64,000 nt of DNA from Streptomyces atratus (GTDB lineage: Bacteria; Actinomycetota; Actinomycetes; Streptomycetales; Streptomycetaceae), in assembly GCF_900119365.1 (NCBI RefSeq), contig NZ_FPJO01000006.1:248001-312000 (forward strand), in the 5' to 3' direction. This document shows, in pieces, positions 1 to 64,000 of this stretch; position 1 is the first letter of the stretch; the number at the start of each line of letters is the position of its first letter. A program made the translations under genes and the position numbers. The notes below the pieces were generated by a model. That model saw nothing but the letters and a program-made list of their open reading frames with translations, made no database searches and was not told the origin of the DNA.

Positions 1-127
1 CGGCTCCTGGCGCTGGATGCCCGCTTCGCACTCATACTCCAACGGTATCAGCAAGACCCACGAGGGATGCCTCTAGATCGATATTGGATGTTTACAGTTC
101 CACTCTGGGTGTCTTAGTGTCCAGGAC

Positions 128-1165
128 ATGGATGGAGACCAGATGATCCGGGCCGAGGGCCTGAGGCGGACCTTCAAGGCGGGCAAGGAGACGATCGAGG
201 CGGTCCGCGATGTCACCTTCGGTGTCGCGACCGGTGAACTCCTGGCGCTGCTGGGGCCGAACGGTGCGGGCAAGTCCACCACGTTGCGGATGCTGACCAC
301 GCTGCTGCCGGCCACGGCGGGCAGCGTGCGCATCGCCGGCTTCGACGCGGCGCGCGAACCGGGCAGGGTGCGGGAGTTGATCGGCTACGTGGGCCAGAAG
401 AACGCCTCCGGGGAGAACCACCGCATCCGCGATGAACTCGTCACCCAGGGCCGCTGTCACGGCCTCAGCAACGGGAAGGCCCGGCGCCGGGCGGACGAGG
501 TACTGGAGATCCTGGGCATCGGCGACCTCGCCGCCCGCACCCCCAGCACGCTCTCGGGCGGGCAACGGCGCCGTGTGGACATCGCACTCGGCCTCGTCCA
601 CAACCCGAGAGTGCTGTTCCTCGACGAGCCCACCACGGGCCTCGATCCGCACAGCCGGGCCGCGCTGTGGGACCGGATCCAACTCCTGCGACGCGATCAC
701 GGCATCACGGTCCTGATGACCACCCACTATCTCGACGAGGCCGACCTTGTGGCCGAGCGGATCGTCATCGTGGACCGGGGCCGGGTCATCGCCGACGGCA
801 CCGCGGACGCGCTCAAGGCCGAGCTGGCCGGCGACCGGATGCACATCACGGCCTCGGACACCGGCGCGGCGCGTACCGCTGCCGGTCTCGCCGACCGGAT
901 GCCGGGGGTCTCGGAGGTCACGGCCGAAGGGCGGACGGTGCACGTGCGGATCGCCGACGCCGATGCCGCACTGCCGGCCTACCTGCGGTTACTCGACCGG
1001 GCCGCGCTCACGGTCACCCGCGCCGGCGTGCGACGTCCGTCCCTCGACGACGTCTTCATCAACCTCACCGGGCGCCGGCTCGAAGAATCGGGCGACGCCT
1101 ACGCGACTGCAACCATGACCACGGCCACGACCACTGACGAGCCGATCGGAGCCCCCCATGCCTAG
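128..1165 (+). CDS. ABC transporter ATP-binding protein, DrrA-type multidrug exporter
   Basis: This is the nucleotide-binding subunit of an ABC-2 type exporter, working with the permease encoded next. Visible motifs are Walker A GPNGAGKS (residues 43-50), the signature LSGGQ (about 142), Walker B VLFLDEP (about 162) and the switch histidine in TTHYLDEAD (about 199). The C-terminal 120 residues match the accessory domain of daunorubicin-resistance ATPases (DrrA family, about 330 residues). The start at 128 is the first ATG; a second Met lies at codon 6. An in-frame TTA leucine codon at 989-991 (codon 288) would make translation depend on the bldA tRNA in Streptomyces. The gene overlaps the permease gene by 8 bases, so the two are probably translationally coupled. 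The exported substrate cannot be read from the sequence. Confidence 0.93.
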   Translation: MDGDQMIRAEGLRRTFKAGKETIEAVRDVTFGVATGELLALLGPNGAGKSTTLRMLTTLLPATAGSVRIAGFDAAREPGRVRELIGYVGQKNASGENHRIRDELVTQGRCHGLSNGKARRRADEVLEILGIGDLAARTPSTLSGGQRRRVDIALGLVHNPRVLFLDEPTTGLDPHSRAALWDRIQLLRRDHGITVLMTTHYLDEADLVAERIVIVDRGRVIADGTADALKAELAGDRMHITASDTGAARTAAGLADRMPGVSEVTAEGRTVHVRIADADAALPAYLRLLDRAALTVTRAGVRRPSLDDVFINLTGRRLEESGDAYATATMTTATTTDEPIGAPHA

Positions 1166-1940
1166 GCTCGTCCGCGACGTCGCGACGGTCTTCTCCCGCG
1201 AGATCTCACCGGAGCTCCGCTCCCCGGTCGGCATCGTCCTCACGATGGGACAACCCTTGCTGTTCCTCGTCCTGTTCGGGTCGATGCTCGCCGGTACCGG
1301 AGCGAACCTGGGTGCCGGCACGGGTGACGTCTGGCAGTGGTTCGTCCCCGGCATCCTCGTGATGATGTGCCTCATGGGGCCGCTCTCCGCCGGCCACGGC
1401 ATGCTCAGCGAGCTCAACGGCGGACAGATGGAACGCTTCCTCGTCACCCCCATCAGCCGCACCTCACTCGTCCTCGGACGCACCGCCAAGGACGCCGTCA
1501 CCCTGTTCGCCCAGGCGCTCCTCCTCACCGCCGTCGCCATACCGCTGGGCATGAGCCTCCACCTGCCCGGCGCTCTCGCCACGATGGTGCTGCTGATCGT
1601 CATGGCGATCGGGCTCAGCGCCCTGTCCTGCGTCCTGGCCATCGCCTCGCGCCCCGGCGGCAATCTGTTCTGGATGGTCACCCAGATGCTGATCTTCCCG
1701 ATCACGATGCTCTCGGGCATCCTCCTCCCCGTCGGCGCCGGACCGGGCTGGCTGAGCGCCGTCGCCGCGATCAACCCCGTCACGTACATCGTCGACGCCG
1801 CCCGCGCCCTGTTCGCCGGAGACTTCCTCAACACCTCCGTGCTCCACGGCCTCATCGCCGCCACGGCGCTCGCCGTCATCGGACTGTTCCTGTCCACCCG
1901 CGCCATGAAGCGCTGCGGCCGGCCGGTGGGATCCGCCTGA
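1158..1940 (+). CDS. ABC-2 type permease, DrrB-like
   Basis: This is the membrane partner of the preceding ATPase, 260 residues with about six hydrophobic segments. The second half has the conserved run of an ABC-2 (DrrB/NodJ-like) permease, with helices around residues 170-190 followed by an NPVTYIVDAAR stretch near residue 210. The ATG lies inside the end of the ATPase gene (8-base overlap), the usual arrangement of two-gene drug or lipid exporters. No regulator is adjacent: the next gene downstream is a decayed AsnC regulator on the other strand. The family call is firm; the substrate is unknown. Confidence 0.9.
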   Translation: MPRLVRDVATVFSREISPELRSPVGIVLTMGQPLLFLVLFGSMLAGTGANLGAGTGDVWQWFVPGILVMMCLMGPLSAGHGMLSELNGGQMERFLVTPISRTSLVLGRTAKDAVTLFAQALLLTAVAIPLGMSLHLPGALATMVLLIVMAIGLSALSCVLAIASRPGGNLFWMVTQMLIFPITMLSGILLPVGAGPGWLSAVAAINPVTYIVDAARALFAGDFLNTSVLHGLIAATALAVIGLFLSTRAMKRCGRPVGSA

Positions 1941-1997
1941 CCGGCCGGGCCGCGAGACCCCTTGCCCGCGCCTGCCTCGAAGAATCCGGCCGCACGC

Positions 1998-2624
1998 TCA
2001 ACGGCGCTCACCGGTCCCGGGGCCGTGGTTGCGTGCGACGGCGCCGTCGCGCCCGAGCGTGCGGATGATCGGGGCGGTCTTGACCATGTCGACGCCCGGG
2101 AGAGCGCCGATGCGGTCGGAGAGGTACCCGTAGAGGGGAGACGCTCGTCCACGTCCAGCACGAAGAAGAGTGCTCCGGCCGTGCGCAGATGCGCGATGCG
2201 GCGGCGCACCGTCGACTCGTGGCAGCGGGCCTCGACGGCCGGCGCGGCGTGCGGCGCGCGGCCGTCGCGGTTCAGTGCGGCGAACAGGGCGTGGTCGGGA
2301 TCCGTGAGTTCCACCGGCGCCGCCCGGGCGTGAGGGGGGCGGGTACGAGGGGGCGAGCGCGTCCATCTGTTCCCGGCTCAGCGCGGAGGGCGGACCGTCC
2401 CAGGTGGTCGGGCCGCCCTTGAACAGCCGCAGCCTGCGGTGCGCGGTGATCGAGGTGACCCGGCGGCTCGAAGGGAGCCGGTCCATCAGCAGCGCGTCCC
2501 GGTCGCTGCCACTGTGCACCGCGAGGTGGCAGTGCAGCAGCACGAGGGGCGCCGAAGTCCCCACCGCCTTCGGCCCGATCTGTGACAAGTCCCTTCCGAC
2601 CGACCCGTACTCCGGCACCCGCAC
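1998..2624 (-). pseudogene. Lrp/AsnC-family regulator, decayed
   Basis: This is a remnant of a two-unit AsnC-type transcription regulator. One minus frame carries the end of the first ligand-binding unit (HCHLAVHSGSDRDAL, then RRVTSITAHRRLRLF) and the linker to the second unit. The frame then shifts by one near 2310, and the second helix-turn-helix follows (STVRRRIAHLRTAGALFF). After another shift near 2140 the tail LSDRIGALPGV...IRT is read in the first frame. The N-terminal helix-turn-helix is missing, and the middle of the second ligand domain is deleted. The fragment abuts the end of the ECF sigma gene at 2643. It cannot encode a functional regulator. Confidence 0.8.
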
Positions 2625-2642
2625 CCACCCGGTCCGGCCCGG

Positions 2643-3563
2643 TCATCGTCCGGCAAGCACCCACGGCCGCAGCTTCTCCGGGTTGCGGACCGCCCAGATC
2701 CGGGTGACGCGCCCGTCGGAGACGTCGAACGAGGCCACGGTCATGACGACGCCGGCGCGCTGGGCCACCAGGCCCGGCACACCGTTGACCAACCGCTCCA
2801 GGAGTTCGAGCCCGGGGGCCTTGTCGGCGATGGCGACCATGTACTGGGCGATGCGCGCACCGCCCTCGACCGGGCGCAGGACGGTGCCGACCATGCCGCC
2901 GCCGTCGGCGGTCATCACGGCGGCCGGGTCGAGGAGTCCGACGAGAGCGGCGATGTCCTTGGTCTCCCATGCCTCCTTGACGCGCCGCACCACATCGGTC
3001 CGGCCGGTCGCCGTCACCGGGGCGCGCGCGGCACCCACCCGCCGCCGGGCGGAGGCCGCCAGTTGCTTGCATGCCGCGGGGGTCCGGCCGAGAACCTGGG
3101 CGATCTCGGCGAACGGGTACCGGAAGACGTCGTGCAGGACGAACGCCACCCGCTCCGCGGGCGTCATCGACTCCAGGACGACGAGGAAGGCCATGGCCAC
3201 CGACTCGTCCAGGACGATCTGGTCGGCGGGGTCCGCGGGGCCGGTGGGGTCGGCGCCGCCCGCGTGGTCCCACTCGGTGCGGTCGGGCAGCGGTTCGGGC
3301 AGCCACGCGCCGACATAGCGTTCACGGCGGGCCCGCGCCGAGCCGAGCAGGTCCAGGCAGATGCGGCCGGTCACCGTCGTCAGCCAGGCGCCGGGGGACA
3401 GGATCTCCTCCTGCCGGCTCCGTGGCAGCCCGTACCAGCGTGCGTAGGCATCCTGTACGGCGTCCTCGGCCTCGGCCACCGAACCGAGCAACCGGTAGGC
3501 GACATTGATCAGTTGGCGCCGCTCACCGGCTATCCCGTCCGTGCTGGTCCCGACAGTCCCCAT
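2643..3563 (-). CDS. ECF41-type RNA polymerase sigma factor with SnoaL-like C-terminal domain
   Basis: This is an extracytoplasmic-function sigma factor of 306 residues. Region 2 spans about 15-85 (INVAYRLLGSVAEAEDAVQD) and region 4 about 140-185. A C-terminal NTF2/SnoaL-like extension is characteristic of group ECF41, where it replaces a separate anti-sigma factor. The three group signatures are present: WLPEPL (87-92), a DGGG motif (about 216) and NPEKL (294-298). ECF41 members usually control an adjacent CMD, oxidoreductase or epimerase gene. Here the divergent neighbour is instead a small membrane protein, so the target is unclear. A perfect ECF41 -35 element (TGTCACA, minus strand, 3665-3659) lies upstream, but no good -10 follows it. 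Confidence 0.93.
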   Translation of the reverse strand: MGTVGTSTDGIAGERRQLINVAYRLLGSVAEAEDAVQDAYARWYGLPRSRQEEILSPGAWLTTVTGRICLDLLGSARARRERYVGAWLPEPLPDRTEWDHAGGADPTGPADPADQIVLDESVAMAFLVVLESMTPAERVAFVLHDVFRYPFAEIAQVLGRTPAACKQLAASARRRVGAARAPVTATGRTDVVRRVKEAWETKDIAALVGLLDPAAVMTADGGGMVGTVLRPVEGGARIAQYMVAIADKAPGLELLERLVNGVPGLVAQRAGVVMTVASFDVSDGRVTRIWAVRNPEKLRPWVLAGR

Positions 3564-3664
3564 GCTTCCGGCCGCCCCCTCGCCTTACCTTTCGCAGGCC
3601 CGCTTCGTCGGACTGGTGAGACCTTATCGATCCACTGCCCGAGGGCGGAAAAGGGGACTGTGAC

Positions 3665-4039
3665 ATGGCCACTCAGGTGACGGCGACGGCCGGCGCACGG
3701 CGCGGCGCCTCGTTCCTTCAGGTCGCGATCGCCCTGCAGACCCTGACCATCTTCCTTCAGGCGGTCTCCGCCGGACTGCTGCTGACCGCGTCCTACGGAG
3801 AGACGCTGCACAGTGTCGGCGCCCGTGTGATGTACGGGGCGTCGATGCTGTACGTGCTCGCGGCGGTGCTGGCGTGGAAGCCGGGCGGCGGCTCGCCCCG
3901 GCCTGTCTGGCACGCGTCGGGCTTCCTCGTGCTCGCCTCGGTCCAGGTCGTGCTCGGCATCGCGCACGTCCCGTCGGTCCATCTCCCCCTGGGTGTCCTG
4001 ATGTTCGGTCTGAGCGTGCTCGCGCTGGCCCGGCACTGA
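3665..4039 (+). CDS. Small four-helix integral membrane protein, function unknown
   Basis: The product has 124 residues and about four hydrophobic segments (roughly 18-45, 55-72, 82-100 and 105-122), with a short soluble N-terminus. The ATG follows a purine-rich stretch and starts about 100 bases from the start of the divergent ECF41 sigma gene. I do not recognise the family; it resembles the many small DoxX-like or DUF-type membrane proteins of actinomycetes. Divergent placement suggests, but does not show, control by the sigma factor. Confidence 0.75.
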   Translation: MATQVTATAGARRGASFLQVAIALQTLTIFLQAVSAGLLLTASYGETLHSVGARVMYGASMLYVLAAVLAWKPGGGSPRPVWHASGFLVLASVQVVLGIAHVPSVHLPLGVLMFGLSVLALARH

Positions 4040-4087
4040 GGTCCGGTACGGGGTCCGACACGAGGTCCGGTACGGGTCCGGCACCGG
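4040..4087. repeat. Imperfect 12-bp tandem repeat, four units
   Basis: The units are GGTCCGGTACGG, GGTCCGACACGA, GGTCCGGTACGG and GTCCGGCACCGG, starting right at the stop codon of the membrane-protein gene. The array could be slippage-prone or a binding array; no function is evident. Confidence 0.7.
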
Positions 4088-4330
4088 GCCTTGCGGGATC
4101 AGCCAGGCCGCTTCTCGCAGCAGTGTGCCGTGCCGGGAAGCCGCGCAGGCAGCCGCGGCGAGCGCGGCCAGCGCGAACATCCTGACGCCGTCCACACACT
4201 GGACCGCCTCGAACAGTGCGCCGGTCCTGCCCGGTGACTCCGGATCAGCTCCAGGTACTGCGATCAGTTCCAGGACGAGCTGCACGAATGCGAGCGCCCC
4301 CGTGACCACCCCGGCCCAACCGGCCGGGCG
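4088..4330 (-). pseudogene. Possible membrane-protein remnant
   Basis: The minus strand reads as a plausible protein with two hydrophobic stretches, GVVTGALAFVQLVLELIAV and then MFALAALAAAACAAS. It is followed by low-complexity translation of the 12-bp repeat and preceded by translation of a 9-bp repeat. No convincing start codon or ribosome-binding site is visible. It could be the decayed end of a small membrane protein or a chance open frame in GC-rich DNA. Confidence 0.3.
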
Positions 4331-4408
4331 GGACGCGGAGTTGCCGGTACAGCGGGCCCAGTCGAGCAGCGGTCCGCCGCCGGGCCCCGGCCCAAGGCCG
4401 ACCGCCCC

Positions 4409-4435
4409 GTTCGCGCAGTTCGCGCAGTTCGCGCA
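4409..4435. repeat. Three exact 9-bp tandem repeats
   Basis: GTTCGCGCA occurs three times in a row, followed by a degenerate fourth unit. It lies about 75 bases upstream of the next gene. Confidence 0.8.
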
Positions 4436-4509
4436 GTCCGAGAGGTCCGGACGGGGGCCGGGCCACCGGTCACGGGGCTCGCGCGATGCCCCGTGGCACA
4501 ATGCCGTGC

Positions 4510-5022
4510 ATGAAAGATGCGGCCACGACGGCCATGGCCCGGCAGGTGCGCCGGCGATGGCGCGACCGGGAGGCGCCCGACGGGGACTTCATCGTGTTCG
4601 CCGACGGCTCTCACACCGTGATGGATCTGCTGTGCATGCAGCCGCCCGACCGGCTCGACGATCCGCAGGCCGAGAGCTGGCACTGGATCGAGGTCCTGCG
4701 CGCCACCGAATGGAGTACCGACAGCTGGGTGGAAGTCGACTCCGCGCTCGCCACGCACACCCATGCGGGAAGCCGTGCCTGGGCGGGGGAGTCGGCCCAT
4801 CACGGATCCATCGGCTGGGTCGCGCTGGCCCGGGACGACGACGAGAGCACCCTGGAATGGCTCGCCGTCTCCAGCTGGTCCAATCCGTTCCACGAAGTCA
4901 CCCTGGACGACACCGCGGTGACCGCCGTCAGCACCTCCGGCCGGATCTGGGCCTTCCCCCGGAACGCGCCCCAGAAAGTAAGAATCACCGACGACCCGGC
5001 CTACCCGGGCCGTCGCCGCTGA
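4510..5022 (+). CDS. Hypothetical protein, about 170 residues
   Basis: This is an uncharacterised soluble protein rich in Trp, Asp and Glu, with no signal peptide or transmembrane helix. In-frame ATG codons lie at 4486, 4501 and 4510; I chose 4510 because the conserved-looking sequence (MKDAATTAM) begins there, but no start has a strong ribosome-binding site. Codon use is normal for the window. I do not recognise the family. Confidence 0.65.
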   Translation: MKDAATTAMARQVRRRWRDREAPDGDFIVFADGSHTVMDLLCMQPPDRLDDPQAESWHWIEVLRATEWSTDSWVEVDSALATHTHAGSRAWAGESAHHGSIGWVALARDDDESTLEWLAVSSWSNPFHEVTLDDTAVTAVSTSGRIWAFPRNAPQKVRITDDPAYPGRRR

Positions 5023-5312
5023 GCGCACCGCCTCCCCCACCATGACCGTCCTCGTGATGTGCCGATGTGCCGTCAGGCAGCCGTGCTGGGGCGACCTCGC
5101 CCCAGCCTCGTACCAGTCCGAAACACAAACAGCGCCAACGCCTCCGTGATCAGGCTGACACAGTGTGTTCAGACGATGTCATTCCCGGCCGGTGCGGCGC
5201 GGGGTACGCGGCAGCGCGCGCCCCTGCGGACTTGACGACAGGGCGCGGCGCGGAAGCACCATGACGAAAGCGAACATACCCTCCGAATATGATGCAGGTC
5301 ACACCGCCAGTC

Positions 5313-5339
5313 CGTCACAGTTTCACCGGACGGCCCGGT
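5313..5339 (+). promoter_or_regulatory. Degenerate ECF41-type promoter
   Basis: CGTCACA (5313-5319), a 16-base spacer, then CGGT resembles the ECF41 consensus TGTCACA-N16-CGTC with mismatches in both boxes. It lies 40 bases upstream of the CMD start codon, where an ECF41 promoter is expected. It is an imperfect match, unlike the site at 28586. Confidence 0.45.
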
Positions 5340-5378
5340 CAACAGTGTGAATCCGCACTACGGCGAGGAGAGCACACC

Positions 5379-5852
5379 ATGGATGCACGTCTCAACTATT
5401 TCGGCAGTGCCCTTGGGGCCAAGGTCATGAAGCACATCAATTCGGCCAACAAGGTGGTCGTTGACTCGACGCTGCCGCACGCGACACAGAAACTGGTGGA
5501 GATCCGCGCAAGCCAGATCAACGGCTGTGGCTTCTGCACCGACATGCACACCAAGGACGCCACCCACGCGGGCGAGACCGCTCAGCGCCTCAACCTGGTG
5601 GCGGCCTGGCGGGAGGCCACGGTCTTCACCGACGCCGAACGTGCCGCGCTGGAGCTGGCGGAGCAGGGCAGCCGGATCGCCGACGCCGCCGGCGGGGTCA
5701 CCGACGAAGCCTGGGCGAACGCCGCCAAGCACTTCGACGAGGACCAACTGGCCGCGCTGGTCGGCCTCATCGCCGTCATCAACGCCTACAACCGCATCAA
5801 CGTCATCACCCAGCAGCCCGCCGGGAGCTACCGGCCCGGCCAGTTCGACTGA
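5379..5852 (+). CDS. Carboxymuconolactone decarboxylase-family (AhpD-like) protein
   Basis: The product has 157 residues with the redox-active motif CGFC at positions 50-53 and a following His57, as in AhpD-like alkylhydroperoxidase proteins. The ATG at 5379 has the ribosome-binding site GAGGAGA. The protein is closely similar to the one encoded at 28652 (same MDARLNYF start, same PAGSY.PGQF end). Members of this family are standard partners and targets of ECF41 sigma factors. Here the sigma gene is missing: its last 29 codons lie just downstream, separated by half of a mobile inverted-repeat element whose target site is the stop codon of this gene. Substrate unknown; a peroxidase or oxidative-stress role is inferred from the family. 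Confidence 0.9.
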   Translation: MDARLNYFGSALGAKVMKHINSANKVVVDSTLPHATQKLVEIRASQINGCGFCTDMHTKDATHAGETAQRLNLVAAWREATVFTDAERAALELAEQGSRIADAAGGVTDEAWANAAKHFDEDQLAALVGLIAVINAYNRINVITQQPAGSYRPGQFD

Positions 5853-5878
5853 GACCGACCGGCAATAGGGGGGCGGCA
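5853..5878 (+). mobile_element. Left end of the inverted-repeat miniature element (partial copy)
   Basis: These 26 bases match the left terminus of the complete elements at 27086, 37885 and 52878, then similarity ends at the sigma-factor remnant. The preceding TGA is both the target-site trinucleotide and the CMD stop codon. The rest of the element and most of the sigma gene are absent, as expected from a deletion starting inside the element. Confidence 0.8.
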
Positions 5879-5879
5879 T

Positions 5880-5969
5880 CGCCTTGTGTCCGTGGAAGGG
5901 ATCGACCGGATCATGTGGGTCATGAATCCGGCCAAGCTGTCGCCCTATGTGGGGTCCTTGAACGGCTGA
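5880..5969 (+). pseudogene. C-terminal remnant of an ECF41 sigma factor
   Basis: Translation from 5880 gives 29 residues ending in DRIMWVMNPAKLSPYVGSLNG and a TGA stop. This matches the tail of the SnoaL-like domain of ECF41 sigma factors, including the NPxKL signature (compare NPEKL at 2643-3563 and NPDKL at 29237-30160). There is no start codon or sigma region 2 or 4. Its position directly behind a CMD gene is the normal place for the sigma gene, as seen intact at 28652-30160. Confidence 0.85.
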
Positions 5970-6326
5970 GCGCCCGGCCCCGGCGTCTCGACGGGATCGT
6001 GGCCCCGCGGGTGTCACAGAGGCGGCCGGTTGCCCAATCTGTCCACACAGAAGGACTACACAGGCACGGCCTTCTCCCCCATCTGCACGACGACCGTAAC
6101 CGTCAGCGGCGTGTTCGCCTCGCACGGGCGCGCCTCCGGCAGAGCAACGCCTCCCTCATGGAGGACGTCTCCACGACGGCAAGCCCGCCGGGTATCCGCC
6201 GCGATCCCGCATATCCGCCGCATATCCGCCGTACTTCCGCTCACCCGCACGGCGCTTACGCATGCGTGCGCACCAAAGGCTGCCCGGCGAACCGAAAACA
6301 AGAGTTTCGAGATTCCTCCGGGCAGC

Positions 6327-6353
6327 CGTCACAAATACAGGGGCCGTCCGGTC
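6327..6353 (+). promoter_or_regulatory. ECF41-like promoter upstream of the epimerase gene
   Basis: CGTCACA (6327-6333), 16 bases, then GGTC (6350-6353) is a near match to TGTCACA-N16-CGTC. It lies about 95 bases upstream of the 6449 start. This would put the epimerase-like gene in the same ECF41 regulon as the CMD gene. Inference only. Confidence 0.4.
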
Positions 6354-6448
6354 ATTACTTGATGCAGACGGAAATACGCCGATGCCGAGAGCGTCGGCCC
6401 TCAGTCCGTGCGTGCGCATCCAAAGAGTCTCCCGAGAGGATTCCCATC

Positions 6449-7195
6449 ATGAAGGTCGTAGTCATTGGCGGCACCGGACTCATCGGCTCGAAGCTGGTTG
6501 CCAAGCTCGACGAGCACGGTCACCAGACGGTGCCGGCCGCGCCCAGCACCGGCGTCAACACGCTGACCGGTGAGGGCCTCGCCGAAGTCCTCAAGGGCGC
6601 CCAGGTGGTGGTCGACGTGTCCAACTCCCCCTCGTTCGCGGACGACGCCGTCATGGCGTTCTTCCGTGCCTCGACCACCAATCTCCTCAAGACGGAGGCC
6701 GAGGCCGGCGTGACCCACCATGTCGCCCTGTCGGTGGTCGGCACCGAGCGCCTCCAGGGGAGCGGGTACTTCCGTGCGAAGCAGGCGCAGGAGGAGCTGA
6801 TCAGGGCATCCGGGATTCCGTACTCCATCGTCCACGCCACGCAGTTCTTCGAGTTCATGAAGGGCATCGCCGCCGAGGCGACCGACGGCGACACCGTACG
6901 TCTGGCCCCGGTCAAGATCCAGCCCATCTACTCCGACGACGTGGCCGCCGCAGTGGGCCGCACGGCCGTCGGCGCCCCCGTCAACGGGGTGGTGGAGGTG
7001 GCGGGCCCCGACACCTTCCGGCTGGACGAACTCATCCGCAAGGGCCTCGCCGCGAAGAACGACCCGCGCACCGTCGTGACCGATCCTCACGCCACGTACT
7101 TCGGTACCGAGCTGGAGGAGACCACGCTCCTGCCCGGTCCCGACGCGCAGACCGCCGGCACCCGCTTCAGCGACTGGCTCGCCCAGCAGGCATGA
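6449..7195 (+). CDS. NAD(P)-binding, NmrA/SDR-like epimerase-family protein
   Basis: The product has 248 residues with an N-terminal dinucleotide-binding motif GGTGLIG (residues 7-13) and an atypical-SDR fold lacking an obvious YxxxK pair. The C-terminus (SDWLAQQA) is typical of the actinobacterial NAD(P)H-binding oxidoreductases paired with ECF41 sigma factors. The ATG at 6449 is preceded by GAGAGGA; the frame is open upstream, but that part has no conserved sequence. Together with the CMD gene and the sigma remnant it rebuilds the known ECF41 neighbourhood of decarboxylase, oxidoreductase or epimerase. Substrate unknown. Confidence 0.88.
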   Translation: MKVVVIGGTGLIGSKLVAKLDEHGHQTVPAAPSTGVNTLTGEGLAEVLKGAQVVVDVSNSPSFADDAVMAFFRASTTNLLKTEAEAGVTHHVALSVVGTERLQGSGYFRAKQAQEELIRASGIPYSIVHATQFFEFMKGIAAEATDGDTVRLAPVKIQPIYSDDVAAAVGRTAVGAPVNGVVEVAGPDTFRLDELIRKGLAAKNDPRTVVTDPHATYFGTELEETTLLPGPDAQTAGTRFSDWLAQQA

Positions 7196-7204
7196 GCTCT
7201 CCGG

Positions 7205-7706
7205 GGTGGCGGGCCGCCAGGCAATGCGGGTCCTCGCGCCCCGGGCGGGACCGTCCTGCTCGACAAAGCCGACGACGGCACGGGGGGACGCCCCGAGGTG
7301 CAACGTGGCGAGCTGCGACAGATTCTGCTCGACTCACTCCCGGCCGGCACCGTCCAGTGGGGGCACAAGGTCAGCAGCACCCGTACCCTCGGCGTGGGCG
7401 TCACGAGGTGGCGTTCGCCGACGGCAGCACCGTCGTCACCGGCCTGCTGGTCGGCGCGGACGGCGCGTGGTCACGGCTCCGAACGGCGAAGGCGCAAACC
7501 TGGCCATGCTCGACGGCGCCGAACTCGGCAAGGCCCTCGCCACACACCCCGACGACATCGAGGCCGCGCTCACCGAGTACGAGCAGGCCGTGTTCCCCCG
7601 CAGCGCCGAGACCGCCACATTTGAAGGTGATGAGCTCTACGAGCTCCTCTCCGACGAGAACACGGCCCAGAACCTGATCACCGTGCCCACCGAGAAGGGC
7701 CATTGA
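7205..7706 (+). pseudogene. TetX-like FAD-dependent monooxygenase, decayed
   Basis: Three frames each carry a piece of a TetX-type flavin monooxygenase in the right order. QRGELRQILLDSLPAGTVQWG is followed after a frameshift by HEVAFADGSTVVTGLLVGADGAWS. After a further shift and a loss of roughly a third of the protein comes PNGEGANLAMLDGAELGKAL and an acidic C-terminus ending at 7706. The N-terminal FAD-binding GxGxxG region is absent. The gene is dead. Confidence 0.8.
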
Positions 7707-7747
7707 GCCGCCGGCGTCGGCGGCAGCAGAGCGGGATCAGGGCGGGA

Positions 7748-8347
7748 TCAGCCGTTGCCGGCTTCTCGCGCTACGCGCTCCAGCCGGCGCCGGTGCTTCT
7801 CCCACCATGCCCGATCTTCCGGTGGCATGCTGTCGTTGCCCTCCTGGCACCCGACGGATCCGTCGATGAGTTCCCGCACGATGTCGGCGTGGCCGGCATG
7901 CCGCTGCGTATCGGAGATCACGCGCACCAGGATGTGGTTCAGTGTCACCTCCCGCCGTTCCTCCGGCCACCACGGGACATGTCCGATCGCGTCGAGCTCC
8001 AGCGTCGCGATCGTACTGTTGGAGTGCTCCCACGCCTGGTGGTACAGCCCAACGATGCCTTCGCGCGATTCGTCCGCAGTGGCCCACATGTCCGCGTTGG
8101 GTTCCACGTCCTCCGTATACCACCAGGGTGGCGGATCCGCAGCGAAGAACGGCCGCCCGAACGTGTCGCCGAAGTACCCCAGTTCCACGCCTGCGATGTG
8201 CTTGACCAGCCCCAGCAGGTTCGTGCCCGTGGACGTCAGCGGGCGTCGGATGTCGTACTCCGAGAGCCCATCGAGCTTCCATATCAGGGCGTCGCGCCCC
8301 TCCTGCAGGTATCGGAGAAGGTCTGCTTTCGGGTTCGGTTCGATCAT
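7748..8347 (-). CDS. DinB-family protein (DUF664-like)
   Basis: The product is a 199-residue DinB/YfiT-like four-helix protein, a family that binds metal ions and in actinomycetes often acts in thiol-dependent detoxification. Histidines fit the family pattern: one in LVKHIAGVELGYF (about residue 48), one in the central helix and one in DTQRHAGHADIVREL (about 150). I chose the ATG at 8347 because the family's conserved sequence starts at MIEPNPKADLLRYL; the open frame upstream is unrelated. It is separated from the divergent GNAT gene by about 260 bases. Confidence 0.85.
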   Translation of the reverse strand: MIEPNPKADLLRYLQEGRDALIWKLDGLSEYDIRRPLTSTGTNLLGLVKHIAGVELGYFGDTFGRPFFAADPPPWWYTEDVEPNADMWATADESREGIVGLYHQAWEHSNSTIATLELDAIGHVPWWPEERREVTLNHILVRVISDTQRHAGHADIVRELIDGSVGCQEGNDSMPPEDRAWWEKHRRRLERVAREAGNG

Positions 8348-8497
8348 GCCGGGCAGTCTTCCACCCGGCACTGACAATCGGGCTCGACGAGACGGGACAT
8401 CGGGGTTCACGAACGGGCGCCGAGCCAGCGCGGGCGGTCGCGGGCACCGGCTGATATGTTCTCTGACAGCACTTACGCGCCTTCCCGGCCGGGCCTC

Positions 8498-8520
8498 GCC
8501 TCCGCCAGGGAGGCTTTTTT
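8498..8520 (+). terminator. Intrinsic-terminator-like hairpin in a leader region
   Basis: GCCTCC, loop GCCAG, GGAGGC, then six T residues. It sits about 90 bases upstream of the GNAT start and has no plus-strand gene before it to terminate, so it may be an attenuator. Confidence 0.55.
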
Positions 8521-8608
8521 CATGCCCTGGACCGTTCACGGGCCGGTCGGGCGACCCCGTGATGCCCGGCCAACCACCGAACCGCACCGCTTCACATGGA
8601 GGGAATTC

Positions 8609-9184
8609 ATGACCGATGTATCCGTGCGCCTCGCCGATCCGGCCGACCGGCCGACACTGGAGCGGCTCTGGCTGCTGTTTCGACATGACATGTCGGAGTA
8701 CAGCGGTGTGCTGCCCAACCCGGACGGCACCTTCCGAAGCGATCGGCTCCACGCCGCCCTCACCCGGGCCGACTGGGCGCCCTATCTCCTGACCAGTGAC
8801 GGGTCCCCCGCTGGTCTCGCCCTCGTCCGCAGCCTGGCCGGCCCGACGCGCGTGCTGAGCGGCTTCTTCGTGGTGCGTGGTGTACGTAGGACGGGGATCG
8901 GGCTGCGTGCCGTTCGGGAGGTCGTGGCGAGGCACCCCGGGCCGTGGGAGGTCGCCTTTCAGCAGGGCAACGCGACCGCGGTCGCCTTCTGGCGTCGCGT
9001 TGCCACCGAGATCGCCGGCGAGGCGTGGACCGAGGAACGCAGGCCGGTACCGGGGCGCCCGGACCTGCCGCCCGATACCTGGATCTCGTTCACTGCCCCG
9101 GCCGAGGCCCAGGGCGGAACATCGAGTGCCTCCGTCAGCCGCGCGCCTGGGCTTCACGTGCACGGTCACACATCATCCGCATGA
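8609..9184 (+). CDS. GNAT-family N-acetyltransferase
   Basis: The product has 191 residues with the GNAT acetyl-CoA-binding arrangement (LSGFFVVRGVRRTGIGLRAV, then QGNATAVAFWRRV). The ATG at 8609 has a strong ribosome-binding site, GGAGGG (8598-8603). The acceptor substrate is unknown. The 3' end overlaps the convergent nucleotidyltransferase gene by 19 bases. Confidence 0.85.
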   Translation: MTDVSVRLADPADRPTLERLWLLFRHDMSEYSGVLPNPDGTFRSDRLHAALTRADWAPYLLTSDGSPAGLALVRSLAGPTRVLSGFFVVRGVRRTGIGLRAVREVVARHPGPWEVAFQQGNATAVAFWRRVATEIAGEAWTEERRPVPGRPDLPPDTWISFTAPAEAQGGTSSASVSRAPGLHVHGHTSSA

Positions 9185-9942
9185 GCTCCTCTGCCCGCCA
9201 GACGGTCGCTCGCTGCCGCCACGAACGCGGTGGCAGCGGGTGCCGTCGGCCCCGGCAGTCCATCGTGTTGGCGGGCGATGGCCGCGGTGACCACCGCGTG
9301 GTTCCCATGCAGGTCCTGGTACCACCGGCCGCCGTCGAGCTTGGAGCACAGTTGCCCGTCGGCAGCGAATCGCAGCGCGCGGCAGGCGTTGAGGACCGCG
9401 TACGTCGCGCTCGCGTGGTCCAGTGCCCACCGCAGCTCGCTCACCATCGCGGCACGCACGCGGTCGGCCGGTACCGGGGCGAAGACCTCGTACGCCGGTG
9501 GCCCCCAGGCGGCGAGCGCATGGTCTCGGCACACGGCACAGTGCAGGACCAGGTCGCCGTCACCGGCATGGCCCGCCCCGGGGATGACGGCGGTCTCGGT
9601 CGCGGAGGTGCGGATGTGGACCTCGAACGGGCAGGAACCGACGTCGGCCGCAGTTGCCGCGGTGATGACGCTCATCTCCAACCCCGTGCCGGGACATCGC
9701 GACGTGGTCTCCACCACCGCCTCGCCCAGGGCCTGCTGGTCGCCCTCGGTGCCCTGCTCGGCGACGACAGCCAGCACATCCACGTCACTGCGATCAGCGT
9801 TGAATCCCCCCAGCACGGCCGAACCATGCAGATAGACGCCGATCAGGTCGGGACGCACTCCGATGAGGACTGCCGAGACCTCGGCAACGTACCCAATGAC
9901 ATCGGGAGGCACATGAACTTCGGTAACCACGGAGCCGATCAT
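9166..9942 (-). CDS. Nucleotidyltransferase, aminoglycoside-adenylyltransferase-like
   Basis: The product has 258 residues with the polymerase-beta nucleotidyltransferase signature HGSAVLGGFNADRSDVDVLAV near residue 40, where GS and the DxD pair bind nucleotide and metal. A C-terminal helical domain (DUF4111-like) follows, as in AadA/ANT(3'')-type enzymes. Such enzymes adenylate streptomycin- or spectinomycin-like aminoglycosides, but distant chromosomal homologues may have other substrates. Resistance is therefore possible but not shown. Confidence 0.85.
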   Translation of the reverse strand: MIGSVVTEVHVPPDVIGYVAEVSAVLIGVRPDLIGVYLHGSAVLGGFNADRSDVDVLAVVAEQGTEGDQQALGEAVVETTSRCPGTGLEMSVITAATAADVGSCPFEVHIRTSATETAVIPGAGHAGDGDLVLHCAVCRDHALAAWGPPAYEVFAPVPADRVRAAMVSELRWALDHASATYAVLNACRALRFAADGQLCSKLDGGRWYQDLHGNHAVVTAAIARQHDGLPGPTAPAATAFVAAASDRLAGRGAHADDV

Positions 9943-10076
9943 ATGGGCGGCTCACCGATACACCGCTCGCCGATGCGCCACTGCACGGCGGAGTCGTTCC
10001 AGGCGGCGTTCGACACGCTCTGAAGGCAGAAGACCGTGAACGCGGACGGGGCGGCGTACCCCGACGTGGTGTCGGA

Positions 10077-10570
10077 GTGCGCCGCCCTCGGGCGTCCCGG
10101 TTACTTCGGGTCGCGGTTGAAGACCGCCTCCTGATCAGCTCCGCCGCCGTCGCCGTCACGATCGCCACGCGCAAGGCCGGCCAGCACAACTGGACGATCG
10201 CCTTCGCCGTCATCTCGGCGATCTTCCTCTACACCACCGTGGTGTACGTCATCGAGCGCCCCGACGGAGTGAGGATCGGTGCCTGCTTCATCGCCGGGAT
10301 CATCCTCGTCTCCCTGCTTTCACGGCTCGCGCGCGCCTTCGAGCTGCGGGTCACCAGCGTGACCATGGACGGCATGGCGGAGCGCTTCGTACGGGACGCC
10401 GCCAGCCGCAGGATCCGGTTCATCGCCAATGAGCCCGACAACCGCGACCTCGCCGAGTACCGCGACAAGATCGAACAAATCCGTCACGACAACGACGTCC
10501 CGGTCCAGGAGGACTTCGTCTCCGTCGAGGTCACCGTCCTCGACCCCTCGGAGTTCGAAGCGGGCCTGAA
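10077..10570 (+). pseudogene. C-terminal remnant of an amino-acid permease (APC-like)
   Basis: In-frame translation gives two hydrophobic helices (WTIAFAVISAIFLYTTVVYV; ACFIAGIILVSLL) and a conserved cytosolic tail (RFIANEPDNRDLAEYRDKIEQI). This is the end of the long APC-type transporters common in Streptomyces. The first ten or so helices are missing, and the tail runs into unrelated sequence at the end of the JmjC gene (10587). No credible start codon exists for the conserved part. Confidence 0.7.
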
Positions 10571-10586
10571 CGTATGCGGCGAAGGG

Positions 10587-11489
10587 TCAGCCCAGCAATG
10601 CGCTCAAAGAACCCTCGTCGGTGTGCTGTTCGCGGCGCATCGCGTCCCGGGCCAGATCTACCAGCGCTTCCGGCGTGAGGCCGGTGAGCGTGCGGTGAAA
10701 ATGCGCGATGAGGTCGTTCGCGGCCCCGGTCAGCGCTGCGTCATCGTTGGGCCGGGCGGGCAGTCCGTCGCCGTTCAGCAGGAGTGCCTCAAGAACGGCG
10801 TACAAGTGGGCGGAGCCGGCCTCACGGACCGTGAACGAGAGGTGAGCAGACGCGCTCCCCCCGGTGGCTTCGGCCACATGCGCGAACCCCCTCGGTACGT
10901 AGAGGACTTCGCCCTGCCGCAGAACCACGTCCAGCAGCGGATCCCCCGGGTCGCCGTCCACGCGCTCGGGCTGCCAGTTCCCGCCGGGCGGCCCCGGATA
11001 CACACGCCACCGCTTCGAACCGTGTATCTGCACGGCCAGCACGTCGGCGTCGTCGCGGTGCACAGGACGGCCCTGCGTCCCCGGCGGGGTGAGGAAGAAG
11101 AACGCCTCCACCTGGCGTTGAAAACACTCCGCAAGCCCATCGGCCAGTTCCCGCACGCCTGCGTGCCACTGGTCGACGTACCGCAGAAGGAGCGTGGCTC
11201 CCTCCTCGCCGATCAGTCGGCGCACCGCCCCGGCATCCACGTAGCGGTTGTCGATCCGGCCCAGGACGACTCGGGGGGAACAGTAACGCTCCTCCGGAAC
11301 CGGACCGTCCTCGTGCACGAGCGTCGCATAAGGGGTGGTGAGGAGACCTGCATCCAGGATCCTGTCCAGCTCGGCGACCGTCAGCATCTCCGTCGGGGGT
11401 GTGCGGGGGTGGTGTACGGCGGGTGCGCGGCGCCACAGCGTGTGATGAAATGCCTGCTCGTCGTCCACATATCGTGCAAGCGAGCCCAT
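10587..11489 (-). CDS. JmjC/cupin-4 Fe(II)/2-oxoglutarate oxygenase, distal paralogue
   Basis: The product is a 300-residue JmjC-fold oxygenase of the ribosomal-oxygenase (NO66/RoxA-like, cupin-4) type. The iron-binding triad is visible as HRD (His144, Asp146) and His204 in YVPRGFAHVAEA. Members hydroxylate side chains of proteins or peptides using 2-oxoglutarate and O2. The start at 11489 (MGSLARY) is chosen for its ribosome-binding site GAGAGG; upstream ATGs lack one. It is a clear paralogue of the next gene (shared LRYVDQWH, VEAFFFL, VHRDD, GEVLYVPRGFAH). The gap between the two genes is only 34 bases, so they are probably co-transcribed from upstream of the peptide gene at 12677. Peptide hydroxylation is inferred. 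Confidence 0.88.
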   Translation of the reverse strand: MGSLARYVDDEQAFHHTLWRRAPAVHHPRTPPTEMLTVAELDRILDAGLLTTPYATLVHEDGPVPEERYCSPRVVLGRIDNRYVDAGAVRRLIGEEGATLLLRYVDQWHAGVRELADGLAECFQRQVEAFFFLTPPGTQGRPVHRDDADVLAVQIHGSKRWRVYPGPPGGNWQPERVDGDPGDPLLDVVLRQGEVLYVPRGFAHVAEATGGSASAHLSFTVREAGSAHLYAVLEALLLNGDGLPARPNDDAALTGAANDLIAHFHRTLTGLTPEALVDLARDAMRREQHTDEGSLSALLG

Positions 11490-11523
11490 CGTTGCCTCTC
11501 TACGTTCCATGTCATCGGCGTGA

Positions 11524-12393
11524 TCAGACGGTCTGACGGTTGCTGTACGCACGCGGTCGTGCCCGGCCGATGACATCATCCGGGGTGACTGCGTCGAGCT
11601 GTGCGCCGAGATGGTCCAGGAGGTCGGCCGCGGTGCGCAGCAGGGCGTCATCGTCCAGCGGACGGCCCGGCAGAGTCAGGCCGTCGACGATCCCCGTCAG
11701 CAGAGCGGTGCGCAGATGCTCCGCACCGGCTTCCCTCACCACCACTGTCAGATGGGCCGACGAGGCGTCGCCCACGGCCGTGGCGGTGTGCGCGAAACCT
11801 CTCGGCACGTACAACACTTCACCGGCCTCAAGGACCGTGTCCAGCAGTGGCGCTCCCGGATTCTCCTCGCGGACCGGCGCCCAGTCGCCGTCGGCCGGAC
11901 CCGCGTACACCTGCCAGTGCTTGGCGCCGCTGAGCTGAATGGCCAGCAGGTCCCCGTCGTCCCGGTGCACCGGACCCCGGCGGCCGGGACGGCTCAGGAA
12001 GAAGAACGCCTCGACGAGCCGGCCGAGCCGCTCGGCGACGCTTCCCGTGAGTGCACGCACCGGGGGATGCCATTGGTCGACGTATCGGAGCTGCAGGGTC
12101 GCCCGTTCCTCATCGATCAGTCGTCGGACCGCCGCCGCGTCAACGTACCCGTGGGCAGGATTCCCGGTGATGACGCGCGTCGGACAGAAACGCTCGTCGG
12201 CGATGCTCCCCTGTGCGGTGTACAGGCCGACATACGGAACGCGCAGCAGCCCCGCGTCGAGGAGCGCGTCCACATCCGAGAGTGTCAGCACCTCCAACGG
12301 CGGTTCCTGCGGCCGCAGAAGCACCGGTTCCTTCCGCCAATACGTACCCAGGAGCTGCTCCACGTTCGGAACGCACCGTTCCAGCCAGTCCAT
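11524..12393 (-). CDS. JmjC/cupin-4 Fe(II)/2-oxoglutarate oxygenase, proximal paralogue
   Basis: The product has 289 residues with triad His143-x-Asp145 (VHRDD) and His202 (RGFAHTAT). It aligns along its whole length with the downstream paralogue but diverges at the N-terminus and in the last 40 residues, so the two may act on different positions or substrates. The start at 12393 (MDWLERC) is preceded by a GGACA/GAGAGGGA purine run. It lies 92 bases downstream of the small peptide gene on the same strand. Tandem oxygenases behind a secretion-like peptide gene suggest post-translational hydroxylation of that peptide. Confidence 0.88.
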   Translation of the reverse strand: MDWLERCVPNVEQLLGTYWRKEPVLLRPQEPPLEVLTLSDVDALLDAGLLRVPYVGLYTAQGSIADERFCPTRVITGNPAHGYVDAAAVRRLIDEERATLQLRYVDQWHPPVRALTGSVAERLGRLVEAFFFLSRPGRRGPVHRDDGDLLAIQLSGAKHWQVYAGPADGDWAPVREENPGAPLLDTVLEAGEVLYVPRGFAHTATAVGDASSAHLTVVVREAGAEHLRTALLTGIVDGLTLPGRPLDDDALLRTAADLLDHLGAQLDAVTPDDVIGRARPRAYSNRQTV

Positions 12394-12485
12394 TGTCCTG
12401 TCCCTCTCCGAGCGGACCCGCCGACGTGAGCGCCGACGGGTCCCGGACGCGCTTGCGCGCACTCGCTTGCGCGCCGGTCAGCCGA

Positions 12486-12677
12486 TCAGATGACGTCGGG
12501 GTAGCAATCCCCGCACCCGGCCTCGATCTTCTGGTCCGAGGACGGGGACTCGGCGGCATGCCCGACGGACGGCACGAAGAACGCCCCTCCGGCAACGGCG
12601 AGCGCCGCCACGCTCAGCGCCGCACGCTTGGAGATCTCCGCACGCTTCGACGGCTCTGCAGCCTGGGAATACGACAT
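12486..12677 (-). CDS. 63-residue peptide with hydrophobic leader and Cys-x-x-Cys tail, candidate RiPP precursor
   Basis: The ATG at 12677 has a strong ribosome-binding site (AAAGGAG, 6 bases upstream). The N-terminus is basic (KRAEISKR, 11-18), followed by an Ala-rich hydrophobic stretch (19-35), a small-residue site (VGHAA, 38-42) and an acidic tail ending GCGDCYPDVI. Cys55 and Cys58 and two Asp residues lie in the last nine positions. This looks like a leader or signal peptide plus a short core. The gene heads a same-strand unit with two JmjC oxygenases, a class that hydroxylates Asp, His, Asn or Arg side chains. I know no named family with this tail. The precursor role is inferred; a small secreted protein is the alternative. 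Confidence 0.72.
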   Translation of the reverse strand: MSYSQAAEPSKRAEISKRAALSVAALAVAGGAFFVPSVGHAAESPSSDQKIEAGCGDCYPDVI

Positions 12678-12951
12678 GACCACTCCTTTCCCCGGCAGCG
12701 GTTTCCACCGCGCCCGGGTGTTCACTCGACCTCGGTTCCGAGGCCGAAACAGATCTTGCGTCGGCCCGCGTACGGAGGAGAAGCAGCACTGACGTATTCC
12801 ATACGCCGCTTACGGATCTCTGATGCGCCCTCTCCTCCCCAGCCGGTGCCCTGTGTTGTGACTTGCAGGAGCCGTCGTTCGTAGCAGCAGAGCCGTGCCA
12901 AGTCCCGGCGTGGGGCCCCAGGTCACAGCGAGTGAGTCCTGGGGCTGATCC

Positions 12952-12993
12952 GAGCCGCCTTCGGGATTCGAACCCGAGACCTGCGCATTACGA
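12952..12993 (-). other. 3' half of a tRNA-Thr(CGU) gene (attachment-site scar)
   Basis: On the minus strand 42 bases run from the anticodon loop (TCGTAAT) through the T arm (GGGTTCGAATCCC) to the acceptor end GGCGGCT. The sequence 5' of the anticodon loop does not form the D arm or the acceptor partner strand, so this is not a working tRNA. Tyrosine integrases of actinomycete integrative elements commonly use exactly this 3' segment as attachment site, so it is probably an att scar. Confidence 0.75.
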
Positions 12994-13073
12994 TCCGCAA
13001 CTGAACCTGACCGAGTGATGTCGGGACGTTCGGCAGATCCAGGGCTTCTGGTCCGGTGCTGCTGGGGGCAGCG

Positions 13074-13145
13074 AGGTATGCGCAAAGTGGGGGCTTCACC
13101 GACGCCGAGAGGGCTGCTCGCGAGCGCACGGACAGCGGCAGCAGC
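13074..13145 (+). pseudogene. N-terminal remnant of an IS630-like transposase
   Basis: The reading RYAQSGGFTDAERAARER matches the conserved opening of Streptomyces IS630-type transposases, then runs into unrelated Ser/Arg-rich sequence. Only about 20 codons survive. Confidence 0.5.
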
Positions 13146-13199
13146 AGGGCCGAGCCTGCCCGGTCCGATTCCGATCCGGCGCAGGTGGCGGGCGACTTG

Positions 13200-13236
13200 C
13201 CCGGGTGTCGAGTTCGGCGTAGGTCAGCCGGTCCGC
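13200..13236 (-). pseudogene. Fragment of an AMP-binding (adenylation) domain
   Basis: The minus strand reads DRLTYAELDTRA, the well-known start motif of acyl-CoA-ligase or NRPS adenylation domains, with no continuation on either side. Only about 12 codons remain. Confidence 0.4.
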
Positions 13237-13258
13237 GCTGCCCGTTCTCCTCGGTTCG

Positions 13259-13525
13259 GTGCGGTCACCGATCGACATGCTCAGCGCGGGGGTGGGCTTC
13301 CTCACGCTGTGCGCGGCCTTCATCGTGCTGGCCCGGCTCTTCGCCGCCCGGCATCGGCGCGGCTGGGCCGTCGCCTGCCGCCTCGTACCGGTGGGAGTCC
13401 TCGCCGGCTTCGCGGGCTCCTCCGCCAGCGCCCTGGCCTTCACGGCCGGAGCGGGACTCGGCCTCCTCTGGCTCGCCGCAGTGTCGGCCCGGCTCCTCAC
13501 CACCGCGCCGACGGCACAGCGGTGA
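13259..13525 (+). pseudogene. C-terminal fragment of a DUF998-like membrane protein
   Basis: This is an open frame of 88 codons with two or three hydrophobic helices (MLSAGVGFLTLCAAFIVLA; AVACRLVPVGVLAGFAG; AGAGLGLLWLAAVSARLL), like the last three helices of DUF998 proteins of about 200 residues. An ATG is present, but the fragment starts mid-fold inside a mosaic of scraps, so it is probably a truncated gene. It may still be called as a small membrane protein. Confidence 0.55.
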
Positions 13526-13737
13526 ACACGCCCCTTCGGCGGTCGTCCCATCACCGCGTTCCAGGGAGTGGTCGTTCTCGCAGGTCAAACCCCTATCGGC
13601 GTCCCAGCGTCCCTGATCCCCCGCTTCCGCTTGTGCCCGCGTTCCTGGGACGGATTGTCTGTTGCCGGGCCGGACGGCGAACGCCTCCGGCCCGGCAACA
13701 GACACCACGCACATCACGCACACCACGGGGGAACCCC

Positions 13738-14448
13738 ATGAAGCTCACCCACATCCGCGCGACGTTCCTCGCCGGCCTCACGCTGGTCGGCGCCCTCGCG
13801 CTGACCGCCTGCAACGGCGACGACGACACGGAAGCGGCCTCCGCGGGCTCCTCCTCCAGCGCCTCGACGGGTGGTGACAGCGGCTCCGGCGGCGGCTCCG
13901 ACGACTCGGAAAAGGGCTCCAGCGGCAGCAGCAAGGGGAGCGGCAACGGCGGGGCGAGCGGCGAAGGCACCTCCGCCGGCACCGGCTCCGGCTCCGGCTC
14001 CAACGGGCAGTCGGGCGGCATCTGCCGCAGCGACGAACTGGAGATCAGCGCCGCCGACAACACGACCGACAAGGAGGAGGGCGTCGTCACCGTCCAGTTC
14101 AAGAACGGCGGCGGCCACGACTGCGTCATCAGCGGCTTCGCCGGCGTCGATCTGAAGACGGCGTCGGGCGACACCATGTCCGTGGACCGCAATGACGACA
14201 AGCCCCTGCGCGATGTCCTCAAGGACGGCGAGTCCGCCGCGTTCAACATCACGTTCCCGGTCAACAACAGTGGCGGCTCCGGTGTCCGCGTCTCCAAGAT
14301 CCTGGTGACTCCGCCGAACGAGACGAAGACCGTCACCATCGCCTGGCCCGCGGGCTCCCTCCCGGCCGACAACCCGGACTCCCAGAGCACCGACCGGCCG
14401 ATCCGGATCAGCCCGCTCGGCAAGGTCAGCGACTCCCCCGCGGGCTGA
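13738..14448 (+). CDS. DUF4232-like secreted lipoprotein
   Basis: The product has 236 residues. A lipoprotein signal peptide ends in a lipobox LTAC (Cys25), then comes a long flexible Gly/Ser-rich linker (about 30-95) and a C-terminal beta-rich domain (about 97-236). That domain has paired cysteines (GGICRSDEL; GHDCVISGF) as in the DUF4232 family of actinobacterial surface proteins. It is probably anchored to the outer face of the membrane with the linker spanning the wall. Function unknown. It stands alone, with 290 bases before the next gene. Confidence 0.88.
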   Translation: MKLTHIRATFLAGLTLVGALALTACNGDDDTEAASAGSSSSASTGGDSGSGGGSDDSEKGSSGSSKGSGNGGASGEGTSAGTGSGSGSNGQSGGICRSDELEISAADNTTDKEEGVVTVQFKNGGGHDCVISGFAGVDLKTASGDTMSVDRNDDKPLRDVLKDGESAAFNITFPVNNSGGSGVRVSKILVTPPNETKTVTIAWPAGSLPADNPDSQSTDRPIRISPLGKVSDSPAG

Positions 14449-14736
14449 GGCACGCGAACCCGCCTGTGGCCGACCGGGAAAACGCCCCGGCCGGCCACAG
14501 GGAGCAAAGGTGCGAGGGGGCGAAGGGCAGAGAGGACGAGCCCCGGCACTCGCAGCAGTCGTACTTGGACACGCATCGATGCCGCGCCTGTTCGAAAATG
14601 GACGCGAACCACGCGTCGAACCACCCCGGAACAGGTCACTCGCACCCCGAACCCTCCCCAGCACCCCCGAACCCCTGCCAGACTGGCCCCGGCCTCACCG
14701 CACCCCGTCGGCGGGGCCACCCCGGGGAGGTCTCCG

Positions 14737-15009
14737 ATGACGTGCGGAAACTGTGGCGCAGCGGCCACCCAGGGCCCCGACGGGTCCTGGACCTGCAGCA
14801 ACCAGTGCGGCTGGTCGTCCACCGCACCCGGCCCCGCCCTGACCCCGGAGATCACCACCACCAGATGCCGCGGCTGCGACGCCGAGATCCACGGCCTCAA
14901 CGGCCGGTACGCATGCGGGCTCTGCGGATGGTCCAACCACTGGGACGAAGGACACCAACCGCTCCCCGCCGCGGGCAACCCACCCAGGGGCACCAACAGC
15001 CTGCATTGA
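14737..15009 (+). CDS. Small protein with repeated zinc-ribbon Cys pairs
   Basis: The 90 residues carry four CxxC-like pairs: CGNC (3-6), CSNQC, CRGC and CGLC. They form two similar zinc-ribbon units, each ending in CGW. There is no signal peptide. Such small zinc ribbons are usually nucleic-acid- or protein-binding modules. The 3' end abuts the relic of an IS605-type TnpB element on the other strand, itself a zinc-ribbon protein, but this gene is not part of TnpB. I do not recognise a named family. Confidence 0.7.
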   Translation: MTCGNCGAAATQGPDGSWTCSNQCGWSSTAPGPALTPEITTTRCRGCDAEIHGLNGRYACGLCGWSNHWDEGHQPLPAAGNPPRGTNSLH

Positions 15010-15300
15010 AGTGCTCTCCCGGCTGAGGCCGGGAGATTCCTGCTTGCCTTGCGGCAGCGGGCTTGACGCGCTTCGCACGCCTGACGACTGCCCTCCCGGC
15101 AGCCGGGATGAGCGCGAGGCCCATCCGGTACAGGTGCAAGACGTTCCGGGCGGCGTTGTGGTCGGCATTGCCCGACCAGCCGCAGTCGGGGCGTCGGCGC
15201 GGCCGTCCCAGCAGTTCTTCCACGCCTGGAAGTACGTCTTGAGTACTGCTTGTGCGGCCTGCGCGGGAAGGACGGCAAGGAAGTCGATGTCCTTGCGGGC
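15010..15300 (-). pseudogene. IS605-type TnpB relic with right-end hairpin
   Basis: One minus frame carries the TnpB opening region (LPAQAAQAVLKTYFQAWKNCW). It joins in another frame to the C-terminal zinc-finger/RuvC-III segment (CGWSGNADHNAARNVLHLYRMG). Everything between, including the first two RuvC motifs, is deleted. Just past the end lies a perfect hairpin (CTCCCGGC 15016-15023, GCCGGGAG 15028-15035), as at the right end of IS200/IS605 elements. The relic is inactive. Confidence 0.75.
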
Positions 15301-15792
15301 CTGGCGTACGGCGGCATCCGCGTGTCCGAGAGTCCGCTTTTCCTTCGGCGTCATCTGCTCCCGTACGCGTTCGGCCCGTCGCCGCTCCTCCCGCCGCGCC
15401 CCGGCCCGGCGGGAGCGGACGACGAAGCCCGCCGTCCAGGCGCCGCCGATCACCAGCAGGACCAGGGCGGCCACTCCCGCGGCGTCCTGCCGGCCCCCGG
15501 CCGGGGTGATCGACGCCTCGCCCAGGTACACCCCGCCGGCCGCCACCGGCAGGGCGAGGACGAGCGCCGGGACCGAGCGGCGAGCGGGCTCGGCCAGCAT
15601 CAGCAGCGGGCCCAGGATCATGACGACGCCGCCCACCCAACGGCCGGGGAGCGCCTCCATGCGCTCCACCGGCAGGATGCGGCCGAGCCCGCCGAAGGCG
15701 GAAGGCAGTGCGGTGAGCGGGGCGGACGCGGCATCGGACACGGCTGCTGCGGACGAGGGTTCGGGGGCGGTGGTACGCGGCTTGAGGGTCAT
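15300..15792 (-). CDS. Two-helix membrane protein, C-terminus run into the TnpB relic
   Basis: From the ATG at 15792 (MTLKPRTT) the frame encodes a low-complexity cytosolic N-terminus and helices near residues 58-80 and 100-125. A basic coiled region (RRAGARREERRRAERVREQM) follows. The frame then continues without a stop into the TnpB relic and stays open to 14695, antisense to the zinc-ribbon gene, so the native C-terminus is probably lost. The lower coordinate given is the estimated end of native sequence. Function unknown. Confidence 0.5.
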
Positions 15793-15893
15793 GCCCCTGA
15801 CCCTGTCCTGGCCGCCCCGTCCGGGCATCGGACCAGGGCCTGGCTTTCGGCGTCGGACCTGGGTATGACGCGCGGCGCCGGTCGGTCGGAGTG

Positions 15894-16385
15894 TCAGGAG
15901 GTACGGGTGTGGTGGTCCAGCAGACGGACGAGCATGCGCACGAACTGGTCGCGTTCGGCCGGGCTCAGCGGCGCGAGCAGTTCGTCGTCGAGCTCGTCCA
16001 GGACCTTGTCGAGGAGGTGCAGGTGGCGGCGGCCCCGGGCGGAGATCGTGATGATGTTGCGGCGCCGGTCGCCGGGGTCCGGTGCCCGCTCGACGAGGTG
16101 ACGCCCGGTCAGTTCGTTGAGCACGCCGACCATGTCGCTGCGGTAGATGCCGGAGCGCCTGCTCAGCTCCGCCTGGCTGCCCGGCCCGTACTCCTCCAGC
16201 GAGGCGAGCACGGCGTAGTGCCACTTGCGGGCGTCGGTCCGGGCCAGCCCCTCGGTGATCAGCCGGTCCGACCGCATGGTCAGCTGCGACAGCAGTCGGC
16301 TCGCCCGTCGACGCAGCCTGTCGGGCGTCCTGAGCGCGCTGTCGTCGGGTATGTCCGCGGCTTCGGCCCTGATCATGGCACCCAT
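15894..16385 (-). CDS. MarR-family transcription regulator
   Basis: The product is a 163-residue MarR winged-helix protein: the recognition region is SQAELSRRSGIYRSDMVGVLNEL (about 74-96), followed by the wing DPGDRRRNIITIS (about 105-118). It is divergent from a dienelactone-hydrolase-family gene. Two perfect 7-3-7 palindromes lie between the two genes, one of them 12 bases from this start codon. That arrangement predicts repression of both genes, relieved by a small ligand, probably one the hydrolase acts on. A second Met is available three codons in (16376). Confidence 0.92.
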   Translation of the reverse strand: MGAMIRAEAADIPDDSALRTPDRLRRRASRLLSQLTMRSDRLITEGLARTDARKWHYAVLASLEEYGPGSQAELSRRSGIYRSDMVGVLNELTGRHLVERAPDPGDRRRNIITISARGRRHLHLLDKVLDELDDELLAPLSPAERDQFVRMLVRLLDHHTRTS

Positions 16386-16396
16386 TCTACCGATTG

Positions 16397-16413
16397 CGTT
16401 AGTGCGACTAACG
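16397..16413. promoter_or_regulatory. MarR operator 1
   Basis: This is the perfect inverted repeat CGTTAGT-GCG-ACTAACG, 12 bases upstream of the marR start. Confidence 0.8.
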
Positions 16414-16437
16414 ATATACGTTCCTTCACGCCGAAAA

Positions 16438-16454
16438 CGTTAGTGAAACTAACG
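16438..16454. promoter_or_regulatory. MarR operator 2
   Basis: This is the perfect inverted repeat CGTTAGT-GAA-ACTAACG with arms identical to operator 1, centred 41 bases away (about four helical turns). It lies 32 bases upstream of the hydrolase TTG. Confidence 0.8.
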
Positions 16455-16485
16455 TTGCTTGAGCGAACTCCAAGGACGGAAGATC

Positions 16486-17220
16486 TTGCCCACCAAGACA
16501 GTGCAGATTCCCACCGCGGACGGCCGGGCCGACGCCTTCGCCGCCTTCCCCGACGGTGGCGGGCAGCACCCCGGGGTGCTGCTGTACGCGGACGCCTTCG
16601 GCATCCGGCCCGTACTGCGGGAGTTGGCCCGCGAACTGGCCGGGCACGGCTACTACGTGCTCGTCCCCAACTTCTTCTACCGGCACGGCCCGACACCGGT
16701 GATCGAGCTTCCCGAGCACATCGGAGAAGAGGCCCGGTCGGCGCTCATCGGCCGGCTGATGCCCTTGATCAAGGAGCACACCGCCGAACGTGTCCTGAGC
16801 GACGCCGACGCCTACCTCAAGTTCCTCACCGCCCAGCCCGAGGTCAGCGCCGGACCGGTCGCGGTGACCGGCTACTGCATCGGCGGCCTCCTGGCGATGC
16901 GCACCGCCGCAGCCCACCCCGGTCAGGTGGCCGCCGTCGCCGCATTCCACGGCCCCGTGGGCGCCGACGGGCCCGGCCTCTTCTCCGGGCTCACCGCCAA
17001 GGTCCACCTCGGCCACGCCGAATCCGACCTGACGCCCGAGGCCCTAGACGAGCTCAACCAGGCCCTGGACGCCGCGGGTGTCGACCACACCTCCGAGATC
17101 TACCCCGGCACCGTCCACGGCTTCACCATGTCCGACACCGACGCCTTCAGCCCCTCCGGAATGCAGCGCCACTGGGACCGTCTGCTCCCCCTCCTGGACC
17201 GCACCCTGTCCAGCAACTGA
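16486..17220 (+). CDS. Dienelactone hydrolase-family protein
   Basis: This is an alpha/beta hydrolase of the dienelactone hydrolase family, about 244 residues. The nucleophile motif GYCIGG has Cys131 in place of serine, as is usual for the family, and the catalytic histidine is in VHGF (His211). The frame is open from 16459, but the TTG at 16486 (PTKTVQIPTADG) follows AAGGACGG and fits the family N-terminus, so I prefer it. The true substrate is probably a lactone or ester. Control by the divergent MarR through the two palindromes is likely. Confidence 0.88.
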   Translation: MPTKTVQIPTADGRADAFAAFPDGGGQHPGVLLYADAFGIRPVLRELARELAGHGYYVLVPNFFYRHGPTPVIELPEHIGEEARSALIGRLMPLIKEHTAERVLSDADAYLKFLTAQPEVSAGPVAVTGYCIGGLLAMRTAAAHPGQVAAVAAFHGPVGADGPGLFSGLTAKVHLGHAESDLTPEALDELNQALDAAGVDHTSEIYPGTVHGFTMSDTDAFSPSGMQRHWDRLLPLLDRTLSSN

Positions 17221-17364
17221 CGCTGACGCTCCGGCAGTTCGGTCGATCGGGCGACCGCTCCGGCCATGGCATCGGCCGATTCGCGGTGCCGCCTGGGCCG
17301 CGGCCGGTGCTGCCGCGGGAGCACGAACCGGCCCACCCGTTGGCGGTGACCTGCGGAGCAGCAC

Positions 17365-17720
17365 CTAACGCCGCCCCAGCCAGGCCGCGATCCCGTCCAC
17401 CACCGCCGGCTCGACGTGCCCCGGCCGCGCGTACTCGGCCGGGGTGGAGTGGCCGCTGCCGGAAAAGAAGAGATGGTTGGCGTCCTGGTGGATCCGGATG
17501 GTCACCTCGGGCCGGTGCGCGAGGGCGCCCTGCCAGCGTGCCAGGTCGTCGGCGACGGTCACCTGGTAGTCCCGACCGCCCTGCAGGATCAGCATCGGGC
17601 AGGCCGGTCCGGCTGCCGCGGCCACCGGGTCGTAGGCGCGCAGGTCGAGCCAGTAGGCGGCGGAGAACCCCAGTGGCAGCATCTCCGGGGGCGTGTCGGG
17701 TGTGAGTTCGCCACCTGCCA
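17365..17720 (-). pseudogene. C-terminal half of an alpha/beta hydrolase
   Basis: From about 17720 down to the stop at 17365 the minus strand encodes the end of an alpha/beta hydrolase. LILQGGRDYQVT is the strand before the acid residue, and ANHLFF is the catalytic-His loop. Upstream of about 17720 the frame stays open, but the sequence no longer looks like a hydrolase and the nucleophile elbow is missing. The break coincides with the start of an ArsR remnant on the opposite strand. Confidence 0.7.
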
Positions 17721-17744
17721 CGGCCTCGCCGACCGGCTCCTCCG

Positions 17745-17972
17745 ACCCGGTGGCCGACCAGGTCGGGTACCGGCAGCATGCACTCTGGCTCAGCCCGGCG
17801 GAAATGGAGGAGCTGATCGGTGAGCTCCGCGCGGCCATCGCACCGAGGTTGGCCAACAGGCCGACCCTGAGCGGGGGCAGTACCTGCTCAGTCCGATCCA
17901 CTTCCCGGTGGAAGTCCCGCAGCGGGAATCCGAGCAGTCGACGGCTGGGGCCGATCACGAGACCGACGCCTG
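17745..17972 (+). pseudogene. C-terminal remnant of an ArsR-like regulator
   Basis: The plus strand reads LWLSPAEMEELIGELRAAIA, then after a one-base shift QYLLSPIHFPVEVPQRE and a stop at 17972. This is the dimerisation helix and tail of a common Streptomyces winged-helix (ArsR-type) regulator. The DNA-binding domain is missing and the reading frame is broken. Confidence 0.65.
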
Positions 17973-18473
17973 ATCGGCCGGACAGCTCTCAGGTCGCCCC
18001 GCTGCCGTCACTGTCCACCGCTTTCGCCCAGGCACACCCTCGGTGCGAAGGTGAGCGAGGGTACCGGCACGGCAAGCGCGGCGTGGCTGCGCGGGAGGTC
18101 CGGGCGGGTCCGGGGACGAAGCGTGAAGCAGTTGGAAGGGCTGGTCCGACGAGGTGGGACCTGCGGCTGACCACCGCAATCCGGAGGGCGCAGCCCCGAT
18201 CCTCCCGGAGCTTCAGGATCCCGAAGAAGCCCCCCCCGGGGGTGGGTTGGCTCGGGCCGCGGCCCGGCGGGCAGACTGCGCACATGCGGCTCCCCGCCGA
18301 AGCCATTGCCACCACCGTGCTGATCGAGGCCGTAAAGATCTCCGCTCTCCCGACCGAGCGGGGAGCCCCCTGCCCCGGCCGGACGGCCGACCGCTGGGAG
18401 CACGCCCCCACGGATTCGACGACGCCGGGCAGGTGACTCGTCCGGAGGTATGGGGACTGTCTCACAAGTCCGT
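17973..18473. other. Gene-free interval
   Basis: I see no coding sequence with convincing composition on either strand between the ArsR remnant and thpR. Open frames here read as Pro/Arg/Ser-rich noise. A run of nine G/C-only bases near 18228 and a GGGGACTGTCTCACAAG-like string near 18450, which recalls insertion-sequence ends, are the only distinctive features. Confidence 0.5.
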
Positions 18474-19070
18474 TCAAGCTTCGGTGGGGTTCCTGTCGCC
18501 GAGGGCCCAGGCCTCGATGTCGCGGTAGTGGATCGGTCCTCGGCTTCGGCCGACGTTGCTGCCCACCAGGTGCAGACGTTCGGTGGTCCATGGACGCCCG
18601 GTGAAGCCGACGAGCTCTTCGGCGATTTCTCCTACCGAGGACCGGTCCCCTCGGCGGGCACGGGCCAACGTCAGGTGGGGCCGCAGGGGCCGGTCCGCGA
18701 CGGCGACACCGCAGTTCTTGACGACGGTACGCACATCGGCGGCGAGCACGCGCAGCTCATCGAGGTCTCCGTCGATTCCGCTCCACAGCACCCGGTCGTC
18801 GAAGTTCCCGCTGCCACGCAGTGCCAGACAGAGCGGCCGGCGGTCCGCCGCGAGGTCGGCGAGAGGCGGGCGCAGGAGCGGAACAGTCTCGACCGGTAGC
18901 TCCCCGAGGAACGCCAGGGTGATGTGCCAGTCCTCGATGCGGTTCCAGCGCATGCGAGGGTGCGTGTCATAGGCGGGGCGCAACTCCCGGGCCAGCTCTT
19001 CTTTCGCGTGGTCGGGCGGGGCGAGCGCGATGAACACGCGAACAGTCGCGGGCTGAGTCTGATCGTTCAC
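18474..19070 (-). CDS. thpR: RNA 2',3'-cyclic phosphodiesterase
   Basis: The product is a 198-residue 2H-phosphoesterase of the ThpR/LigT family, which hydrolyses 2',3'-cyclic phosphate ends of RNA. The two signature motifs are visible: HITL (His49) and HLTL (His132). Length is normal for the family. The gene is divergent from the CHAT gene with about 270 bases between them. Confidence 0.92.
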   Translation of the reverse strand: MNDQTQPATVRVFIALAPPDHAKEELARELRPAYDTHPRMRWNRIEDWHITLAFLGELPVETVPLLRPPLADLAADRRPLCLALRGSGNFDDRVLWSGIDGDLDELRVLAADVRTVVKNCGVAVADRPLRPHLTLARARRGDRSSVGEIAEELVGFTGRPWTTERLHLVGSNVGRSRGPIHYRDIEAWALGDRNPTEA

Positions 19071-19337
19071 ACCGGACTTCGTACCGCACTCGGTGGTGAA
19101 TGCGACGACCCGGGTACGGCAGGAGAGCGCTCACGGTCGTGATATTGAGGAAGCCGCTTCCGGGCGGCGACAAGGCCGAGCCACCTGATGTAAAAGACGA
19201 ACACGAAGCAACGGGCCCTCGGCAGGCGAGGCGACTGCTTTGCACCATGGGTCAGAGACAGGAGACCGGGGCCGGACCGGGCCGGGCTGCGCTGATCGCC
19301 GGCATATCGCCGGGAGCGGGACTTGAGGGGGGAGTCG

Positions 19338-22300
19338 ATGGCTGACGGAGAGCGAAGGGGCGCGGACGGCGGCGGTACGGCGGAGTTGCGGGCACGGGCA
19401 GCCGAGGTCGTCCGTGCCGCGGTGCGGCTGGCGGAGGGGAAGGACTGGTCCGACGAGGCGCGGCTGGGCTCCGTGATCGATCGACTCGCCTCTGTGGAAC
19501 GAGAGCTGATCCGGCACGAGGAGGATTTCTCCCTGGTCTTCGTGCACTTGGGCCTGCTGCTGGGGACGCGCTGCCACATGCGGCGCGACGGCAGGGCGTT
19601 CGACCCCGCCGAGCGGGCGGAGGCGCTGGAGCGGCTGCGCTGGGTGGACCGCCACGGGTCCCTCGCCGCCCCGCTCGCGGTGCAGGCCCGCATGATGCTG
19701 CTCTTCCTGCTCGTGCCCTGGGCCCTGCCCCGGGCCGACGGCACCCGTACCGCGCTCCAGAACGCGCTGCTCGACGTGGCCGACGGGCAGGTCCTCACGG
19801 AGGCGCTGCGCTGCGACCTCACCGAGGCCAGGGAGGTGGTCGACCGCATCGCCGAGGCCCCTTTCGACGCGGCGTTCCGGCAGCAGACCGAGAGCAACCG
19901 GCAGGTCATCGAGCAGATGCTCGCCGTAGGGTCTGCGGAGTCCGCCGGGTCCGAGGAGTGGGAGGCCACCGGCACGGTCCACTCGGCACAGAGCGAACTC
20001 CTGGACGCCGTACGAGGTCTGGTGGCCCTGGCCAAGTCGTACAGCACGGCACGGTTCACCCGCGTACTCGTATGGCTGGACGTCGGTTCCCCCTCCGCGC
20101 GGGACCGCGGCCCCCGGTCCGACAACCCGACCCTCGACCCGGACGTCGACCGGCTGCTGCGTCAGGCAGCCGTCGGCGGCGCGGCGGGCGCCGACGGTGC
20201 CCGCCGCGCTGCCGACCTGGCGCTGGCGAGCCTGCGCGCGTTGCCGCCGGACACGCCGCAGCGAGCCCGGGTGGCAAGGCTGCACGCCTATCTGCTGATC
20301 GCGTGGGAGGTCCTGACCGACGAACCGGCCGACTACTCCGACGTGGAAAGGCCCACGCCCGAACCGGACGGCGACAGCGCGGACCGCTTGGCCGACTGGC
20401 CGATCGCCACGGCCGTGGATCCGGGCCTCCTTCCGTACCTCGACAGCCACATGCGGGACTTCGTCGCCCACACCGGCATCCGCGAACGGCGTTCGGCGGC
20501 CCACCGGGACCGGTTGCTGGCCTACCGGACCGGCGACCCCGGCTATCTGGACGACGCCGCCGCGCTGCTCAGGGAGGCGATCGGCGCGAGCCCCGTCGGC
20601 TCCTGGTGGGCCGTGGTGCTCCAGGCGGACCTGGTCGAGATCCTGGCCCAGGCCGCCGAGCACGGAGGCAACTTCCACGACGCCGACGTGGCCCTGGCCA
20701 CCCTGCGCGAACTGCTCGCCGCCCTGGAGCGTGACGGCTCGGTGCCGTTCGACGCGCCGTTCGCCCTCGACCTCGCGCTCACCGCCGCCAGTCATGAGCT
20801 GAGCTACGCCCAACGCACCGGCAACCACGGAGAACTGCCGCGCCTGAGCGCCGAACTGCGCGCCCGGCACGCGGCCCTGCCCCCGGACAGCGAATGGCGC
20901 GGGAAGCTGGGCAAGCGGGTGGCCGAACTGGACGCACTCCTGCCACCCGCCCGGCAGGACCGGCGGACGCCCGCAGACGTCCTCGACCCCGCCCTGCCCG
21001 AGGCGGCCGCACCGGAGATCCTGCATCGCGCGCTCTCCGAAATCCGCCGCGACCTCGGTGATCCGCACGTCTACCACGAGCAGGAGTACGACCGAAGGGC
21101 CGCTCTCGGCCTGCGGATGGTCTTCGACGTGGTACGCGGCGATGCGCCGCAGGCACTGCTGGACGAGGCCATCACCGAGCTGACCCGCGCCCGCGCGCTG
21201 CTCGCCGAGGGGCGTGGCCAGGCACACCGCGTGGACCTCCTGACGAAGCTGGCCGAGGCCCACCTCATGCGCGCCGCGCGCGGCGGCCCGCACCGCGCCG
21301 CCGACCAGCGGGCATGCATAGAGGTCCTCCGCGAGGCGCTGGGCGAACTGGCCGCCGATGTCCTCCTCCAGGCCGGCGCCGACCACGGCCTGTCGGCGGC
21401 ACTCAACGGGGCCATGCTGTCGCGACGGCTTGCTTTCATCGCCTTCCGTATCAACCGGCCCGCGGATGCGGTGGCCGACCTGGAGCGGGGCCGTGCGCTG
21501 GTGCTGCAGTCGGCCTCCGCCACCCGTGACATCCCGGCGCTCCTCGACACCGCAGGCCATCCCGGACTCGCCCAGCAGTGGCGGGACCAGGTTCCCGCGC
21601 GCCTGCGCCGCCCCACCGCGACGGAAGCCTCCGGCGCCCGCGATCCGCAGGCCCCCGACGGCGCCCCGCCGATCCCCAGCGGCCTGCGGCGCAAGGCACT
21701 CAAGGCACTGGGAGTACGCCGCGGAGCCACGGAGGGTTCGGGCAGCCAACGGCTCCTCGGCGCCACCGGTCCGGCCGAACTGTCCGCGGGTCTCGCCGCG
21801 ACGGGCACCGACGCGTTGGTGTATCTGGTGCCCGGAGCCTCGGTGTCCAACGGGACGTTCCCGGGCCGTGCGCTGATCCTGCGCCCCGGTGCGGCCCCCG
21901 AAGCGATCACCCTTCCGGAGCTGCTCCGCCACGGCAGCCCACCGCTCACCCGGTACCTCGACGCGGCGGCGGAACGCTCCCGCGCCCTGACCGATCCGGA
22001 CCTGGCCCCGTCAGCACTCGCCGCCTGCGAGAGGCGCTGGCAGGAGGCACTGGGCACGCTGTGCGACTGGGCCTGGCGGGCGGCAATGGGTCCGGTACTC
22101 ACCGCCGTACGACCGATGCTCGCGGCCCAGTGGCCCCTGGCCCGGCCACCGCGGATCGTCCTGGTGCCGTGCGACACGCTCGGCGTCGTGCCGTGGCACG
22201 CCGCGCGCATCCGGGGCCTCGGCGAGCACGGCCATCGCTACGCCTGCCAGGAGGCAGTCCTCAGTTACGCCCCCTCAGGGGCCCAGTTCCTGGCAGCGGC

Positions 22301-23042
22301 TGCCCGGCCGCGGATGCCACTCGCCGACGGACCGCAGGTCCTCGTCGCCGACCCGGAACTCACCCTGACATGGGCGGAGTTGGAGGCGGAGGCACTGCGC
22401 GCCACCTGCTACACGGAGGCCCTCCGCTACGGCGAGTTCCTCACCGCGGACGGGGAAGAGGACGCCGCCGGCACACCGGAGGACCTGCTCGCCGTGTTGC
22501 CCGGCGGTACGAACCCGGCGTCGGTGGTCCACCTGTCGTGCCACGCCGTCGCCGCGCCCCGGCCCACCGAATCGGAGCTCCGGCTCGCCGTCCCGCCCGG
22601 TGCCGGAGCCGAGGCCGGAAGGCTCACCGTGGCGGACATCCTCGACGCCTCCGCCGACCGGGGCCCCGGCACGGCGGGGCCGCTGGTCGTCCTCAGCGCC
22701 TGCGAGACCGACCTGAGCGCGGGCCACCACGACGAGGCACTGACCCTCGCCACCGCACTGGTCACGGGCGGGGCCGCCGACGTCGTGGGATCACGCTGGG
22801 CGGTGCGCGACGGCCCGACCTCGCTGGCGATGGCGGTCTTCCACCACCACCTCACTGCCCGGGGCCTGGCCCCGCCCGACGCGTTGCGCACCACCCAGTT
22901 GTGGATGCTCGACCCACGCCGCGAACCCCCACCCACCCTCGGCGGCCCCCTCCGAGCCCAAGCCGCCCGGCCCGACCTCCACCACCTGCACCACTGGGCG
23001 GCGTTCACGCACCAAGGGAATCCGGCGGCGAGAGTGCGGTAG
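19338..23042 (+). CDS. CHAT-domain caspase-like protein with long helical-repeat region
   Basis: The product has 1,234 residues. Residues 1 to about 820 are Ala/Leu/Arg-rich helices, probably degenerate TPR repeats. The C-terminal 400 residues form a CHAT peptidase domain with the catalytic dyad in VVHLSCHA (His1069) and VVLSACETDLS (Cys1122), followed by the GGAADVVGSRWAVRD segment typical of active CHAT proteins. The start ATG at 19338 follows GAGGGGGGAG; an in-frame TTG at 19323 is possible. CHAT proteases act in caspase-like signalling, separases, gasdermin activation and CRISPR-linked immunity. No gasdermin, nuclease or CRISPR gene is nearby, so the target is unknown. The large open frame antisense to it is a GC-rich shadow. 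Confidence 0.92.
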   Translation: MADGERRGADGGGTAELRARAAEVVRAAVRLAEGKDWSDEARLGSVIDRLASVERELIRHEEDFSLVFVHLGLLLGTRCHMRRDGRAFDPAERAEALERLRWVDRHGSLAAPLAVQARMMLLFLLVPWALPRADGTRTALQNALLDVADGQVLTEALRCDLTEAREVVDRIAEAPFDAAFRQQTESNRQVIEQMLAVGSAESAGSEEWEATGTVHSAQSELLDAVRGLVALAKSYSTARFTRVLVWLDVGSPSARDRGPRSDNPTLDPDVDRLLRQAAVGGAAGADGARRAADLALASLRALPPDTPQRARVARLHAYLLIAWEVLTDEPADYSDVERPTPEPDGDSADRLADWPIATAVDPGLLPYLDSHMRDFVAHTGIRERRSAAHRDRLLAYRTGDPGYLDDAAALLREAIGASPVGSWWAVVLQADLVEILAQAAEHGGNFHDADVALATLRELLAALERDGSVPFDAPFALDLALTAASHELSYAQRTGNHGELPRLSAELRARHAALPPDSEWRGKLGKRVAELDALLPPARQDRRTPADVLDPALPEAAAPEILHRALSEIRRDLGDPHVYHEQEYDRRAALGLRMVFDVVRGDAPQALLDEAITELTRARALLAEGRGQAHRVDLLTKLAEAHLMRAARGGPHRAADQRACIEVLREALGELAADVLLQAGADHGLSAALNGAMLSRRLAFIAFRINRPADAVADLERGRALVLQSASATRDIPALLDTAGHPGLAQQWRDQVPARLRRPTATEASGARDPQAPDGAPPIPSGLRRKALKALGVRRGATEGSGSQRLLGATGPAELSAGLAATGTDALVYLVPGASVSNGTFPGRALILRPGAAPEAITLPELLRHGSPPLTRYLDAAAERSRALTDPDLAPSALAACERRWQEALGTLCDWAWRAAMGPVLTAVRPMLAAQWPLARPPRIVLVPCDTLGVVPWHAARIRGLGEHGHRYACQEAVLSYAPSGAQFLAAAARPRMPLADGPQVLVADPELTLTWAELEAEALRATCYTEALRYGEFLTADGEEDAAGTPEDLLAVLPGGTNPASVVHLSCHAVAAPRPTESELRLAVPPGAGAEAGRLTVADILDASADRGPGTAGPLVVLSACETDLSAGHHDEALTLATALVTGGAADVVGSRWAVRDGPTSLAMAVFHHHLTARGLAPPDALRTTQLWMLDPRREPPPTLGGPLRAQAARPDLHHLHHWAAFTHQGNPAARVR

Positions 23043-23114
23043 CGCCTCGTTGCCTTGGGCGATCTTTCGGCGAGAAACAGAACGAGGACAACAGGCACAA
23101 AACCCCCCACCCCG

Positions 23115-23698
23115 AGGTTCAGGCCCGGACCTTTGCACCACTGGTCCTCTGCTCCGTTCTGACACGCGGACACACCGTTCCCGGCCTCATATCAAAGGAA
23201 GCTGCGGAGCGCTGGTACGCCGAACTCTCGGCCTGGTACCCGGCCGAGCACGACACGCGCGGCTGGGACGACTCCCTGGGCTGGCTGCACGCCGTCGCAC
23301 ATGGCGCCGACGCCACGGCCGCGTTCGCAAAGGCCCTGCCCCACCGCCGCGCCGAGCTCCTTGAACTGTGTGCCCTCAGGATGACGTCCGCGCAAGTCGA
23401 CTACCGTTACGCGCAATCGGAGGACGCGCGGCTGGCCCGTGCGCTCACGCGCATCCTCCAGGCCCCCGGCCTCAAGCACGAGCAGGCCACCGACTGGCTG
23501 ACCGTGGTCGCAAAGGCGCTGGACGGCGGCGGCACCGGTCCGCTCCCGATCTGGGCGTTCAACACCTTTGCCACCCTCCAGTCCCGCCACGTGCACCTGA
23601 CTCGAGGCCTTGCCGACGAAGGCGTCCCGCCGCATGCCGAGGCTGTAGCCGCCCGTACTGCCGATCTCCTTCGCCTGCCCTACCGCTGGCTCGCCTGA
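23115..23698 (+). pseudogene. DUF2785-like protein lacking its N-terminus
   Basis: From about 23115 the frame encodes TFAPLVLCSVLTRGH and then VPGLISKEAAERWYAELSAW and onward to a stop at 23698, matching the body of DUF2785 proteins. The first 60-80 residues expected are missing, and there is no start codon or ribosome-binding site before the conserved part. The break lies about 70 bases after the CHAT stop codon. Confidence 0.6.
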
Positions 23699-23988
23699 CG
23701 TGGAGAGGCTCCAGCCCGGGGGCTTGTTCCGCCGGCTGCACGTAACTCTCGACGTGGCTGTGCTGGGGCACACACCGGAAGTGGATCAAGTGGTCGTCGT
23801 CTGCTTCGACAACTGCCCGTGTGCCCACCCCCTCGGTTCATCCGTCAGCTCGATTGCCACGGGCCGGATCGTACGACCGACCAGCGAGAATCAGCGGAAG
23901 CCGCACGGCCCCGGCGCGAGCGGCGGTACTGACCCCCGCCCGCAACCGAGGCCGTCGGCGGCAGACGCGCTGCGGACGGGAGCCGGCG

Positions 23989-24933
23989 TCAGTGCGCGAT
24001 GCCGTCGATCAGCTCGCGTGCGCCCTGGCGCAGCAGGCTGACGGCGACGGAAGTGCCGAGGGTGGCGGGGTCGAGGGGGCCGGCCCATTCGTGGGCGTTG
24101 AGGACGGTCTTCCCGTCGGGCGTGAAGACCTTGGCCCGTAGGGACAGTTCGCCGTTGCCTTCGACCTGGGCGTATCCGGCGATGGGGCTGTTGCAGTGGC
24201 CTTGGAGGACGTGGAGGAACATCCTCTCGGCGGTGGTCTCGCGGTACGTGGCGGGGTGGCCGATCGGGCTGACGGCGTCGATCAGTGCGGTGTCGCCTTC
24301 GCGGCACTGCAGGGCCAGGATGCCGGCTCCGATCGGCGGGCACATCACCTCGATCGGCAGGATCTCGGTGATCACGTCGGTGCGGTCGATGCGTTCGAGT
24401 CCGGCGACGGCCAGGAGCAGGGCGTCGGCCTCGCCCGCGGCAAGCTTCTCCAGACGGCGGTTGGCGTTGCCGCGCATCGGTACGCATTCCAGGTGCGGGT
24501 GGGCTGCGGCCAGTTGGGCGACGCGGCGTACGGAGGAGGTGCCGATCCGGGTGCCGGGCGGGAGCTGGTCGAGGCTCAGACCGTCGGGGTGGATGAGTGC
24601 GTCGCGGATGTCGTCGCGTTCGAGGAAGGCGGCGAAGGCGGTCCCGGCGGGCAGGGGGCGGTCGGCGGGGATGTCCTTGACGCAGTGCACCGCGAGGTCG
24701 GCTTCCCCGGCGAGCAGTGCCTGGTCGACCTCCTTGGTGAACGCGCCCTTTCCCTCGACCTGGGCGAGGTCGCCCATCCATTTGTCACCTGTCGTCTTGA
24801 CCGGGACGACTTCGGTGGCGGTGGTGGGGTGGAGTGCGGCCAGCTCGGCACGGACGCGCTCCACCTGGGCGAGGGCCATGGGCGAGTCGCGGGACACGAT
24901 ACGGATCAGCTCAGGGGCGGACATACTGCTCAC
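23989..24933 (-). CDS. hemC: Porphobilinogen deaminase (hydroxymethylbilane synthase)
   Basis: The product polymerises four porphobilinogen molecules to hydroxymethylbilane in tetrapyrrole synthesis. At 314 residues it is full length, with KTTGDKW and the conserved HCVKDIP and GTSSVRR segments. The dipyrromethane cofactor cysteine is present in [10 protein letters not shown] (about Cys247). A GTG at 24933 or the ATG at 24924 could be the start. No other heme gene is adjacent, whereas the main streptomycete hemC sits in a hemACD cluster. This is therefore probably an extra, isolated copy. Confidence 0.93.
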
Positions 24934-25110
24934 GATAGACCGTCAGGTACGGGTTCCGGCGCGCACCCCGGGCGCCCATGTCGCGGGATCGGCAGGCAGG
25001 TTGGCTTGATCGGGCAGGCGTGCGAGAAGAGCGCGTGGCGGGACGCTGCGCTCCGATCGGGTCGGGGGCGGGGCCGGGTCGTGCGGCCGGCGAGGACGAC
25101 CGCCGGGACG

Positions 25111-25206
25111 GTGCGCGACGAGCAGGAGCAGGCCTCCTACGTACGGGAGATGCTCGGCACCTACGACGTGGCCGGCGTCGACGCCGCGTTGAGAAAGGCC
25201 GGCTGA
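25111..25206 (+). pseudogene. Short C-terminal gene remnant
   Basis: The reading EQEQASYVREMLGTYDVAGVDAAL followed by a stop resembles the tail of a family of Streptomyces hypothetical or hydrolase-like proteins ending in a YLRExLxxxDAxGVD motif. Nothing upstream continues it. Very tentative. Confidence 0.3.
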
Positions 25207-25425
25207 GGGGGGCCGACGAGACGGCTGCCGGGACCAGGGACGGTCCGGCGGACATCCGGTCGGCGTCGCCAACCGGATGCGAGCCTCATATGACGCCCTC
25301 TCAGCACTCGCGCAGACCGGGCGCGGGGTCCTGGCCCGTGCTCACGTCCGCTGCTGGAACGTTGCCCCACGCGCCGTCGTCGAGCTCTGCCCAGTAGGCG
25401 GCGGGGATGTTCGATACGGCGGCGG

Positions 25426-25881
25426 TCAGCCGAGCCAGTGGCCGTCGCGCATGAGGGCGCGTCCTTGCAGCTCGTTCGCCTCCCGCCAGGCGTGAACGCG
25501 CCGGGGCAGGATCCGGAAGTACTGGTAGGGCTCGTCGAGTTCGCGCGGGTCGAAACCGGTCCTGGCCGCGAACGCGTCGCCCGCCTCCGCGCCGAGGTCG
25601 GCGAGGTCCACCGGCTCGGCGATGCCGTCGATGACGACGACGTCGCGCGTCGGCCCGAGGCTGAGTCGTACCCGGTCGTCCGCCAGCAGGTTGCGGCCGG
25701 TGACCGAGGCGCGCGGTGTCGAGACGAGGAACGCGGCTCCGTCCCAGAGGTACGAGAGCGGGATGAGGTGGGCGCCGCCCGGGGTGCCCGCGGTCGCGAC
25801 CCAGATGTCGATCTCGCTCCCCAGCTTCGCGCGGGTGTCCCGCAGCCTCTCCTCAAGTCCACGCGGCGGCGCGCCTGTCAT
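25426..25881 (-). CDS. Pyridoxamine 5'-phosphate oxidase-family flavoprotein
   Basis: The 151-residue split-barrel protein has the family pattern IDIWVATAGTPGGAHLIPLSYLWDG near the N-terminus, then NLLADDRVRLSLG and a C-terminal arm with Trp and Arg residues (RRVHAWREANEL). Such proteins bind FMN or F420 and are usually reductases or oxidases of unknown substrate. The start at 25881 follows GGAGGAAGGGG; the longer upstream frame is not conserved. Confidence 0.85.
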   Translation of the reverse strand: MTGAPPRGLEERLRDTRAKLGSEIDIWVATAGTPGGAHLIPLSYLWDGAAFLVSTPRASVTGRNLLADDRVRLSLGPTRDVVVIDGIAEPVDLADLGAEAGDAFAARTGFDPRELDEPYQYFRILPRRVHAWREANELQGRALMRDGHWLG

Positions 25882-25949
25882 GTTTCCCCTTCCTCCAGTC
25901 ATTTCGTGCGGGGCCGTTCCTCGGCTCGACGGCGGTCGGCAGTGGCGCG

Positions 25950-26576
25950 TCAGGGCGTGTGGGCCAGTGAAGCGGCCTCCCATGCGAACCCGTCCGGGTC
26001 GGTGAAGGGCCCGGCGTCGCTGCCGATCGCGAGCCCGTGCGATCCGGTGCCGTCGGGAGAGACGCCGACGTCCTTGGCCAGCGCGCGGCGCCTGTACAGC
26101 GCCAGCTTGACGGGGCTCGCCCCGGCGGCGAACTCGACGTACACACGGCTGAAGCTCTTCGCCACGGTCAGGCCCCGGTCGGTGTAGAACCGCTTGCTCG
26201 CGACCACGTCCGTGACTCCCAGCAGCAGCACTATGTCGTCGATCTGCCGGGTGGCGGGGCCGGTGTCCTTCTTCGCCGAGGTCGCGACCTTCCAGACGGT
26301 CCCGTCCGGGGCCTGTACGACGCCGCCGTAACCCCAGAGAGACTTCGCGGCGGGCTTCAGCGATGTGGCGCCCGCGTCGAGTGCGGCGTCGATGAGGTTG
26401 TTGACGGTGGCCGGCTGGGACACCGTGAGCGCGAGCACGAACCCGCGGAAGCCGGTTGTGGACGTCTCCGAGGCCCGCAGGCGCACCTGGGTGTCCAGAC
26501 CGAAGGCGGTGGTGCAGAAGCGGTGGGCCGCCGTGGGGTCGGCCACTTCCAGGGTGACGGTTTCGATGGATGCCAT
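25950..26576 (-). CDS. VOC/glyoxalase-family protein with two units
   Basis: The product has 208 residues and two vicinal-oxygen-chelate modules. The first is at about 1-100 (MASIETVTLEVADPTAAHRF) and the second at about 110-208 (IDDIVLLLGVTDVVASKRFY, with PDGFAWE at the end). This is the usual bicupular arrangement of glyoxalase, dioxygenase or antibiotic-binding proteins. The start is the ATG at 26576; a GTG three codons earlier is possible. It sits in a same-strand group with the flavoprotein and the next VOC gene. Ligand unknown. Confidence 0.85.
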   Translation of the reverse strand: MASIETVTLEVADPTAAHRFCTTAFGLDTQVRLRASETSTTGFRGFVLALTVSQPATVNNLIDAALDAGATSLKPAAKSLWGYGGVVQAPDGTVWKVATSAKKDTGPATRQIDDIVLLLGVTDVVASKRFYTDRGLTVAKSFSRVYVEFAAGASPVKLALYRRRALAKDVGVSPDGTGSHGLAIGSDAGPFTDPDGFAWEAASLAHTP

Positions 26577-26660
26577 GTCCGTCACGCTAGTTGCGGCCCG
26601 ACGACCGGTGCTTCTTGATTCCTGATCGGTCCTGCCGCCCCTGTCGCCTGCTTCGGACGC

Positions 26661-27080
26661 TCAGCGCAGTTCCTGGAGGCGGACGAGGTTGCCCGCGGGG
26701 TCGCGGAAGGCGCAGTCGCGGATGCCGTACGGCTGCTCGGTCGGCTCCTGGACGACCTCGGCGCCGCCGGCCCGCAGCTGTTCGAAGGTGCCGTCGAGGT
26801 CCCGGGTGGCCAGCAGGATCCAGCCGTAGGTGCCCTTGGCCATCATCTCGGCGATGGTCCGGCGCTCGTCCTCGGTGACCCCGGGGTCGGCGGCCGGCGG
26901 GGCCAGGAGGATGGACGTGCTGGGCTGGCCGGCGGGGCCGATCGTGATCCAGCGCATTCTGCCCTGTCCCACGTCGCTGCGGACCTCGAAGCCGAGGATG
27001 TCGCGGTAGAAGACCAGGGACTCCTCCGGGTCGTCGTGCGGGAGAAAGCTCGTGTGAATGGTGATGTCCATAACGATCAT
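26661..27080 (-). CDS. VOC/glyoxalase-family protein, promoter region displaced by a mobile element
   Basis: This is a single VOC module of about 139 residues (MDITIHTSFLPHDDPEESL to DPAGNLVRLQEL). Two starts are possible, 27080 (MIVMDI) and 27071. An inverted-repeat element with its target duplication begins five bases beyond the 27080 codon. The native promoter and any ribosome-binding site have therefore been moved 160 bases away or lost. Translation through the element is open, which extends the frame artificially to 27230. The gene may now be silent. Confidence 0.82.
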   Translation of the reverse strand: MIVMDITIHTSFLPHDDPEESLVFYRDILGFEVRSDVGQGRMRWITIGPAGQPSTSILLAPPAADPGVTEDERRTIAEMMAKGTYGWILLATRDLDGTFEQLRAGGAEVVQEPTEQPYGIRDCAFRDPAGNLVRLQELR

Positions 27081-27085
27081 GCTAA

Positions 27086-27243
27086 GACCGACCGGCAATT
27101 GGGGGGTGGGTGAAGGAGCGGGGCTGGGTGCGTGCAGCTGCAAGGCGGAGGACTGAGGCAACGCGGAGCGTTGTTGATTGACGACAACGCGGCAGATGTG
27201 CGTGCCCAGCCCCGCGACGCCGCCCCCCAATTGCCGGTCGGTC
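27086..27243. mobile_element. Miniature inverted-repeat element, copy 1 (158 bp)
   Basis: The element begins GACCGACCGGCAATTGGGGG and ends in the inverse of that sequence, flanked by TAA on both sides (27083-27085 and 27244-27246), a 3-bp target duplication. Subterminal inverse matches (CGGGGCTGGG on both arms) and a central hairpin CAACGC-TCC-GCGTTG make the whole element an imperfect palindrome. There is no coding capacity. Relative to copies 2 and 3 it is inverted and lacks their extra central hairpin. Confidence 0.9.
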
Positions 27244-27246
27244 TAA

Positions 27247-27863
27247 GGGCTGTCCCGTAATCCCTGGCGGATCAGCGTGCGGCGTCAGATGCGGTGATGC
27301 GACCAGCTCATATCGGCCGCCCAGAACCCTCACAGCCACCCAACCCCCGCTCGGACGCCCGTCACGCCACACGCGTCACGCCGGACCCGCCCTCCGCGGG
27401 GCCCCATTGAAGATCCCACGCCTGCCCCCGGCTCACTGCCGACAAGGCGGAATCGACTCGAACCCGAGATGCTCGGCCCGACCCGGGACGCCCGGTATCG
27501 GGCATGCGGACCCGGCTCAGGGGCGCTCGGTCGGCAGGGGGAACAGCCTGGTGACCGCGGCGACGGCCACAGTGCCTGCCGGGCGGGCCGTGGGGCGCTG
27601 GTCCCGTTCGCGGTAGCCGGCCAGCAGGAGGCGGATGGAGGCGGCGAGTTCGGTCATCCTGGCCACGAAGCTGGGCAAGCGGCTCCGCCCGCACCGGCCT
27701 GCCATGGCACACATAAGCACAGGTCAGGGCGGTGCATAGGTGCATGCATGACCGGCCATCGGCGCATGACGGCCAGGCGTTCCGTACGGCGTCTTCGAGG
27801 GCTCATGGTTGATCCACGGCGCCCCGCACCGCACGGTCCCCACAGCTCGACGCGGGACCGATG
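27247..27863. other. Interval without a convincing gene
   Basis: It opens with GGGCTGTCCCGTAATCCCTG, which resembles insertion-sequence ends seen in Streptomyces, directly after the copy 1 target duplication. A minus-strand open frame at 27517-27720 (FVARMTELAASIRLLLAGYRE) might be a scrap of a helical protein but has no recognisable family or start signal. Confidence 0.4.
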
Positions 27864-27889
27864 GAGTCCGGGAAGACGCTCCCGGACTC
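27864..27889. promoter_or_regulatory. Perfect 10-bp inverted repeat in the L,D-transpeptidase leader
   Basis: GAGTCCGGGA, six-base loop, TCCCGGACTC, located 44 bases before the start codon. It could be an operator or an mRNA hairpin; there is no T-run, so it is not a classical terminator. Confidence 0.6.
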
Positions 27890-27932
27890 CCGGGGCATGC
27901 CGGCTCGACCAACCTCGAAGGAGTGATCACCC

Positions 27933-28538
27933 ATGTCCGCGACCTCTCCCCTGCGTGCCCGTGCCGCTGTCATCGGCCTGAGTGCCATGGCCCTGGTGAC
28001 CGTTGCCGCCGCCACCGCCCCGAGCGGTCAGGCCGCTCCCGCGTCCGGCGGCCGCCCGGCTGCGGCAGCTGCCGCCGTCACCACCTTGAAGTTCGTACGG
28101 AACGCCAGTGACCCTCAGAACTCGCGTCTGATGGTGGTACGCAACAACAAGACGGAGGCCGTCTTCCGCGCCGGCTCCGGGCTCGGCCGCAACAACGCGA
28201 AGGGGCGCGACGAGTGTGCCTCGGGCAAGGGCTGGCTGCCCGCCGGCACGTACACCGTCGGCGCCCGCCAGACCCGCTACAACGGCAACTTCATCAAGGG
28301 GTACGCCATCCCGCTGAGCAACAAGACGTGCAGGAACGGCCGGACCACGCGTACGGAACTCTTCATCCACAGCGAGATGACCCGCGCCGGAGGCCAGGGC
28401 AGCACCGAGAGCCGGCGCTGGGACGGCGTGGGCGACTACAAGTCCGCGGGCTGCATCAAGCTCGCCCCGGAGGACATCAAGAAGCTGTTCCGCAACCTCG
28501 GCCGGGGCTCGGCGCCCAACCGTCTCGTCGTCGTCTGA
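27933..28538 (+). CDS. Secreted L,D-transpeptidase (YkuD-like)
   Basis: The 201-residue exported protein has a signal peptide (basic RARAA, hydrophobic to about residue 30, cleavage near SGQAA). The catalytic histidine is in FIHSEM (His146), and the active-site motif SAGCIKL has Cys174. Such enzymes make 3-3 cross-links in peptidoglycan or attach proteins to it, acting outside the membrane. It lacks additional wall-binding domains. The ATG at 27933 follows GAAGGAG. Confidence 0.87.
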   Translation: MSATSPLRARAAVIGLSAMALVTVAAATAPSGQAAPASGGRPAAAAAAVTTLKFVRNASDPQNSRLMVVRNNKTEAVFRAGSGLGRNNAKGRDECASGKGWLPAGTYTVGARQTRYNGNFIKGYAIPLSNKTCRNGRTTRTELFIHSEMTRAGGQGSTESRRWDGVGDYKSAGCIKLAPEDIKKLFRNLGRGSAPNRLVVV

Positions 28539-28585
28539 CGGTGCGCGGGCGGCAGGGAGGCGGAGATCCAGGTCACATCCCTCCG

Positions 28586-28612
28586 TGTCACAGGGGGTCG
28601 GGCTGTCTCGTC
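28586..28612 (+). promoter_or_regulatory. ECF41 promoter, exact consensus
   Basis: TGTCACA (28586-28592), exactly 16 bases, then CGTC (28609-28612). This is the published ECF41 target consensus, placed 40 bases upstream of the CMD start and in front of its own ECF41 sigma gene. Confidence 0.85.
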
Positions 28613-28651
28613 TCAGGGGTGTAGCCACTGACGACCACGGAGGAGCACACC

Positions 28652-29125
28652 ATGGACGCGCGACTGAACTACTTCGCCAGCCCGACCGCCGGCAAGGCCT
28701 TCAAGCACCTCATGTCGGCGGGGAAGGCGATCAAGGACTCGCCGCTGCCGGCCGCGACGCAGGAGCTGGTGGCGTTGCGTGTGAGTCAGATCAACGGCTG
28801 TGCCGTCTGCATCGACATGCACACCAAGGACGCAGCCGCTGCCGGCGAGACCTCGGTGCGGTTGCATCTGGTGGCGGCGTGGCGGGAGGCCACGGTGTTC
28901 ACCGAGGCCGAGCGGGCCGCGCTGGAGCTGGCGGACCAGGGGACCCGGATCGCGGACGGGGCCGGCGGGGTCAGCGACGAGGTGTGGGCCGCTGCCGCCA
29001 AGCACTACGACGAGGAGCAGCTCACCTCCCTGGTGGTCCTGGTCTCCTTCATGAACACGGCGAACCGGCTGAACGTCATCGCCCAGCAGCCGGCCGGCTC
29101 CTACGAGCCCGGGCAGTTCCACTGA
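28652..29125 (+). CDS. Carboxymuconolactone decarboxylase-family (AhpD-like) protein
   Basis: The 157-residue AhpD-like protein has the CAVC redox motif (Cys50, Cys53) and His57, and is a close paralogue of the product of 5379-5852. The ribosome-binding site GGAGGAG precedes the ATG by 7 bases. It sits behind a perfect ECF41 promoter and 111 bases before the ECF41 sigma gene, forming the classical autoregulated pair. A peroxide- or organic-peroxide-linked role is inferred from the family. Confidence 0.92.
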   Translation: MDARLNYFASPTAGKAFKHLMSAGKAIKDSPLPAATQELVALRVSQINGCAVCIDMHTKDAAAAGETSVRLHLVAAWREATVFTEAERAALELADQGTRIADGAGGVSDEVWAAAAKHYDEEQLTSLVVLVSFMNTANRLNVIAQQPAGSYEPGQFH

Positions 29126-29236
29126 GCGGTATCAACCACCGGGCCGGGCTCGCGGGGGCACTGCTCTGGCCCGCCGGTGGCCCGGCCGGTCCCGGTGGAG
29201 CTACCGGCGTTGGCGAGTAGGGGGAGTTGAGTCGGT

Positions 29237-30160
29237 GTGAGCAAGGTCGAGGAGTTCGAGGAGCTGCGGCCGCTGCTGTTCTCGATTGCGTACCGGATTC
29301 TGGGCAGTGTGACCGAGGCCGAGGACGCGGTGCAGGAGACATGGCTGCGCTTCGACGGTTCGACGACCCGGCCCACGTCGACCAAGGCCTTTCTGTCGGC
29401 CGCGGTGACCCGGATCTCGATCGATGTGCTGCGCTCCGCGCGGGTCCGGCGGGAGGAGTACGTCGGGCCGTGGTTTCCCGAGCCGCTGCTGAGCGATCCG
29501 TACCAGGATCCGGCGCGGTCGGTGGAGCTGGCCGACTCGGTGTCGATGGCGGCGCTGTTGCTGCTGGAGCGGCTCAGCCCGCTGGAGCGGGCGGTCTTCC
29601 TGCTGCGGGAGGTGTTCGCCTTCGGGTTCGACGAGGTCGCCTCGGCGGTGGGGCGTTCCGAGGCGGCGTGCCGGCAGTTGCTGGTACGGGCGCGGCGGCA
29701 CATGGAGGCCGGACGGCCGCGGTTCGCGGCGGATTCCCAGGAGCGGCGGGAGTTGGCGACGCGGTTCTTCGACGCGCTGAAGAACGGCGATGTGGGCGGG
29801 CTGCAGAATCTGCTGGCCGCCGATGTGCAGCTGGTCGGGGACGGCGGCGGCAAGGCCCCGCAGCTGGCCAAGGCCGTCGTGGGCGCGGAGAACGTGGCCC
29901 GGGTGCTGGGCACGGCCTTCCCATGGCTGTTCCGGATCGACGTGACGTGCGAGCCGCACGAGGTCAACGGCCAGCCCGGCGCGGTCTTCCGCGACCGGGA
30001 CGGCAGAGTTCTGAACACCATGGTCCTCGAGGTGCTCGACGGCAGGATTCAGACCGTCCGCGGCGTGATCAACCCCGACAAGCTCGGCCACCTCGGGCCG
30101 GTCGCCGACGCCTGGGCCATCGACCGCGAGGCGAAGCGGGTCCGCCGGCAGATGAACTGA
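29237..30160 (+). CDS. ECF41-type RNA polymerase sigma factor
   Basis: The product has 307 residues. Region 2 spans about 8-80, followed by the ECF41 WFPEPL motif (79-84), region 4 (about 125-165) and a SnoaL-like C-terminal domain with DGGG and NPDKL (279-283). In this group the C-terminal domain itself tunes activity. The start is GTG at 29237 after GGGAGTTGAG. Directly downstream of a CMD gene carrying a consensus ECF41 promoter, it very probably activates that gene and itself. It differs clearly in sequence from the ECF41 protein encoded at 2643-3563. Confidence 0.94.
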   Translation: MSKVEEFEELRPLLFSIAYRILGSVTEAEDAVQETWLRFDGSTTRPTSTKAFLSAAVTRISIDVLRSARVRREEYVGPWFPEPLLSDPYQDPARSVELADSVSMAALLLLERLSPLERAVFLLREVFAFGFDEVASAVGRSEAACRQLLVRARRHMEAGRPRFAADSQERRELATRFFDALKNGDVGGLQNLLAADVQLVGDGGGKAPQLAKAVVGAENVARVLGTAFPWLFRIDVTCEPHEVNGQPGAVFRDRDGRVLNTMVLEVLDGRIQTVRGVINPDKLGHLGPVADAWAIDREAKRVRRQMN

Positions 30161-30248
30161 CCTCGGCAGCGGCAGCGACAGTGGCGGTGGCAGTGACGGC
30201 GGCGGAACCGTTCGGACTCTCGCGATCCGCATTCGCACACCACGATGT

Positions 30249-30265
30249 TCATTCAAACTCATTCA
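30249..30265. promoter_or_regulatory. Direct repeats upstream of the DeoR gene
   Basis: TCATTCA occurs twice (30249-30255 and 30259-30265), with a 10-bp period, 17 bases before the start codon. This is a plausible autoregulatory DeoR operator. Confidence 0.5.
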
Positions 30266-30281
30266 TGGTAGAAATTGAGGC

Positions 30282-31067
30282 ATGGGTGTCGCCAATCGTT
30301 TGGACCTGACCCTGCGATTGGTGCAGGGCTCCGACCGGGTCTCCGTGTCGGAGCTCTCCCATCGCCTGGGCATCTCCGAGATGACCGTGCGCAGGGACCT
30401 CGACGCGCTGGAGCAACAGGGCCTGGTGCGCAGGGTGCACGGTGGCGCCGTCGCCACCCGCCCACGTGACGAGGACGCGGGATTCTCCGCGCGGGAGCCC
30501 TGGCAGGCAGCCACCAAGGACCGCCTGGGCGCGGCCGTGGCCGCGCTGGTGGAGCCGGGATCGCGTGTGCTGCTCGACGCGGGGACCACGACCGTGCACG
30601 TCGCCGAGCACCTGGCCGCCCGCGCCCCGCTGACGGTCGCCGTGCTCAGCCTGCAGGCGGCGATGAGCCTGGCCGACCGGCCCGGGATCGACCTGCTGGT
30701 CGTGGGCGGCCGCTCCCGTCCCGCCGAACGCTCCCTCGTCGGCCCGCTGGCGCTGCGCACCCTGGAGTCCCTGGCCTTCGACTGCTTCGTGATGTCCATC
30801 GGCGGTGTGCACGCCGAGCACGGCTGGTCGGAGTTCTCCCTGGACGACGCGGCCGTCAAGCAGGTCGGGCTCACCCGGGCCACCCGCACGATCGCGGTGG
30901 CGGACGCGACCAAGCTGGGAGTACGCGCGTTCAGCCGGGTCGCCCCGCTCGACGCGGTGCACCGCTTCGTCACCGACAAGGCGGCCGAGGACGCCGCCAC
31001 GCATCCCAGCGGCCCGGAGACCCTGGAAGCCCTGCGGGACGCGGGCGTCGACAGCGTTCTCGTCTGA
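30282..31067 (+). CDS. DeoR-family transcription regulator
   Basis: The product has 261 residues: N-terminal helix-turn-helix VSVSELSHRLGISEMTVRRDLDAL (about 21-44) and RRVHGGAV, then a sugar-phosphate sensor domain (about 75-250) with DAGTT and a GGVHAEHG motif typical of DeoR regulators. It is the first gene of an apparent operon with a DUF4406-like protein and a Nudix hydrolase. That suggests control of nucleotide-sugar or nucleoside-derivative turnover, but the effector is unknown. Confidence 0.9.
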   Translation: MGVANRLDLTLRLVQGSDRVSVSELSHRLGISEMTVRRDLDALEQQGLVRRVHGGAVATRPRDEDAGFSAREPWQAATKDRLGAAVAALVEPGSRVLLDAGTTTVHVAEHLAARAPLTVAVLSLQAAMSLADRPGIDLLVVGGRSRPAERSLVGPLALRTLESLAFDCFVMSIGGVHAEHGWSEFSLDDAAVKQVGLTRATRTIAVADATKLGVRAFSRVAPLDAVHRFVTDKAAEDAATHPSGPETLEALRDAGVDSVLV

Positions 31068-31133
31068 ATCCGCCCACGCCCAAGGCGATGCCCACGCCCC
31101 AGGCGATGCCCGTACCCAAGGAGTGAAACGGTC

Positions 31134-31511
31134 ATGACCAGCGTTCCACGCGCGCAGATGATTCTCGTCGCGGGCCCCTACCGGTCAGGCACCGGCGACG
31201 ACCCCCGCAGACTCGAGGCCAACGTACGGGCGATGAACGAAGCCGCTCTCGTCCTGTTCCGCGCCGGGCACCTGCCCGTCACCGGCGAGGCCCTCGCCCT
31301 GCCGCTCCTGGAGACGGCCGGCAGCACCGGCCCCGGTGACACGCTCTTCCAGGAGATCTTCCACCCCGTCGCCGAGCGGCTGCTCGCCCGCTGCGACGCG
31401 GTCCTGCGGATCGGCGGCCCCTCCGAGGGCGCGGACCGGATGGCCGACCTGGCCCTTGCGCAGGGCAAGGACGTCTACGCCGGTCTCGCCGCGGTTCCGG
31501 CCGCCCGGTGA
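31134..31511 (+). CDS. DUF4406-like / nucleoside 2-deoxyribosyltransferase-like protein
   Basis: The product has 125 residues with an N-terminal strand-loop [14 protein letters not shown], a central helix with [24 protein letters not shown] and a final [17 protein letters not shown]. That pattern fits DUF4406 and related nucleoside deoxyribosyltransferase-fold proteins. The ATG at 31134 follows AAGGAGTG. It overlaps the Nudix gene by four bases (GTGA), so the two are translationally coupled. The reaction is not known. Confidence 0.75.
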
Positions 31512-32170
31512 CCGCCGGCATCGACACCCCCGACCGGCGCGGCCGCACCGGCCTGGACCAGCACGGCCGCGACCTCACCGGCAACCCGTGCGTGAGGATC
31601 CGCGAGGTGGAGCTGCTCTCCAGCGACTGGTACGTACTGCGGAAGACCACCTTCGACTACCAGCACAGTGACGGACACTGGAGCCGCGAGCAGCGCGAGA
31701 CCTACGACCGTGGTGACGGGGCGACCATCCTGCTCCACAACACCGAGCGGCGCACCGTGCTGCTGACCCGTCAGTTCCGCCTCCCCGCCTATGTCAACGG
31801 ACATCCCGACGGGATGCTGCTCGAAACCGCCGCCGGGCTCCTGGACGGCGACAGCCCGGAGGAGGCCATCCGCCGGGAGGCCGCCGAAGAGACCGGGCAC
31901 ACCGTCGGCACCGTCGAGCACGTCTTCGACGTCTATATGAGCCCCGGCTCGGTCACCGAGCGCCTGCACTTCTTCGCCGCCCCCTACGACGCGGCCGACA
32001 CCCCCATCAAAACCGCCGGAATCGCCGCCGAGGGCGAGGACATCACCATCGTCGAACTGCCCTTCACCGAGGCGCTCGACCGGATCCGCAACGGCACGAT
32101 CGCCGACGCCAAGACCATCATGCTGCTCCAGTGGGCCGCCCTCGACGGGCCGTTCGCACAGCGAGGGTGA
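31508..32170 (+). CDS. Nudix hydrolase, NudK/ADP-ribose pyrophosphatase-like
   Basis: The 220-residue Nudix protein carries the catalytic box [20 protein letters not shown] with the REAAEE core that binds Mg2+. The flanking sequence ([22 protein letters not shown]) matches NudK/NudF-type enzymes that cleave GDP-mannose or ADP-ribose. The GTG start overlaps the preceding stop codon. Together with the DeoR regulator and the deoxyribosyltransferase-like protein it suggests disposal of a nucleotide-sugar. Confidence 0.88.
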
Positions 32171-32184
32171 AGGTGAGGCTGACG

Positions 32185-32214
32185 TTGAGGTTGAGGTTGA
32201 GGTTGAGGTTGAGG
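32185..32214. repeat. Five exact 6-bp tandem repeats
   Basis: TTGAGG is repeated five times between the convergent Nudix and TetR genes. Confidence 0.85.
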
Positions 32215-32252
32215 GTACGGATGCGCCGCCACGGGGGCGCCGTGCCCGGAAC

Positions 32253-32846
32253 TCATCGCCGCGCGAGCGAAGCCAGGAAGTCGTCGAGCATGGCGATCTG
32301 TACGTCTTCGGGGAACCGGGCCGGGTCGAAGAGAGTCTGGACGACGAGTCCGTGGGTGAACGCGACGGCGGTGGCGGCGAGTTGCTCCGGGTCGGCGGCC
32401 GCGGGAAGCTCGCCCAGGCCACGCGCGGCTTCGAGGTGCGGGCGGAGTGTCGAGCGCATCCGGGTGTAGCGGTCGGCCTGGTCCGTGGCCAGCCCGTCGT
32501 CGGCGAGGGCCAGGTCCCAGGAGCTGACCCAGATGCGGTTGCGGGCGGTGTCGTCCGCGGTCAGCGGCAGGATGTCCAGCAGCATGGCCCGTACGGTGGC
32601 AAGACCCTCGGCGGGACGCGCGCGACGGGGGCGCTCCGCGGTGCGCTTCTCCAGCAGGTCCAGCGCATGTGCGATCAGGGCCCGCTTGGCCGGGAAGTAG
32701 TGCATGAGCATCCCGGTCGAGACGCCCATCTCGGTGGCGACGGCGCGCAGGGTCAGCCCGCCGAATCCCTTGTCGGCCAGTACGTGCCACACCGCCTCGG
32801 AAACGTCCTCTCGGCGGGCTTCGCGGTCTCCAGGTGCGGGCGGCAT
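32253..32846 (-). CDS. TetR-family transcription regulator
   Basis: The product has 197 residues: N-terminal helix-turn-helix GLTLRAVATEMGVSTGMLMHYFPAKRAL (about 30-57) and an all-helical ligand domain. It is divergent from the GNAT-fusion gene; a 9-bp direct repeat (TTACGTACC) in the 50-base gap is a likely operator. It is a probable repressor of the divergent gene. Ligand unknown. Confidence 0.9.
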   Translation of the reverse strand: MPPAPGDREARREDVSEAVWHVLADKGFGGLTLRAVATEMGVSTGMLMHYFPAKRALIAHALDLLEKRTAERPRRARPAEGLATVRAMLLDILPLTADDTARNRIWVSSWDLALADDGLATDQADRYTRMRSTLRPHLEAARGLGELPAAADPEQLAATAVAFTHGLVVQTLFDPARFPEDVQIAMLDDFLASLARR

Positions 32847-32855
32847 GCTGCTACC

Positions 32856-32882
32856 TTACGTACCGAACGCTTGTTACGTACC
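32856..32882. promoter_or_regulatory. TetR-type operator candidate
   Basis: TTACGTACC occurs at 32856-32864 and 32874-32882, 18 bp apart, and each contains the palindrome TACGTA. The site lies between the divergent tetR and GNAT genes. Confidence 0.55.
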
Positions 32883-32898
32883 CAGGGACGAGGTATCC

Positions 32899-33891
32899 GT
32901 GTTCACACTGCCGCTCGGCGACACCGCCCGGCTCCGCCCCCTGGAACCCCGGCACGCGCAGGAGTTCCTCGCCCATATCGACCGCGCACGGCCCTATGTG
33001 GACCCTTGGATACCCTGGGCGACCTTCAGCACCGACCTCGCTTCCGCCACGGCCGTCCTTCAGCGTTACGCCGACAAGCAGGCCGAGGACACCGCCCGGA
33101 TCTACGGGATCTGGCTGGACGGCACGCTGGTCGGCGGCGTCATGTTCACGCGCTTCGACAGCACCTCCGGGGTCTGTGAGGTCGGCTGCTGGCTGGAGGC
33201 CGCCGGGGAAGGCCGGGGGCTGGTGACCCGGGCGTGCCGGGCGCTGATCGACTGGGCCTTCACGGAGCGCGGGATGACCCGGGTCGAGTGGTGGGCCGCG
33301 GCGGGCAACACCCGCAGCATCGAGGTCGCGCGCCGGCTCGGGATGACCCGTGACGGTGTGCTGCGGCAGCACTCCCTCTACCGGGGGGTGCGGCGCGACA
33401 GCGAGGTCTGGTCGGTCCTTTCCGAGGAGTGGTCACTCGCTGGAAAGGCTGCGGCTACGGGAGAAGCGGCTGCGGCAGAGGTGTCAGCGTCCGACGTCAA
33501 GGCCGAGCTCGACCGGCTGATGCGCACCTTCCTCGGCGCGTTCGCCAACACCGGCGGCAGCCGGCCGAACCTCGACGTCATCCGCGAGGTGTTCATCCCG
33601 CAGGGCATGATCATCGCGAATGTCGGGGACGAGCCCGTGGTCTACGACATCGACTCATTCATCGAGCCCCGGGAGAAGGTGCTCACCGACGGGACGATGA
33701 CGGAGTTCTCCGAATGGGAAGTCGCCGAGCGGACCGAGATCTTCGGGTCCATCGCGCACCGGTTCAGCGAGTACCGGAAGTCCGGCATCCTCAACGGCGA
33801 GCCGTTCGAGGGCGAGGGCCGCAAGACCACGCAGTTCATCCGGACACCGGACGGCTGGAGGTTGAGCTCGATGGCCTGGGACGACGTGTAG
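32899..33891 (+). CDS. GNAT acetyltransferase fused to an NTF2/SnoaL-like domain
   Basis: The product has 330 residues. Residues 1 to about 180 form a RimJ/RimL-type GNAT domain (LGDTARLRPLEPRHAQEFL; CWLEAAGEGRGLVTRACRAL for acetyl-CoA binding; RRLGMTRDGVLRQ). After an Ala-rich linker (about 183-198), residues 200-330 form an NTF2-like domain (LMRTFLGAFANTGG to WRLSSMAWDDV). The frame is continuous with no internal stop or obvious second start. The start is GTG at 32899 after GACGAGG. Each half is ordinary; the combination is unusual. The divergent TetR probably regulates it. Confidence 0.85.
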   Translation: MFTLPLGDTARLRPLEPRHAQEFLAHIDRARPYVDPWIPWATFSTDLASATAVLQRYADKQAEDTARIYGIWLDGTLVGGVMFTRFDSTSGVCEVGCWLEAAGEGRGLVTRACRALIDWAFTERGMTRVEWWAAAGNTRSIEVARRLGMTRDGVLRQHSLYRGVRRDSEVWSVLSEEWSLAGKAAATGEAAAAEVSASDVKAELDRLMRTFLGAFANTGGSRPNLDVIREVFIPQGMIIANVGDEPVVYDIDSFIEPREKVLTDGTMTEFSEWEVAERTEIFGSIAHRFSEYRKSGILNGEPFEGEGRKTTQFIRTPDGWRLSSMAWDDV

Positions 33892-33948
33892 ACGGCGTTC
33901 GGACGACGTGCGGGGGTGCGACCCGGGCCCGTCCGGATCGCGCCCCGA

Positions 33949-35190
33949 TCACACTGCGGGCAGCGCATAGAGCCGCTTCCCGTGCATCGCGGCCAACCGG
34001 TCGCCCGCCGCCACCACGTACCACTGCTGGATGTCACCGGTGTGGTCGTTGTAGGTCCAGCGCAGCTTCCCGGTCGCCGCGTCGAAGGCGTGCACGCCGC
34101 CGTCCTCGTCGAACTCGGTCGCGCCGTACAGGGTGCCTTTCACCTTGGCGAACTGCCACGCCTGCGTCGCCGACTCCCGCAGGTCCTCGTTACGCCAGAT
34201 CCGCTTGCCCGTACCGGGGTCCACCGCCCACATGCCGCGCGCGCTGTCGGCCGCGTACAGCACCCCGTCCAGGACGTGCGGGTCGTTGAACGAGCTGAAC
34301 TCCTCCGTCCGGAGCGACCAGCGTTCCTTGCCGCCGACCAGGTCGAACGCTCGCAGCCGCCGGCCGTCCGCCACGATCACCAGGCCCTCGTGCACGGCGA
34401 AGCGCCGGTTGTTGGAACGGCTGATCTTCTTCGTCCACAGCTGCCGGCCGGTCGCCGTGTCCCGGACGGTCACGTTCTCCCGGTAGTCCGTGTAGACCAG
34501 GCGCCCGCCGACGGCCGCGGCGGTGATGCCGAACTCCTCGGTCCCCGCGTCGCGCTGCTCGCGCCAGGCGATCCTGCCGGATGTGGTGTCGATCGCGGCG
34601 ATCACGTTGTTCGGCGTCGTGAAGTCCTTCTCCAGGATGCCGGCGAGGACGTACACATGGCGGTCGTCGGCCGCGATCGGGCGCGGCTGCTCGTACTTCT
34701 TGCCCAGGCGGCTGCGCCAGGTCTCCTTGCCCGTGGCCGGATCCAGACCCACCACGTCACCGTCGTACTCGGCGCTGGCGAGGTAGAGCGTGCCGCCACC
34801 GACGATGAGTTTGGCGCCGGGTGTGGTGACGCCCTTGCGCGACCACTTCTCCTTGCCGCTGACGATGTCCCGTCCCACCAGCGGATCGCCCGACACCAGG
34901 ACCACGTCCCCGATCGCCGCGAGCGCGTCGTTGCCGGCCAGGCCGGTGTTGGCGGCATTCGCCTTCCACAGGGGCTCGGGCGCGGTGCCCGGTGGCGGGG
35001 TGGTGAAGGTGTCACCGTTCCTGTCCCCGCCCGGCGTCGCACTGCCGCCCGGTACGTCCGCCTCCTCCTCGGGGCCGCACCCCACGACCCCGGCCCCGAA
35101 CACGGCCAGCCCCAGCCCTGTCCCGGTCAGTCTGAGTATTTGCCTACGCGACACCATGCGCCCGGTACGACTGCCCATCTCTGTTCCCAC
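33949..35190 (-). CDS. Exported PQQ-like beta-propeller lipoprotein
   Basis: The product has 413 residues. A twin-arginine signal (SRRQILRL, from residue 14) is followed by a lipobox VVGC (Cys38), so it is probably exported folded by Tat and lipidated. The rest is a seven- or eight-bladed propeller built from PQQ-type repeats, each with a Gly/Trp motif such as DPATGKETW, DTTSGRIAW, DTATGRQLW, DPGTGKRIW and DAATGKLRW. Proteins of this type often act as scaffolds at the membrane surface; binding of real PQQ is not implied. No partner gene is adjacent. Confidence 0.9.
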   Translation of the reverse strand: MGTEMGSRTGRMVSRRQILRLTGTGLGLAVFGAGVVGCGPEEEADVPGGSATPGGDRNGDTFTTPPPGTAPEPLWKANAANTGLAGNDALAAIGDVVLVSGDPLVGRDIVSGKEKWSRKGVTTPGAKLIVGGGTLYLASAEYDGDVVGLDPATGKETWRSRLGKKYEQPRPIAADDRHVYVLAGILEKDFTTPNNVIAAIDTTSGRIAWREQRDAGTEEFGITAAAVGGRLVYTDYRENVTVRDTATGRQLWTKKISRSNNRRFAVHEGLVIVADGRRLRAFDLVGGKERWSLRTEEFSSFNDPHVLDGVLYAADSARGMWAVDPGTGKRIWRNEDLRESATQAWQFAKVKGTLYGATEFDEDGGVHAFDAATGKLRWTYNDHTGDIQQWYVVAAGDRLAAMHGKRLYALPAV

Positions 35191-35306
35191 TTCCGTCCGA
35201 CTGTTCCGACGTCCCCCAGGGACACCTTGAGCGCCGTCAGGCTAACCACCGATTTTCGGCGGACCGCCCGATGGCACACAGTCGGGACATGGCCGTGAAG
35301 ATCCCG

Positions 35307-35876
35307 TCACAGGGCAACCGTCACGACCGCCCGCGCGACGCGGTGGCACTTCCATGTCTGTGCGGATGCGAATTCCTTGCTGCCGAGCGGAGTTGGTCGT
35401 CCAGCAGAACCTCGGGCCAGGGTGCGGAGCGAAGCGACCACGCCCATGGTGAACGGCGCGATGGCGACGAACTGCAGGTCGCGCCAGTTTGCGGGGTCGT
35501 TCCAGCGGACCCGCCACCTCTGGTCCATGAGGGCGTCGCGGCTGGTGCGCTCGTAGCCGAAGCCGTTCCATCAGTACCCGGTGGACATCCGCGTCACCGG
35601 CCCGGCCTGCCGGTAGCCGGCCGGGATGGCGGTGGCCGTCCACCTGGCGACGAGAAGGCGGACCGTCCGGCAGACCGGGCGGGAGAGGCCGAGCGTACCC
35701 ACGCACACCAGCACGAACGGCGCCAACCACGACCACGGGTTCCCCGCTCCCCACCGGATCCCCAGCGCCACCGCGGCCACCCACACCGCGGGGACCAGCA
35801 TGCTGACGACCACCACGACACACGCTCGTAATAACCCCGCTTCCACCTGCGGGTTCGGTACGACCGACACCCTCAT
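35307..35876 (-). pseudogene. Sensor-domain membrane protein with in-frame stop and lost C-terminus
   Basis: From the ATG at 35876 the minus strand encodes two helices and the conserved run VRLLVARWTATAIPAGYR to TRMSTGY. It then hits TGA (35573-35571) where the family has tryptophan, and continues in the same frame with WNGFGYERTSRDALMDQRW and WRDLQFVAIAPFTMGVVA. This matches the N-terminal sensor domain found in Streptomyces histidine kinases. The kinase part is absent: after about 35390 the sequence is unrelated. The single nonsense mutation could be recent. Confidence 0.7.
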
Positions 35877-35996
35877 CCGGGCGTTCCGCCGGAATCTCGA
35901 CACGCCGCCGACGGAGTACCGGCTCCGGTTCCGGGCCGGCTCCGGCCTGTCGCCGGACGGGCCCGGAGGGCCGAACCGGCTTGCCCAGCCGCGTAT

Positions 35997-36752
35997 ATGT
36001 TGACGTGCATGATGCCCAGCGAGGACGAGCCGGACGAGGTCGCCGCCGTGGTGACGGCGTGGGGCCGAATAGAGAAGTGGCTGAAGGCGCACGCCCCGAT
36101 GTCACATACGGCATTGCGCCCGCCCGCGACTTCCGGGCAGCTGGAGGCGGCGGAGCAGGAGACCGGTTTCGCCCTGCCCGCCGAGCTGAAGGCGTTGTGG
36201 CTGCTGCATGACGGCACCCATGAGATGCCCGCGCATCTCGCGGCGTTCGGGTTCATGGTCGGCTACCAGGAGATGCTCGCCCTGCCGCTGCCCCTCAGGC
36301 TGCGGTGGCTGTGGGACATGGGGGCGGGTGGCGCGTTGTACCCCGAGCCGCCGGACCCGGCCGCGTTCGAGCGGGAGCCCCGCTACGCGGAAATGCTGGG
36401 TCAGGATCTGCCCGAGCAGATCCTGTGGCTGTGGGAACACAGCGACCTGCCGCTGCCGGCGCTGCTCGTCGGCGACGAGGAAGCGGAAGAGGACCTGAAC
36501 ACCTTCCTGCACGGGGAGGGGCTGTTGCGGATCGACCGTGCCATGAGCCTGCGCTCCATGATGGTCTCGACCGGCGAGTGGCCAGGTGCCTGGGTGCCGT
36601 TCACCGCGGACAACCCGGACGACCCGTACGCGGGATCGTTCCTCGACACCGGGACGGGGATGGTCGGCCGCTGGGGGCTGATGGATGTCCCCTCCCCCGG
36701 CGAGGAGACCCTCGCCGGGTTCCTCGTGAGCGCGGCCGACGCGCTGGGCTGA
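35997..36752 (+). CDS. SMI1/KNR4-family protein
   Basis: The product has 251 residues. The SMI1/KNR4 (SUKH) fold is recognisable from APMSHTALRPPATSGQLEAAEQETGFALPAELKALWLLHDGTHE (near 35-80) through the Trp-rich middle to a C-terminal FTADNPDDPYAGSFLDTGTG strand. Such proteins serve as immunity proteins against contact-dependent or polymorphic toxins, or as housekeeping binders; no toxin gene is adjacent. ATGs at 35997 and 36009 are both possible. Confidence 0.85.
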   Translation: MLTCMMPSEDEPDEVAAVVTAWGRIEKWLKAHAPMSHTALRPPATSGQLEAAEQETGFALPAELKALWLLHDGTHEMPAHLAAFGFMVGYQEMLALPLPLRLRWLWDMGAGGALYPEPPDPAAFEREPRYAEMLGQDLPEQILWLWEHSDLPLPALLVGDEEAEEDLNTFLHGEGLLRIDRAMSLRSMMVSTGEWPGAWVPFTADNPDDPYAGSFLDTGTGMVGRWGLMDVPSPGEETLAGFLVSAADALG

Positions 36753-36759
36753 GCGACGG

Positions 36760-37812
36760 CGGAGGCGCTGTTGCCCCATTGCCATCGTTTCGCGACACGC
36801 CTGGCCCCGGCGCCCGGGAGCCGGGCGGCGAGCAGCGAGCCCAGCAGCGCTCCCGGTCCCGTCGCCGCGAGTGCCATCCCGACGGCGGTGCCCGACAGAT
36901 GCAGTTCGCGGGTCAGGAAGAGCAGTTGCACGGTCATCACCGCCGCGGAGGAGAACTGGAAGGCGGCCGAGGCGAGCCCCACCGTCCGCAGCACGGGATG
37001 GCCGACGACGAAGCGGAGGCCCTCAAGAATCCGCTGCCGGACCCGAGGGGGACGCCCCGGGTGCCGCAGGACCGGTTCGTCACGGCGTATTCGCCGGATC
37101 GACAGGAACGACAGCGCGAAGAACAGCGCGCTGGACGCGGCGGCGAGGGGCGCCGACAGCAGGGAGACCAGCATGCCGCCGAGGGCCGGTCCGCCGGTCT
37201 GGGCAGCAGACCTGCTGCCTTCCAGCGCACTGTTGCCGCGTACCAGCTGATCGCGTTTCACCAGCCGTACGAGGGAGGTCACAGGGTCCCGACGACAAAG
37301 GCGACCACGAACAGGACCGGCAGCCCCAGCACACCGAGGAGCCCGGCCGCGGCGACCGCTCCCAGCGCCAGGGCCCGGCCGAAGTCGGCCAGGACCATCA
37401 CCGTACGGGTGCGCCATCGGTCCACCCACGCGCCGACGAGGAGCGAGAGGAGCAGGGCCGGCGCCTGTCCCACCGCGCGGAGTACGCCCAGCCGGCCGAC
37501 GTCGGCGTCGAGGGTCAGCACGGCGATCAGCGGAAGGATCACCAGGCCTGCGTGTTCGCCGAGTTGGGAGGCCGTCTGGCCCGCCCAGAGTCTGCGGAAG
37601 TCACCGTCCCGCCACGGGCCGGACGGAACAGAGCGCCCGGAGCCGGACGCGGAGGAGGAAACGGAAGAGGAAGGATCGAACGGCACAAGGGCCCCTCGGT
37701 AGCCGAGAACAAGGCCCGCCACCCGGCGCACGACGGCTGTGCCGACGCTTCGGGTGCGGGAAGGCTCGCTGTGCCGCGCATCGAAGGCAGCACGCGATGA
37801 CAGGCCGGACAC
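36760..37812 (-). pseudogene. MFS exporter, frameshifted and 3'-truncated
   Basis: The start region (37812) encodes WRDGDFRRLWAGQTASQLGEHAG and the first MFS helices down to LPVLFVVAFVVGTL at about 37282, followed by a stop. The next part, LVRLVKRDQLVRGNSALEGSRS and four more helices, is in another frame, with some 8-10 codons lost at the junction. The transporter then stops making sense after LLAARLPGAGARRV, so the last helices are missing beside the SMI1 gene. It is non-functional. Confidence 0.8.
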
Positions 37813-37884
37813 GGCCTACAGCGTCAACGCGTGCTCGGGCGACCGGGCATGTCCTCGCTCCTCATGGCTCGTTCGCAGCCTTAA

Positions 37885-38080
37885 GACCGACCGGCAATAG
37901 GGGGGCGGCGTCGCGGGGCTGGGCACGCACATCTGCCGCGTTGTCGTCAATCAACAACTTCCCCAAGCTCTCGGCTTCGCTCGAGCAGGGGAGACCCCAT
38001 TGCGTTGCCTCAGTCCTCCGCCTTGCAGCTGCACGCACCCAGCCCCGCTCCTTCACCCACCCCCCAATTGCCGGTCGGTC
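37885..38080. mobile_element. Miniature inverted-repeat element, copy 2 (196 bp)
   Basis: It has the same termini as copy 1 (GACCGACCGGCAATAGGGGG on the left, the inverse on the right), flanked by TAA on the left and TGA on the right. The central CAACGC-TCC-GCGTTG hairpin of copy 1 is replaced by a longer segment containing CCCCAAGCTCTCGGCTTCG and GAGCAGGGG, itself able to fold. It lies between the dead MFS gene and the methyltransferase gene. Confidence 0.9.
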
Positions 38081-38088
38081 TGAAACGT

Positions 38089-38116
38089 GTTCGGGGCACG
38101 TTCGGGCTTGTTCGGG
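38089..38116. repeat. Three GTTCGGG repeats with helical spacing
   Basis: GTTCGGG starts at 38089, 38100 and 38110, with 10-11 bp periodicity, about 200 bases upstream of the methyltransferase gene and just outside element copy 2. It may be a regulator-binding array. Confidence 0.5.
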
Positions 38117-38321
38117 GCGTATTCCGATTCCGAAGGTACCGCCTGCCGGACGATAGCCTGAGCCGTCCGGAAGTCCCGGCTCGACAAGGACATCGTCTGG
38201 TGGAGATCCGCGTCGGACGGGAGAACGTCGGCCTGTGGCCCTGACGAATCCGACGTGCTCCGGTGCGGCGGGAGCGAAACTCGGTGTCCGTGGCAGGCCC
38301 ATCGGCGTTAGCGTGCGCCCC

Positions 38322-39086
38322 ATGACTGAGACCGATCTTCCACCGCGCCTGACCCGGCTCACTTTCCACGGCCCCCTTTCCGAGGCGCGGGCCGCGCGGA
38401 TCGTCGACCGGCTCGGCCGGGCCGCCCCCGCACGAGTGCTGGACATCGGTTGCGGCTGGGGGGAGTTGATGCTCCGGGTCCTCGAAGCGGTGCCGGGGGC
38501 GACCGGAACCGGAATCGATCTCAACGGTGAGGACATCGCCCGGGGACGCGCGAACGCCGAGGCCCGTGCGCTGACCGGACGCGTGGAGTTCGTCGAGGGG
38601 TCCGCCGAGGAGGCGTCGCACGGGTCCGCCGACCTCGTCCTGTGTCTCGGGGCCAGCCATGCCCTCAGCGACGCGGAACCGCCCGAGACCACTGCGGGCG
38701 CGCTGCGGGCGCTGCGCCGGGCAGTCGCGCCCGGCGGGCGGGTGCTGCTCGCCGAGGGCTTCTGGCAGCGCTCCCCCACTTCGGCCGAACTGGCCGCGAT
38801 GTGGCCGGACGCCCGTGCCGACGAGCACCATGATCTGGCCGGACTCGTCGACCTCGCCGTGTCCGCCGGTTTCCGGCCCGTCTGGATCGAGACGGCAGGG
38901 GACGACGAGTGGGAGGACTTCGAGTCCGGCTATCAGTCGGACGTGGAGGAGTGGCTGGCCACTCACCCGGACCACCCGCTGGCGAAGGAGACCCGCGAGC
39001 GCGTCGACCGGCACCGGGCGAGCTGGCTGAGGGGCTACCGGGGTGTGCTCGGGATGGCCTACCTCACGCTGGTCCCCGTGGACTGA
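38322..39086 (+). CDS. SAM-dependent methyltransferase (class I)
   Basis: The product has 254 residues. Motif I is VLDIGCGWGELML (about 41-53), followed by the acidic GIDLNGEDI and the GSAEEASHGSADLVLCLGASHAL region. The C-terminal half (LLAEGFWQR; WEDFESGYQSDVEEW) matches a common actinomycete methyltransferase group with an unknown small-molecule substrate. The ATG at 38322 fits the conserved start; the longer upstream frame does not. The 3' end overlaps the convergent TipAS-like gene by 28 bases. Confidence 0.88.
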   Translation: MTETDLPPRLTRLTFHGPLSEARAARIVDRLGRAAPARVLDIGCGWGELMLRVLEAVPGATGTGIDLNGEDIARGRANAEARALTGRVEFVEGSAEEASHGSADLVLCLGASHALSDAEPPETTAGALRALRRAVAPGGRVLLAEGFWQRSPTSAELAAMWPDARADEHHDLAGLVDLAVSAGFRPVWIETAGDDEWEDFESGYQSDVEEWLATHPDHPLAKETRERVDRHRASWLRGYRGVLGMAYLTLVPVD

Positions 39087-39868
39087 CCTGCACCGACAGT
39101 GGCAGCGGCACCGGGCCTGCCGGCCCCGGGCCGGGCCGCGATCACTCCCACCTCGCGGACTCCGGGTCGACGCCCCGCGCCCCGGCGTTCGCGGAGATCT
39201 ACCTCGCGCAGCCAGACGGTCAGTCCCGGCGCGAGCGCGTCGTAGTACTCGGCGTACCCGGGGTCGTCGACGTACATCCGCCCGACGCACACCTGCATCG
39301 CGTGCGTGCAGTCGAGGTACGCCGAGATCATCGCCCGGTGCCGCTCCGCGAGGGCGTTCGCCGCATCAGAACCCGGTGCGACTCCGGCCCGCTTCGCGGC
39401 GGCCAGGTCGGCGCTCAGGGTCTCCGTCGCGGCAGCGGTGGCCTTCCAGTCCTCCGGTGTCATCCGGGCGGCCCGCTGCGCGTACTGTGCCCACTGCGCG
39501 CTGTCGCCCCAGCGGTCCTCGGCCTCCTCGACCCAGGCGGGCTGCCAGTCGGCGCCGAAGATCTCGACCTGTTCCTCGGGGGTCAGCCGCATCCCGGGCC
39601 GCGACGCCTCCATCATGCGGTCGACGGCGTGCACCATCCGCTTCAGGCGGGCGATCCGTTCCACGAGCTGCGACCGCTGCCGGCGCAGGTGGTCGTGCCA
39701 GTGCGCGAACGACGCGGTCACCGGCTTCCTGACCACCAGCGAGCAGCCCTCGCACGACCGGGCCTGCGCGGCACGGACCCACTGGTCGCCCCTCCCCCAC
39801 GCCCACCACACACACGACGTACGGCACTCGCCGTCCTCACAGGTCCGGATCCGACCTTCCGAAGGCAC
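39059..39868 (-). pseudogene. TipAS-domain protein lacking the MerR DNA-binding domain
   Basis: Residues about 55-215 correspond to the MerR-family dimer helix (HWHDHLRRQRSQLVERIARL) and the TipAS antibiotic-binding domain (MRLTPEEQVEIFGADW; CVGRMYVDDPGYAEYYDALAPGL). A TipAL-type regulator should begin with a helix-turn-helix of about 75 residues; here the upstream sequence is Cys/Arg-rich and unrelated. The C-terminus also overruns the family end before stopping at 39059. It could be expressed as a stand-alone TipAS-like protein, but I think it is a truncated regulator. Confidence 0.6.
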
Positions 39869-40015
39869 CCCCTGGTGATCAGTGATGCGATACCGGACCG
39901 GATCGAGCCGTCGATGCCGGCTGGTCCGGTCCGGTTCACGGACGGTGGGCCGACCACCGCCGCCCCTTCAAGGCGACCGCGTCAGAACGAGGCTGGAAGG
40001 CATCCGCCTCAGGAA

Positions 40016-40426
40016 TCAACCGAGCAGCGCGGTTGCTTCGACCTCGACGAGCACATCCGGCTCGAAGAGGTACTCGACACCGATGAGGGAGGCCGGCGGC
40101 ATGGGAAGCCGGAGCCCGATCTCGTCGGCGACGGCCTCCACACCCGCCATGAAGTCGCCGATCCGCTCCGGGCTCCACCGGGTCACGTAGAACGTCAGGC
40201 GCAGCACGTCCGCGAACGACGCGCCCGCGCCCGCCAGCCCGACGGAGGTGTTGCGCAGCGCCTGGGCGACCTGCCCGGCCAGATCGCCGGGCGCGACCGG
40301 AGTCCCGTCGGCCCGGCGCGCAACCTGCCCGCTGACGTGGACATGCTTCGTCCCGGTGCCCACGGCCACGTGGTGGTACGGAACCGGCTGCAGCATGCCT
40401 TCCGGCGTGAAGTGCTGAACAGTCAT
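40016..40426 (-). CDS. RidA-family protein
   Basis: The product is 136 residues of the RidA/YjgF/UK114 family, which deaminates reactive enamine/imine intermediates or has related roles. Recognisable parts are HVHVSGQVARRADGTPV, the central GQVAQALRNTSVGLAGAGASFADV and a C-terminal GVEYLFEPDVLVEVEATALL. It is divergent from an HxlR regulator with a near-perfect palindrome between the genes. It is therefore probably the regulated target, in a xenobiotic or carbonyl-stress response. Confidence 0.9.
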   Translation of the reverse strand: MTVQHFTPEGMLQPVPYHHVAVGTGTKHVHVSGQVARRADGTPVAPGDLAGQVAQALRNTSVGLAGAGASFADVLRLTFYVTRWSPERIGDFMAGVEAVADEIGLRLPMPPASLIGVEYLFEPDVLVEVEATALLG

Positions 40427-40443
40427 GGCTGTTTCTCCTTTGA

Positions 40444-40468
40444 ACTAGGTATCCGTAAGCTACCTAGT
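40444..40468. promoter_or_regulatory. HxlR operator candidate
   Basis: The inverted repeat ACTAGGTA, nine-base spacer, TACCTAGT lies between ridA-like and hxlR-like genes, overlapping the expected promoters. Confidence 0.75.
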
Positions 40469-40503
40469 AGAAGAAGGACACTTCAACGAGACCAGGTTTC
40501 GCC

Positions 40504-40881
40504 ATGGATACCGACAACGAACTCCGCATCGACCCCCCGCACCGCGAACTGCTCGACCAGATCCTCGACAAGTGGTCGCTCAGCGTCCTCAACGAGCTCT
40601 GCGAACGCCCGTGCCGCTTCAACGAATTGCGCCGAGCCGTCCCTCAGGTCACACAGAAGTCACTGACCGCGACACTTCGACGACTCGAACGAAACGGCGT
40701 GATCGAGCGCGAGGTCGTCTCCACCCGCCCGGTGGCGGTCAGGTATCGGATCACACCACTCGGCAAGACCCTTCGGCCTCCCATCGACGTGCTGCTGGCG
40801 TGGGCCTCGGAGAACATGCCCGCCATCGCACGCGCACGCGAAGCCTTCGACACGCGGGACGGACGCGACCACCGTCCGTGA
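40504..40881 (+). CDS. HxlR-family transcription regulator
   Basis: The product is a 125-residue winged helix: ILDKWSLSVLNELCERPCRFNELRRAVPQVTQKSLTATLRRLERNGVIERE (about 20-72) is the HxlR core, and PVAVRYRITPLG is the wing. It lacks the N-terminal cysteine of redox-sensing HxlR/HypR types. It is divergent from the RidA-family gene, which it probably represses. Confidence 0.92.
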   Translation: MDTDNELRIDPPHRELLDQILDKWSLSVLNELCERPCRFNELRRAVPQVTQKSLTATLRRLERNGVIEREVVSTRPVAVRYRITPLGKTLRPPIDVLLAWASENMPAIARAREAFDTRDGRDHRP

Positions 40882-40951
40882 CACTCGGCCGCGGTGTTCG
40901 TGCGCCACAGCCGGGCGCCGGAAGGGGACGGTGAGCGTGAGCACATTCAAT

Positions 40952-40969
40952 GTGAGAGGACACTCTCAC
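40952..40969. promoter_or_regulatory. Operator-like palindrome before the truncated ArsR gene
   Basis: GTGAGAG, four bases, CTCTCAC, ending four bases before the ATG at 40973. It is probably an autoregulatory ArsR site left behind after the gene was cut. Confidence 0.65.
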
Positions 40970-40972
40970 GTT

Positions 40973-41149
40973 ATGGATTCCGGGAATCGGCTAGGCGATA
41001 TCGAGATCACCGATCCGCAGGCGATGCGGGCGTTGGCACATGCAGTGAGACTGGCGATCCTCGACCGCCTCCACCGGCACGGGCCGGCGACGGCCACGCA
41101 ACTCGCGCCCCATGTGGGAGCAACTCCCTCGGTGACCATCAAGCGTTGA
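40973..41149 (+). pseudogene. ArsR-family regulator, N-terminal part only
   Basis: The 58 codons encode ITDPQAMRALAHAVRLAILDRLHRHGPATATQLAPHVGATPSV, the first helices of an ArsR domain. The frame stops right after entering the recognition helix (VTIKR, stop). The remaining 130 or so residues are replaced by the body of an MFS transporter in another frame. GTG codons at 40931 and 40937 could extend the N-terminus, but they lie upstream of the palindrome. Confidence 0.75.
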
Positions 41150-41946
41150 CCGCGCCCGTCGCTGTCGTTGTCGATGCCTTGTCGTACGCGGCGTCCGCCT
41201 TCCTGATAGGGCGGATCCCGCTCGGCGAATCACCTCCCGGCATCGACGAGGCAGCGGTTCCTTCACTGCTACGACGCGCCCGGGAGGGGATCGCCTTCGT
41301 CGGACGTCACCCGGTGCTGCGTGCCGGGCTCTGCTGCGCGATGACCATCAACTTTTTCACCTTTGTCGCAGGCAGCGGGCTGATGGTCTTGTTCGCCAGC
41401 CGCGTCCTGGGGCTGTCCGCCGGAGTTGTCGGACTGACTCTGGGTGTCGGTTCAACCGGCGCTTTCCTCGGTGCCATCCTCGCCCCGAGGATCTCGCGAC
41501 GTATCGGTGTGGGGCGCAGCATCGTTGTGGGAGCCGTGCTGTTTCCGGCGCCCATCGCCATCGCAGCCGGCGCGGGAGGCCCGCTCTGGGCCCGCGCCGG
41601 AGCACTGGCCACGGCGGAGTTCCTCTCCGGGGTTGGCGTCATGCTCTTCGACGTCAACCTCAACTCCCCGCAGACCAGAGTGATCCCTGATGGCATGCGC
41701 AGCCGCGTGGCGGGCGCGTTCAGCACCATCAACTACGGCATACGTCCCATCGGGGCCGTCGTCGGCGGCCTGCTCGCCACCGCCTTCGGCCTACGGGCAA
41801 CACTGCTCATCGGCGCCGCGGGGGGAATGCTGTCACTGCTCTGGCTACTGGCTTCACCGATACCGCACATCCACTCCCTGGCCCCGGACCACGCGGCCAC
41901 TCCAAGCGGCGATGCCGATCCGGACAATCGCCCGATGCCTTGTTGA
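41150..41946 (+). pseudogene. MFS transporter lacking the first half
   Basis: From the junction at 41150 the frame encodes LTAPVAVVVDALSYAASAFLI and then helices 7-12 of an MFS exporter up to a stop at 41946. The first five or so helices and the start codon are missing. The frame is open upstream to 40894, but that is shadow sequence of the ArsR gene. One deletion joined the start of an arsR gene to the end of its neighbouring transporter gene, an arrangement common in Streptomyces. Confidence 0.75.
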
Positions 41947-42147
41947 CCCGGTGCCGAATCCGGCTGGCGAGCGTGGGCAGACCGTCTCACAAACGAAACG
42001 AACAGATGCGAGAGTTCCGCGAAGCCCTTCTGAGAGAATGCCGCCCCGGATCTGACGCCTGATCATCTTGTTCGTCAACCATTTCGACATCGGATGCCGC
42101 GGTGCCGGCAGCCGGGGACGAAGCCGACCAACGAACCCCTCGAAGCC

Positions 42148-43008
42148 CTACGTGCCCACGGCGCCTTGCACGAATCGCCGAAGGTGTGTACGCACAACTT
42201 CGGGCTGCTCCAACCAGGGTTCGTGCCCCGCGCCCTCGATCCGGGTGAACGGAAGAGCGAGCCGGAGCGCGAGTGATTCAAGCGCCGACACAGGACGAGG
42301 ATCATCGGCCCCACCAAGGAGCTCCGCCCGCGCGGGCAGCCGCGCCCGTAGCTCGGCAAGGTGCTCATCGAGCGGATCCGAGCGTCCTTCCTTGCCAAGT
42401 TCGCCGTTCATAGACCAGTTGACCGGGCGGCGCCGCCGGGCACCCTGGGCTGCCCAGTGCCACCCGCGTCCGGGATCGGCATGGTCGGTGAACCAGGCCA
42501 GCGTGAGCAATTCGACTTCCTGCTCCTCCGTACGGTGCGGCAATTCCTCCAACTCGCGGAGCCGCTCCTGCTGCGCTGCGGACATGCGTCGGCCACGCTC
42601 CGCTCGGTCCCCAGTACGCCAATCACCTACGAATGGCCCGCACATCAGCAGCACTGCGGCCACCCGGTCAGAGTGCCTCAAGCAGAACCGGCTCGCCAGA
42701 TCGGTGCCGTAGGAGTGCCCAATCAGCACAGCCTTGGGCACGTCCCACGCGTCGAGCAGCTCGGCGAGATCGTCGACATGCCGGGCGAAGGAATGGGGGC
42801 CCCGCCACGGGGATTGGCCCGTGCCACGCTGGTCGTACCGGTATACAGGCGCGAGGTCCGCGACCATGGGGGCGACATCGCCCAGATAGTCCGGCAGCCC
42901 CGGACCGCCATGGAGCAGGATCACGGCCGGCTGCCGAGTCGTGTCCCCCAGCGCCATCCAGCGCAACTGCGCCTCGTCGGTCATCGACACGAGGCCCTGC
43001 GTCTCCAT
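42148..43008 (-). CDS. Alpha/beta hydrolase
   Basis: The product is a proline-iminopeptidase-like alpha/beta hydrolase of about 286 residues. The oxyanion motif HGGPG, the nucleophile elbow GHSYGTD (Ser about 108), the acid in GGADDPRP and the histidine in GAGHEPWLEQP are all present. The start at 43008 (METQGLVSM) is chosen; a later Met (SMTDEAQL) is possible and neither has a strong ribosome-binding site. The gene is isolated between fragments; substrate unknown. Confidence 0.87.
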   Translation of the reverse strand: METQGLVSMTDEAQLRWMALGDTTRQPAVILLHGGPGLPDYLGDVAPMVADLAPVYRYDQRGTGQSPWRGPHSFARHVDDLAELLDAWDVPKAVLIGHSYGTDLASRFCLRHSDRVAAVLLMCGPFVGDWRTGDRAERGRRMSAAQQERLRELEELPHRTEEQEVELLTLAWFTDHADPGRGWHWAAQGARRRRPVNWSMNGELGKEGRSDPLDEHLAELRARLPARAELLGGADDPRPVSALESLALRLALPFTRIEGAGHEPWLEQPEVVRTHLRRFVQGAVGT

Positions 43009-43189
43009 CAAAGTCACCACGAAGAACCTACCGGCGTCACTGAGGCTCCGCCAAAGGTTAGAGAACAAGCTGAGGACCTGTTCTGCGCGCGATGCCGTCG
43101 GGCTGTCCGGCTCGGGGCGGCCCACCGGCCCGACGGCTGTCGCTCCGCAGGCTGTTTCACCCGCGCTCTGGAGACCTTTGGAACCTGCA

Positions 43190-43330
43190 TGCGGCTCGCC
43201 CCTGGCCTTACGCCGGACGGCGGCAAGCTCTGCACCGGCTGCGTCGGCTGTCTCGGAGACTTCGCCTGCGAACGGCGCGGCCGGAAAGCCAGACGCTACC
43301 GGCGCGGGGTCTGCCGCGCCGCGTCCCGGG
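43190..43330 (+). pseudogene. Cys-rich remnant resembling a recombinase N-terminus
   Basis: One plus frame reads LTPDGGKLCTGCVGCLGDFACERRGRKARRYRRGVC, similar to the zinc-binding opening (C-x2-C, D-F-x-C-x2-C, YRRGxC) of a family of Streptomyces site-specific recombinases. Flanking sequence does not continue it. Tentative. Confidence 0.35.
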
Positions 43331-43497
43331 GCAGGGGAGCACCCGCCTGGCGGAGCCGCTCCGGCGTTGCGGTCTGCCCGCGCATCGCGGCGCTGATCCA
43401 GTGGTTGCCGACCCGGGTGGTCGCAGCCCGCCGGAGCACCCGAAGGAGGAAGACCGAGCCGGCGACCGCCTCGCGCGGGAGGGGACGGATGGAGGCC

Positions 43498-44220
43498 TCA
43501 CCCTCTGGCTTCGGCCGCAATCCAGTTCTGCCAGATGTGGATCGTGTTGGGCACCTCGGGGCGATCGAGAAGCCAAAGAACATAGCCGGCATGCCGCCTT
43601 GCCCACGGATTGTCGGACCGAGCGGCAGTTTCCAGCCTGCCGCGCAGGTCCTCACTGTCGACGGCTCGAGCAACGCGCAGGTACTCACGGTCCTTGCAGC
43701 GGTAGGCCCTCTGAACGACGATCTCGACCAGGTCGGTGAGCTTCGTCCTGACCGTCTCGCCGTGGTCAGCGACCGCCACGTCCCGTATGAGGCTCTGTTT
43801 CGTGCCCCACTTCTTGGCATGCCGGGTCCACTCCTGCGGATACCTTGCCTCCCATTCCAGGAAGAGGAGCGCATAGGGCAGCCCCTGCCATGTCCTGATG
43901 TCCCCGGGCGGGCGGTTCCACAACGCGTCGGGCAGCGAATACCTCCCGGCTTCGACGTACATCTCATGTGCCTGCAGGAAGGCCGGGTCCCGCCACTGCG
44001 CCTGTCCGCCGAGCGGCAGCGTCAAGCGCCACAACTCATTGAACCGGCCAAGAGCATCCCGCGCGTTCCCCCGAACATCAGCAAGACGGACCAGCGCCGC
44101 GGCCCGCTCGACGGGATCGTCGGCTATCAGTCCGAACGCCCAGCCCAACCTCGCGTCCCACGCATGGGCTTCGTCAATGCCCGCGCCCGCATCCGCTTCC
44201 TTCGTCACGCAGTAGATCAT
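43498..44220 (-). CDS. Hypothetical protein, 240 residues
   Basis: This is a soluble Trp/Arg-rich protein without signal peptide. It contains EAHAWDARLGWAFGLIADDPVERAAALVRLADVRG near the N-terminus, a WEARYPQEWTRHAKKWG middle and a C-terminal WLLDRPEVPNTIHIWQNWI. The pattern suggests an all-helical repeat protein. I do not recognise the family. Codon use is normal. Confidence 0.7.
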   Translation of the reverse strand: MIYCVTKEADAGAGIDEAHAWDARLGWAFGLIADDPVERAAALVRLADVRGNARDALGRFNELWRLTLPLGGQAQWRDPAFLQAHEMYVEAGRYSLPDALWNRPPGDIRTWQGLPYALLFLEWEARYPQEWTRHAKKWGTKQSLIRDVAVADHGETVRTKLTDLVEIVVQRAYRCKDREYLRVARAVDSEDLRGRLETAARSDNPWARRHAGYVLWLLDRPEVPNTIHIWQNWIAAEARG

Positions 44221-44558
44221 CCCCTGTCACGACACCGAGGTGCGTCGGCCCTCGCCCTCATCCAGAGCACAGATCGCGCGGGCAAGGCGATGGCGATGGC
44301 GATTCAGGAATCCCGAAGTTACGTCAGTAGGCGGTCGAGCCTCCAACGAAGGAAGAACCCCTGGCCACCGGGCCAAGCGCTCAGCGGAGATTCGGAGCAC
44401 TCGCGGGATGTCGCGCAAACCGTTGCGCCGCGCGGCCCCGGCGTGCGGTCGCACGCCGGGGCCATTGGGCGCCGATCGTCGTCGGAGCCTCGGGCGTCTC
44501 TACAAGTACCGCGGTCTCGGGCTGCCGTTGAAGACGGTTCGTGGCGAACGGGGATGTT
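44221..44558. other. Interval without a recognisable gene
   Basis: I see no credible reading frame between the hypothetical gene and the amidase fragment. A palindromic GC-rich segment near 44430-44465 (CGGCGTGCG and inverse) could act as a transcription stop. Confidence 0.4.
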
Positions 44559-45341
44559 TCAGCCAGGCCGCCGGGACGGGGGCGGCGTGCTGAGGGTGAG
44601 GGGTACGGGGGCGGTCCCGGCCAGCACCTCGTAAGCCAGCCGTAGGTCGCCCACGCTCCGGGCCAGCGGGCCGTCGGTGACCAGAATCTGGGACGCCGGG
44701 CCGGGGTCGTCCAGGCCGAGAATGCGGTGGTCCGCCGGAAATCTGCCCGTGGACGGCTTCAGCCCGGCCACGCCGCAGAACTGGGCCGGGACGCGCACCG
44801 ATCCCCCGGAGTCGTTGCCGAGCCCGAGCGCCGCCATGCCCGTGGCCACGGCCACCGCGTCGCCCCCGCTGGAGCCGCCCGGCGTCCGGCTGCTGTCCCA
44901 CGGATTGACCGTGTCGCCGAAAAGCTCGCTGCGCGTGTGCACCCCCGCCAGGATCAGGGTGGGAATGTTGCTGTGCCCGATGGGGATGGCCCCGGCCGCG
45001 CGCAGCCGCGCCACCGGGGGAGCGTCGGCCGGCGCCACCAGATCGCGGAAGCGCTCCGTGCCGAACGTGGTCGGCACGCCTTCGACGGCGGTGCTCTCCT
45101 TCACGGTGAACGGCACGCCCGCGAGCGGCCCCAGCGCTTCACCTGCGGCCCGCCGGCGGTCCGTCTGTGCCGCGGCCTCGCGTGCGCGCTCCGCCAGGAG
45201 CTGCGTGACCGCGTTCACTTGTGGGTTGACCTCGGCGATGCGATCGAGGTGGCTTTCGACCAGTTCGACAGCCGAGACGTGTGCGTCGCGCACGGCCTGC
45301 GCCTGGGCGGCGGCCGACATCTTCCACAGGGCGTCCTGCAT
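44559..45341 (-). pseudogene. Amidase-signature enzyme, N-terminal half
   Basis: The product has 260 residues of an amidase-signature hydrolase. The catalytic lysine is in VPFTVKES, and the Ser-cisSer pair and nucleophile loop are in TPGGSSGGDAVAVATG and GNDSGGSVRVPA. Family members have 430-480 residues; here the frame ends at 44559 soon after LRLAYEVLAGTAP, so the substrate-binding half is missing. The start at 45341 follows GGAGGAAGG. It is divergent from a TetR gene with an operator between them, so the truncated gene may still be transcribed. Confidence 0.75.
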
Positions 45342-45392
45342 GGCCTTTCCTTCCTCCCCTACGTACCGATGCACCTGCATCGGAATCGCAAC

Positions 45393-45412
45393 CGTATCCT
45401 GGAACCGATACG
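45393..45412. promoter_or_regulatory. TetR operator candidate
   Basis: CGTATC, eight-base spacer, GATACG lies in the gap between the amidase and TetR genes; a TACGTACCGATGC element nearby has related sequence. Confidence 0.6.
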
Positions 45413-45472
45413 AGCGCATCGCATAAGGTGCACTGCGAAGCAGAGCACCGTGGAGCAGGGAGGCGACCGGGT

Positions 45473-46093
45473 ATGCCCAGGCAGGTGGATCACGTGAGCC
45501 GACGCCGCCTCATCGCCGAGGCCGTCTGCCACCTCGCCGACGAACGCGGCCTTGAGGGCGTGACCCTGCGCGACGTCGCCGCCCGCGCGCAGGTGTCCAT
45601 GGGCGCCGTTCAGCGGTGCTTCCGCACCAAGGAAGAGATGCTCGTATTCGCTCTCGGGCACATCAGCGAGCGGATCAGCGAGCGCGTACAGGCCCGCCTT
45701 GTCAGGAGCCCGGCCCAGTCGGCCGACACCGCCCTGGGCCACGCTGCCACCGAGATCTCACTACTCAGGGAAGAGCACCGCGCCGAGGCCAGGGTCTGGC
45801 TCGCCTTCGTCGCGCAAGCGGCTGTCAGCAAGGCGCTCGCCAGGGTGCTGAAGGCGAACTACGCAGCCCTGCAGGAGGCGTTCACCCGCCTCATCTCGGA
45901 AGCCGGCGTCGTGTCCCTCGATCCACAACGCGAGGCCCGCACCCTCCTCGCCCTTGCGGACGGCCTCACCACGCACGTCCTCATCGGCCACCTCACCCCG
46001 CAAGAGGCACACGACGTCCTCCACGCGCATCTGGCCGGCCTCTGGGAGCAACCGGTCCGGCCTCCTCGCTTCCATGAAGACCGGACCGAGTGA
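45473..46093 (+). CDS. TetR-family transcription regulator
   Basis: The product has 206 residues: helix-turn-helix GLEGVTLRDVAARAQVSMGAVQRCFRTKEEML (about 26-57), then a helical ligand-binding domain. It is divergent from the truncated amidase gene and probably its repressor. The ATG at 45473 gives the family's usual N-terminus (MPRQVDHVSRRRLIAEAV). Confidence 0.9.
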   Translation: MPRQVDHVSRRRLIAEAVCHLADERGLEGVTLRDVAARAQVSMGAVQRCFRTKEEMLVFALGHISERISERVQARLVRSPAQSADTALGHAATEISLLREEHRAEARVWLAFVAQAAVSKALARVLKANYAALQEAFTRLISEAGVVSLDPQREARTLLALADGLTTHVLIGHLTPQEAHDVLHAHLAGLWEQPVRPPRFHEDRTE

Positions 46094-46467
46094 GGCGAAG
46101 GAACGTGACCGCGGTCAAGGGGTGGGACGGGACGAGGCAGGCGACCGAGTTCGGCCCCGTCGTTCCGCAGGCGGGACCGACGGCCGAGAGCTCAGCCGGG
46201 AACGACTGGCTCACGCTCAACGTCAGCACCCCGGCCCTGGGGACGGCCGGGCTGCCCGTGCCGGTGTGGATCCACGGTGGTGCCTGCATCGCGGGGGCCT
46301 CCAGCGATCCGATGTACGACCCTGCGGCCCTGACCAGCGCGGGCCTGGTCGCGGTGAGCGGACCCCTGCATCCCGCCGGAGCCGGCAGGTACGGGTCGGT
46401 AGCCACCCGGTCGCTCGCCTCCACGGTTCCAGCAACAGGGTGCACAGCTTCTTGGCCTGAGAGGTAA
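46090..46467 (+). pseudogene. Carboxylesterase type-B fragment
   Basis: The frame contains SAGNDWLTLNVSTP and PVPVWIHGGACIAGASSDPMYDPAALTSAG, the oxyanion-hole region (usually HGGxFxxG) of type-B carboxylesterases. It lacks the rest of the 500-residue enzyme, including the Ser nucleophile. Sequence after about 46350 is unrelated. It follows the TetR gene with almost no gap. Confidence 0.65.
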
Positions 46468-46551
46468 CCAGACTGACCGACGAGCCGCTCGCTTGTTGGC
46501 ATCCGGGCAGCCGAAGATTGGAGCCTGTCATGTTCAGGCTCAGGAGGCGAG

Positions 46552-47565
46552 ATGGCGGGCACGTGGGCGGCGAGCGTCTCAACCGACAGCGTCAGCGCGC
46601 GCGCCGGCTTCGAATGGTGGTCGTCGATGGTCGCCGAAACGGTCGTTCCCGTGTCGATCACGTGCGAACACGCCGACTCCTTCGCGGGAGAAGCGGCCTC
46701 GCTGCAGCTGCCCCAGACCCAGGTGTCAGCATTCCGATTCTCCCCGATGTCAGCCCGCCGTACCCCGATCCACATCCGGCGGGCGGATCCCGAGTCCTAC
46801 TTCCTCTTCCTGGTCCACGGCGGCCCGGTCGGGCTGGAGCAACGGCGCAACAACATCCTGCTCAGGGCCGGCGACATGGCCCTGTTCAACACCTCCCTCC
46901 CTCTGGCCTGCGAGTTCAAGGACGGCAGACAGCTCCCTCGAATCACCATGATCCGGCTGCCCAGAACCGCGATACCGCTCCCCCGAGATCGGACGGACGA
47001 ACTGGTCGCCACCCTTCTCCCCGCCCGGACCGGGTCGGGAGCGCTCCTCACCTCCTATCTCGCCGGGCTGCGCGACCAGGCCCCGCACTGCGACGAGGCG
47101 GAACTGCTCCGCCTGGGGAGCGTGGGATTCGACCTGGCCACCGCGTTCTTGGCCACGCGGCTCGATGCCGCATCAGGGCTTCCCGCAGACACCCGCCGCC
47201 AAGTCCTGCTGGCCCACATCCACGCCTTCATCGACCGCAACCTCAGCAATCCCCAACTCACACCAGCACACATCGCAGCGCACCACTACATCTCCGTCCG
47301 CGCCCTGCACCAACTGTTCCGTACGGAGGCGAGTACCGTCGCGGCCACAATCCGCCGGCGGCGCCTGGAGCGCTGCCAGGCCGACCTCGCCGACCCCCGG
47401 CAACGCAGCCAGTCGATCAGTGCGCTGGCAGCGCGGTGGGGCTTCCTGGTGCCGGCCGAGTTCAGCAGAGCATTTCGGGCAGTCCATGGCATGACTCCCA
47501 CGGAATTCCGCCGCGAGGCCACGGCAAGCTCAGGCTGCGCCAAGACACAAGTGACGCTGCGCTGA
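46552..47565 (+). CDS. AraC-family transcription regulator
   Basis: The product has 337 residues: an N-terminal AraC_binding_2-like sensor (about 30-200, with RAGDMALFNTSLPLACEF) and a C-terminal double helix-turn-helix (about 225-325: LTPAHIAAHHYISVRALHQLFR and ISALAARWGFLVPAEFSRAFRAVHGMTPTEFRR). The second half is the classical AraC signature. No obvious target adjoins it except the secreted protein 125 bases downstream. Confidence 0.92.
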   Translation: MAGTWAASVSTDSVSARAGFEWWSSMVAETVVPVSITCEHADSFAGEAASLQLPQTQVSAFRFSPMSARRTPIHIRRADPESYFLFLVHGGPVGLEQRRNNILLRAGDMALFNTSLPLACEFKDGRQLPRITMIRLPRTAIPLPRDRTDELVATLLPARTGSGALLTSYLAGLRDQAPHCDEAELLRLGSVGFDLATAFLATRLDAASGLPADTRRQVLLAHIHAFIDRNLSNPQLTPAHIAAHHYISVRALHQLFRTEASTVAATIRRRRLERCQADLADPRQRSQSISALAARWGFLVPAEFSRAFRAVHGMTPTEFRREATASSGCAKTQVTLR

Positions 47566-47690
47566 TTCCCAATTGCCCCCGCGTATTCCGTGTCACGGTG
47601 AGATCGCACGATTCGGCCCATGTCATGCGCATGCCCGTTCTGTGCATCGCGCGGTGCTTCCGCGCGAATTCCTGATCCCAGGGAGGGAAA

Positions 47691-48086
47691 ATGAAACGCT
47701 ATCTAGTACCAGCGGCTGGACTGCTGCTTGTCCTGGTCGGAGCCTCCACTGCCGTAGCCGCACCGGCGGGTGCCGCGCCCGTCGAGTCCGCTGCCTCGGC
47801 AACGACGGCGCAGCCGCGACAGGTGCCTGACGGGCCGGTAGTGGTGACTCAGGGCAGCAACGGGGCTCCTTCGATACGGCATGCGAACTACTGCAACAAC
47901 TTCGTCAACTACGGCACGTCGTGGAGAGCGGACTGCAACGTCGACTACGGAAGTTCCGGATCGTGGACCCAGTGCTCGGACGGTACCGAAATCTGGGGTC
48001 CGTTGGTCGGCCCGGGCTACTGGGTCTTCAGCGGTAACTGCTCCGGTCACGGCAGCGTGCGGGACTGGGGGGTTTACGACGGTTAG
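47691..48086 (+). CDS. Small secreted Cys-containing protein
   Basis: The product has 131 residues with a clear Sec signal peptide (MKRYLVPAAGLLLVLVGAST, cleavage near AAPAGA). The mature domain has four cysteines (NYCNNF, ADCNVD, TQCSDG, SGNCSGHG) and many Gly, Ser and Trp, probably a disulfide-linked beta domain. The ribosome-binding site GGGAGG is 7 bases upstream. I do not recognise the family. Confidence 0.8.
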   Translation: MKRYLVPAAGLLLVLVGASTAVAAPAGAAPVESAASATTAQPRQVPDGPVVVTQGSNGAPSIRHANYCNNFVNYGTSWRADCNVDYGSSGSWTQCSDGTEIWGPLVGPGYWVFSGNCSGHGSVRDWGVYDG

Positions 48087-48307
48087 CGATCCCGCATGTG
48101 CGCTCCTCCCGTTCCTGCCCGTCACGGCTGCACCGTAGGAATCGAGGCAGGTCTGCGCAACTGCAGCGGACGCAGCGGACCCTTGTCGGTATCGGCGCAG
48201 CCGAGGATCTCGCGGCGTGTTCCGACCAGCCGGAGTCCTTCTTCGCGGCCGGTCGGGGAAGTGCGCCGAGAGCCGACCTCCGACGAAGGCGCTGGCGACC
48301 CGAATGC

Positions 48308-48345
48308 GGCGGTGCCCTCAGCCACGTGTGGCTGAGGGCACCGCC
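48308..48345. terminator. Bidirectional terminator-type palindrome
   Basis: This is a perfect 18-bp inverted repeat with a 2-base loop (arms GGCGGTGCCCTCAGCCAC and its inverse) between the convergent secreted-protein and glutamate-synthase-like genes. The remaining bases from 48087 to 48441 contain no gene I can support. Confidence 0.8.
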
Positions 48346-48441
48346 GGCCGGGCTCAGCGTGGAGTCGGCGTTCGGGCGGCCGACCGCCCCGTACCGCCCG
48401 ACCTCGCAGATCCGGCACCGGCACTCGTCACACGTCACACG

Positions 48442-49986
48442 TCAGCCGGCAGGCTTCTGGAGAGGGGTCGGTTCGGCGGTGAGCAGCGCGGTGATCTCCT
48501 GGGCGAGCTCCGGGCCGAGTTCGCCCCAGCCGTCCTTGTAGCCGTAGACGTTCGCCAGGGTGCGGGCGTCGTAGTCGCCGTTCATGATCTCGATGTCGGT
48601 GGTGGTGATGAGTGCCGGATGGGCGACGCCGACAGCTCCCGAGACCTTCAGCAGCTCCTTACGCAGGGTGCGCAGGTAGACAGCGGCCCGGGTGGCCTTC
48701 GAGGGCGCGTCGACGCCGCGCACCAGCCACGGATTCTGGGTGGCGATGCCGGTGGGGCACTTGTCGGTGTGGCATTTCTGCGCCTGGATGCAGCCGATGG
48801 ACAGCATTGCCTCGCGGGCGACGTTGATCATGTCGACACCCAGGGCGAAGGCGACGGCGGCGTTCTCGGGCAGGCCGAGCTTGCCGGAGCCGATGAAGGT
48901 GAGGTCGTCGGTCAGACCCCACTCGGCGAACGTGCTGTAGACGCGGGAGAAGCCCATCCGGAACGGCAGCGACACCGAGTCGGTGAAGATCAGGGGAGCC
49001 GCCCCGGTGCCGCCCTCGCCTCCGTCGATGGTTACGAAGTCGACCCCGCGGTCACCACGCGCCATCAGCGTGGCCAGCTCCTGCCAGAAGCTCATCTCCC
49101 CGACAGCGCTCTTGATCCCGACCGGCAGACCGGTCTCGGTAGCGAGCAGCTCCACGAAGTCGAGCATCGAGTCGACGTCGTGGAACGCGGTGTGCCGAGA
49201 GGGGGATGCGCAGTCCTTGCCGGCCGGGATGCCGCGGATCCTGGCGATCTCGGGGGTCACCTTCGCGCCCGGCAGCATCCCACCGAGCCCCGGCTTGGCG
49301 CCCTGGGAGAGCTTGATCTCTATCGCCTTGACCGGGGCGCCTGCGACCACGTCCTTGAGCTTGTCGAGGTTGAAGGTGCCGTCCTCGTTGCGGCAGCCGA
49401 AGTACGACGTCCCGATCTGGAGGACGAGGTCACCGCCGTTGCGGTGGTACTGCGCGAGACCGCCCTCGCCCGTGTTCTGCATCGCGCCGGCCAGCGCCGC
49501 GCCCTTGTTGAGCGCCGTGATGGCCGCGCCGGACAGCGATCCGAAGCTCATCGCCGAGATGTTCACGACGCTCGCCGGCCGGAACGCCTTGGCGCGCCCG
49601 CGCGGGCCGCCCAGTACCTTGGCCGAGGGCAGCGGGGCCTGCGGGTCGTGCAGATCGGGCAGCGTGCCGGCGAACGTCCGCTGCTTCACGTACGCGTGCC
49701 CTTGCACATGCTCGACATCCACGTCGGTTCCGAACCCGAAGTAGTTGTTCTCTTCCTTCGCCGACGCGTAGATCCAGGTGCGCTGGTCACGGCTGAACGG
49801 GCGCTCTTCCTCGTTGGACGTCACGACGTACTGGCGCAGTTCCGGCCCGATCGTCTCCAACAGGTACCGGGCGTGCCCGATCACGGGGAAGTTTCTGAGC
49901 AGTGCGTGCTTCTTCTGGACGAGGTCGCGGGCAGCCACCAGCGCCAATGCGGTTGCGGCGGCCGCGCCGATGCTCCGAGCGCGCAT
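48442..49986 (-). CDS. FMN-binding glutamate synthase-family protein
   Basis: The product has 514 residues. After an N-terminal hydrophobic stretch (about 5-20) comes the GltB-type FMN/iron-sulfur synthase domain, with KLSQGAKPGLGGMLPG, VDFVTIDGGEGGTGAAP and the cysteine cluster GCIQAQKCHTDKCPTG for a [3Fe-4S] centre. No glutaminase domain and no small-subunit partner are present, so it is not a complete glutamate synthase. Relatives are annotated as glutamate-synthase-like or archaeal-type enzymes of unclear acceptor. The start at 49986 follows GAGGAGAGG. Confidence 0.9.
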   Translation of the reverse strand: MRARSIGAAAATALALVAARDLVQKKHALLRNFPVIGHARYLLETIGPELRQYVVTSNEEERPFSRDQRTWIYASAKEENNYFGFGTDVDVEHVQGHAYVKQRTFAGTLPDLHDPQAPLPSAKVLGGPRGRAKAFRPASVVNISAMSFGSLSGAAITALNKGAALAGAMQNTGEGGLAQYHRNGGDLVLQIGTSYFGCRNEDGTFNLDKLKDVVAGAPVKAIEIKLSQGAKPGLGGMLPGAKVTPEIARIRGIPAGKDCASPSRHTAFHDVDSMLDFVELLATETGLPVGIKSAVGEMSFWQELATLMARGDRGVDFVTIDGGEGGTGAAPLIFTDSVSLPFRMGFSRVYSTFAEWGLTDDLTFIGSGKLGLPENAAVAFALGVDMINVAREAMLSIGCIQAQKCHTDKCPTGIATQNPWLVRGVDAPSKATRAAVYLRTLRKELLKVSGAVGVAHPALITTTDIEIMNGDYDARTLANVYGYKDGWGELGPELAQEITALLTAEPTPLQKPAG

Positions 49987-50284
49987 GAACGTTCCTCTCC
50001 TCGACTCCTCGATACCCGACTCCACCGCTGTGCGGCGGACGTCGTGGGCGTTGGGCGGCGGACACGACCAGGCAGGCATCGGCGTCCGACGACGAAACGC
50101 CACATGATGTTAGAGGTCTCGCGGATGGGCGGACGGGGCAGGGTGCGTGAGAGGCCACCGCAGTTGAGCGATTCCGAACTGGTCTGTCCGGCCGTCGCGC
50201 AGGCTCTGCCGGGCTTCGCCCCGGAAGCCCGCTGGCTACGGTTCGCCCACGCTGTGGATCTGTGGCACAAGGGCCCTGGAAGCT

Positions 50285-50863
50285 GTGGATACGACGAACC
50301 GGTTCCGGACCGTGCGCCTGGGCTTCCTGTGGCGTTTCTCGGGCGTAGGGCCCGGATGCCTTCTGGGTCTTCTGGCGGCTGTCGTCCTCGGCGCAAGCGG
50401 TGCAGTGAATCGGCTGGGCGTCGGCCCCAGCCTCCTGATCGTCGCCGCGGTCGTCCTCGTCCTGGCCCTGCCCGCGCCTCTCAGCTTCTGGGTGCGCGCC
50501 GACAGCGAGGGCCTCGCCCTCTCCAGGGCACTGCTGCGCCGTCGCCACCGCTGGCACGACATCACGGGCCTGGACATGACCTTCGGTGAGGACCCCGATT
50601 CGGACGCAGCTCGCCTCACGATGCGTCTGCGCCTGACCACGACCCCCACTACCGGCCGCGGACCGCTCGTCGGTGTCCTCGGTCTCGCCCCCGGCCATCA
50701 ACTGCGGGGCACCGAACCGCGCCGGGCGTCCCGGACAGTGCGGGTCGAGGCTCTGCCGGCGGATCCGTTCGGCAGCGCCTTCCGCGTCGGAACGAATGAG
50801 CCCGGCACTCACGAACGTCCTCGGGGATGGAGCGGGCGCTGGGGCACCCGAGGACAGAGCTGA
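50285..50863 (+). CDS. Membrane-anchored PH-like domain protein
   Basis: The product has 192 residues with two hydrophobic helices (about 17-38 and 46-66), then a bacterial PH-like domain (FWVRADSEGLALSRALLRRRHRWHDITGLD, about 67-96) and an Arg-rich C-terminus. Such proteins are common in actinomycetes; role unknown. The GTG at 50285 is the likely start. Confidence 0.7.
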   Translation: MDTTNRFRTVRLGFLWRFSGVGPGCLLGLLAAVVLGASGAVNRLGVGPSLLIVAAVVLVLALPAPLSFWVRADSEGLALSRALLRRRHRWHDITGLDMTFGEDPDSDAARLTMRLRLTTTPTTGRGPLVGVLGLAPGHQLRGTEPRRASRTVRVEALPADPFGSAFRVGTNEPGTHERPRGWSGRWGTRGQS

Positions 50864-51065
50864 CTCGGTGATCGTGAGGTTACGGCGGACTTCGGGGACG
50901 GGGGCGCGCTGACCGGGCTGTCGCCATCAGGAGGTCCCGCGCCTCGTGTTCGGGGAAGTCCTGGCTTTCGCCCATGCACACCCCTGCAGCACGGCCCCCC
51001 AGTCGACCACACGAACCCACTGGCCTCAGACGTAGAGACCTTGACCAAACGCATAGGGGCATCTC

Positions 51066-51106
51066 AATACTGTGGCGTGACATTAGTGTGTGGCACACAG
51101 TATTGT
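51066..51106. promoter_or_regulatory. PadR operator candidate
   Basis: The 10-bp inverted repeat CAATACTGTG ... CACAGTATTG, about 21 bases apart, lies directly upstream of the padR-like start. It has the A/T-rich dyad form typical of PadR sites. Confidence 0.75.
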
Positions 51107-51113
51107 GTCGTGC

Positions 51114-51452
51114 GTGGGCACCGATGAACTGATCCTCAGCCAGGCCCAGGAGCTACGCCGCGGCACGGTCGTCCTGGCCTGCCTGGCGCTCCTGGAGGAG
51201 CCGCAGTACGGCTACGCGCTCCTGGAAACGCTTGGCGATGCCGGGATCGCCGTCGACGGCAACACCCTCTATCCGCTGCTGCGCCGCCTGGAGAAACAGG
51301 GGTTGCTCATCAGCGAGTGGAACACCGACGAGTCCAGACCGCGCAAGTTCTACCGGGTCAGCCCCGAGGGCGCCCTGGTCCGCACCGGACTGCTGCGCGA
51401 ATGGCAGGAACTCGGCGCCTCGATATCGCGACTGACCAAGGGGGACCGTTGA
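51114..51452 (+). CDS. PadR-family transcription regulator
   Basis: The product is 112 residues of a PadR winged helix: RRGTVVLACLALLEEPQYGYALLETL and NTLYPLLRRLEKQGLLISEW are diagnostic, followed by RKFYRVSPEG. I use the GTG at 51114 (MGTDELILS); an earlier in-frame GTG at 51090 would overlap the operator. The stop overlaps the TTG of the next gene (TTGA), so the regulator and membrane protein are coupled. Autorepression through the upstream dyad is likely. Confidence 0.9.
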   Translation: MGTDELILSQAQELRRGTVVLACLALLEEPQYGYALLETLGDAGIAVDGNTLYPLLRRLEKQGLLISEWNTDESRPRKFYRVSPEGALVRTGLLREWQELGASISRLTKGDR

Positions 51453-52402
51453 GCAAGTTGCATGCGTCCGGCACCGGCACGCTGACCGACCGTTACGTGG
51501 TGGAGGTCGTCCGGCGCATCCCGGCCGACCAGCGCGGCGACGTGGCCGACGAACTGCGCGCCACCATCGCCGACACCGTCGAGGCCCGCGGCCCGGCCGC
51601 CCCGGAGACCACCGAGCGCGAGGTGCTCACCGAGATGGGCGACCCGATCCGGCTCGCCGCCCGTTACGCGGACCGGCCGCTCGCACTGATCGGGCCCGGC
51701 CTCTACCCGACGTACGTACGGCTCCTCACGGTCCTGCTGTCCACCGTGCTGCCGGTGGTCACCGCCCTGAGCGCGGCGCTCGACATCCTGGACGGCCAGG
51801 GAGCCGACGAGGTGATCGGCGGGGCCGTCGGGGCGGTACTCACCGTCGGCGCCCAGATGATTGCCTGGCTCACCGTGGTGTTCGCCCTGATCGAGCGGTC
51901 CGGCAAGCGGCCCGGCGCGGCCGACAGAACCTGGACGCCCGACGACCTGCCCGACCGCGGCGTGCCGAAGGAGCGCAGTGCGGCGGTCTACGTCCGGATG
52001 GCATGGCACGCGCTGCTGATCGCCCTGATCGTCTGGCAGCACACCGCCCAGCCGTACCGGACCGACGGCGGCACACGCCTCGACGTGCTCGACCCGGGCC
52101 TGTGGTCGGGGTGGATCTGGCCGGTCCTGGCCGGGCTCGCCGGCCTCGTGACACTCGACGCGATCCGGGCGGTGCGGGTGTGGACATTTACGCTGGCGGC
52201 CTGGAGCATCGCCGCCGAGGCGGCCTTCGCACTGCCACTGGCGTGGATCCTGCACCGGCAGGAGCTGTTCAACCCGGCCTTCCTGTCCGACGCCAACGGA
52301 GGCTGGCAGGCCCCGCAGTCCCTCTACACCGTCGCAGCGGTAGGGGTACTGGCGGTGAGCGCGGGCGAGGTGGTGAAGCGGTTCCGCGAGGCGCAGAACT
52401 GA
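51449..52402 (+). CDS. Membrane protein with HAAS-like N-terminus, PadR partner
   Basis: The product has 317 residues. The soluble N-terminal 75 residues (LTDRYVVEVVRRIPADQRGDVADELRATIADTVEAR; VLTEMGDPIRLAARYADR) match the HAAS signalling module that accompanies PadR regulators. About six transmembrane helices follow. The TTG start is coupled to the padR stop. This gene pair is widespread in Streptomyces; the module is thought to sense envelope state. Confidence 0.82.
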   Translation: MSKLHASGTGTLTDRYVVEVVRRIPADQRGDVADELRATIADTVEARGPAAPETTEREVLTEMGDPIRLAARYADRPLALIGPGLYPTYVRLLTVLLSTVLPVVTALSAALDILDGQGADEVIGGAVGAVLTVGAQMIAWLTVVFALIERSGKRPGAADRTWTPDDLPDRGVPKERSAAVYVRMAWHALLIALIVWQHTAQPYRTDGGTRLDVLDPGLWSGWIWPVLAGLAGLVTLDAIRAVRVWTFTLAAWSIAAEAAFALPLAWILHRQELFNPAFLSDANGGWQAPQSLYTVAAVGVLAVSAGEVVKRFREAQN

Positions 52403-52646
52403 GCCCGCGTCAGCTGCTGGAGTTCCACGCACAGGACGTTGATGCAGGGGGTGGGCCTGTGGCTTCGCAACGAAGTCGCGGGGTCGGTCTCCAGGGGCCG
52501 GGGCCATCCCGAGTCCGGCTGTGTTCGGGCTGCCGCCGGACCGCCGCCGCTCATGACCACTACGCCCCTGCCCGGCTACGGCCGAGCAGGGGGCGGTCTC
52601 GTGCGCCCGGAGTACGGTGGTGACACACCTTCCGGCGGGGGTCCAC

Positions 52647-52877
52647 ATGAACATTTCCATCGGCGACCGCATCCGCGCACTGCGCGAGTTCCGGGACATC
52701 ACCCAAGAACAGCTCGCCCAACGCGCCTCCGTATCGGTGGACACCATCCGCAAACTGGGACAAGGGGTTCGGGAGTCCGCGCGGATCAACACGTTACGCG
52801 GACTCTCCCGCGCCTTGGATGTCCAACTCGAACGCTCAGTGATCGGCGCTGCGGCCCTGACTGATTTCCGCACGTAA
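52647..52877 (+). pseudogene. XRE-family regulator cut off by a mobile element
   Basis: The 76 codons encode a normal XRE helix-turn-helix (MNISIGDRIRALREFRDITQEQLAQRASVSVDTIRKLGQGVR). The reading then ends at a TAA that is the target-site trinucleotide of element copy 3. Close relatives carry a long C-terminal tetratricopeptide region; none is found beyond the element, where a MerR gene runs the other way. The gene contains an in-frame TTA codon (52794-52796). Confidence 0.78.
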
Positions 52878-53072
52878 GACCGACCGGCAATAGGGGGCGG
52901 CGTCGCGGGGCTGGGCACGCACATCTGCCGCGTTGTCGTCAATCAACAACTTCCCCAAGCTCTCGGCTTCGCTCGAGCAGGGGAGACCCCATTGCGTTGC
53001 CTCAATCCTCCGCCTTGCAACTGCACGCACCCAGCCCCGCTCCTTCACCCACCCCCCAATTGCCGGACGGTC
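52878..53072. mobile_element. Miniature inverted-repeat element, copy 3 (195 bp)
   Basis: It is nearly identical to copy 2, including the longer central hairpin, and differs by one G in the left run and a few substitutions (GGACGGTC at the right tip). It is flanked by TAA on both sides (52875-52877, 53073-53075), a 3-bp target duplication. It lies at the break in the XRE gene. Confidence 0.9.
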
Positions 53073-53103
53073 TAAGCCAGGACCGTTCGTCCCCAACGTC
53101 GAG

Positions 53104-53835
53104 TCACGCCTCCAGTTGTGCACGGATGAGCGTGTCGAGTCGCCGCCATGCCGGGGACGAGGCGTTGACCGTGCCCTGAATAAGGGCGGGGATCTCAGAG
53201 GCTGCATCCAGCTCGGGCAGTTCGTCGGGTCCGTAGTGTTCCCGGGTCGCCTTGACGATCCGGCGGGCGAGGCCGTCGATGCGGGGGTCGTCGGCGTCGA
53301 GGTCGTGCGCCTGGTCGTAATCGAGGAAGAGCTGCCGCAGCGCCGGATTGGCCAGGGTCTCGGCCTGGTCGTGAAACAGTGTGATCGCGCGGTCTGGGTA
53401 GGTGGCGAACACGAGGATCCACAGGTCGCGTTGCAGGTCGACCCAACGAGGGGTGAATCCCCAGCGGGCCAGGTGCTCCAGATGGGCACCGACCTCGGTG
53501 GGCAGCGGTGCCAGATGCCCGGCGGCGAGCTCGCGCAGGCGAACCTGCGTTGCCTGCAGGCCACGGATGCTGGCGGTGAGCTCGTCGTCGATCTCGCGCA
53601 GCGCCTGCTGGAACTCCTCGCCGGTCGCTGATCTCAGGTCCCGGATACGGGCCAGAGGGACGCCGGCTTCGGCGAGCGTCCGGATTTTGATCAGGTCGAT
53701 GGCGTCCTTCGCGTCGTACCGCCGGTAGCCGGACACATCGCGGTCGGGCTCGGGGAGCAGCCCCTTGTCGTGATAGACGCGAATGGTCTTGATCGACACT
53801 CCGACATACTTTGCCAGCTGCCCGATAGTGATCAC
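53104..53835 (-). CDS. MerR-family transcription regulator
   Basis: The product has 243 residues: N-terminal helix-turn-helix ITIGQLAKYVGVSIKTIRVYHDKGLLPEPDRDVSGYRRY (2-40), dimer helix, and a C-terminal effector domain rich in Leu/Asp (about 110-243). The start is GTG at 53835. It faces a small divergent gene whose promoter has a MerR-type stretched spacer (53852-53883), so that gene is the likely target. Confidence 0.9.
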   Translation of the reverse strand: MITIGQLAKYVGVSIKTIRVYHDKGLLPEPDRDVSGYRRYDAKDAIDLIKIRTLAEAGVPLARIRDLRSATGEEFQQALREIDDELTASIRGLQATQVRLRELAAGHLAPLPTEVGAHLEHLARWGFTPRWVDLQRDLWILVFATYPDRAITLFHDQAETLANPALRQLFLDYDQAHDLDADDPRIDGLARRIVKATREHYGPDELPELDAASEIPALIQGTVNASSPAWRRLDTLIRAQLEA

Positions 53836-53851
53836 CCGGCCATCGTCCCAC

Positions 53852-53883
53852 TTGACCTTTCCCCTGGGGCAGGGTTGCAGGAT
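53852..53883 (+). promoter_or_regulatory. MerR-type promoter with long spacer
   Basis: TTGACC, 20-base spacer holding the dyad CCCCTGGGG, then CAGGAT, ending 6 bases before the ATG at 53890. The long spacer is the hallmark of MerR-activated promoters. The short distance implies a leaderless mRNA. Confidence 0.65.
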
Positions 53884-53889
53884 CGCGTC

Positions 53890-54177
53890 ATGGCGAACAC
53901 GAATATCGACCGGGAGACCCTGCGCGAGCTGGCTGACGAGGGCAACGAGACCGCTTTGGACCGGCTGGCCGAGCTCGCCGACGCAGCCGGCGACCTCGGA
54001 GAGCTGAGCGAGCTGCTGGACGAGGGATCCATGCGCGCTGGGTTTCTGCTCACTCGACGTGCGGCCGCGACCGGCGACCTGCGCGAGCTGCAACGGATCT
54101 CCGACGCCGGGTACGACGAGGCCGGGAACGAGCTGAACCGACTGCTGAAGGCACCGGCCGACGGGCATCAGGATTGA
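53890..54177 (+). CDS. Small acidic repeat protein, probable MerR target
   Basis: The 95 residues have short leucine-rich helical repeats (ETLRELADEGNETALDRLAELADAAGDLGELSELLDEG), like half-TPR or ankyrin-type units. There is no signal peptide. It is divergent from the MerR gene, with a MerR-type promoter ending a few bases before its ATG. Function unknown. Confidence 0.75.
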   Translation: MANTNIDRETLRELADEGNETALDRLAELADAAGDLGELSELLDEGSMRAGFLLTRRAAATGDLRELQRISDAGYDEAGNELNRLLKAPADGHQD

Positions 54178-54329
54178 GGATCTGACCAGCCGCAGCGGCC
54201 GTCCAGGCCGCGCGGCCACCGAATTCGGGCCGCGGCCGGTGCTTGTTTGACCCCCGTGCAAGTCGCCGAGGCCGAGGCACTGGCCTGCCAGTTACCGGCC
54301 GAGACCGGCGTGTCACTGTCGCGCTGGTC

Positions 54330-54634
54330 GTGCCCCGGAGCCTCACGACAACCTCACGTCCTACCGGTTCGTCCTGGTCGAAGGTGTGAAGCCGGAGGAC
54401 CTGCCCGGGCGCCTCTCGGACGGGAACGAGGCAGCGCTGGGCGATCCCATGACTTCCGAGGAAGCGCGCCACCGATTGCTCCGCGGACAGAGGGAGTTCT
54501 CGTCCTACGACGACAGAGCCCTCATGGGGGTCGGCCGGGCCGACACCCGTTGGAGCTTCGCCTTCGACAGCGGCCCTGCGCATTTCGACCCGCGGCGGAA
54601 GGCCGGTGGTCAGCGCGGCCCATGCTCACCTTGA
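54330..54634 (+). pseudogene. DUF6461-like fragment
   Basis: The frame reads SYRFVLVEGVKPEDLPGRL, then LLRGQREFSSYDDRALMGVGRADTRWSFAFDSG and stops. This resembles the N-terminal part of DUF6461-type proteins of about 180 residues. There is no proper start and the C-terminal half is lost. It could be an expressed short protein from the GTG at 54386, but I consider it a remnant. Confidence 0.45.
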
Positions 54635-54760
54635 TCATGGATCATGAACGTCGCCGGTCAGCCGCAAGGCGCGTACAGAACTTTTGCCGATCTTGAAGCA
54701 ACCAATAGACGATGCCGCCTTTCTGACGTCTCGCGTCCTGCGATCGATGGGAGACACGAG

Positions 54761-56230
54761 ATGAAACCGCATATGGCGAAGGGCAGCCGGCGTCGGTCGG
54801 CGGTCCCGGGCTGTCTGTCCGGCTGGGCTCCGGCCACAGCACTCCTCCTGGCCGTGACGACGTCCTGCACCGGCTCCGCACCGGGAAACGGTGCCGTCGC
54901 GGTCGGAAAGCACGGCACGGCCGGAGTGGGGGATCGGCTGTTCCCAGCGCTCGGCAATGGCGGCTATGACGTGGTGCACTACGGGCTGACGCTGGATTAC
55001 GTGCCCGAGACCAACCACCTGAAGGGCACGGCGGTCATCACAGCGCGGGCCACGCAGGACCTGAGCCGCTTCAACCTCGACCTGTCAGGGCTGCGGGTAC
55101 GCACCACCACGGTGCAAGGAACCAAGGCCCAAGTCGCTCGCTCGGGGGACGAGTTGCTCGTGAAACCGGCGAAGGCGGTGAGGAACCGCGAAGTCTTCAA
55201 GACAGTCGTCACCTACGACGGCACACCGCGCACGCTCAAGGACGACGGCGGAGGCCGGGAAGGCTGGATAGAGACCGACGACGGCTCGACGGCCCTGGGC
55301 CAGCTGTCCGGCTCCATGACCTGGTTCCCGGGCAACCATCACCCGTCGGACAAGGCCACGTACGACACCACGGTCACCGTGCCCAAGGACGAGGATGGCG
55401 ACCCCTACGACGTGATCAGCAACGGTGAGCTGATCACGGAGGAGGACAAGGGCAAAACGGTGACCCGGCACTGGCGCACTGCGGAGCCCATGGCCAGCTA
55501 CCTCGCACACGTCTCCGTCGGTTACTTCGAGATCCACAAGGGCTGGACGGACGATGACGTGCCCGTCTACGTCGCCATCGACCCCGACGAGGCCGAGGAC
55601 TCCGCCGATGTCGCAGACCTGGTGCCCGAGATCGTCGACTGGGCCGGCAAACGTTTCGGTCCCTACCCCTTCTCCTCGACCGGTGCCATCGTCGACCACC
55701 TGCCCGGGCTCGACTACGCCCTGGAGACCCAGACCAAGCCCTACTTCGACGAGGCGCCCGAAGAGGCGCTGCTCGTGCACGAACTGGCACACCAGTGGTT
55801 CGGCAACTCCGTCACCCCGCGCAAGTGGAAGGACATGTGGCTCAGCGAGGGTCTGGCCACCTACGCGGAGTGGCTTTGGGAGGAGGAGCGGGGCAACAGG
55901 AGCACCACGGAGATCTTCGAGGACTTCTACGACGGCACGGACGCCGAGAGCGAGGGCATCTGGGCGTTCCCGCCAGCGGATCCGCCCAGCGGAGGGCGCG
56001 TCTCCGACCCGCCCGTCTACGGACGCGGTGCCATGGTCGTGCACAAGGTGCGCAGGGCCGTCGGCGACGAGACCTTCTTCGGCATCCTTCGTACCTGGAC
56101 CCGGCAGCACCGGCACGGCAATGCTGACACCCGGCAGTTCATCGCCCTGTGCGAGAGCAAGTCCGGGGAGGACTTGACCGAGCTCTTCAACACCTGGCTC
56201 TTCGACAAGAAGAAGCCCTCCCGGATGTGA
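54761..56230 (+). CDS. M1-family metallopeptidase, lipoprotein
   Basis: The product is 489 residues of an exported aminopeptidase-N-like enzyme. Signal peptide and lipobox (Cys36 in AVTTSCTG) are followed by the N-terminal saddle domain (about 60-250) and the thermolysin-like catalytic domain. The zinc site is HELAHQWFG (His340, His344) with the downstream glutamate in WLSEGLATYAE. The substrate motif is represented by the GLDYALETQ segment (equivalent to GAMEN). Length fits the two-domain bacterial M1 group. The ATG at 54761 follows GGGAGACACGAG. Confidence 0.92.
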   Translation: MKPHMAKGSRRRSAVPGCLSGWAPATALLLAVTTSCTGSAPGNGAVAVGKHGTAGVGDRLFPALGNGGYDVVHYGLTLDYVPETNHLKGTAVITARATQDLSRFNLDLSGLRVRTTTVQGTKAQVARSGDELLVKPAKAVRNREVFKTVVTYDGTPRTLKDDGGGREGWIETDDGSTALGQLSGSMTWFPGNHHPSDKATYDTTVTVPKDEDGDPYDVISNGELITEEDKGKTVTRHWRTAEPMASYLAHVSVGYFEIHKGWTDDDVPVYVAIDPDEAEDSADVADLVPEIVDWAGKRFGPYPFSSTGAIVDHLPGLDYALETQTKPYFDEAPEEALLVHELAHQWFGNSVTPRKWKDMWLSEGLATYAEWLWEEERGNRSTTEIFEDFYDGTDAESEGIWAFPPADPPSGGRVSDPPVYGRGAMVVHKVRRAVGDETFFGILRTWTRQHRHGNADTRQFIALCESKSGEDLTELFNTWLFDKKKPSRM

Positions 56231-56293
56231 GGAGGGCGATCCGACGAGGGAAGGGCTCTCCCCGGGGGAAAGCCCCCCAGCCGGCAGGAGGCC

Positions 56294-56600
56294 CTACGCA
56301 GACGGGTACACCAGCGTGATCTCGCGGTTCAGGCCGGTCTCGTCGGCATCCGGGTACATGGACACCCCACCGTCGGACCACCGCACCAGGAAGTCGTCCG
56401 GGTGGCGGTCGTCCGTGTAGTCGCCGGCGCCCAGGATGGTGACGTGCGTCCAGAGCCGGTTGGGCTTCTTGACCTGGATCTCGCCGTGGAAACCGTTCTG
56501 GTCGATGTCCTTGTAGAGGGTCGGTTCGCCGTCCGTCCATCGGACGATGAGTAGTCGTCGGCGTCAGCCGGCGTGAACCCGCGCGCGTCGTCGTCCCCGC
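56294..56600 (-). pseudogene. C-terminal remnant of an FG-GAP/VCBS-repeat secreted protein
   Basis: The minus strand reads WTDGEPTLYKDIDQNG, KPNRLWTHVTILGAGDYTDDRHPDDFLVRWSDGG and a final NREITLVYPSA with stop at 56294. These are FG-GAP-type calcium-binding repeats. Upstream near 56560 the frame shifts (DADDY is in another frame). No start codon is present. Confidence 0.65.
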
Positions 56601-56661
56601 CTGCCGGGACAGGGGCGACGGAACGGAAGACTGCTCCTCCGGGGCGGCGGTCGGCGAAAGA

Positions 56662-56778
56662 CTCAATCACCGCTACGAACGCCGCCCCCGCAACTACCTG
56701 GCGTTCCTCGGACTCGCCGCCGCACTCTGCTGCTACAAGCGACTCGTCCGCCTCACCACGCAGGACACGGTCATATTG
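56662..56778 (+). pseudogene. C-terminal remnant of an IS5-family transposase
   Basis: The reading LNHRYERRPRNYLAFLGLAAALCCYKRLVRLT is the typical end of IS5/IS427-type transposases, with the RYER motif of the catalytic region. Nothing upstream continues it. It sits between two pieces of an exported protein on the other strand. Confidence 0.7.
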
Positions 56779-56802
56779 CCGTCCATCAGTCTCGCGAACG
56801 CC

Positions 56803-56952
56803 TCGGCGGGCGTGGCCGACCGTGCCTCCGGCGAAGTGACCGGTCGCCATCGGGGTGGCGCTCGTCGTTGAGCACCGCGCCAGTGCGGCCGAGGCGACCA
56901 TGAGTCCGCCGACGAGCAGAGTTCTGCGATCCGGACGTCCCGCTCTGTCCAT
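56803..56952 (-). pseudogene. Signal-peptide end of an exported lipoprotein
   Basis: The minus strand from the ATG at 56952 encodes MDRAGRPDRRTLLVGGLMVASAALARCS, a twin-arginine-like lipoprotein signal, and then loses sense at the IS5 remnant. It may be the start of the same gene whose FG-GAP end lies at 56294-56600. Confidence 0.5.
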
Positions 56953-57158
56953 TTCGGCTCCCCTCAGTCCGCTGAGATGCGTCCGTACCGCTTGGCCAAG
57001 GCGATTGTTCAGCACGGTGCGGGACTCCGGCTACAGGCGCAAGCGGGCGCGGGCCTCTCTGCCACCGACGGCCCGCGGAACCGGCTCGGGCGGAGGCACG
57101 AGCAGCACTACAGCACTACAGCACTACAGCACCGACCGGGCGATCACGTGGATCTCAA

Positions 57159-57186
57159 GGGGCCGTCTCTGTCGGGAGACGGCCCC
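57159..57186 (+). terminator. Strong hairpin terminator
   Basis: The perfect 11-bp stem GGGGCCGTCTC / GAGACGGCCCC has a six-base loop. Just upstream three ACTACAGC repeats lie at 57110-57130. Confidence 0.6.
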
Positions 57187-57945
57187 CTCTCTGCTTCCGT
57201 GCCGGGTCTGCCGGAACCGCGCCGGGTGTGGTCGTTGCCCGAAATCGGTGCGTGCTGGTTTCTGGGGGCGTGTGGCGGGAGGGGCGGCGGATTCGGGTCC
57301 CCCGGCGTACTGATGGACCCGCCCCCGAGCGCTCGTCCATTCAGGTGACTGGCAGTCACGACGCTTGTGTCATATTCCATCTGTGTGGGTCACTTGAGTC
57401 ACTAAACCGGTGGGCCGCCCATCCCTCTCCGGGGGAGCGCGGAACCGTTGTGTTTGCCGACCGTCCACGCATGACGGGCCTCGGCACCTTCGGCCGCGAT
57501 GGGCGCCCCTGTAGAGGACTTGGATCCGACCAGTCGTCCCTGCCGCACGGCGGCAGGGGCTGGTGCGGCAGCCTCCGGCCTCTGCAAGTGAGCGGTGCGC
57601 GAACAATCCGCGCACACCGAACACCTCGTCATCGGGGCCATGGGCATGGCAGCCGGCCGCGGCTTTCCGGGCCGGCGTCCCGCGACTTGGCTCATCACGG
57701 CTCCGAGCACACTGCGCGATGAAGGCCGTTGACGGCGCCTTCCCCCAACAGGCGTGTCCCGGACGATTCCTCGGGCGCGCCCAGCGGCGTACCCCCGGAA
57801 CCGGTCGAGCAGGAGGCGAGCGAGAACAGCCGGGGCCAGACAGCGTCCCGGTGGCCCAAGTCGCTGCCAAGGGTCCTGATCCGGACCCGTCTCGAAGTCA
57901 ACTTCCGGATTTCGATAGGTCAGTTCGAGCACACGGAGGACGATC
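57187..57945. other. Gene-free interval with a perfect palindrome
   Basis: I see no credible gene. The inverted repeat GTGACTG-G-CAGTCAC (57345-57359) is a possible operator. A plus-strand frame opening at a GTG at 57729 has protein-like composition for about 60 codons but runs straight into the TIG gene in another frame, so I do not call it. Confidence 0.4.
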
Positions 57946-58692
57946 ATGCCAATCACTCCCAACCAGGGCTCCACCGGTGGCGGAACCGCCGTCACCATCA
58001 CGGGCACCAACCTCACGGGCACCAGCGCGGTGCTCTTCGGTGCCAAGCCGGCCACCGCCGTCACCAACGTCTCGCCCACCCAGGTCACCGCTGTCTCGCC
58101 GTCCGGTTCCGGCGCGGTCGGCGTAACAGTGACCACCCCGGGCGGATCCAGCAATCCGATCTCGTTCTTCTACATCGACGCCCCGTTCAAGTCCGGTCTG
58201 AGCGTGAGCTCGGGCGCCACCGCAGGCGGCAACACCATCATCATCAGCGGCACCGGTCTGTCCACCGCCACGGGGGTGTCCTTCGGGGCCAATACCGTCA
58301 CGCCGACGGTGCTGTCGGACAGCCAGATCAGTGTCGTCGTGCCCGCAGGTGCGGCAGCCGGTCCGGTGAGCGTCAGTGTGACGACCGCCGGGGGCACCAA
58401 CAACGGTCTGTCGTACACGTACATCGACGTCCCGACCATCACCGGGATCACTCCGGCTTCCGGACCGACGTCCGGCGGAACGGCGGTGACCATCACGGGC
58501 ACCAACCTGACCTCGACGAGCCAGGTCACGTTCGACTCGGTACCGGCACCGTTCTCGGTCATCAACGCGACGACGGTGTCCGCCGTCTCCCCGCCCGGCA
58601 GCGTCGGTGCGGTCGACGTCGGTCTCTCCAACCCTGCGGGCACAGCCACGGACGTCGGCGCCTTCAGCTATCTGACGGGCCCCGGCATCTGA
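57946..58692 (+). CDS. Three-repeat IPT/TIG-domain protein without signal peptide
   Basis: The 248 residues are made entirely of three immunoglobulin-like IPT/TIG units (about 2-78, 79-158 and 159-240). Each has the pattern ITPxxGxTxGGTAVTITGTNL, an FG or FD turn and a V-T-T-P-G/A-G-T-S strand end. There is no signal peptide or membrane helix. The ATG at 57946 follows GGAGGACG. It resembles the next gene's product and is probably a duplicate with fewer units. TIG units serve in surface, tail-fibre and binding proteins; the role here is unknown. Confidence 0.85.
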   Translation: MPITPNQGSTGGGTAVTITGTNLTGTSAVLFGAKPATAVTNVSPTQVTAVSPSGSGAVGVTVTTPGGSSNPISFFYIDAPFKSGLSVSSGATAGGNTIIISGTGLSTATGVSFGANTVTPTVLSDSQISVVVPAGAAAGPVSVSVTTAGGTNNGLSYTYIDVPTITGITPASGPTSGGTAVTITGTNLTSTSQVTFDSVPAPFSVINATTVSAVSPPGSVGAVDVGLSNPAGTATDVGAFSYLTGPGI

Positions 58693-58936
58693 TCCGCCAC
58701 GGCTGTGGCACCGACCGCCGGCGTGGAAAAGCGCCCGGCGCCGGTCCCGCTTCCGGTTGTATGACGCCCGCCCCGGTCCGGCGCATTCCGCGCCCGGCCG
58801 GGCGGGTACCCCACTCGGTATCACTCGCTTGCGCCCGCCCGGCCAGAAGGTCCGGGCGGCGCCCCGACTGTCACATTCCGGTCTCCTTATCCCGTCCGCA
58901 ACACCCCGATCACATCATCCTGACAGGAGAACGGCA

Positions 58937-60253
58937 GTGGAGCGCTCCGACAGCTCAATGCCTCACGCTACGCAACCGTCGACGGCTGCGGCGGCCCCCG
59001 CAATCACCACGCGCAGCCCTTCCTCGGGGGCCGCCGGAACGGTCGTCACACTGACCGGCACAGGATTCACCAACGCAACCGCGGTCAAGTTCGGCGGTGC
59101 CCTCTCTGCTTCGTTCACCGTGGTGTCCGCGACCGGGATCACCGCAGTCGCCCCGGCCGGTGCCGGCACCGTACAGATCACGGTGACCACGCCCGACGGA
59201 ACCAGTAACGGCGTGGGTTTCACCTACACGATCGCGACGCCCACGATCAGTTCCCTCGCCCCCAACCAGGGGTCGGTCGAGGGCGGGAACGCGGTCATGC
59301 TGACCGGGACCGGCTTCACCGGCGCTACCTCGGTCCGTTTCGGTACCTTGGCCGCCGCGTTCACCGTCGTCTCCGACACACAGGTCACCGCGATCGCCCC
59401 CGCCGTGCCCGCCGTGCCCGTCGGCCCAGTGAATGTCACGATCACCACTCCGGGCGGCACCAGCGCCGGGATCCCCTATACATACGTCGCCGTTCCGGTT
59501 CTGGGCAGTGTGGCTCCGGCCCAGGGGCCGCTCGCGGGCGGGAACAGCGTCACCTTGTCCGGAACCGGCTTCACCGGTACGACCTCCGTTCGTTTCGGCG
59601 TGAACGCGGCGATTGCGTTCACCGTCGTCTCGGCGACTCAGCTGACTGCGGTGGTCCCCACCGGCGGCCCGGGCCCGGTTGCCGTCATGGTTACCACGCC
59701 CGGTGGTACCAGCAGTCAAGCCGTCTCCTACTACTACCTCGGCGCACCGGTTCTCAACAGTGTCATCCCCGGCTCCGGTCAGGTGGGCGGTGGCAACTCC
59801 GTGACGCTGACCGGGGCAAATCTTCTCCAGGCCACGGCAGTTCGCTTCGGCTCGACGGCGGCCACCGCCTACACCACTCTCTCGGCCACGGAGATCAGAG
59901 CGACGGTGCCGCCCGGTGTCAGCGGCACTGTCCCGGTCAACGTCACCACGCCCGGTGGCACGAGCAACAGTGTGGCCTACCTGTATCTGAGTACCCCGGT
60001 AGTCGTTGGTCTGGTACCCGACCGGGGGCCGTCGGCAGGCGGGAACACGGTGACTGTCACCGGCTCCGGACTGACGTATACCACCGCAGTGCTGTTCGGG
60101 AGTGTGTCTGCCGGCTTCAGCGTGGTCTCCGACACCCAGTTGACGACCACGGCGCCACCCGGCGCGGTGGGCGCGGCAACCGTCACGGTCGTCACCCCCG
60201 GTGGCACGAGTATCGGCGTTCCCTACACCCGATTTGGCTCACCCGCCATCTGA
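58937..60253 (+). CDS. Five-repeat IPT/TIG-domain protein without signal peptide
   Basis: The product has 438 residues: a short Ser/Ala-rich N-terminus and five IPT/TIG units of about 82 residues, each starting PxxGxxxGGNxVTLTGTGF and ending TTPGGTS. There is no export signal, although relatives are usually extracellular. The GTG at 58937 follows ACAGGAG. The unit sequences are very alike, so recombination between repeats could change their number. It is 244 bases downstream of the three-unit protein, and the two may be co-expressed. Confidence 0.85.
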   Translation: MERSDSSMPHATQPSTAAAAPAITTRSPSSGAAGTVVTLTGTGFTNATAVKFGGALSASFTVVSATGITAVAPAGAGTVQITVTTPDGTSNGVGFTYTIATPTISSLAPNQGSVEGGNAVMLTGTGFTGATSVRFGTLAAAFTVVSDTQVTAIAPAVPAVPVGPVNVTITTPGGTSAGIPYTYVAVPVLGSVAPAQGPLAGGNSVTLSGTGFTGTTSVRFGVNAAIAFTVVSATQLTAVVPTGGPGPVAVMVTTPGGTSSQAVSYYYLGAPVLNSVIPGSGQVGGGNSVTLTGANLLQATAVRFGSTAATAYTTLSATEIRATVPPGVSGTVPVNVTTPGGTSNSVAYLYLSTPVVVGLVPDRGPSAGGNTVTVTGSGLTYTTAVLFGSVSAGFSVVSDTQLTTTAPPGAVGAATVTVVTPGGTSIGVPYTRFGSPAI

Positions 60254-60278
60254 GCGGTCCGGTCGGCTCGCCTTGGGG

Positions 60279-60539
60279 TCTCCATGCATTCATGAGCACG
60301 CTTGCGTCAGATGCTCGCTCCTCCGACCTGACCCGGCCCAACGGGCACGACTTGCCGAGATCCGCGACAACTTGATCGCCCGAATCGCCGAAGCCGAGAC
60401 GGAAGGCCGGCTCGGCAAGGTCGAAGGTCTCCAGGTCAGCCCGGCTGGCGCCGAGGAGAAGCTCCGCCAGCTCGACCGGGGCCACGGGCAGCATACGGCC
60501 GTGGACCTTGGCATCCCCACCACGAGTGGTGATCGATGA
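60279..60539 (+). pseudogene. C-terminal remnant of a site-specific recombinase, copy A
   Basis: The reading HEHACVRCSLLRPDPAQRARLAEIRDNLIARIAEAETEG, then VEGLQVSPAGAEEKL and a stop, matches the conserved tail of tyrosine-type recombinases found in many Streptomyces elements. The catalytic domain is absent. A second, shorter remnant of the same tail lies at 61622, on the other side of the kinase gene. Confidence 0.65.
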
Positions 60540-60579
60540 ACCCACGAAGGCGGGCTGCCGCATGGCCCTCAACCAAGAA

Positions 60580-61476
60580 TCAAACGCCCTTCAGAACACG
60601 ATCAAGTGCCGCCCGGCCTGCAGGTCCCCAGTTCGGCTTGCCGCCGGGAAGGCCCCGATCTCCGTTCTGCCCCATGAGCATCAGGAAGAGGCTCTTCATA
60701 GCGGCCAGCCCGCGGGCGCGCCGGATCGCCGCCTCGTCTGCACGCGCGTACGTGTCGAAGAACCGTGAGGCCGTGCCCGCGGGTAGCAGCACCCATGCGG
60801 CGGCGAGGTCCCACGCCGGATCGCCGGCGAACATGCAACCGAAGTCGACGATGCCCGAGAGCGTTCCGTCCGAGACGACGACGTTCGCGGGATGGAGGTC
60901 GCCGTGCACCCACACCGGCGGGCCCTCCCACGCGTGGGCCGCAACGGCGTCGTCCCAGACGGCCCGGACGTCGGCAGCGATGTCGTCGGGGGCAACGGCC
61001 TGGAAGAAGCTCTCGAAGTCGTCCGTGCAGTTCCTGGGATGGGCACCGCGGTCCGTAGTGATTGGCGCCTCGGCGGGCGCCTCCACATGGAGCGCCTGGA
61101 GGAAGCTCGCCAGCGTATCGGCCGCGTGGTCGCCGCGGCTGATCGATCCGTGGTCCAGCGGCTCGCCGGGAACCCACGTCATCACGGTCCAGTGCTTGGG
61201 GAAGCGCTCGGACGGTTCGCCGAGCCGCACCGGGGTCGGCACCGGGAGCGGCAGACGCGGGGCCAGCATGGGTAGCCACCGCCGCTCGTTGAGCTGGAGC
61301 TCCGGGGTGGGGTCCATGCGCTGCATGCGCACGGCCAACTCGTCCCCGAGGCGCCACATTTGGTTGCCCCAGCCGCCCGCCACCTCGCGGATGGCCAGCC
61401 CTGCAAGGTCTGGATGCTGCTCCTGCAGCAGGTCGCGGACCAGGTCTGCGGTGATCTCGATCTCGGTGTCGGTCAT
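60580..61476 (-). CDS. Aminoglycoside phosphotransferase-family kinase
   Basis: The product is 298 residues of an APH-fold small-molecule kinase. The catalytic loop is HGDLHPANVVV (about 194-204) and the metal-binding motif is VDFGCMFAGDPAWDLAA (about 215-231). An N-terminal lobe with GGWGNQMWRLGDELAVRM completes the fold. Chromosomal relatives phosphorylate antibiotics, choline, homoserine or sugars, so resistance cannot be assumed. Recombinase remnants on both sides suggest it arrived on, or was bracketed by, a mobile element. Confidence 0.9.
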   Translation of the reverse strand: MTDTEIEITADLVRDLLQEQHPDLAGLAIREVAGGWGNQMWRLGDELAVRMQRMDPTPELQLNERRWLPMLAPRLPLPVPTPVRLGEPSERFPKHWTVMTWVPGEPLDHGSISRGDHAADTLASFLQALHVEAPAEAPITTDRGAHPRNCTDDFESFFQAVAPDDIAADVRAVWDDAVAAHAWEGPPVWVHGDLHPANVVVSDGTLSGIVDFGCMFAGDPAWDLAAAWVLLPAGTASRFFDTYARADEAAIRRARGLAAMKSLFLMLMGQNGDRGLPGGKPNWGPAGRAALDRVLKGV

Positions 61477-61621
61477 GCGAAGTCACAGTACTGAGGCGGC
61501 AGGCGGAGCGGCTCTCACTCTCCGGAACGTCTCGCTGTGATTCCTCTGGCATCACCAATTCGGTTTCAGAGAGCTGCAGATCAGAGGCTTTGTGCCGGAG
61601 CGGCCCCAAAGTTCAGAGACC

Positions 61622-61745
61622 GAAGCAGGCCAGGGATGGCTCGGTGAAATCGAAGGGCTCCAAGTCAGCCTCGCCAGCGCAGAGGAGAAGCCGGCCCAGC
61701 TTGACGCCGAAACGACTCCGTCAACGTCAGGTGACCGATCCCGGC
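61622..61745 (+). pseudogene. C-terminal remnant of a site-specific recombinase, copy B
   Basis: The reading GWLGEIEGLQVSLASAEEK, then QLDAE and TPSTSGDR, aligns with copy A (GRLGKVEGLQVSPAGAEEK ... IPTTSGDR). About 40 codons are recognisable. The rest of the interval up to 62068 holds no gene I can support. Confidence 0.55.
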
Positions 61746-62068
61746 GTGCCTGGCTTCAGCCAGATCGCGACACGAATCAGTACAGCAGGAGGACCTTCAA
61801 GTTGCTGACCTTCAAAGCGTGGTGTCGTAGAGCCGGCGGATGGTGACTCTGCAATGACGTCTCGTCAGCCGATGTCCCTGGCGCCTCGTGCTGGCGGTTC
61901 ACAGGCCGAGGCCCAGCAGCCGTAACAGATTCCCTGGGTGGCCGGGCACCATGGTGGGGATTCGTCCGATCGACGATGGCGCATCTGTTGCCATCAATGG
62001 GTTCCCCAGCACCCTGATCCGGCTGCATCCGATTGGGCTGGGCGGGCCGGATCAGGGTGAACGTACCG

Positions 62069-63136
62069 TCAGTCCTCCAGGCGAACCGGCATCAGGATCG
62101 AGAAGGCGCCCTCGTCGTCGGGCCGGCGGATCGCGATCGGCGCTGTGGGGGTGCCGAGCTCCAGAATCAGTCGGTCCCGGGCGCCGGCGGTCAGAGCGTC
62201 CAGCAGGAACTTCCGGTTGACGGCGACTCGGTTCGGGTCTTCGGCACCCTCAGTACGGAGGGTCACCGTGCCGCCCTCCTCCACCCTGAGCACGCTGAGC
62301 TCGTGCGCTCCGGCTTCTCCGGAACGGACAGGACCGGTCTCCAGGGCCTTCCGGAAGGCCGCCACCTCGACGACGACGCAGCGCCCTACGGCCTGGGGAA
62401 GGAGGCGACGGTAGTCGGGGAAGTCGTGGTCGAGGCACTGACCGGCTGCCTGCCGTCCCCCAGCCTCCAGTGCCACACGGTCACCGTCGACAGAGAGCCG
62501 TACGGGTCCCTCACCGTCCAAGAGCGCCCGCATCGCGTCGGCGAGCGGTGTGGGCACGATGACCTGCACTCGGCTCCCGTCGTGCCCGGCGATACCGGCC
62601 TGCGCGACAGCCATTCGGTACCGGTCGGTGGTCACGACGTGGAGGCTCTCGCCCTCGATGTCGAACAGGACCCCGCCGAGCATCGGCAGCTCCGGGTCGG
62701 TGCTCGCCGCGAAACGAACCGTGTCCAGCGCGGCTGCCAGTTCGGGCGCGGCGATGGACAGCCGGACGGTGGCGATGCGGAGCGAAGTCATGACATTCTC
62801 CCTGTGATCGAGTAGGGCTCGGAGCGCGGAGAACTCGCTGCGGGCCTCGGACAGTCCCTGTTCGAGGCGGCGCAGGTGCGCCTTCAGCAGTTTGCGGACC
62901 AGATCGGTGTCCACGCCGGACCAGCTGGCCAGCACCAGCCGGATGTCCGCCAGCGGCATCCCGGACCGGCGCAAGCGGGCCAGCAGCCGGGCCTCTTGGA
63001 GCTGCTCGGGTTCGTACCAGCGATATCCGCTCACCGGATCCACCCAGGCCGGGACCAGCACACCGGCACGGTCGTAGAACCGCAGGGCGCTCACGCCCAG
63101 GCCGCTGTCGCGGGCCATCTCACCAATGCTGCGCAT
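62069..63136 (-). CDS. MerR-type DNA-binding domain fused to a DNA polymerase III beta-clamp-like domain
   Basis: The product has 355 residues. Residues 1-115 are a MerR helix-turn-helix and dimer helix (MRSIGEMARDSGLGVSALRFYDRAG; VSGYRWYEPEQL). Residues about 125-355 resemble a DnaN-type sliding clamp (LDTVRFAASTDPELPMLGGVLFDI; VVTTDRYRMAVAQ; DHDFPDYRRLLP; FSILMPVRL). Two of the clamp's three usual domains seem present. The start at 63136 fits the MerR start; the longer upstream frame is not MerR-like. In regulators of this design the clamp fold is presumably a ligand- or protein-binding sensor. Confidence 0.87.
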   Translation of the reverse strand: MRSIGEMARDSGLGVSALRFYDRAGVLVPAWVDPVSGYRWYEPEQLQEARLLARLRRSGMPLADIRLVLASWSGVDTDLVRKLLKAHLRRLEQGLSEARSEFSALRALLDHRENVMTSLRIATVRLSIAAPELAAALDTVRFAASTDPELPMLGGVLFDIEGESLHVVTTDRYRMAVAQAGIAGHDGSRVQVIVPTPLADAMRALLDGEGPVRLSVDGDRVALEAGGRQAAGQCLDHDFPDYRRLLPQAVGRCVVVEVAAFRKALETGPVRSGEAGAHELSVLRVEEGGTVTLRTEGAEDPNRVAVNRKFLLDALTAGARDRLILELGTPTAPIAIRRPDDEGAFSILMPVRLED

Positions 63137-63603
63137 GTCGTTCTCCACACCCAGCACTCTGGACCCTGCACAAGGTCGAGGGTCAACCCGGCTCTGGAGC
63201 GGATCGTGCGACAGCGGAAGACGGGTGCTGCGGTCGCCGGCACTGCGCCACGCTTTGAAGGTCGGTAGTTCAGAGAAGAATTCGGTGGCGTCGATATCGT
63301 TCGCCGTGGTCATGGCGTCACCGAGCCGCAGCCGGAGCGGGAGCGGGAGCGACTGACGTGGGCGGGCGGCCTTTCACGAGCGGACGGCACAGGGAAGAGC
63401 GCACGTACGTACCAGTTGATCATTTGTCTGTAGCCGTTGGCGTGTGTGGGGCGGCACACCGCCAACCGGGGCGGCCCGAGCAGCGGCTGGCACGGCCTCA
63501 GCTGCGCAGGCAGCCGGAGCTGCGTTCACCTCCACTCCGCGGAGACGGCGTTGGCCGGGCGCGTGAGGGGTGGGGGCCGGCGCGACCACGATGCCTCGCC
63601 GAC
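63137..63603. other. Interval without a supported gene
   Basis: A minus-strand scrap starting at 63313 (MTTANDIDATEFF, then TFKAWR) has protein-like composition for about 25 codons and may be the beginning of a lost gene. Otherwise I see nothing. Confidence 0.4.
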
Positions 63604-64000
63604 TCACGAGGCCAGGGTCCCGGCCTGCCGCCGCCGACCGGCAGCGGCGACCACCGCCACTGCGAACGGCACGAGCAGACCGGCCCGGTAACCGTCCAGC
63701 AGCGCGGCAGGAGTCTCCGTGTGCGTGGCGGCCACGCTGACGGCGGTGACTGCGGAGAGCCCGAGGGCGGCACCGAACTGGAAGGCGGTGTGGAGCAGAC
63801 CGCCCGCGAGCCCCTGCTCCTCCTCAGCGATCCCTTCCGTGGCCACGATGGTGAGCGGGCCGTACGCCAGTGCGAAGGCGAACAGCATCGCCGAGAGGTT
63901 CGCCCGCACCAGGGGGCCGTTACGGAAGATGCCCAGGCGTACCAGGGGCTCGGCGGAGCGCCGTTCGATGACCCGTCCGTCGTTACGCGGCGAATCCGAT
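63604..64000 (-). pseudogene. MFS (DHA2-like) transporter, partial and probably internally deleted
   Basis: The frame is open from the window edge down to the stop at 63604. It reads EPLVRLGIFRNGPLVRANLSAMLFA and then FALAYGPLTIVATEGIAEEEQGLAGGLL, followed by the last helices and a basic tail. In DHA2-type transporters about 100 residues separate these two stretches, so the gene appears to carry an in-frame deletion. The start lies outside the window. Confidence 0.6.

Follow-up and report, generated by a model that had tools for sequence, protein, structure and literature searches.

In Streptomyces atratus, a 63-aa precursor-like peptide is encoded directly ahead of two related JmjC oxygenases. 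The peptide is small and apparently secreted, and its last nine residues are nearly constant. Since genes for two related iron oxygenases lay beside it in all cases examined, it very probably belongs to a little-studied type of natural peptide that is tailored by enzymes. We consider it probable that the genes form a RiPP-like module in which a Sec-type signal serves as leader and both oxygenases act on the tail. The window (the whole 64,000-nt stretch of DNA that was analysed) carries the peptide, JmjC-A and JmjC-B genes in this order on the minus strand, with intergenic gaps of 92 nt (peptide/JmjC-A) and 34 nt (JmjC-A/JmjC-B). This layout, and a ribosome-binding site (RBS) for the peptide, had been proposed in an earlier sequence-only reading of the window, and both were borne out, with AAGGAG present at 12688-12683.

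12486..12677, minus strand: gene of the 63-aa precursor-like peptide, ATG start, sequence MSYSQAAEPSKRAEISKRAALSVAALAVAGGAFFVPSVGHAAESPSSDQKIEAGCGDCYPDVI
12683..12688, minus strand: RBS of the peptide gene, AAGGAG, read from the sequence
12555..12677, minus strand: leader built like a signal peptide, with a basic n-region, a hydrophobic core and, after residue 41 (G-H-A), a possible signal-peptidase site
12489..12515, minus strand: conserved C-terminal tail CGDCYPDVI, residues 55-63, the proposed oxygenase target
12414..12443, minus strand: GC-rich hairpin of 13 bp in the 92-nt peptide/JmjC-A spacer, from folding
11524..12393, minus strand: JmjC-A oxygenase, 289 aa; H143/D145/H202, K158, F-x-F at 130/132
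10587..11489, minus strand: JmjC-B oxygenase, 300 aa; H144/D146/H204, K159, F-x-F at 130/132
10584..12838, minus strand: extent of the module common to strains with different flanks (cassette), from sequence matching

No Pfam or NCBIfam name above the cut-off was obtained for the peptide. The annotated records of S. atratus (WP_072485435.1) and Streptomyces sp. NBC_00048 call it no more than a hypothetical protein. The spacer hairpin of the window was weak (z -1.71; 15 of 200 shuffles folded equally well). When nine spacers were folded, the tenth (L073) being left out as too long, z was -1.7 or lower in six and not in the other three; a conserved attenuator was rejected on this count.

That homologous JmjC pairs would be preceded by such a peptide had been fixed in advance as one of the points on which the proposal could fail. 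The enzyme-first search with JmjC-A (six seed patterns, not exhaustive) gave 29 loci; 10 held a JmjC pair, and the peptide was directly upstream in 10/10, so that, at the level of the gene system, the proposal passed its preset refutation test. These 10 clusters, the window and five clusters picked for holding the peptide (L071-L075) make up the 16 clusters described below, in which the nearest peptide copy lay 50-513 nt before JmjC-A. Because L071-L075 were picked for the peptide, the linkage test rests on the 10/10 count and on the peptide-first counts. A tail-pattern search matched 10 sites in 6 of 394 family genomes, versus 0 matches for the reversed pattern, and all six genomes carried the JmjC pair. 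The pattern overlooked at least one peptide-bearing genome among those it was run on, G388, probably through a TAG stop as in L035. In the genus search, 7 of 295 genomes matched over the tail (E 6e-8 or better), with JmjC-A in 7/7 and both enzymes within a short locus in 6/7. JmjC pairs were found class-wide in 3 of 394 genomes (4 pairs), and the peptide lay beside every pair. By coordinates, G362 and G389 are the same records as L038 and L036. The arrangement expected of a RiPP pathway, a modifying enzyme beside the precursor, was present for all enzyme-found pairs and all tail-found genomes.

No such tail was found in 26 generic cupin-4 loci (96,667 bases), in 18 single-JmjC loci or in 35 loci of weak signal-region matches. 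The peptide as a chance small ORF was rejected, given its recurrence before JmjC pairs and the absence of the tail from all control loci.

The tail consensus over the 16 clusters was C-[GA]-x-C-x-x-D-V-[IM], and it formed the exact C-terminus in 15/16. Cys55, Cys58, Asp61 and Val62 were each invariant (16/16), and the final residue was I in 15 clusters and M in 1. The other positions varied: Asp57 (D 9, E 3, A 2, G 2), Tyr59 (Y 13, P 2, E 1) and Pro60 (P 14, L 2). Asp57, Asp61, Tyr, Pro and Cys had all been named as possible target residues, and the conservation of Cys, Asp and Tyr beside paired JmjC genes had been put forward as a check. Because Asp57, Tyr59 and Pro60 vary, that site list was right just in part. 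In L040 (from the genome of L006/G046), TGG replaces the stop, so the tail is not C-terminal; the close relative L127 retains the stop. Since its tail runs on without a stop, L040 does not enter the selection and signal-peptide counts.

Selection was compared by region over 15 clusters (105 pairs, one peptide copy each). Raw pN/pS, calculated over non-independent pairs with no fitted model, was 0.35 for the tail, 0.62 for the hydrophobic region, 1.07 for the linker and 0.98 for the N-terminal part. Judged by these ratios, purifying selection is strongest on the tail, with none on the linker. Conservation confined to the signal region, which the earlier reading had named as grounds for refutation, was rejected for the real homologues on these values. 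The hydrophobic leader is also conserved, which taken alone could reflect just secretion. Signal architecture and an AxA-type signal-peptidase site were seen in 16/16 distinct peptides of the 15 clusters by a simple rule rather than a trained predictor, and the peptide is apparently secreted. The two conserved blocks joined by a variable linker fit a RiPP precursor with leader and core parts. Tandem peptide copies occurred in 4/16 clusters; copies within one genome were identical or almost so and may therefore be recent duplications, and they were set aside as proof of function.

JmjC-A and JmjC-B are 50% identical and match Pfam JmjC_2 (PF08007) with E 5.8e-16 and 3.2e-20, respectively. The HxD...H motif and a Lys 15 residues downstream were intact in both enzymes and in all 50 aligned sequences, which agrees with the earlier description of two paralogous JmjC proteins with complete iron sites. 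In ribosomal oxygenases this Lys has a role connected with 2-oxoglutarate. F130 was present in 50/50 and F132 in 49/50 clade sequences, whereas N and Y were found in 26/26 generic cupin-4 homologues (those that the class-wide search returned as loci), giving a clade signature of E/D-[AV]-F-x-F versus Q-[AV]-N-x-Y. In the comparison with MINA53, the Asn and Tyr of that enzyme align with Phe130 and Phe132; in MINA53, Asn-x-Tyr grips the substrate side chain. A C-terminal winged-helix domain is a family trait of the ribosomal oxygenases NO66, MINA53 and YcfD. The predicted models of the two enzymes were nearest NO66 (Z 25.5 and 26.3) and MINA53, with VIA-align Z of 24.4-26.3 against NO66/MINA53 and of about 20 against YcfD. 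VIA-align was applied to both models, and Foldseek to model B as well. The models aligned with NO66/MINA53 over almost their full length, and the part after residue 222 consisted of helices alone in both models; with no strands there, neither enzyme is predicted to have a C-terminal winged helix.

The JmjC pair could accordingly be read as ordinary ribosomal oxygenases beside an unrelated secreted peptide. Both enzymes belong to PF08007, have NO66, MINA53 and YcfD as their nearest folds, and share the JmjC_2 fold, HxD...H and Lys with the family, which includes the histidyl hydroxylases NO66 and MINA53 and the arginyl hydroxylase YcfD (PDB 4ccn, 4bxf, 4nub). They depart from it in their short length (289 and 300 aa), in the apparent lack of the winged helix and in carrying Phe130/Phe132 in place of Asn-x-Tyr. 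The peptide and the pair stayed together in all 10 enzyme-found loci with mostly different neighbours, and the module is sporadic (3/394 class genomes). We regard this explanation as highly improbable.

A tree of 50 of the 51 rows (L060, a truncated JmjC, was left out) resolved separate groups A and B with moderate support (79/85 and 82/87). This fits the earlier suggestion that the duplication reflects two sites or two steps. One member of the Nocardia pair was nearly equal between A and B (244 vs 239 bits).

In the RiPP-like module that we favour, the N-terminal 41 residues would be a Sec-type signal peptide doubling as leader, and the C-terminal CGxCxxDV[IM] would be the core. JmjC-A and JmjC-B would work on the tail in the cytosol as Fe(II)/2-oxoglutarate oxygenases, sequentially or at two sites, after which export and cleavage of the modified peptide would give a secreted product of some 22-29 residues. 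The likeliest chemistry is hydroxylation of a side chain within the invariant D-V-I terminus by at least one of the enzymes, with the other acting at a Cys-bearing position by hydroxylation or a Cys crosslink. For the main tail reaction, we give hydroxylation in D-V-I slightly less than an even chance; a Cys-based crosslink seems unlikely, and some other oxidation a little more so.

One form of crosslinking deserves separate mention, in which one or both JmjC enzymes would join a tail Cys to Tyr59 or a neighbouring carbon, giving a small macrocycle. Both Cys are invariant, Cys58-Tyr59 occurs in 13/16 tails, and an alpha-KG enzyme is said to form a Cys-Tyr crosslink in RiPPs (PMC12636437, citing Xia et al. 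2025); macrocyclisation in RiPPs by an alpha-KG-dependent dioxygenase is credited to the same work (doi 10.1021/jacs.5c07332, cited in PMC12710340). As described in the citing articles, that system resembles the module proposed here in its alpha-KG enzyme, RiPP pathway and Cys and Tyr in the core, and the JmjC pair may belong to the same enzyme family. Cys and Tyr would be expected in every member's core of a Cys-Tyr crosslinking RiPP, but three of the 16 tails have no Tyr (CGGCPLDVI in two, CGDCEPDVI in one; the window tail has Tyr), and Cys-Cys-Asp-Val are fixed instead. We consider this crosslink rather unlikely. In view of the crosslink reported by Xia et al. 2025, the present system might already have been described.

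The peptide might also be metal- or redox-active after secretion, its CxxC tail binding metal or cycling a disulfide extracellularly and the oxygenases tuning it, by analogy with the MNIO-made bufferins. The invariant CxxC adjoining Asp and a free carboxylate, together with the signal-peptide architecture, would suit such a role. Against it, no conserved metal transporter or regulator was found in the window and nine loci compared, and the regulator that recurs, in 9/16 clusters, is of LuxR type. We judge this role to be improbable; it is a function rather than a rival chemistry, and may hold alongside the favoured module. The same comparison of the window and nine loci gave no conserved protease, transporter or leader-binding gene. 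Bufferins are MNIO-made secreted Cys peptides, and they share with the window module a small Cys-bearing peptide, a signal-type leader and an adjacent iron oxygenase. The window module differs in its JmjC pair, and the incomplete gene tables of S. atratus and Streptomyces sp. NBC_00048 list no MNIO (DUF692) gene in its surroundings.

RiPP pathways with JmjC or cupin-type oxygenases, to which the sequence-only reading had pointed, are in print (BipG, BpmG and PbsQ), and BipG and PbsQ hydroxylate a core side chain in biphenomycin-type RiPPs (PMC12707348, PMC12257519). In those systems the oxygenase is encoded with a precursor peptide, as in the window, but the target is ornithine and an MNIO, arginase, radical SAM enzyme and peptidase lie alongside; the window module has two JmjC paralogues alone, with a precursor whose leader is of signal type and whose tail lacks Arg. 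RRE-JmjC (PF08007) fusions and bacterial homologues in RiPP-like contexts (PMC12710340) likewise place PF08007 enzymes beside RiPP-like genes. The fusions, as presented in that article, carry an RRE, whereas none was recognisable in the predicted models of the window enzymes; a general, not RRE-specific, Pfam scan gave no PqqD-type match in JmjC-A or JmjC-B. Because BipG, BpmG and PbsQ are in print, the idea of JmjC/cupin enzymes in RiPP pathways is known, and only the present make-up looks undescribed.

Relatives of the JmjC enzymes occurred in a P450 context with a 27-aa peptide ending HVI, and in a YcaO context with a Cys-rich ORF alongside; both contexts resemble peptide modification or RiPP-like systems. 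A precursor may also lie beside the single JmjC of L042/L043, which is a lead only. A bolder reading, somewhat less likely than not, is that the clade of short JmjC enzymes with F-x-F and no recognisable RRE consists of dedicated RiPP tailoring enzymes reading free C-termini (D-V-I-COOH in the present tail and H-V-I-COOH in that of the P450 family). The pair would then make a secreted peptide whose C-terminus is oxidised and Cys-crosslinked, and a JmjC pair together with a Sec signal leader would define a RiPP class. If the clade signature holds, 'cupin domain-containing' proteins would become a searchable handle for RiPPs without the usual marker genes. The system is compact, with three genes, enzymes adjoining their putative substrate, and a target narrowed to nine residues with two Cys. 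It offers a cheap test of JmjC abilities beyond protein hydroxylation, and of whether consecutive oxidations of a single peptide are shared out between paralogues.

The module is sporadic at class level. In the genus search, 34 of the 41 matching genomes gave weak matches, nearly all to the signal region only; that of G039 reached residue 60. Among 396 genomes searched phylum-wide, the window's own peptide was the sole real match and the remaining matches were weak and nearly all confined to the signal region, and a deep phylum-wide distribution was rejected. No tRNA that could serve as an integration site was found in the window. L032 matched the window over 12838-10584 and L034 over 12835-10584, and the rest of these 12.9-kb loci had no window match at E 1e-5. 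Module neighbours mostly differed between loci, and the conserved module appears to be mobile. One member was seen outside Streptomycetaceae, in Nocardia crassostreae (L041).

The sequence-only reading had described a small Cys-tailed peptide gene followed by two JmjC genes, and this make-up was borne out by the gene coordinates and by a Pfam JmjC_2 match in each of the two enzymes, JmjC-A and JmjC-B, which share 50% identity.

Features of the module in the window
12688-12683, minus strand: ribosome-binding site AAGGAG of the peptide gene (from sequence)
12677-12486, minus strand: 63-residue peptide gene (from sequence)
12393-11524, minus strand: JmjC-A, 289 aa, 92 nt after the peptide gene (from sequence)
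11489-10587, minus strand: JmjC-B, 300 aa, 34 nt after JmjC-A (from sequence)

Streptomyces atratus NBC 01545 carries a linear plasmid of 911,696 bp to which the window is 99.76% identical across 16.9 kb; the annotation there calls the peptide a "hypothetical protein" and JmjC-A a "cupin domain-containing protein". Adjoining the module, an aminoglycoside adenylyltransferase-like protein (AadA_C) is encoded at 9166-9942 of the window (minus strand), and is likewise annotated in S. atratus.

Searches with JmjC-A as query used six seed patterns and covered 84,980 species, each represented by a single genome; they returned 29 loci. Ten held a JmjC pair, 15 had one JmjC behind a P450-like gene, two had a nucleotidyltransferase-like neighbour, one a methyltransferase and one a truncated gene, as typed by running Pfam on one example per neighbour. 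The peptide was present in all 10 pair loci. Adding the window and five loci that were selected for the presence of the peptide gives the 16 clusters compared below; in them the nearest peptide copy ends 50-513 nt upstream of JmjC-A, and four carry tandem peptide copies (2, 3, 2 and 2). Of 394 family genomes, six held matches to a degenerate tail pattern (10 sites), a lower bound since at least one in-sample genome with the peptide (G388) was missed, and the reversed pattern gave 0 matches in the same genomes. A JmjC pair was found in all six (the window and loci L036, L038 and L071-L073). With the whole peptide as query, a tail-spanning match (E 6e-8 or better) was obtained in 7 of 295 genus genomes, all seven with JmjC-A and six with both enzymes inside the short returned locus; 34 other genomes gave weak matches confined nearly always to the signal region. 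The tail was absent from the control loci, comprising 26 generic cupin-4, 18 single-JmjC and 35 weak signal-region-match loci. The expectation that the peptide is tied to JmjC pairs was thus confirmed: with 10/10 enzyme-first loci and no tail in the controls, the association exceeds chance.

A class search for JmjC (394 genomes, E 1e-15 or better) found genes above 160 bits in four genomes, three with pairs and one (G173) with the single type; G173 supplied a further match of 125 bits, and all others were below 90 bits. One of the three pair genomes, G422, has two modules; the peptide accompanies both of these and the module of G388. The two G422 copies (L073 and L089) differ and are separated by ~4 Mb; their JmjC-A enzymes share 57% and 95% identity with that of the window. 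Beyond the family, a peptide search of 396 phylum genomes gave no convincing match, and the sole member seen outside the family was a Nocardia crassostreae locus (L041). A truncated JmjC-B-like gene (5911-6645) lies at locus L060, where a peptide with such a tail was not observed; the module copy there seems to have decayed.

Over the 16 clusters the tail (residues 55-63) has the consensus C-[GA]-x-C-x-x-D-V-[IM], with Cys55, Cys58, Asp61 and Val62 present in all. Position 56 is G in 14 and A in 2; position 57 is D in 9, E in 3, A in 2 and G in 2; position 59 is Y in 13, P in 2 and E in 1; position 60 is P in 14 and L in 2; and position 63 is I in 15 and M in 1. The tail is the exact C-terminus in 15 of 16 clusters. 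The exception is locus L040 (5750-6000), from the same genome as L006 and sharing its sequence with L006/G046, where TGG replaces the stop immediately after CAECYPDVI. A plasmid of Streptomyces sp. NBC_00048 holds a close relative (L127) in which the stop codon is intact; its loss in L040 is either a mutation or a sequencing error.

Conservation extends beyond the signal region, as the raw pN/pS (15 clusters, 105 pairs) was lowest in the tail (0.35), followed by the hydrophobic stretch (0.62), and reached 0.98 in the N-terminus and 1.07 in the linker. Two conserved blocks split by a free linker are what a leader-core precursor would be expected to look like. By a simple rule of our own, a basic n-region and hydrophobic core, as well as an AxA-type site located behind F[AVG]P, were recognised in 16/16 distinct peptides of 15 clusters, and the mature peptide predicted for the window is AESPSSDQKIEAGCGDCYPDVI.

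In an alignment of 50 enzymes (16 A, 16 B and 18 single), H143, D145, H202 and K158 (A numbering) are invariant. JmjC-A, JmjC-B and the single type each formed one group in the tree, with support of 79/85, 82/87 and 100/99; the values for A and B make their separation likely without supporting it firmly. For one Nocardia enzyme the match to A is hardly better than that to B (244 vs 239 bits). The predicted models (mean pLDDT 92.6 for A and 89.5 for B) have NO66 as nearest solved fold, with Z of 25.5 for model A and 26.3 for model B; MINA53 follows at 24.4 and 25.1 and YcfD at 20.1 and 20.1. After residue 222 both models contain helices only and no strands, so both enzymes lack the winged helix, and no leader-binding RRE was recognisable by eye in the models.

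The Asn and Tyr of MINA53, which we take to hold the substrate histidine, align with F130 and F132 of the JmjC enzymes. Phe occupies position 130 in 50/50 and position 132 in 49/50 of the aligned clade; Asn and Tyr occupy them in 26/26 generic actinomycete homologues, those returned as loci by the class search. The peptide-linked enzymes thus have in common an altered, more hydrophobic stretch, F-x-F, probably located at the substrate pocket, which argues against histidine-type recognition. Asp61 is then no better a candidate than Val62, Ile63, Tyr59 or Cys-based chemistry.

The same F-x-F clade occurs in other contexts. In the 15 P450-type loci (L044-L054 and L056-L059; Streptomyces, Kitasatospora and kin) the order is a 27-aa peptide, the P450-like gene and a JmjC of this clade, and all 15 peptides end in W-x-x-H-V-I (for example MKMIKALVKKFKKDEDLAQHAWVLHVI). 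The one P450 scanned matched Pfam p450, and its best NCBIfam match, far below cut-off, was the RiPP enzyme ApyO. We regard peptide, P450 and single JmjC as a second RiPP-like family. On plasmid NZ_CP108991.1 of Streptomyces sp. NBC_00715 (L128, 207-5846), a JmjC with 39% identity also has F-x-F. Of its neighbours, a SagD-type YcaO protein and a TOMM leader-binding protein scored above their cut-offs and a SagB-like protein below its own; a nitroreductase-family protein and a 57-aa ORF with the C-terminal end GGGCDCDFCTLNCV are also encoded there, and we read the locus as an azole-type RiPP cluster with a JmjC. From the P450-type and YcaO contexts, the F-x-F clade therefore associates with peptide modification. 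The V-I end common to two peptide families suggests that the enzymes may read the free C-terminus. A 20-aa ORF, MMKHASILRPRLDKVKPQSR, identical in two species (L042, ~4687, and L043, ~4561, both minus strand), lies near a gene read by eye as an M16-type peptidase and is oriented divergently from a single JmjC and its nucleotidyltransferase-like neighbour; it is possibly another precursor.

Taken together, the reading of peptide and JmjC pair as one RiPP-like system is well supported. Modification of this type by JmjC oxygenases is a known kind; the make-up is unusual, and any chemistry proposed for it is tentative. In the open-licence literature, biphenomycin-type clusters have JmjC or cupin-type ornithine hydroxylases in RiPP pathways (PMC12707348, PMC12257519), bacterial PF08007 homologues of RRE fusions occur in RiPP-like contexts (PMC12710340), and a first alpha-KG-enzyme Cys-Tyr crosslink is said to have been reported, citing Xia et al. 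2025 (PMC12636437). No description of this make-up was found in the accessible open-licence literature, a coverage that mostly excludes subscription journals, where an earlier report is possible. NCBIfam (June 2026) gave no above-cut-off match for the peptides or JmjC enzymes.

The window matches loci L032 and L034 from ~12838 to 10584, and the remainder of both loci is unmatched to it; with the match so limited, the module seems likely to move as a cassette. Its edge at 10584 adjoins a stretch with 78-84% identity in seven relatives, whose matches stop between 10562 and 10589, and which looks like an interrupted older gene:

10129-10586: apparent fragment of an older gene against the module end (edge 10584)

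An edge at such a fragment suggests insertion of a mobile cassette. In locus L033 the same edge lies ~320 nt further on. No tRNA was found in the window. A LuxR-type regulator lies less than 4 kb away in 9 of the 16 clusters; comparison of the window with nine loci showed no other recurring gene except among close relatives. Spacer hairpins were found in six of the nine clusters folded and could raise expression of the precursor over that of the enzymes.
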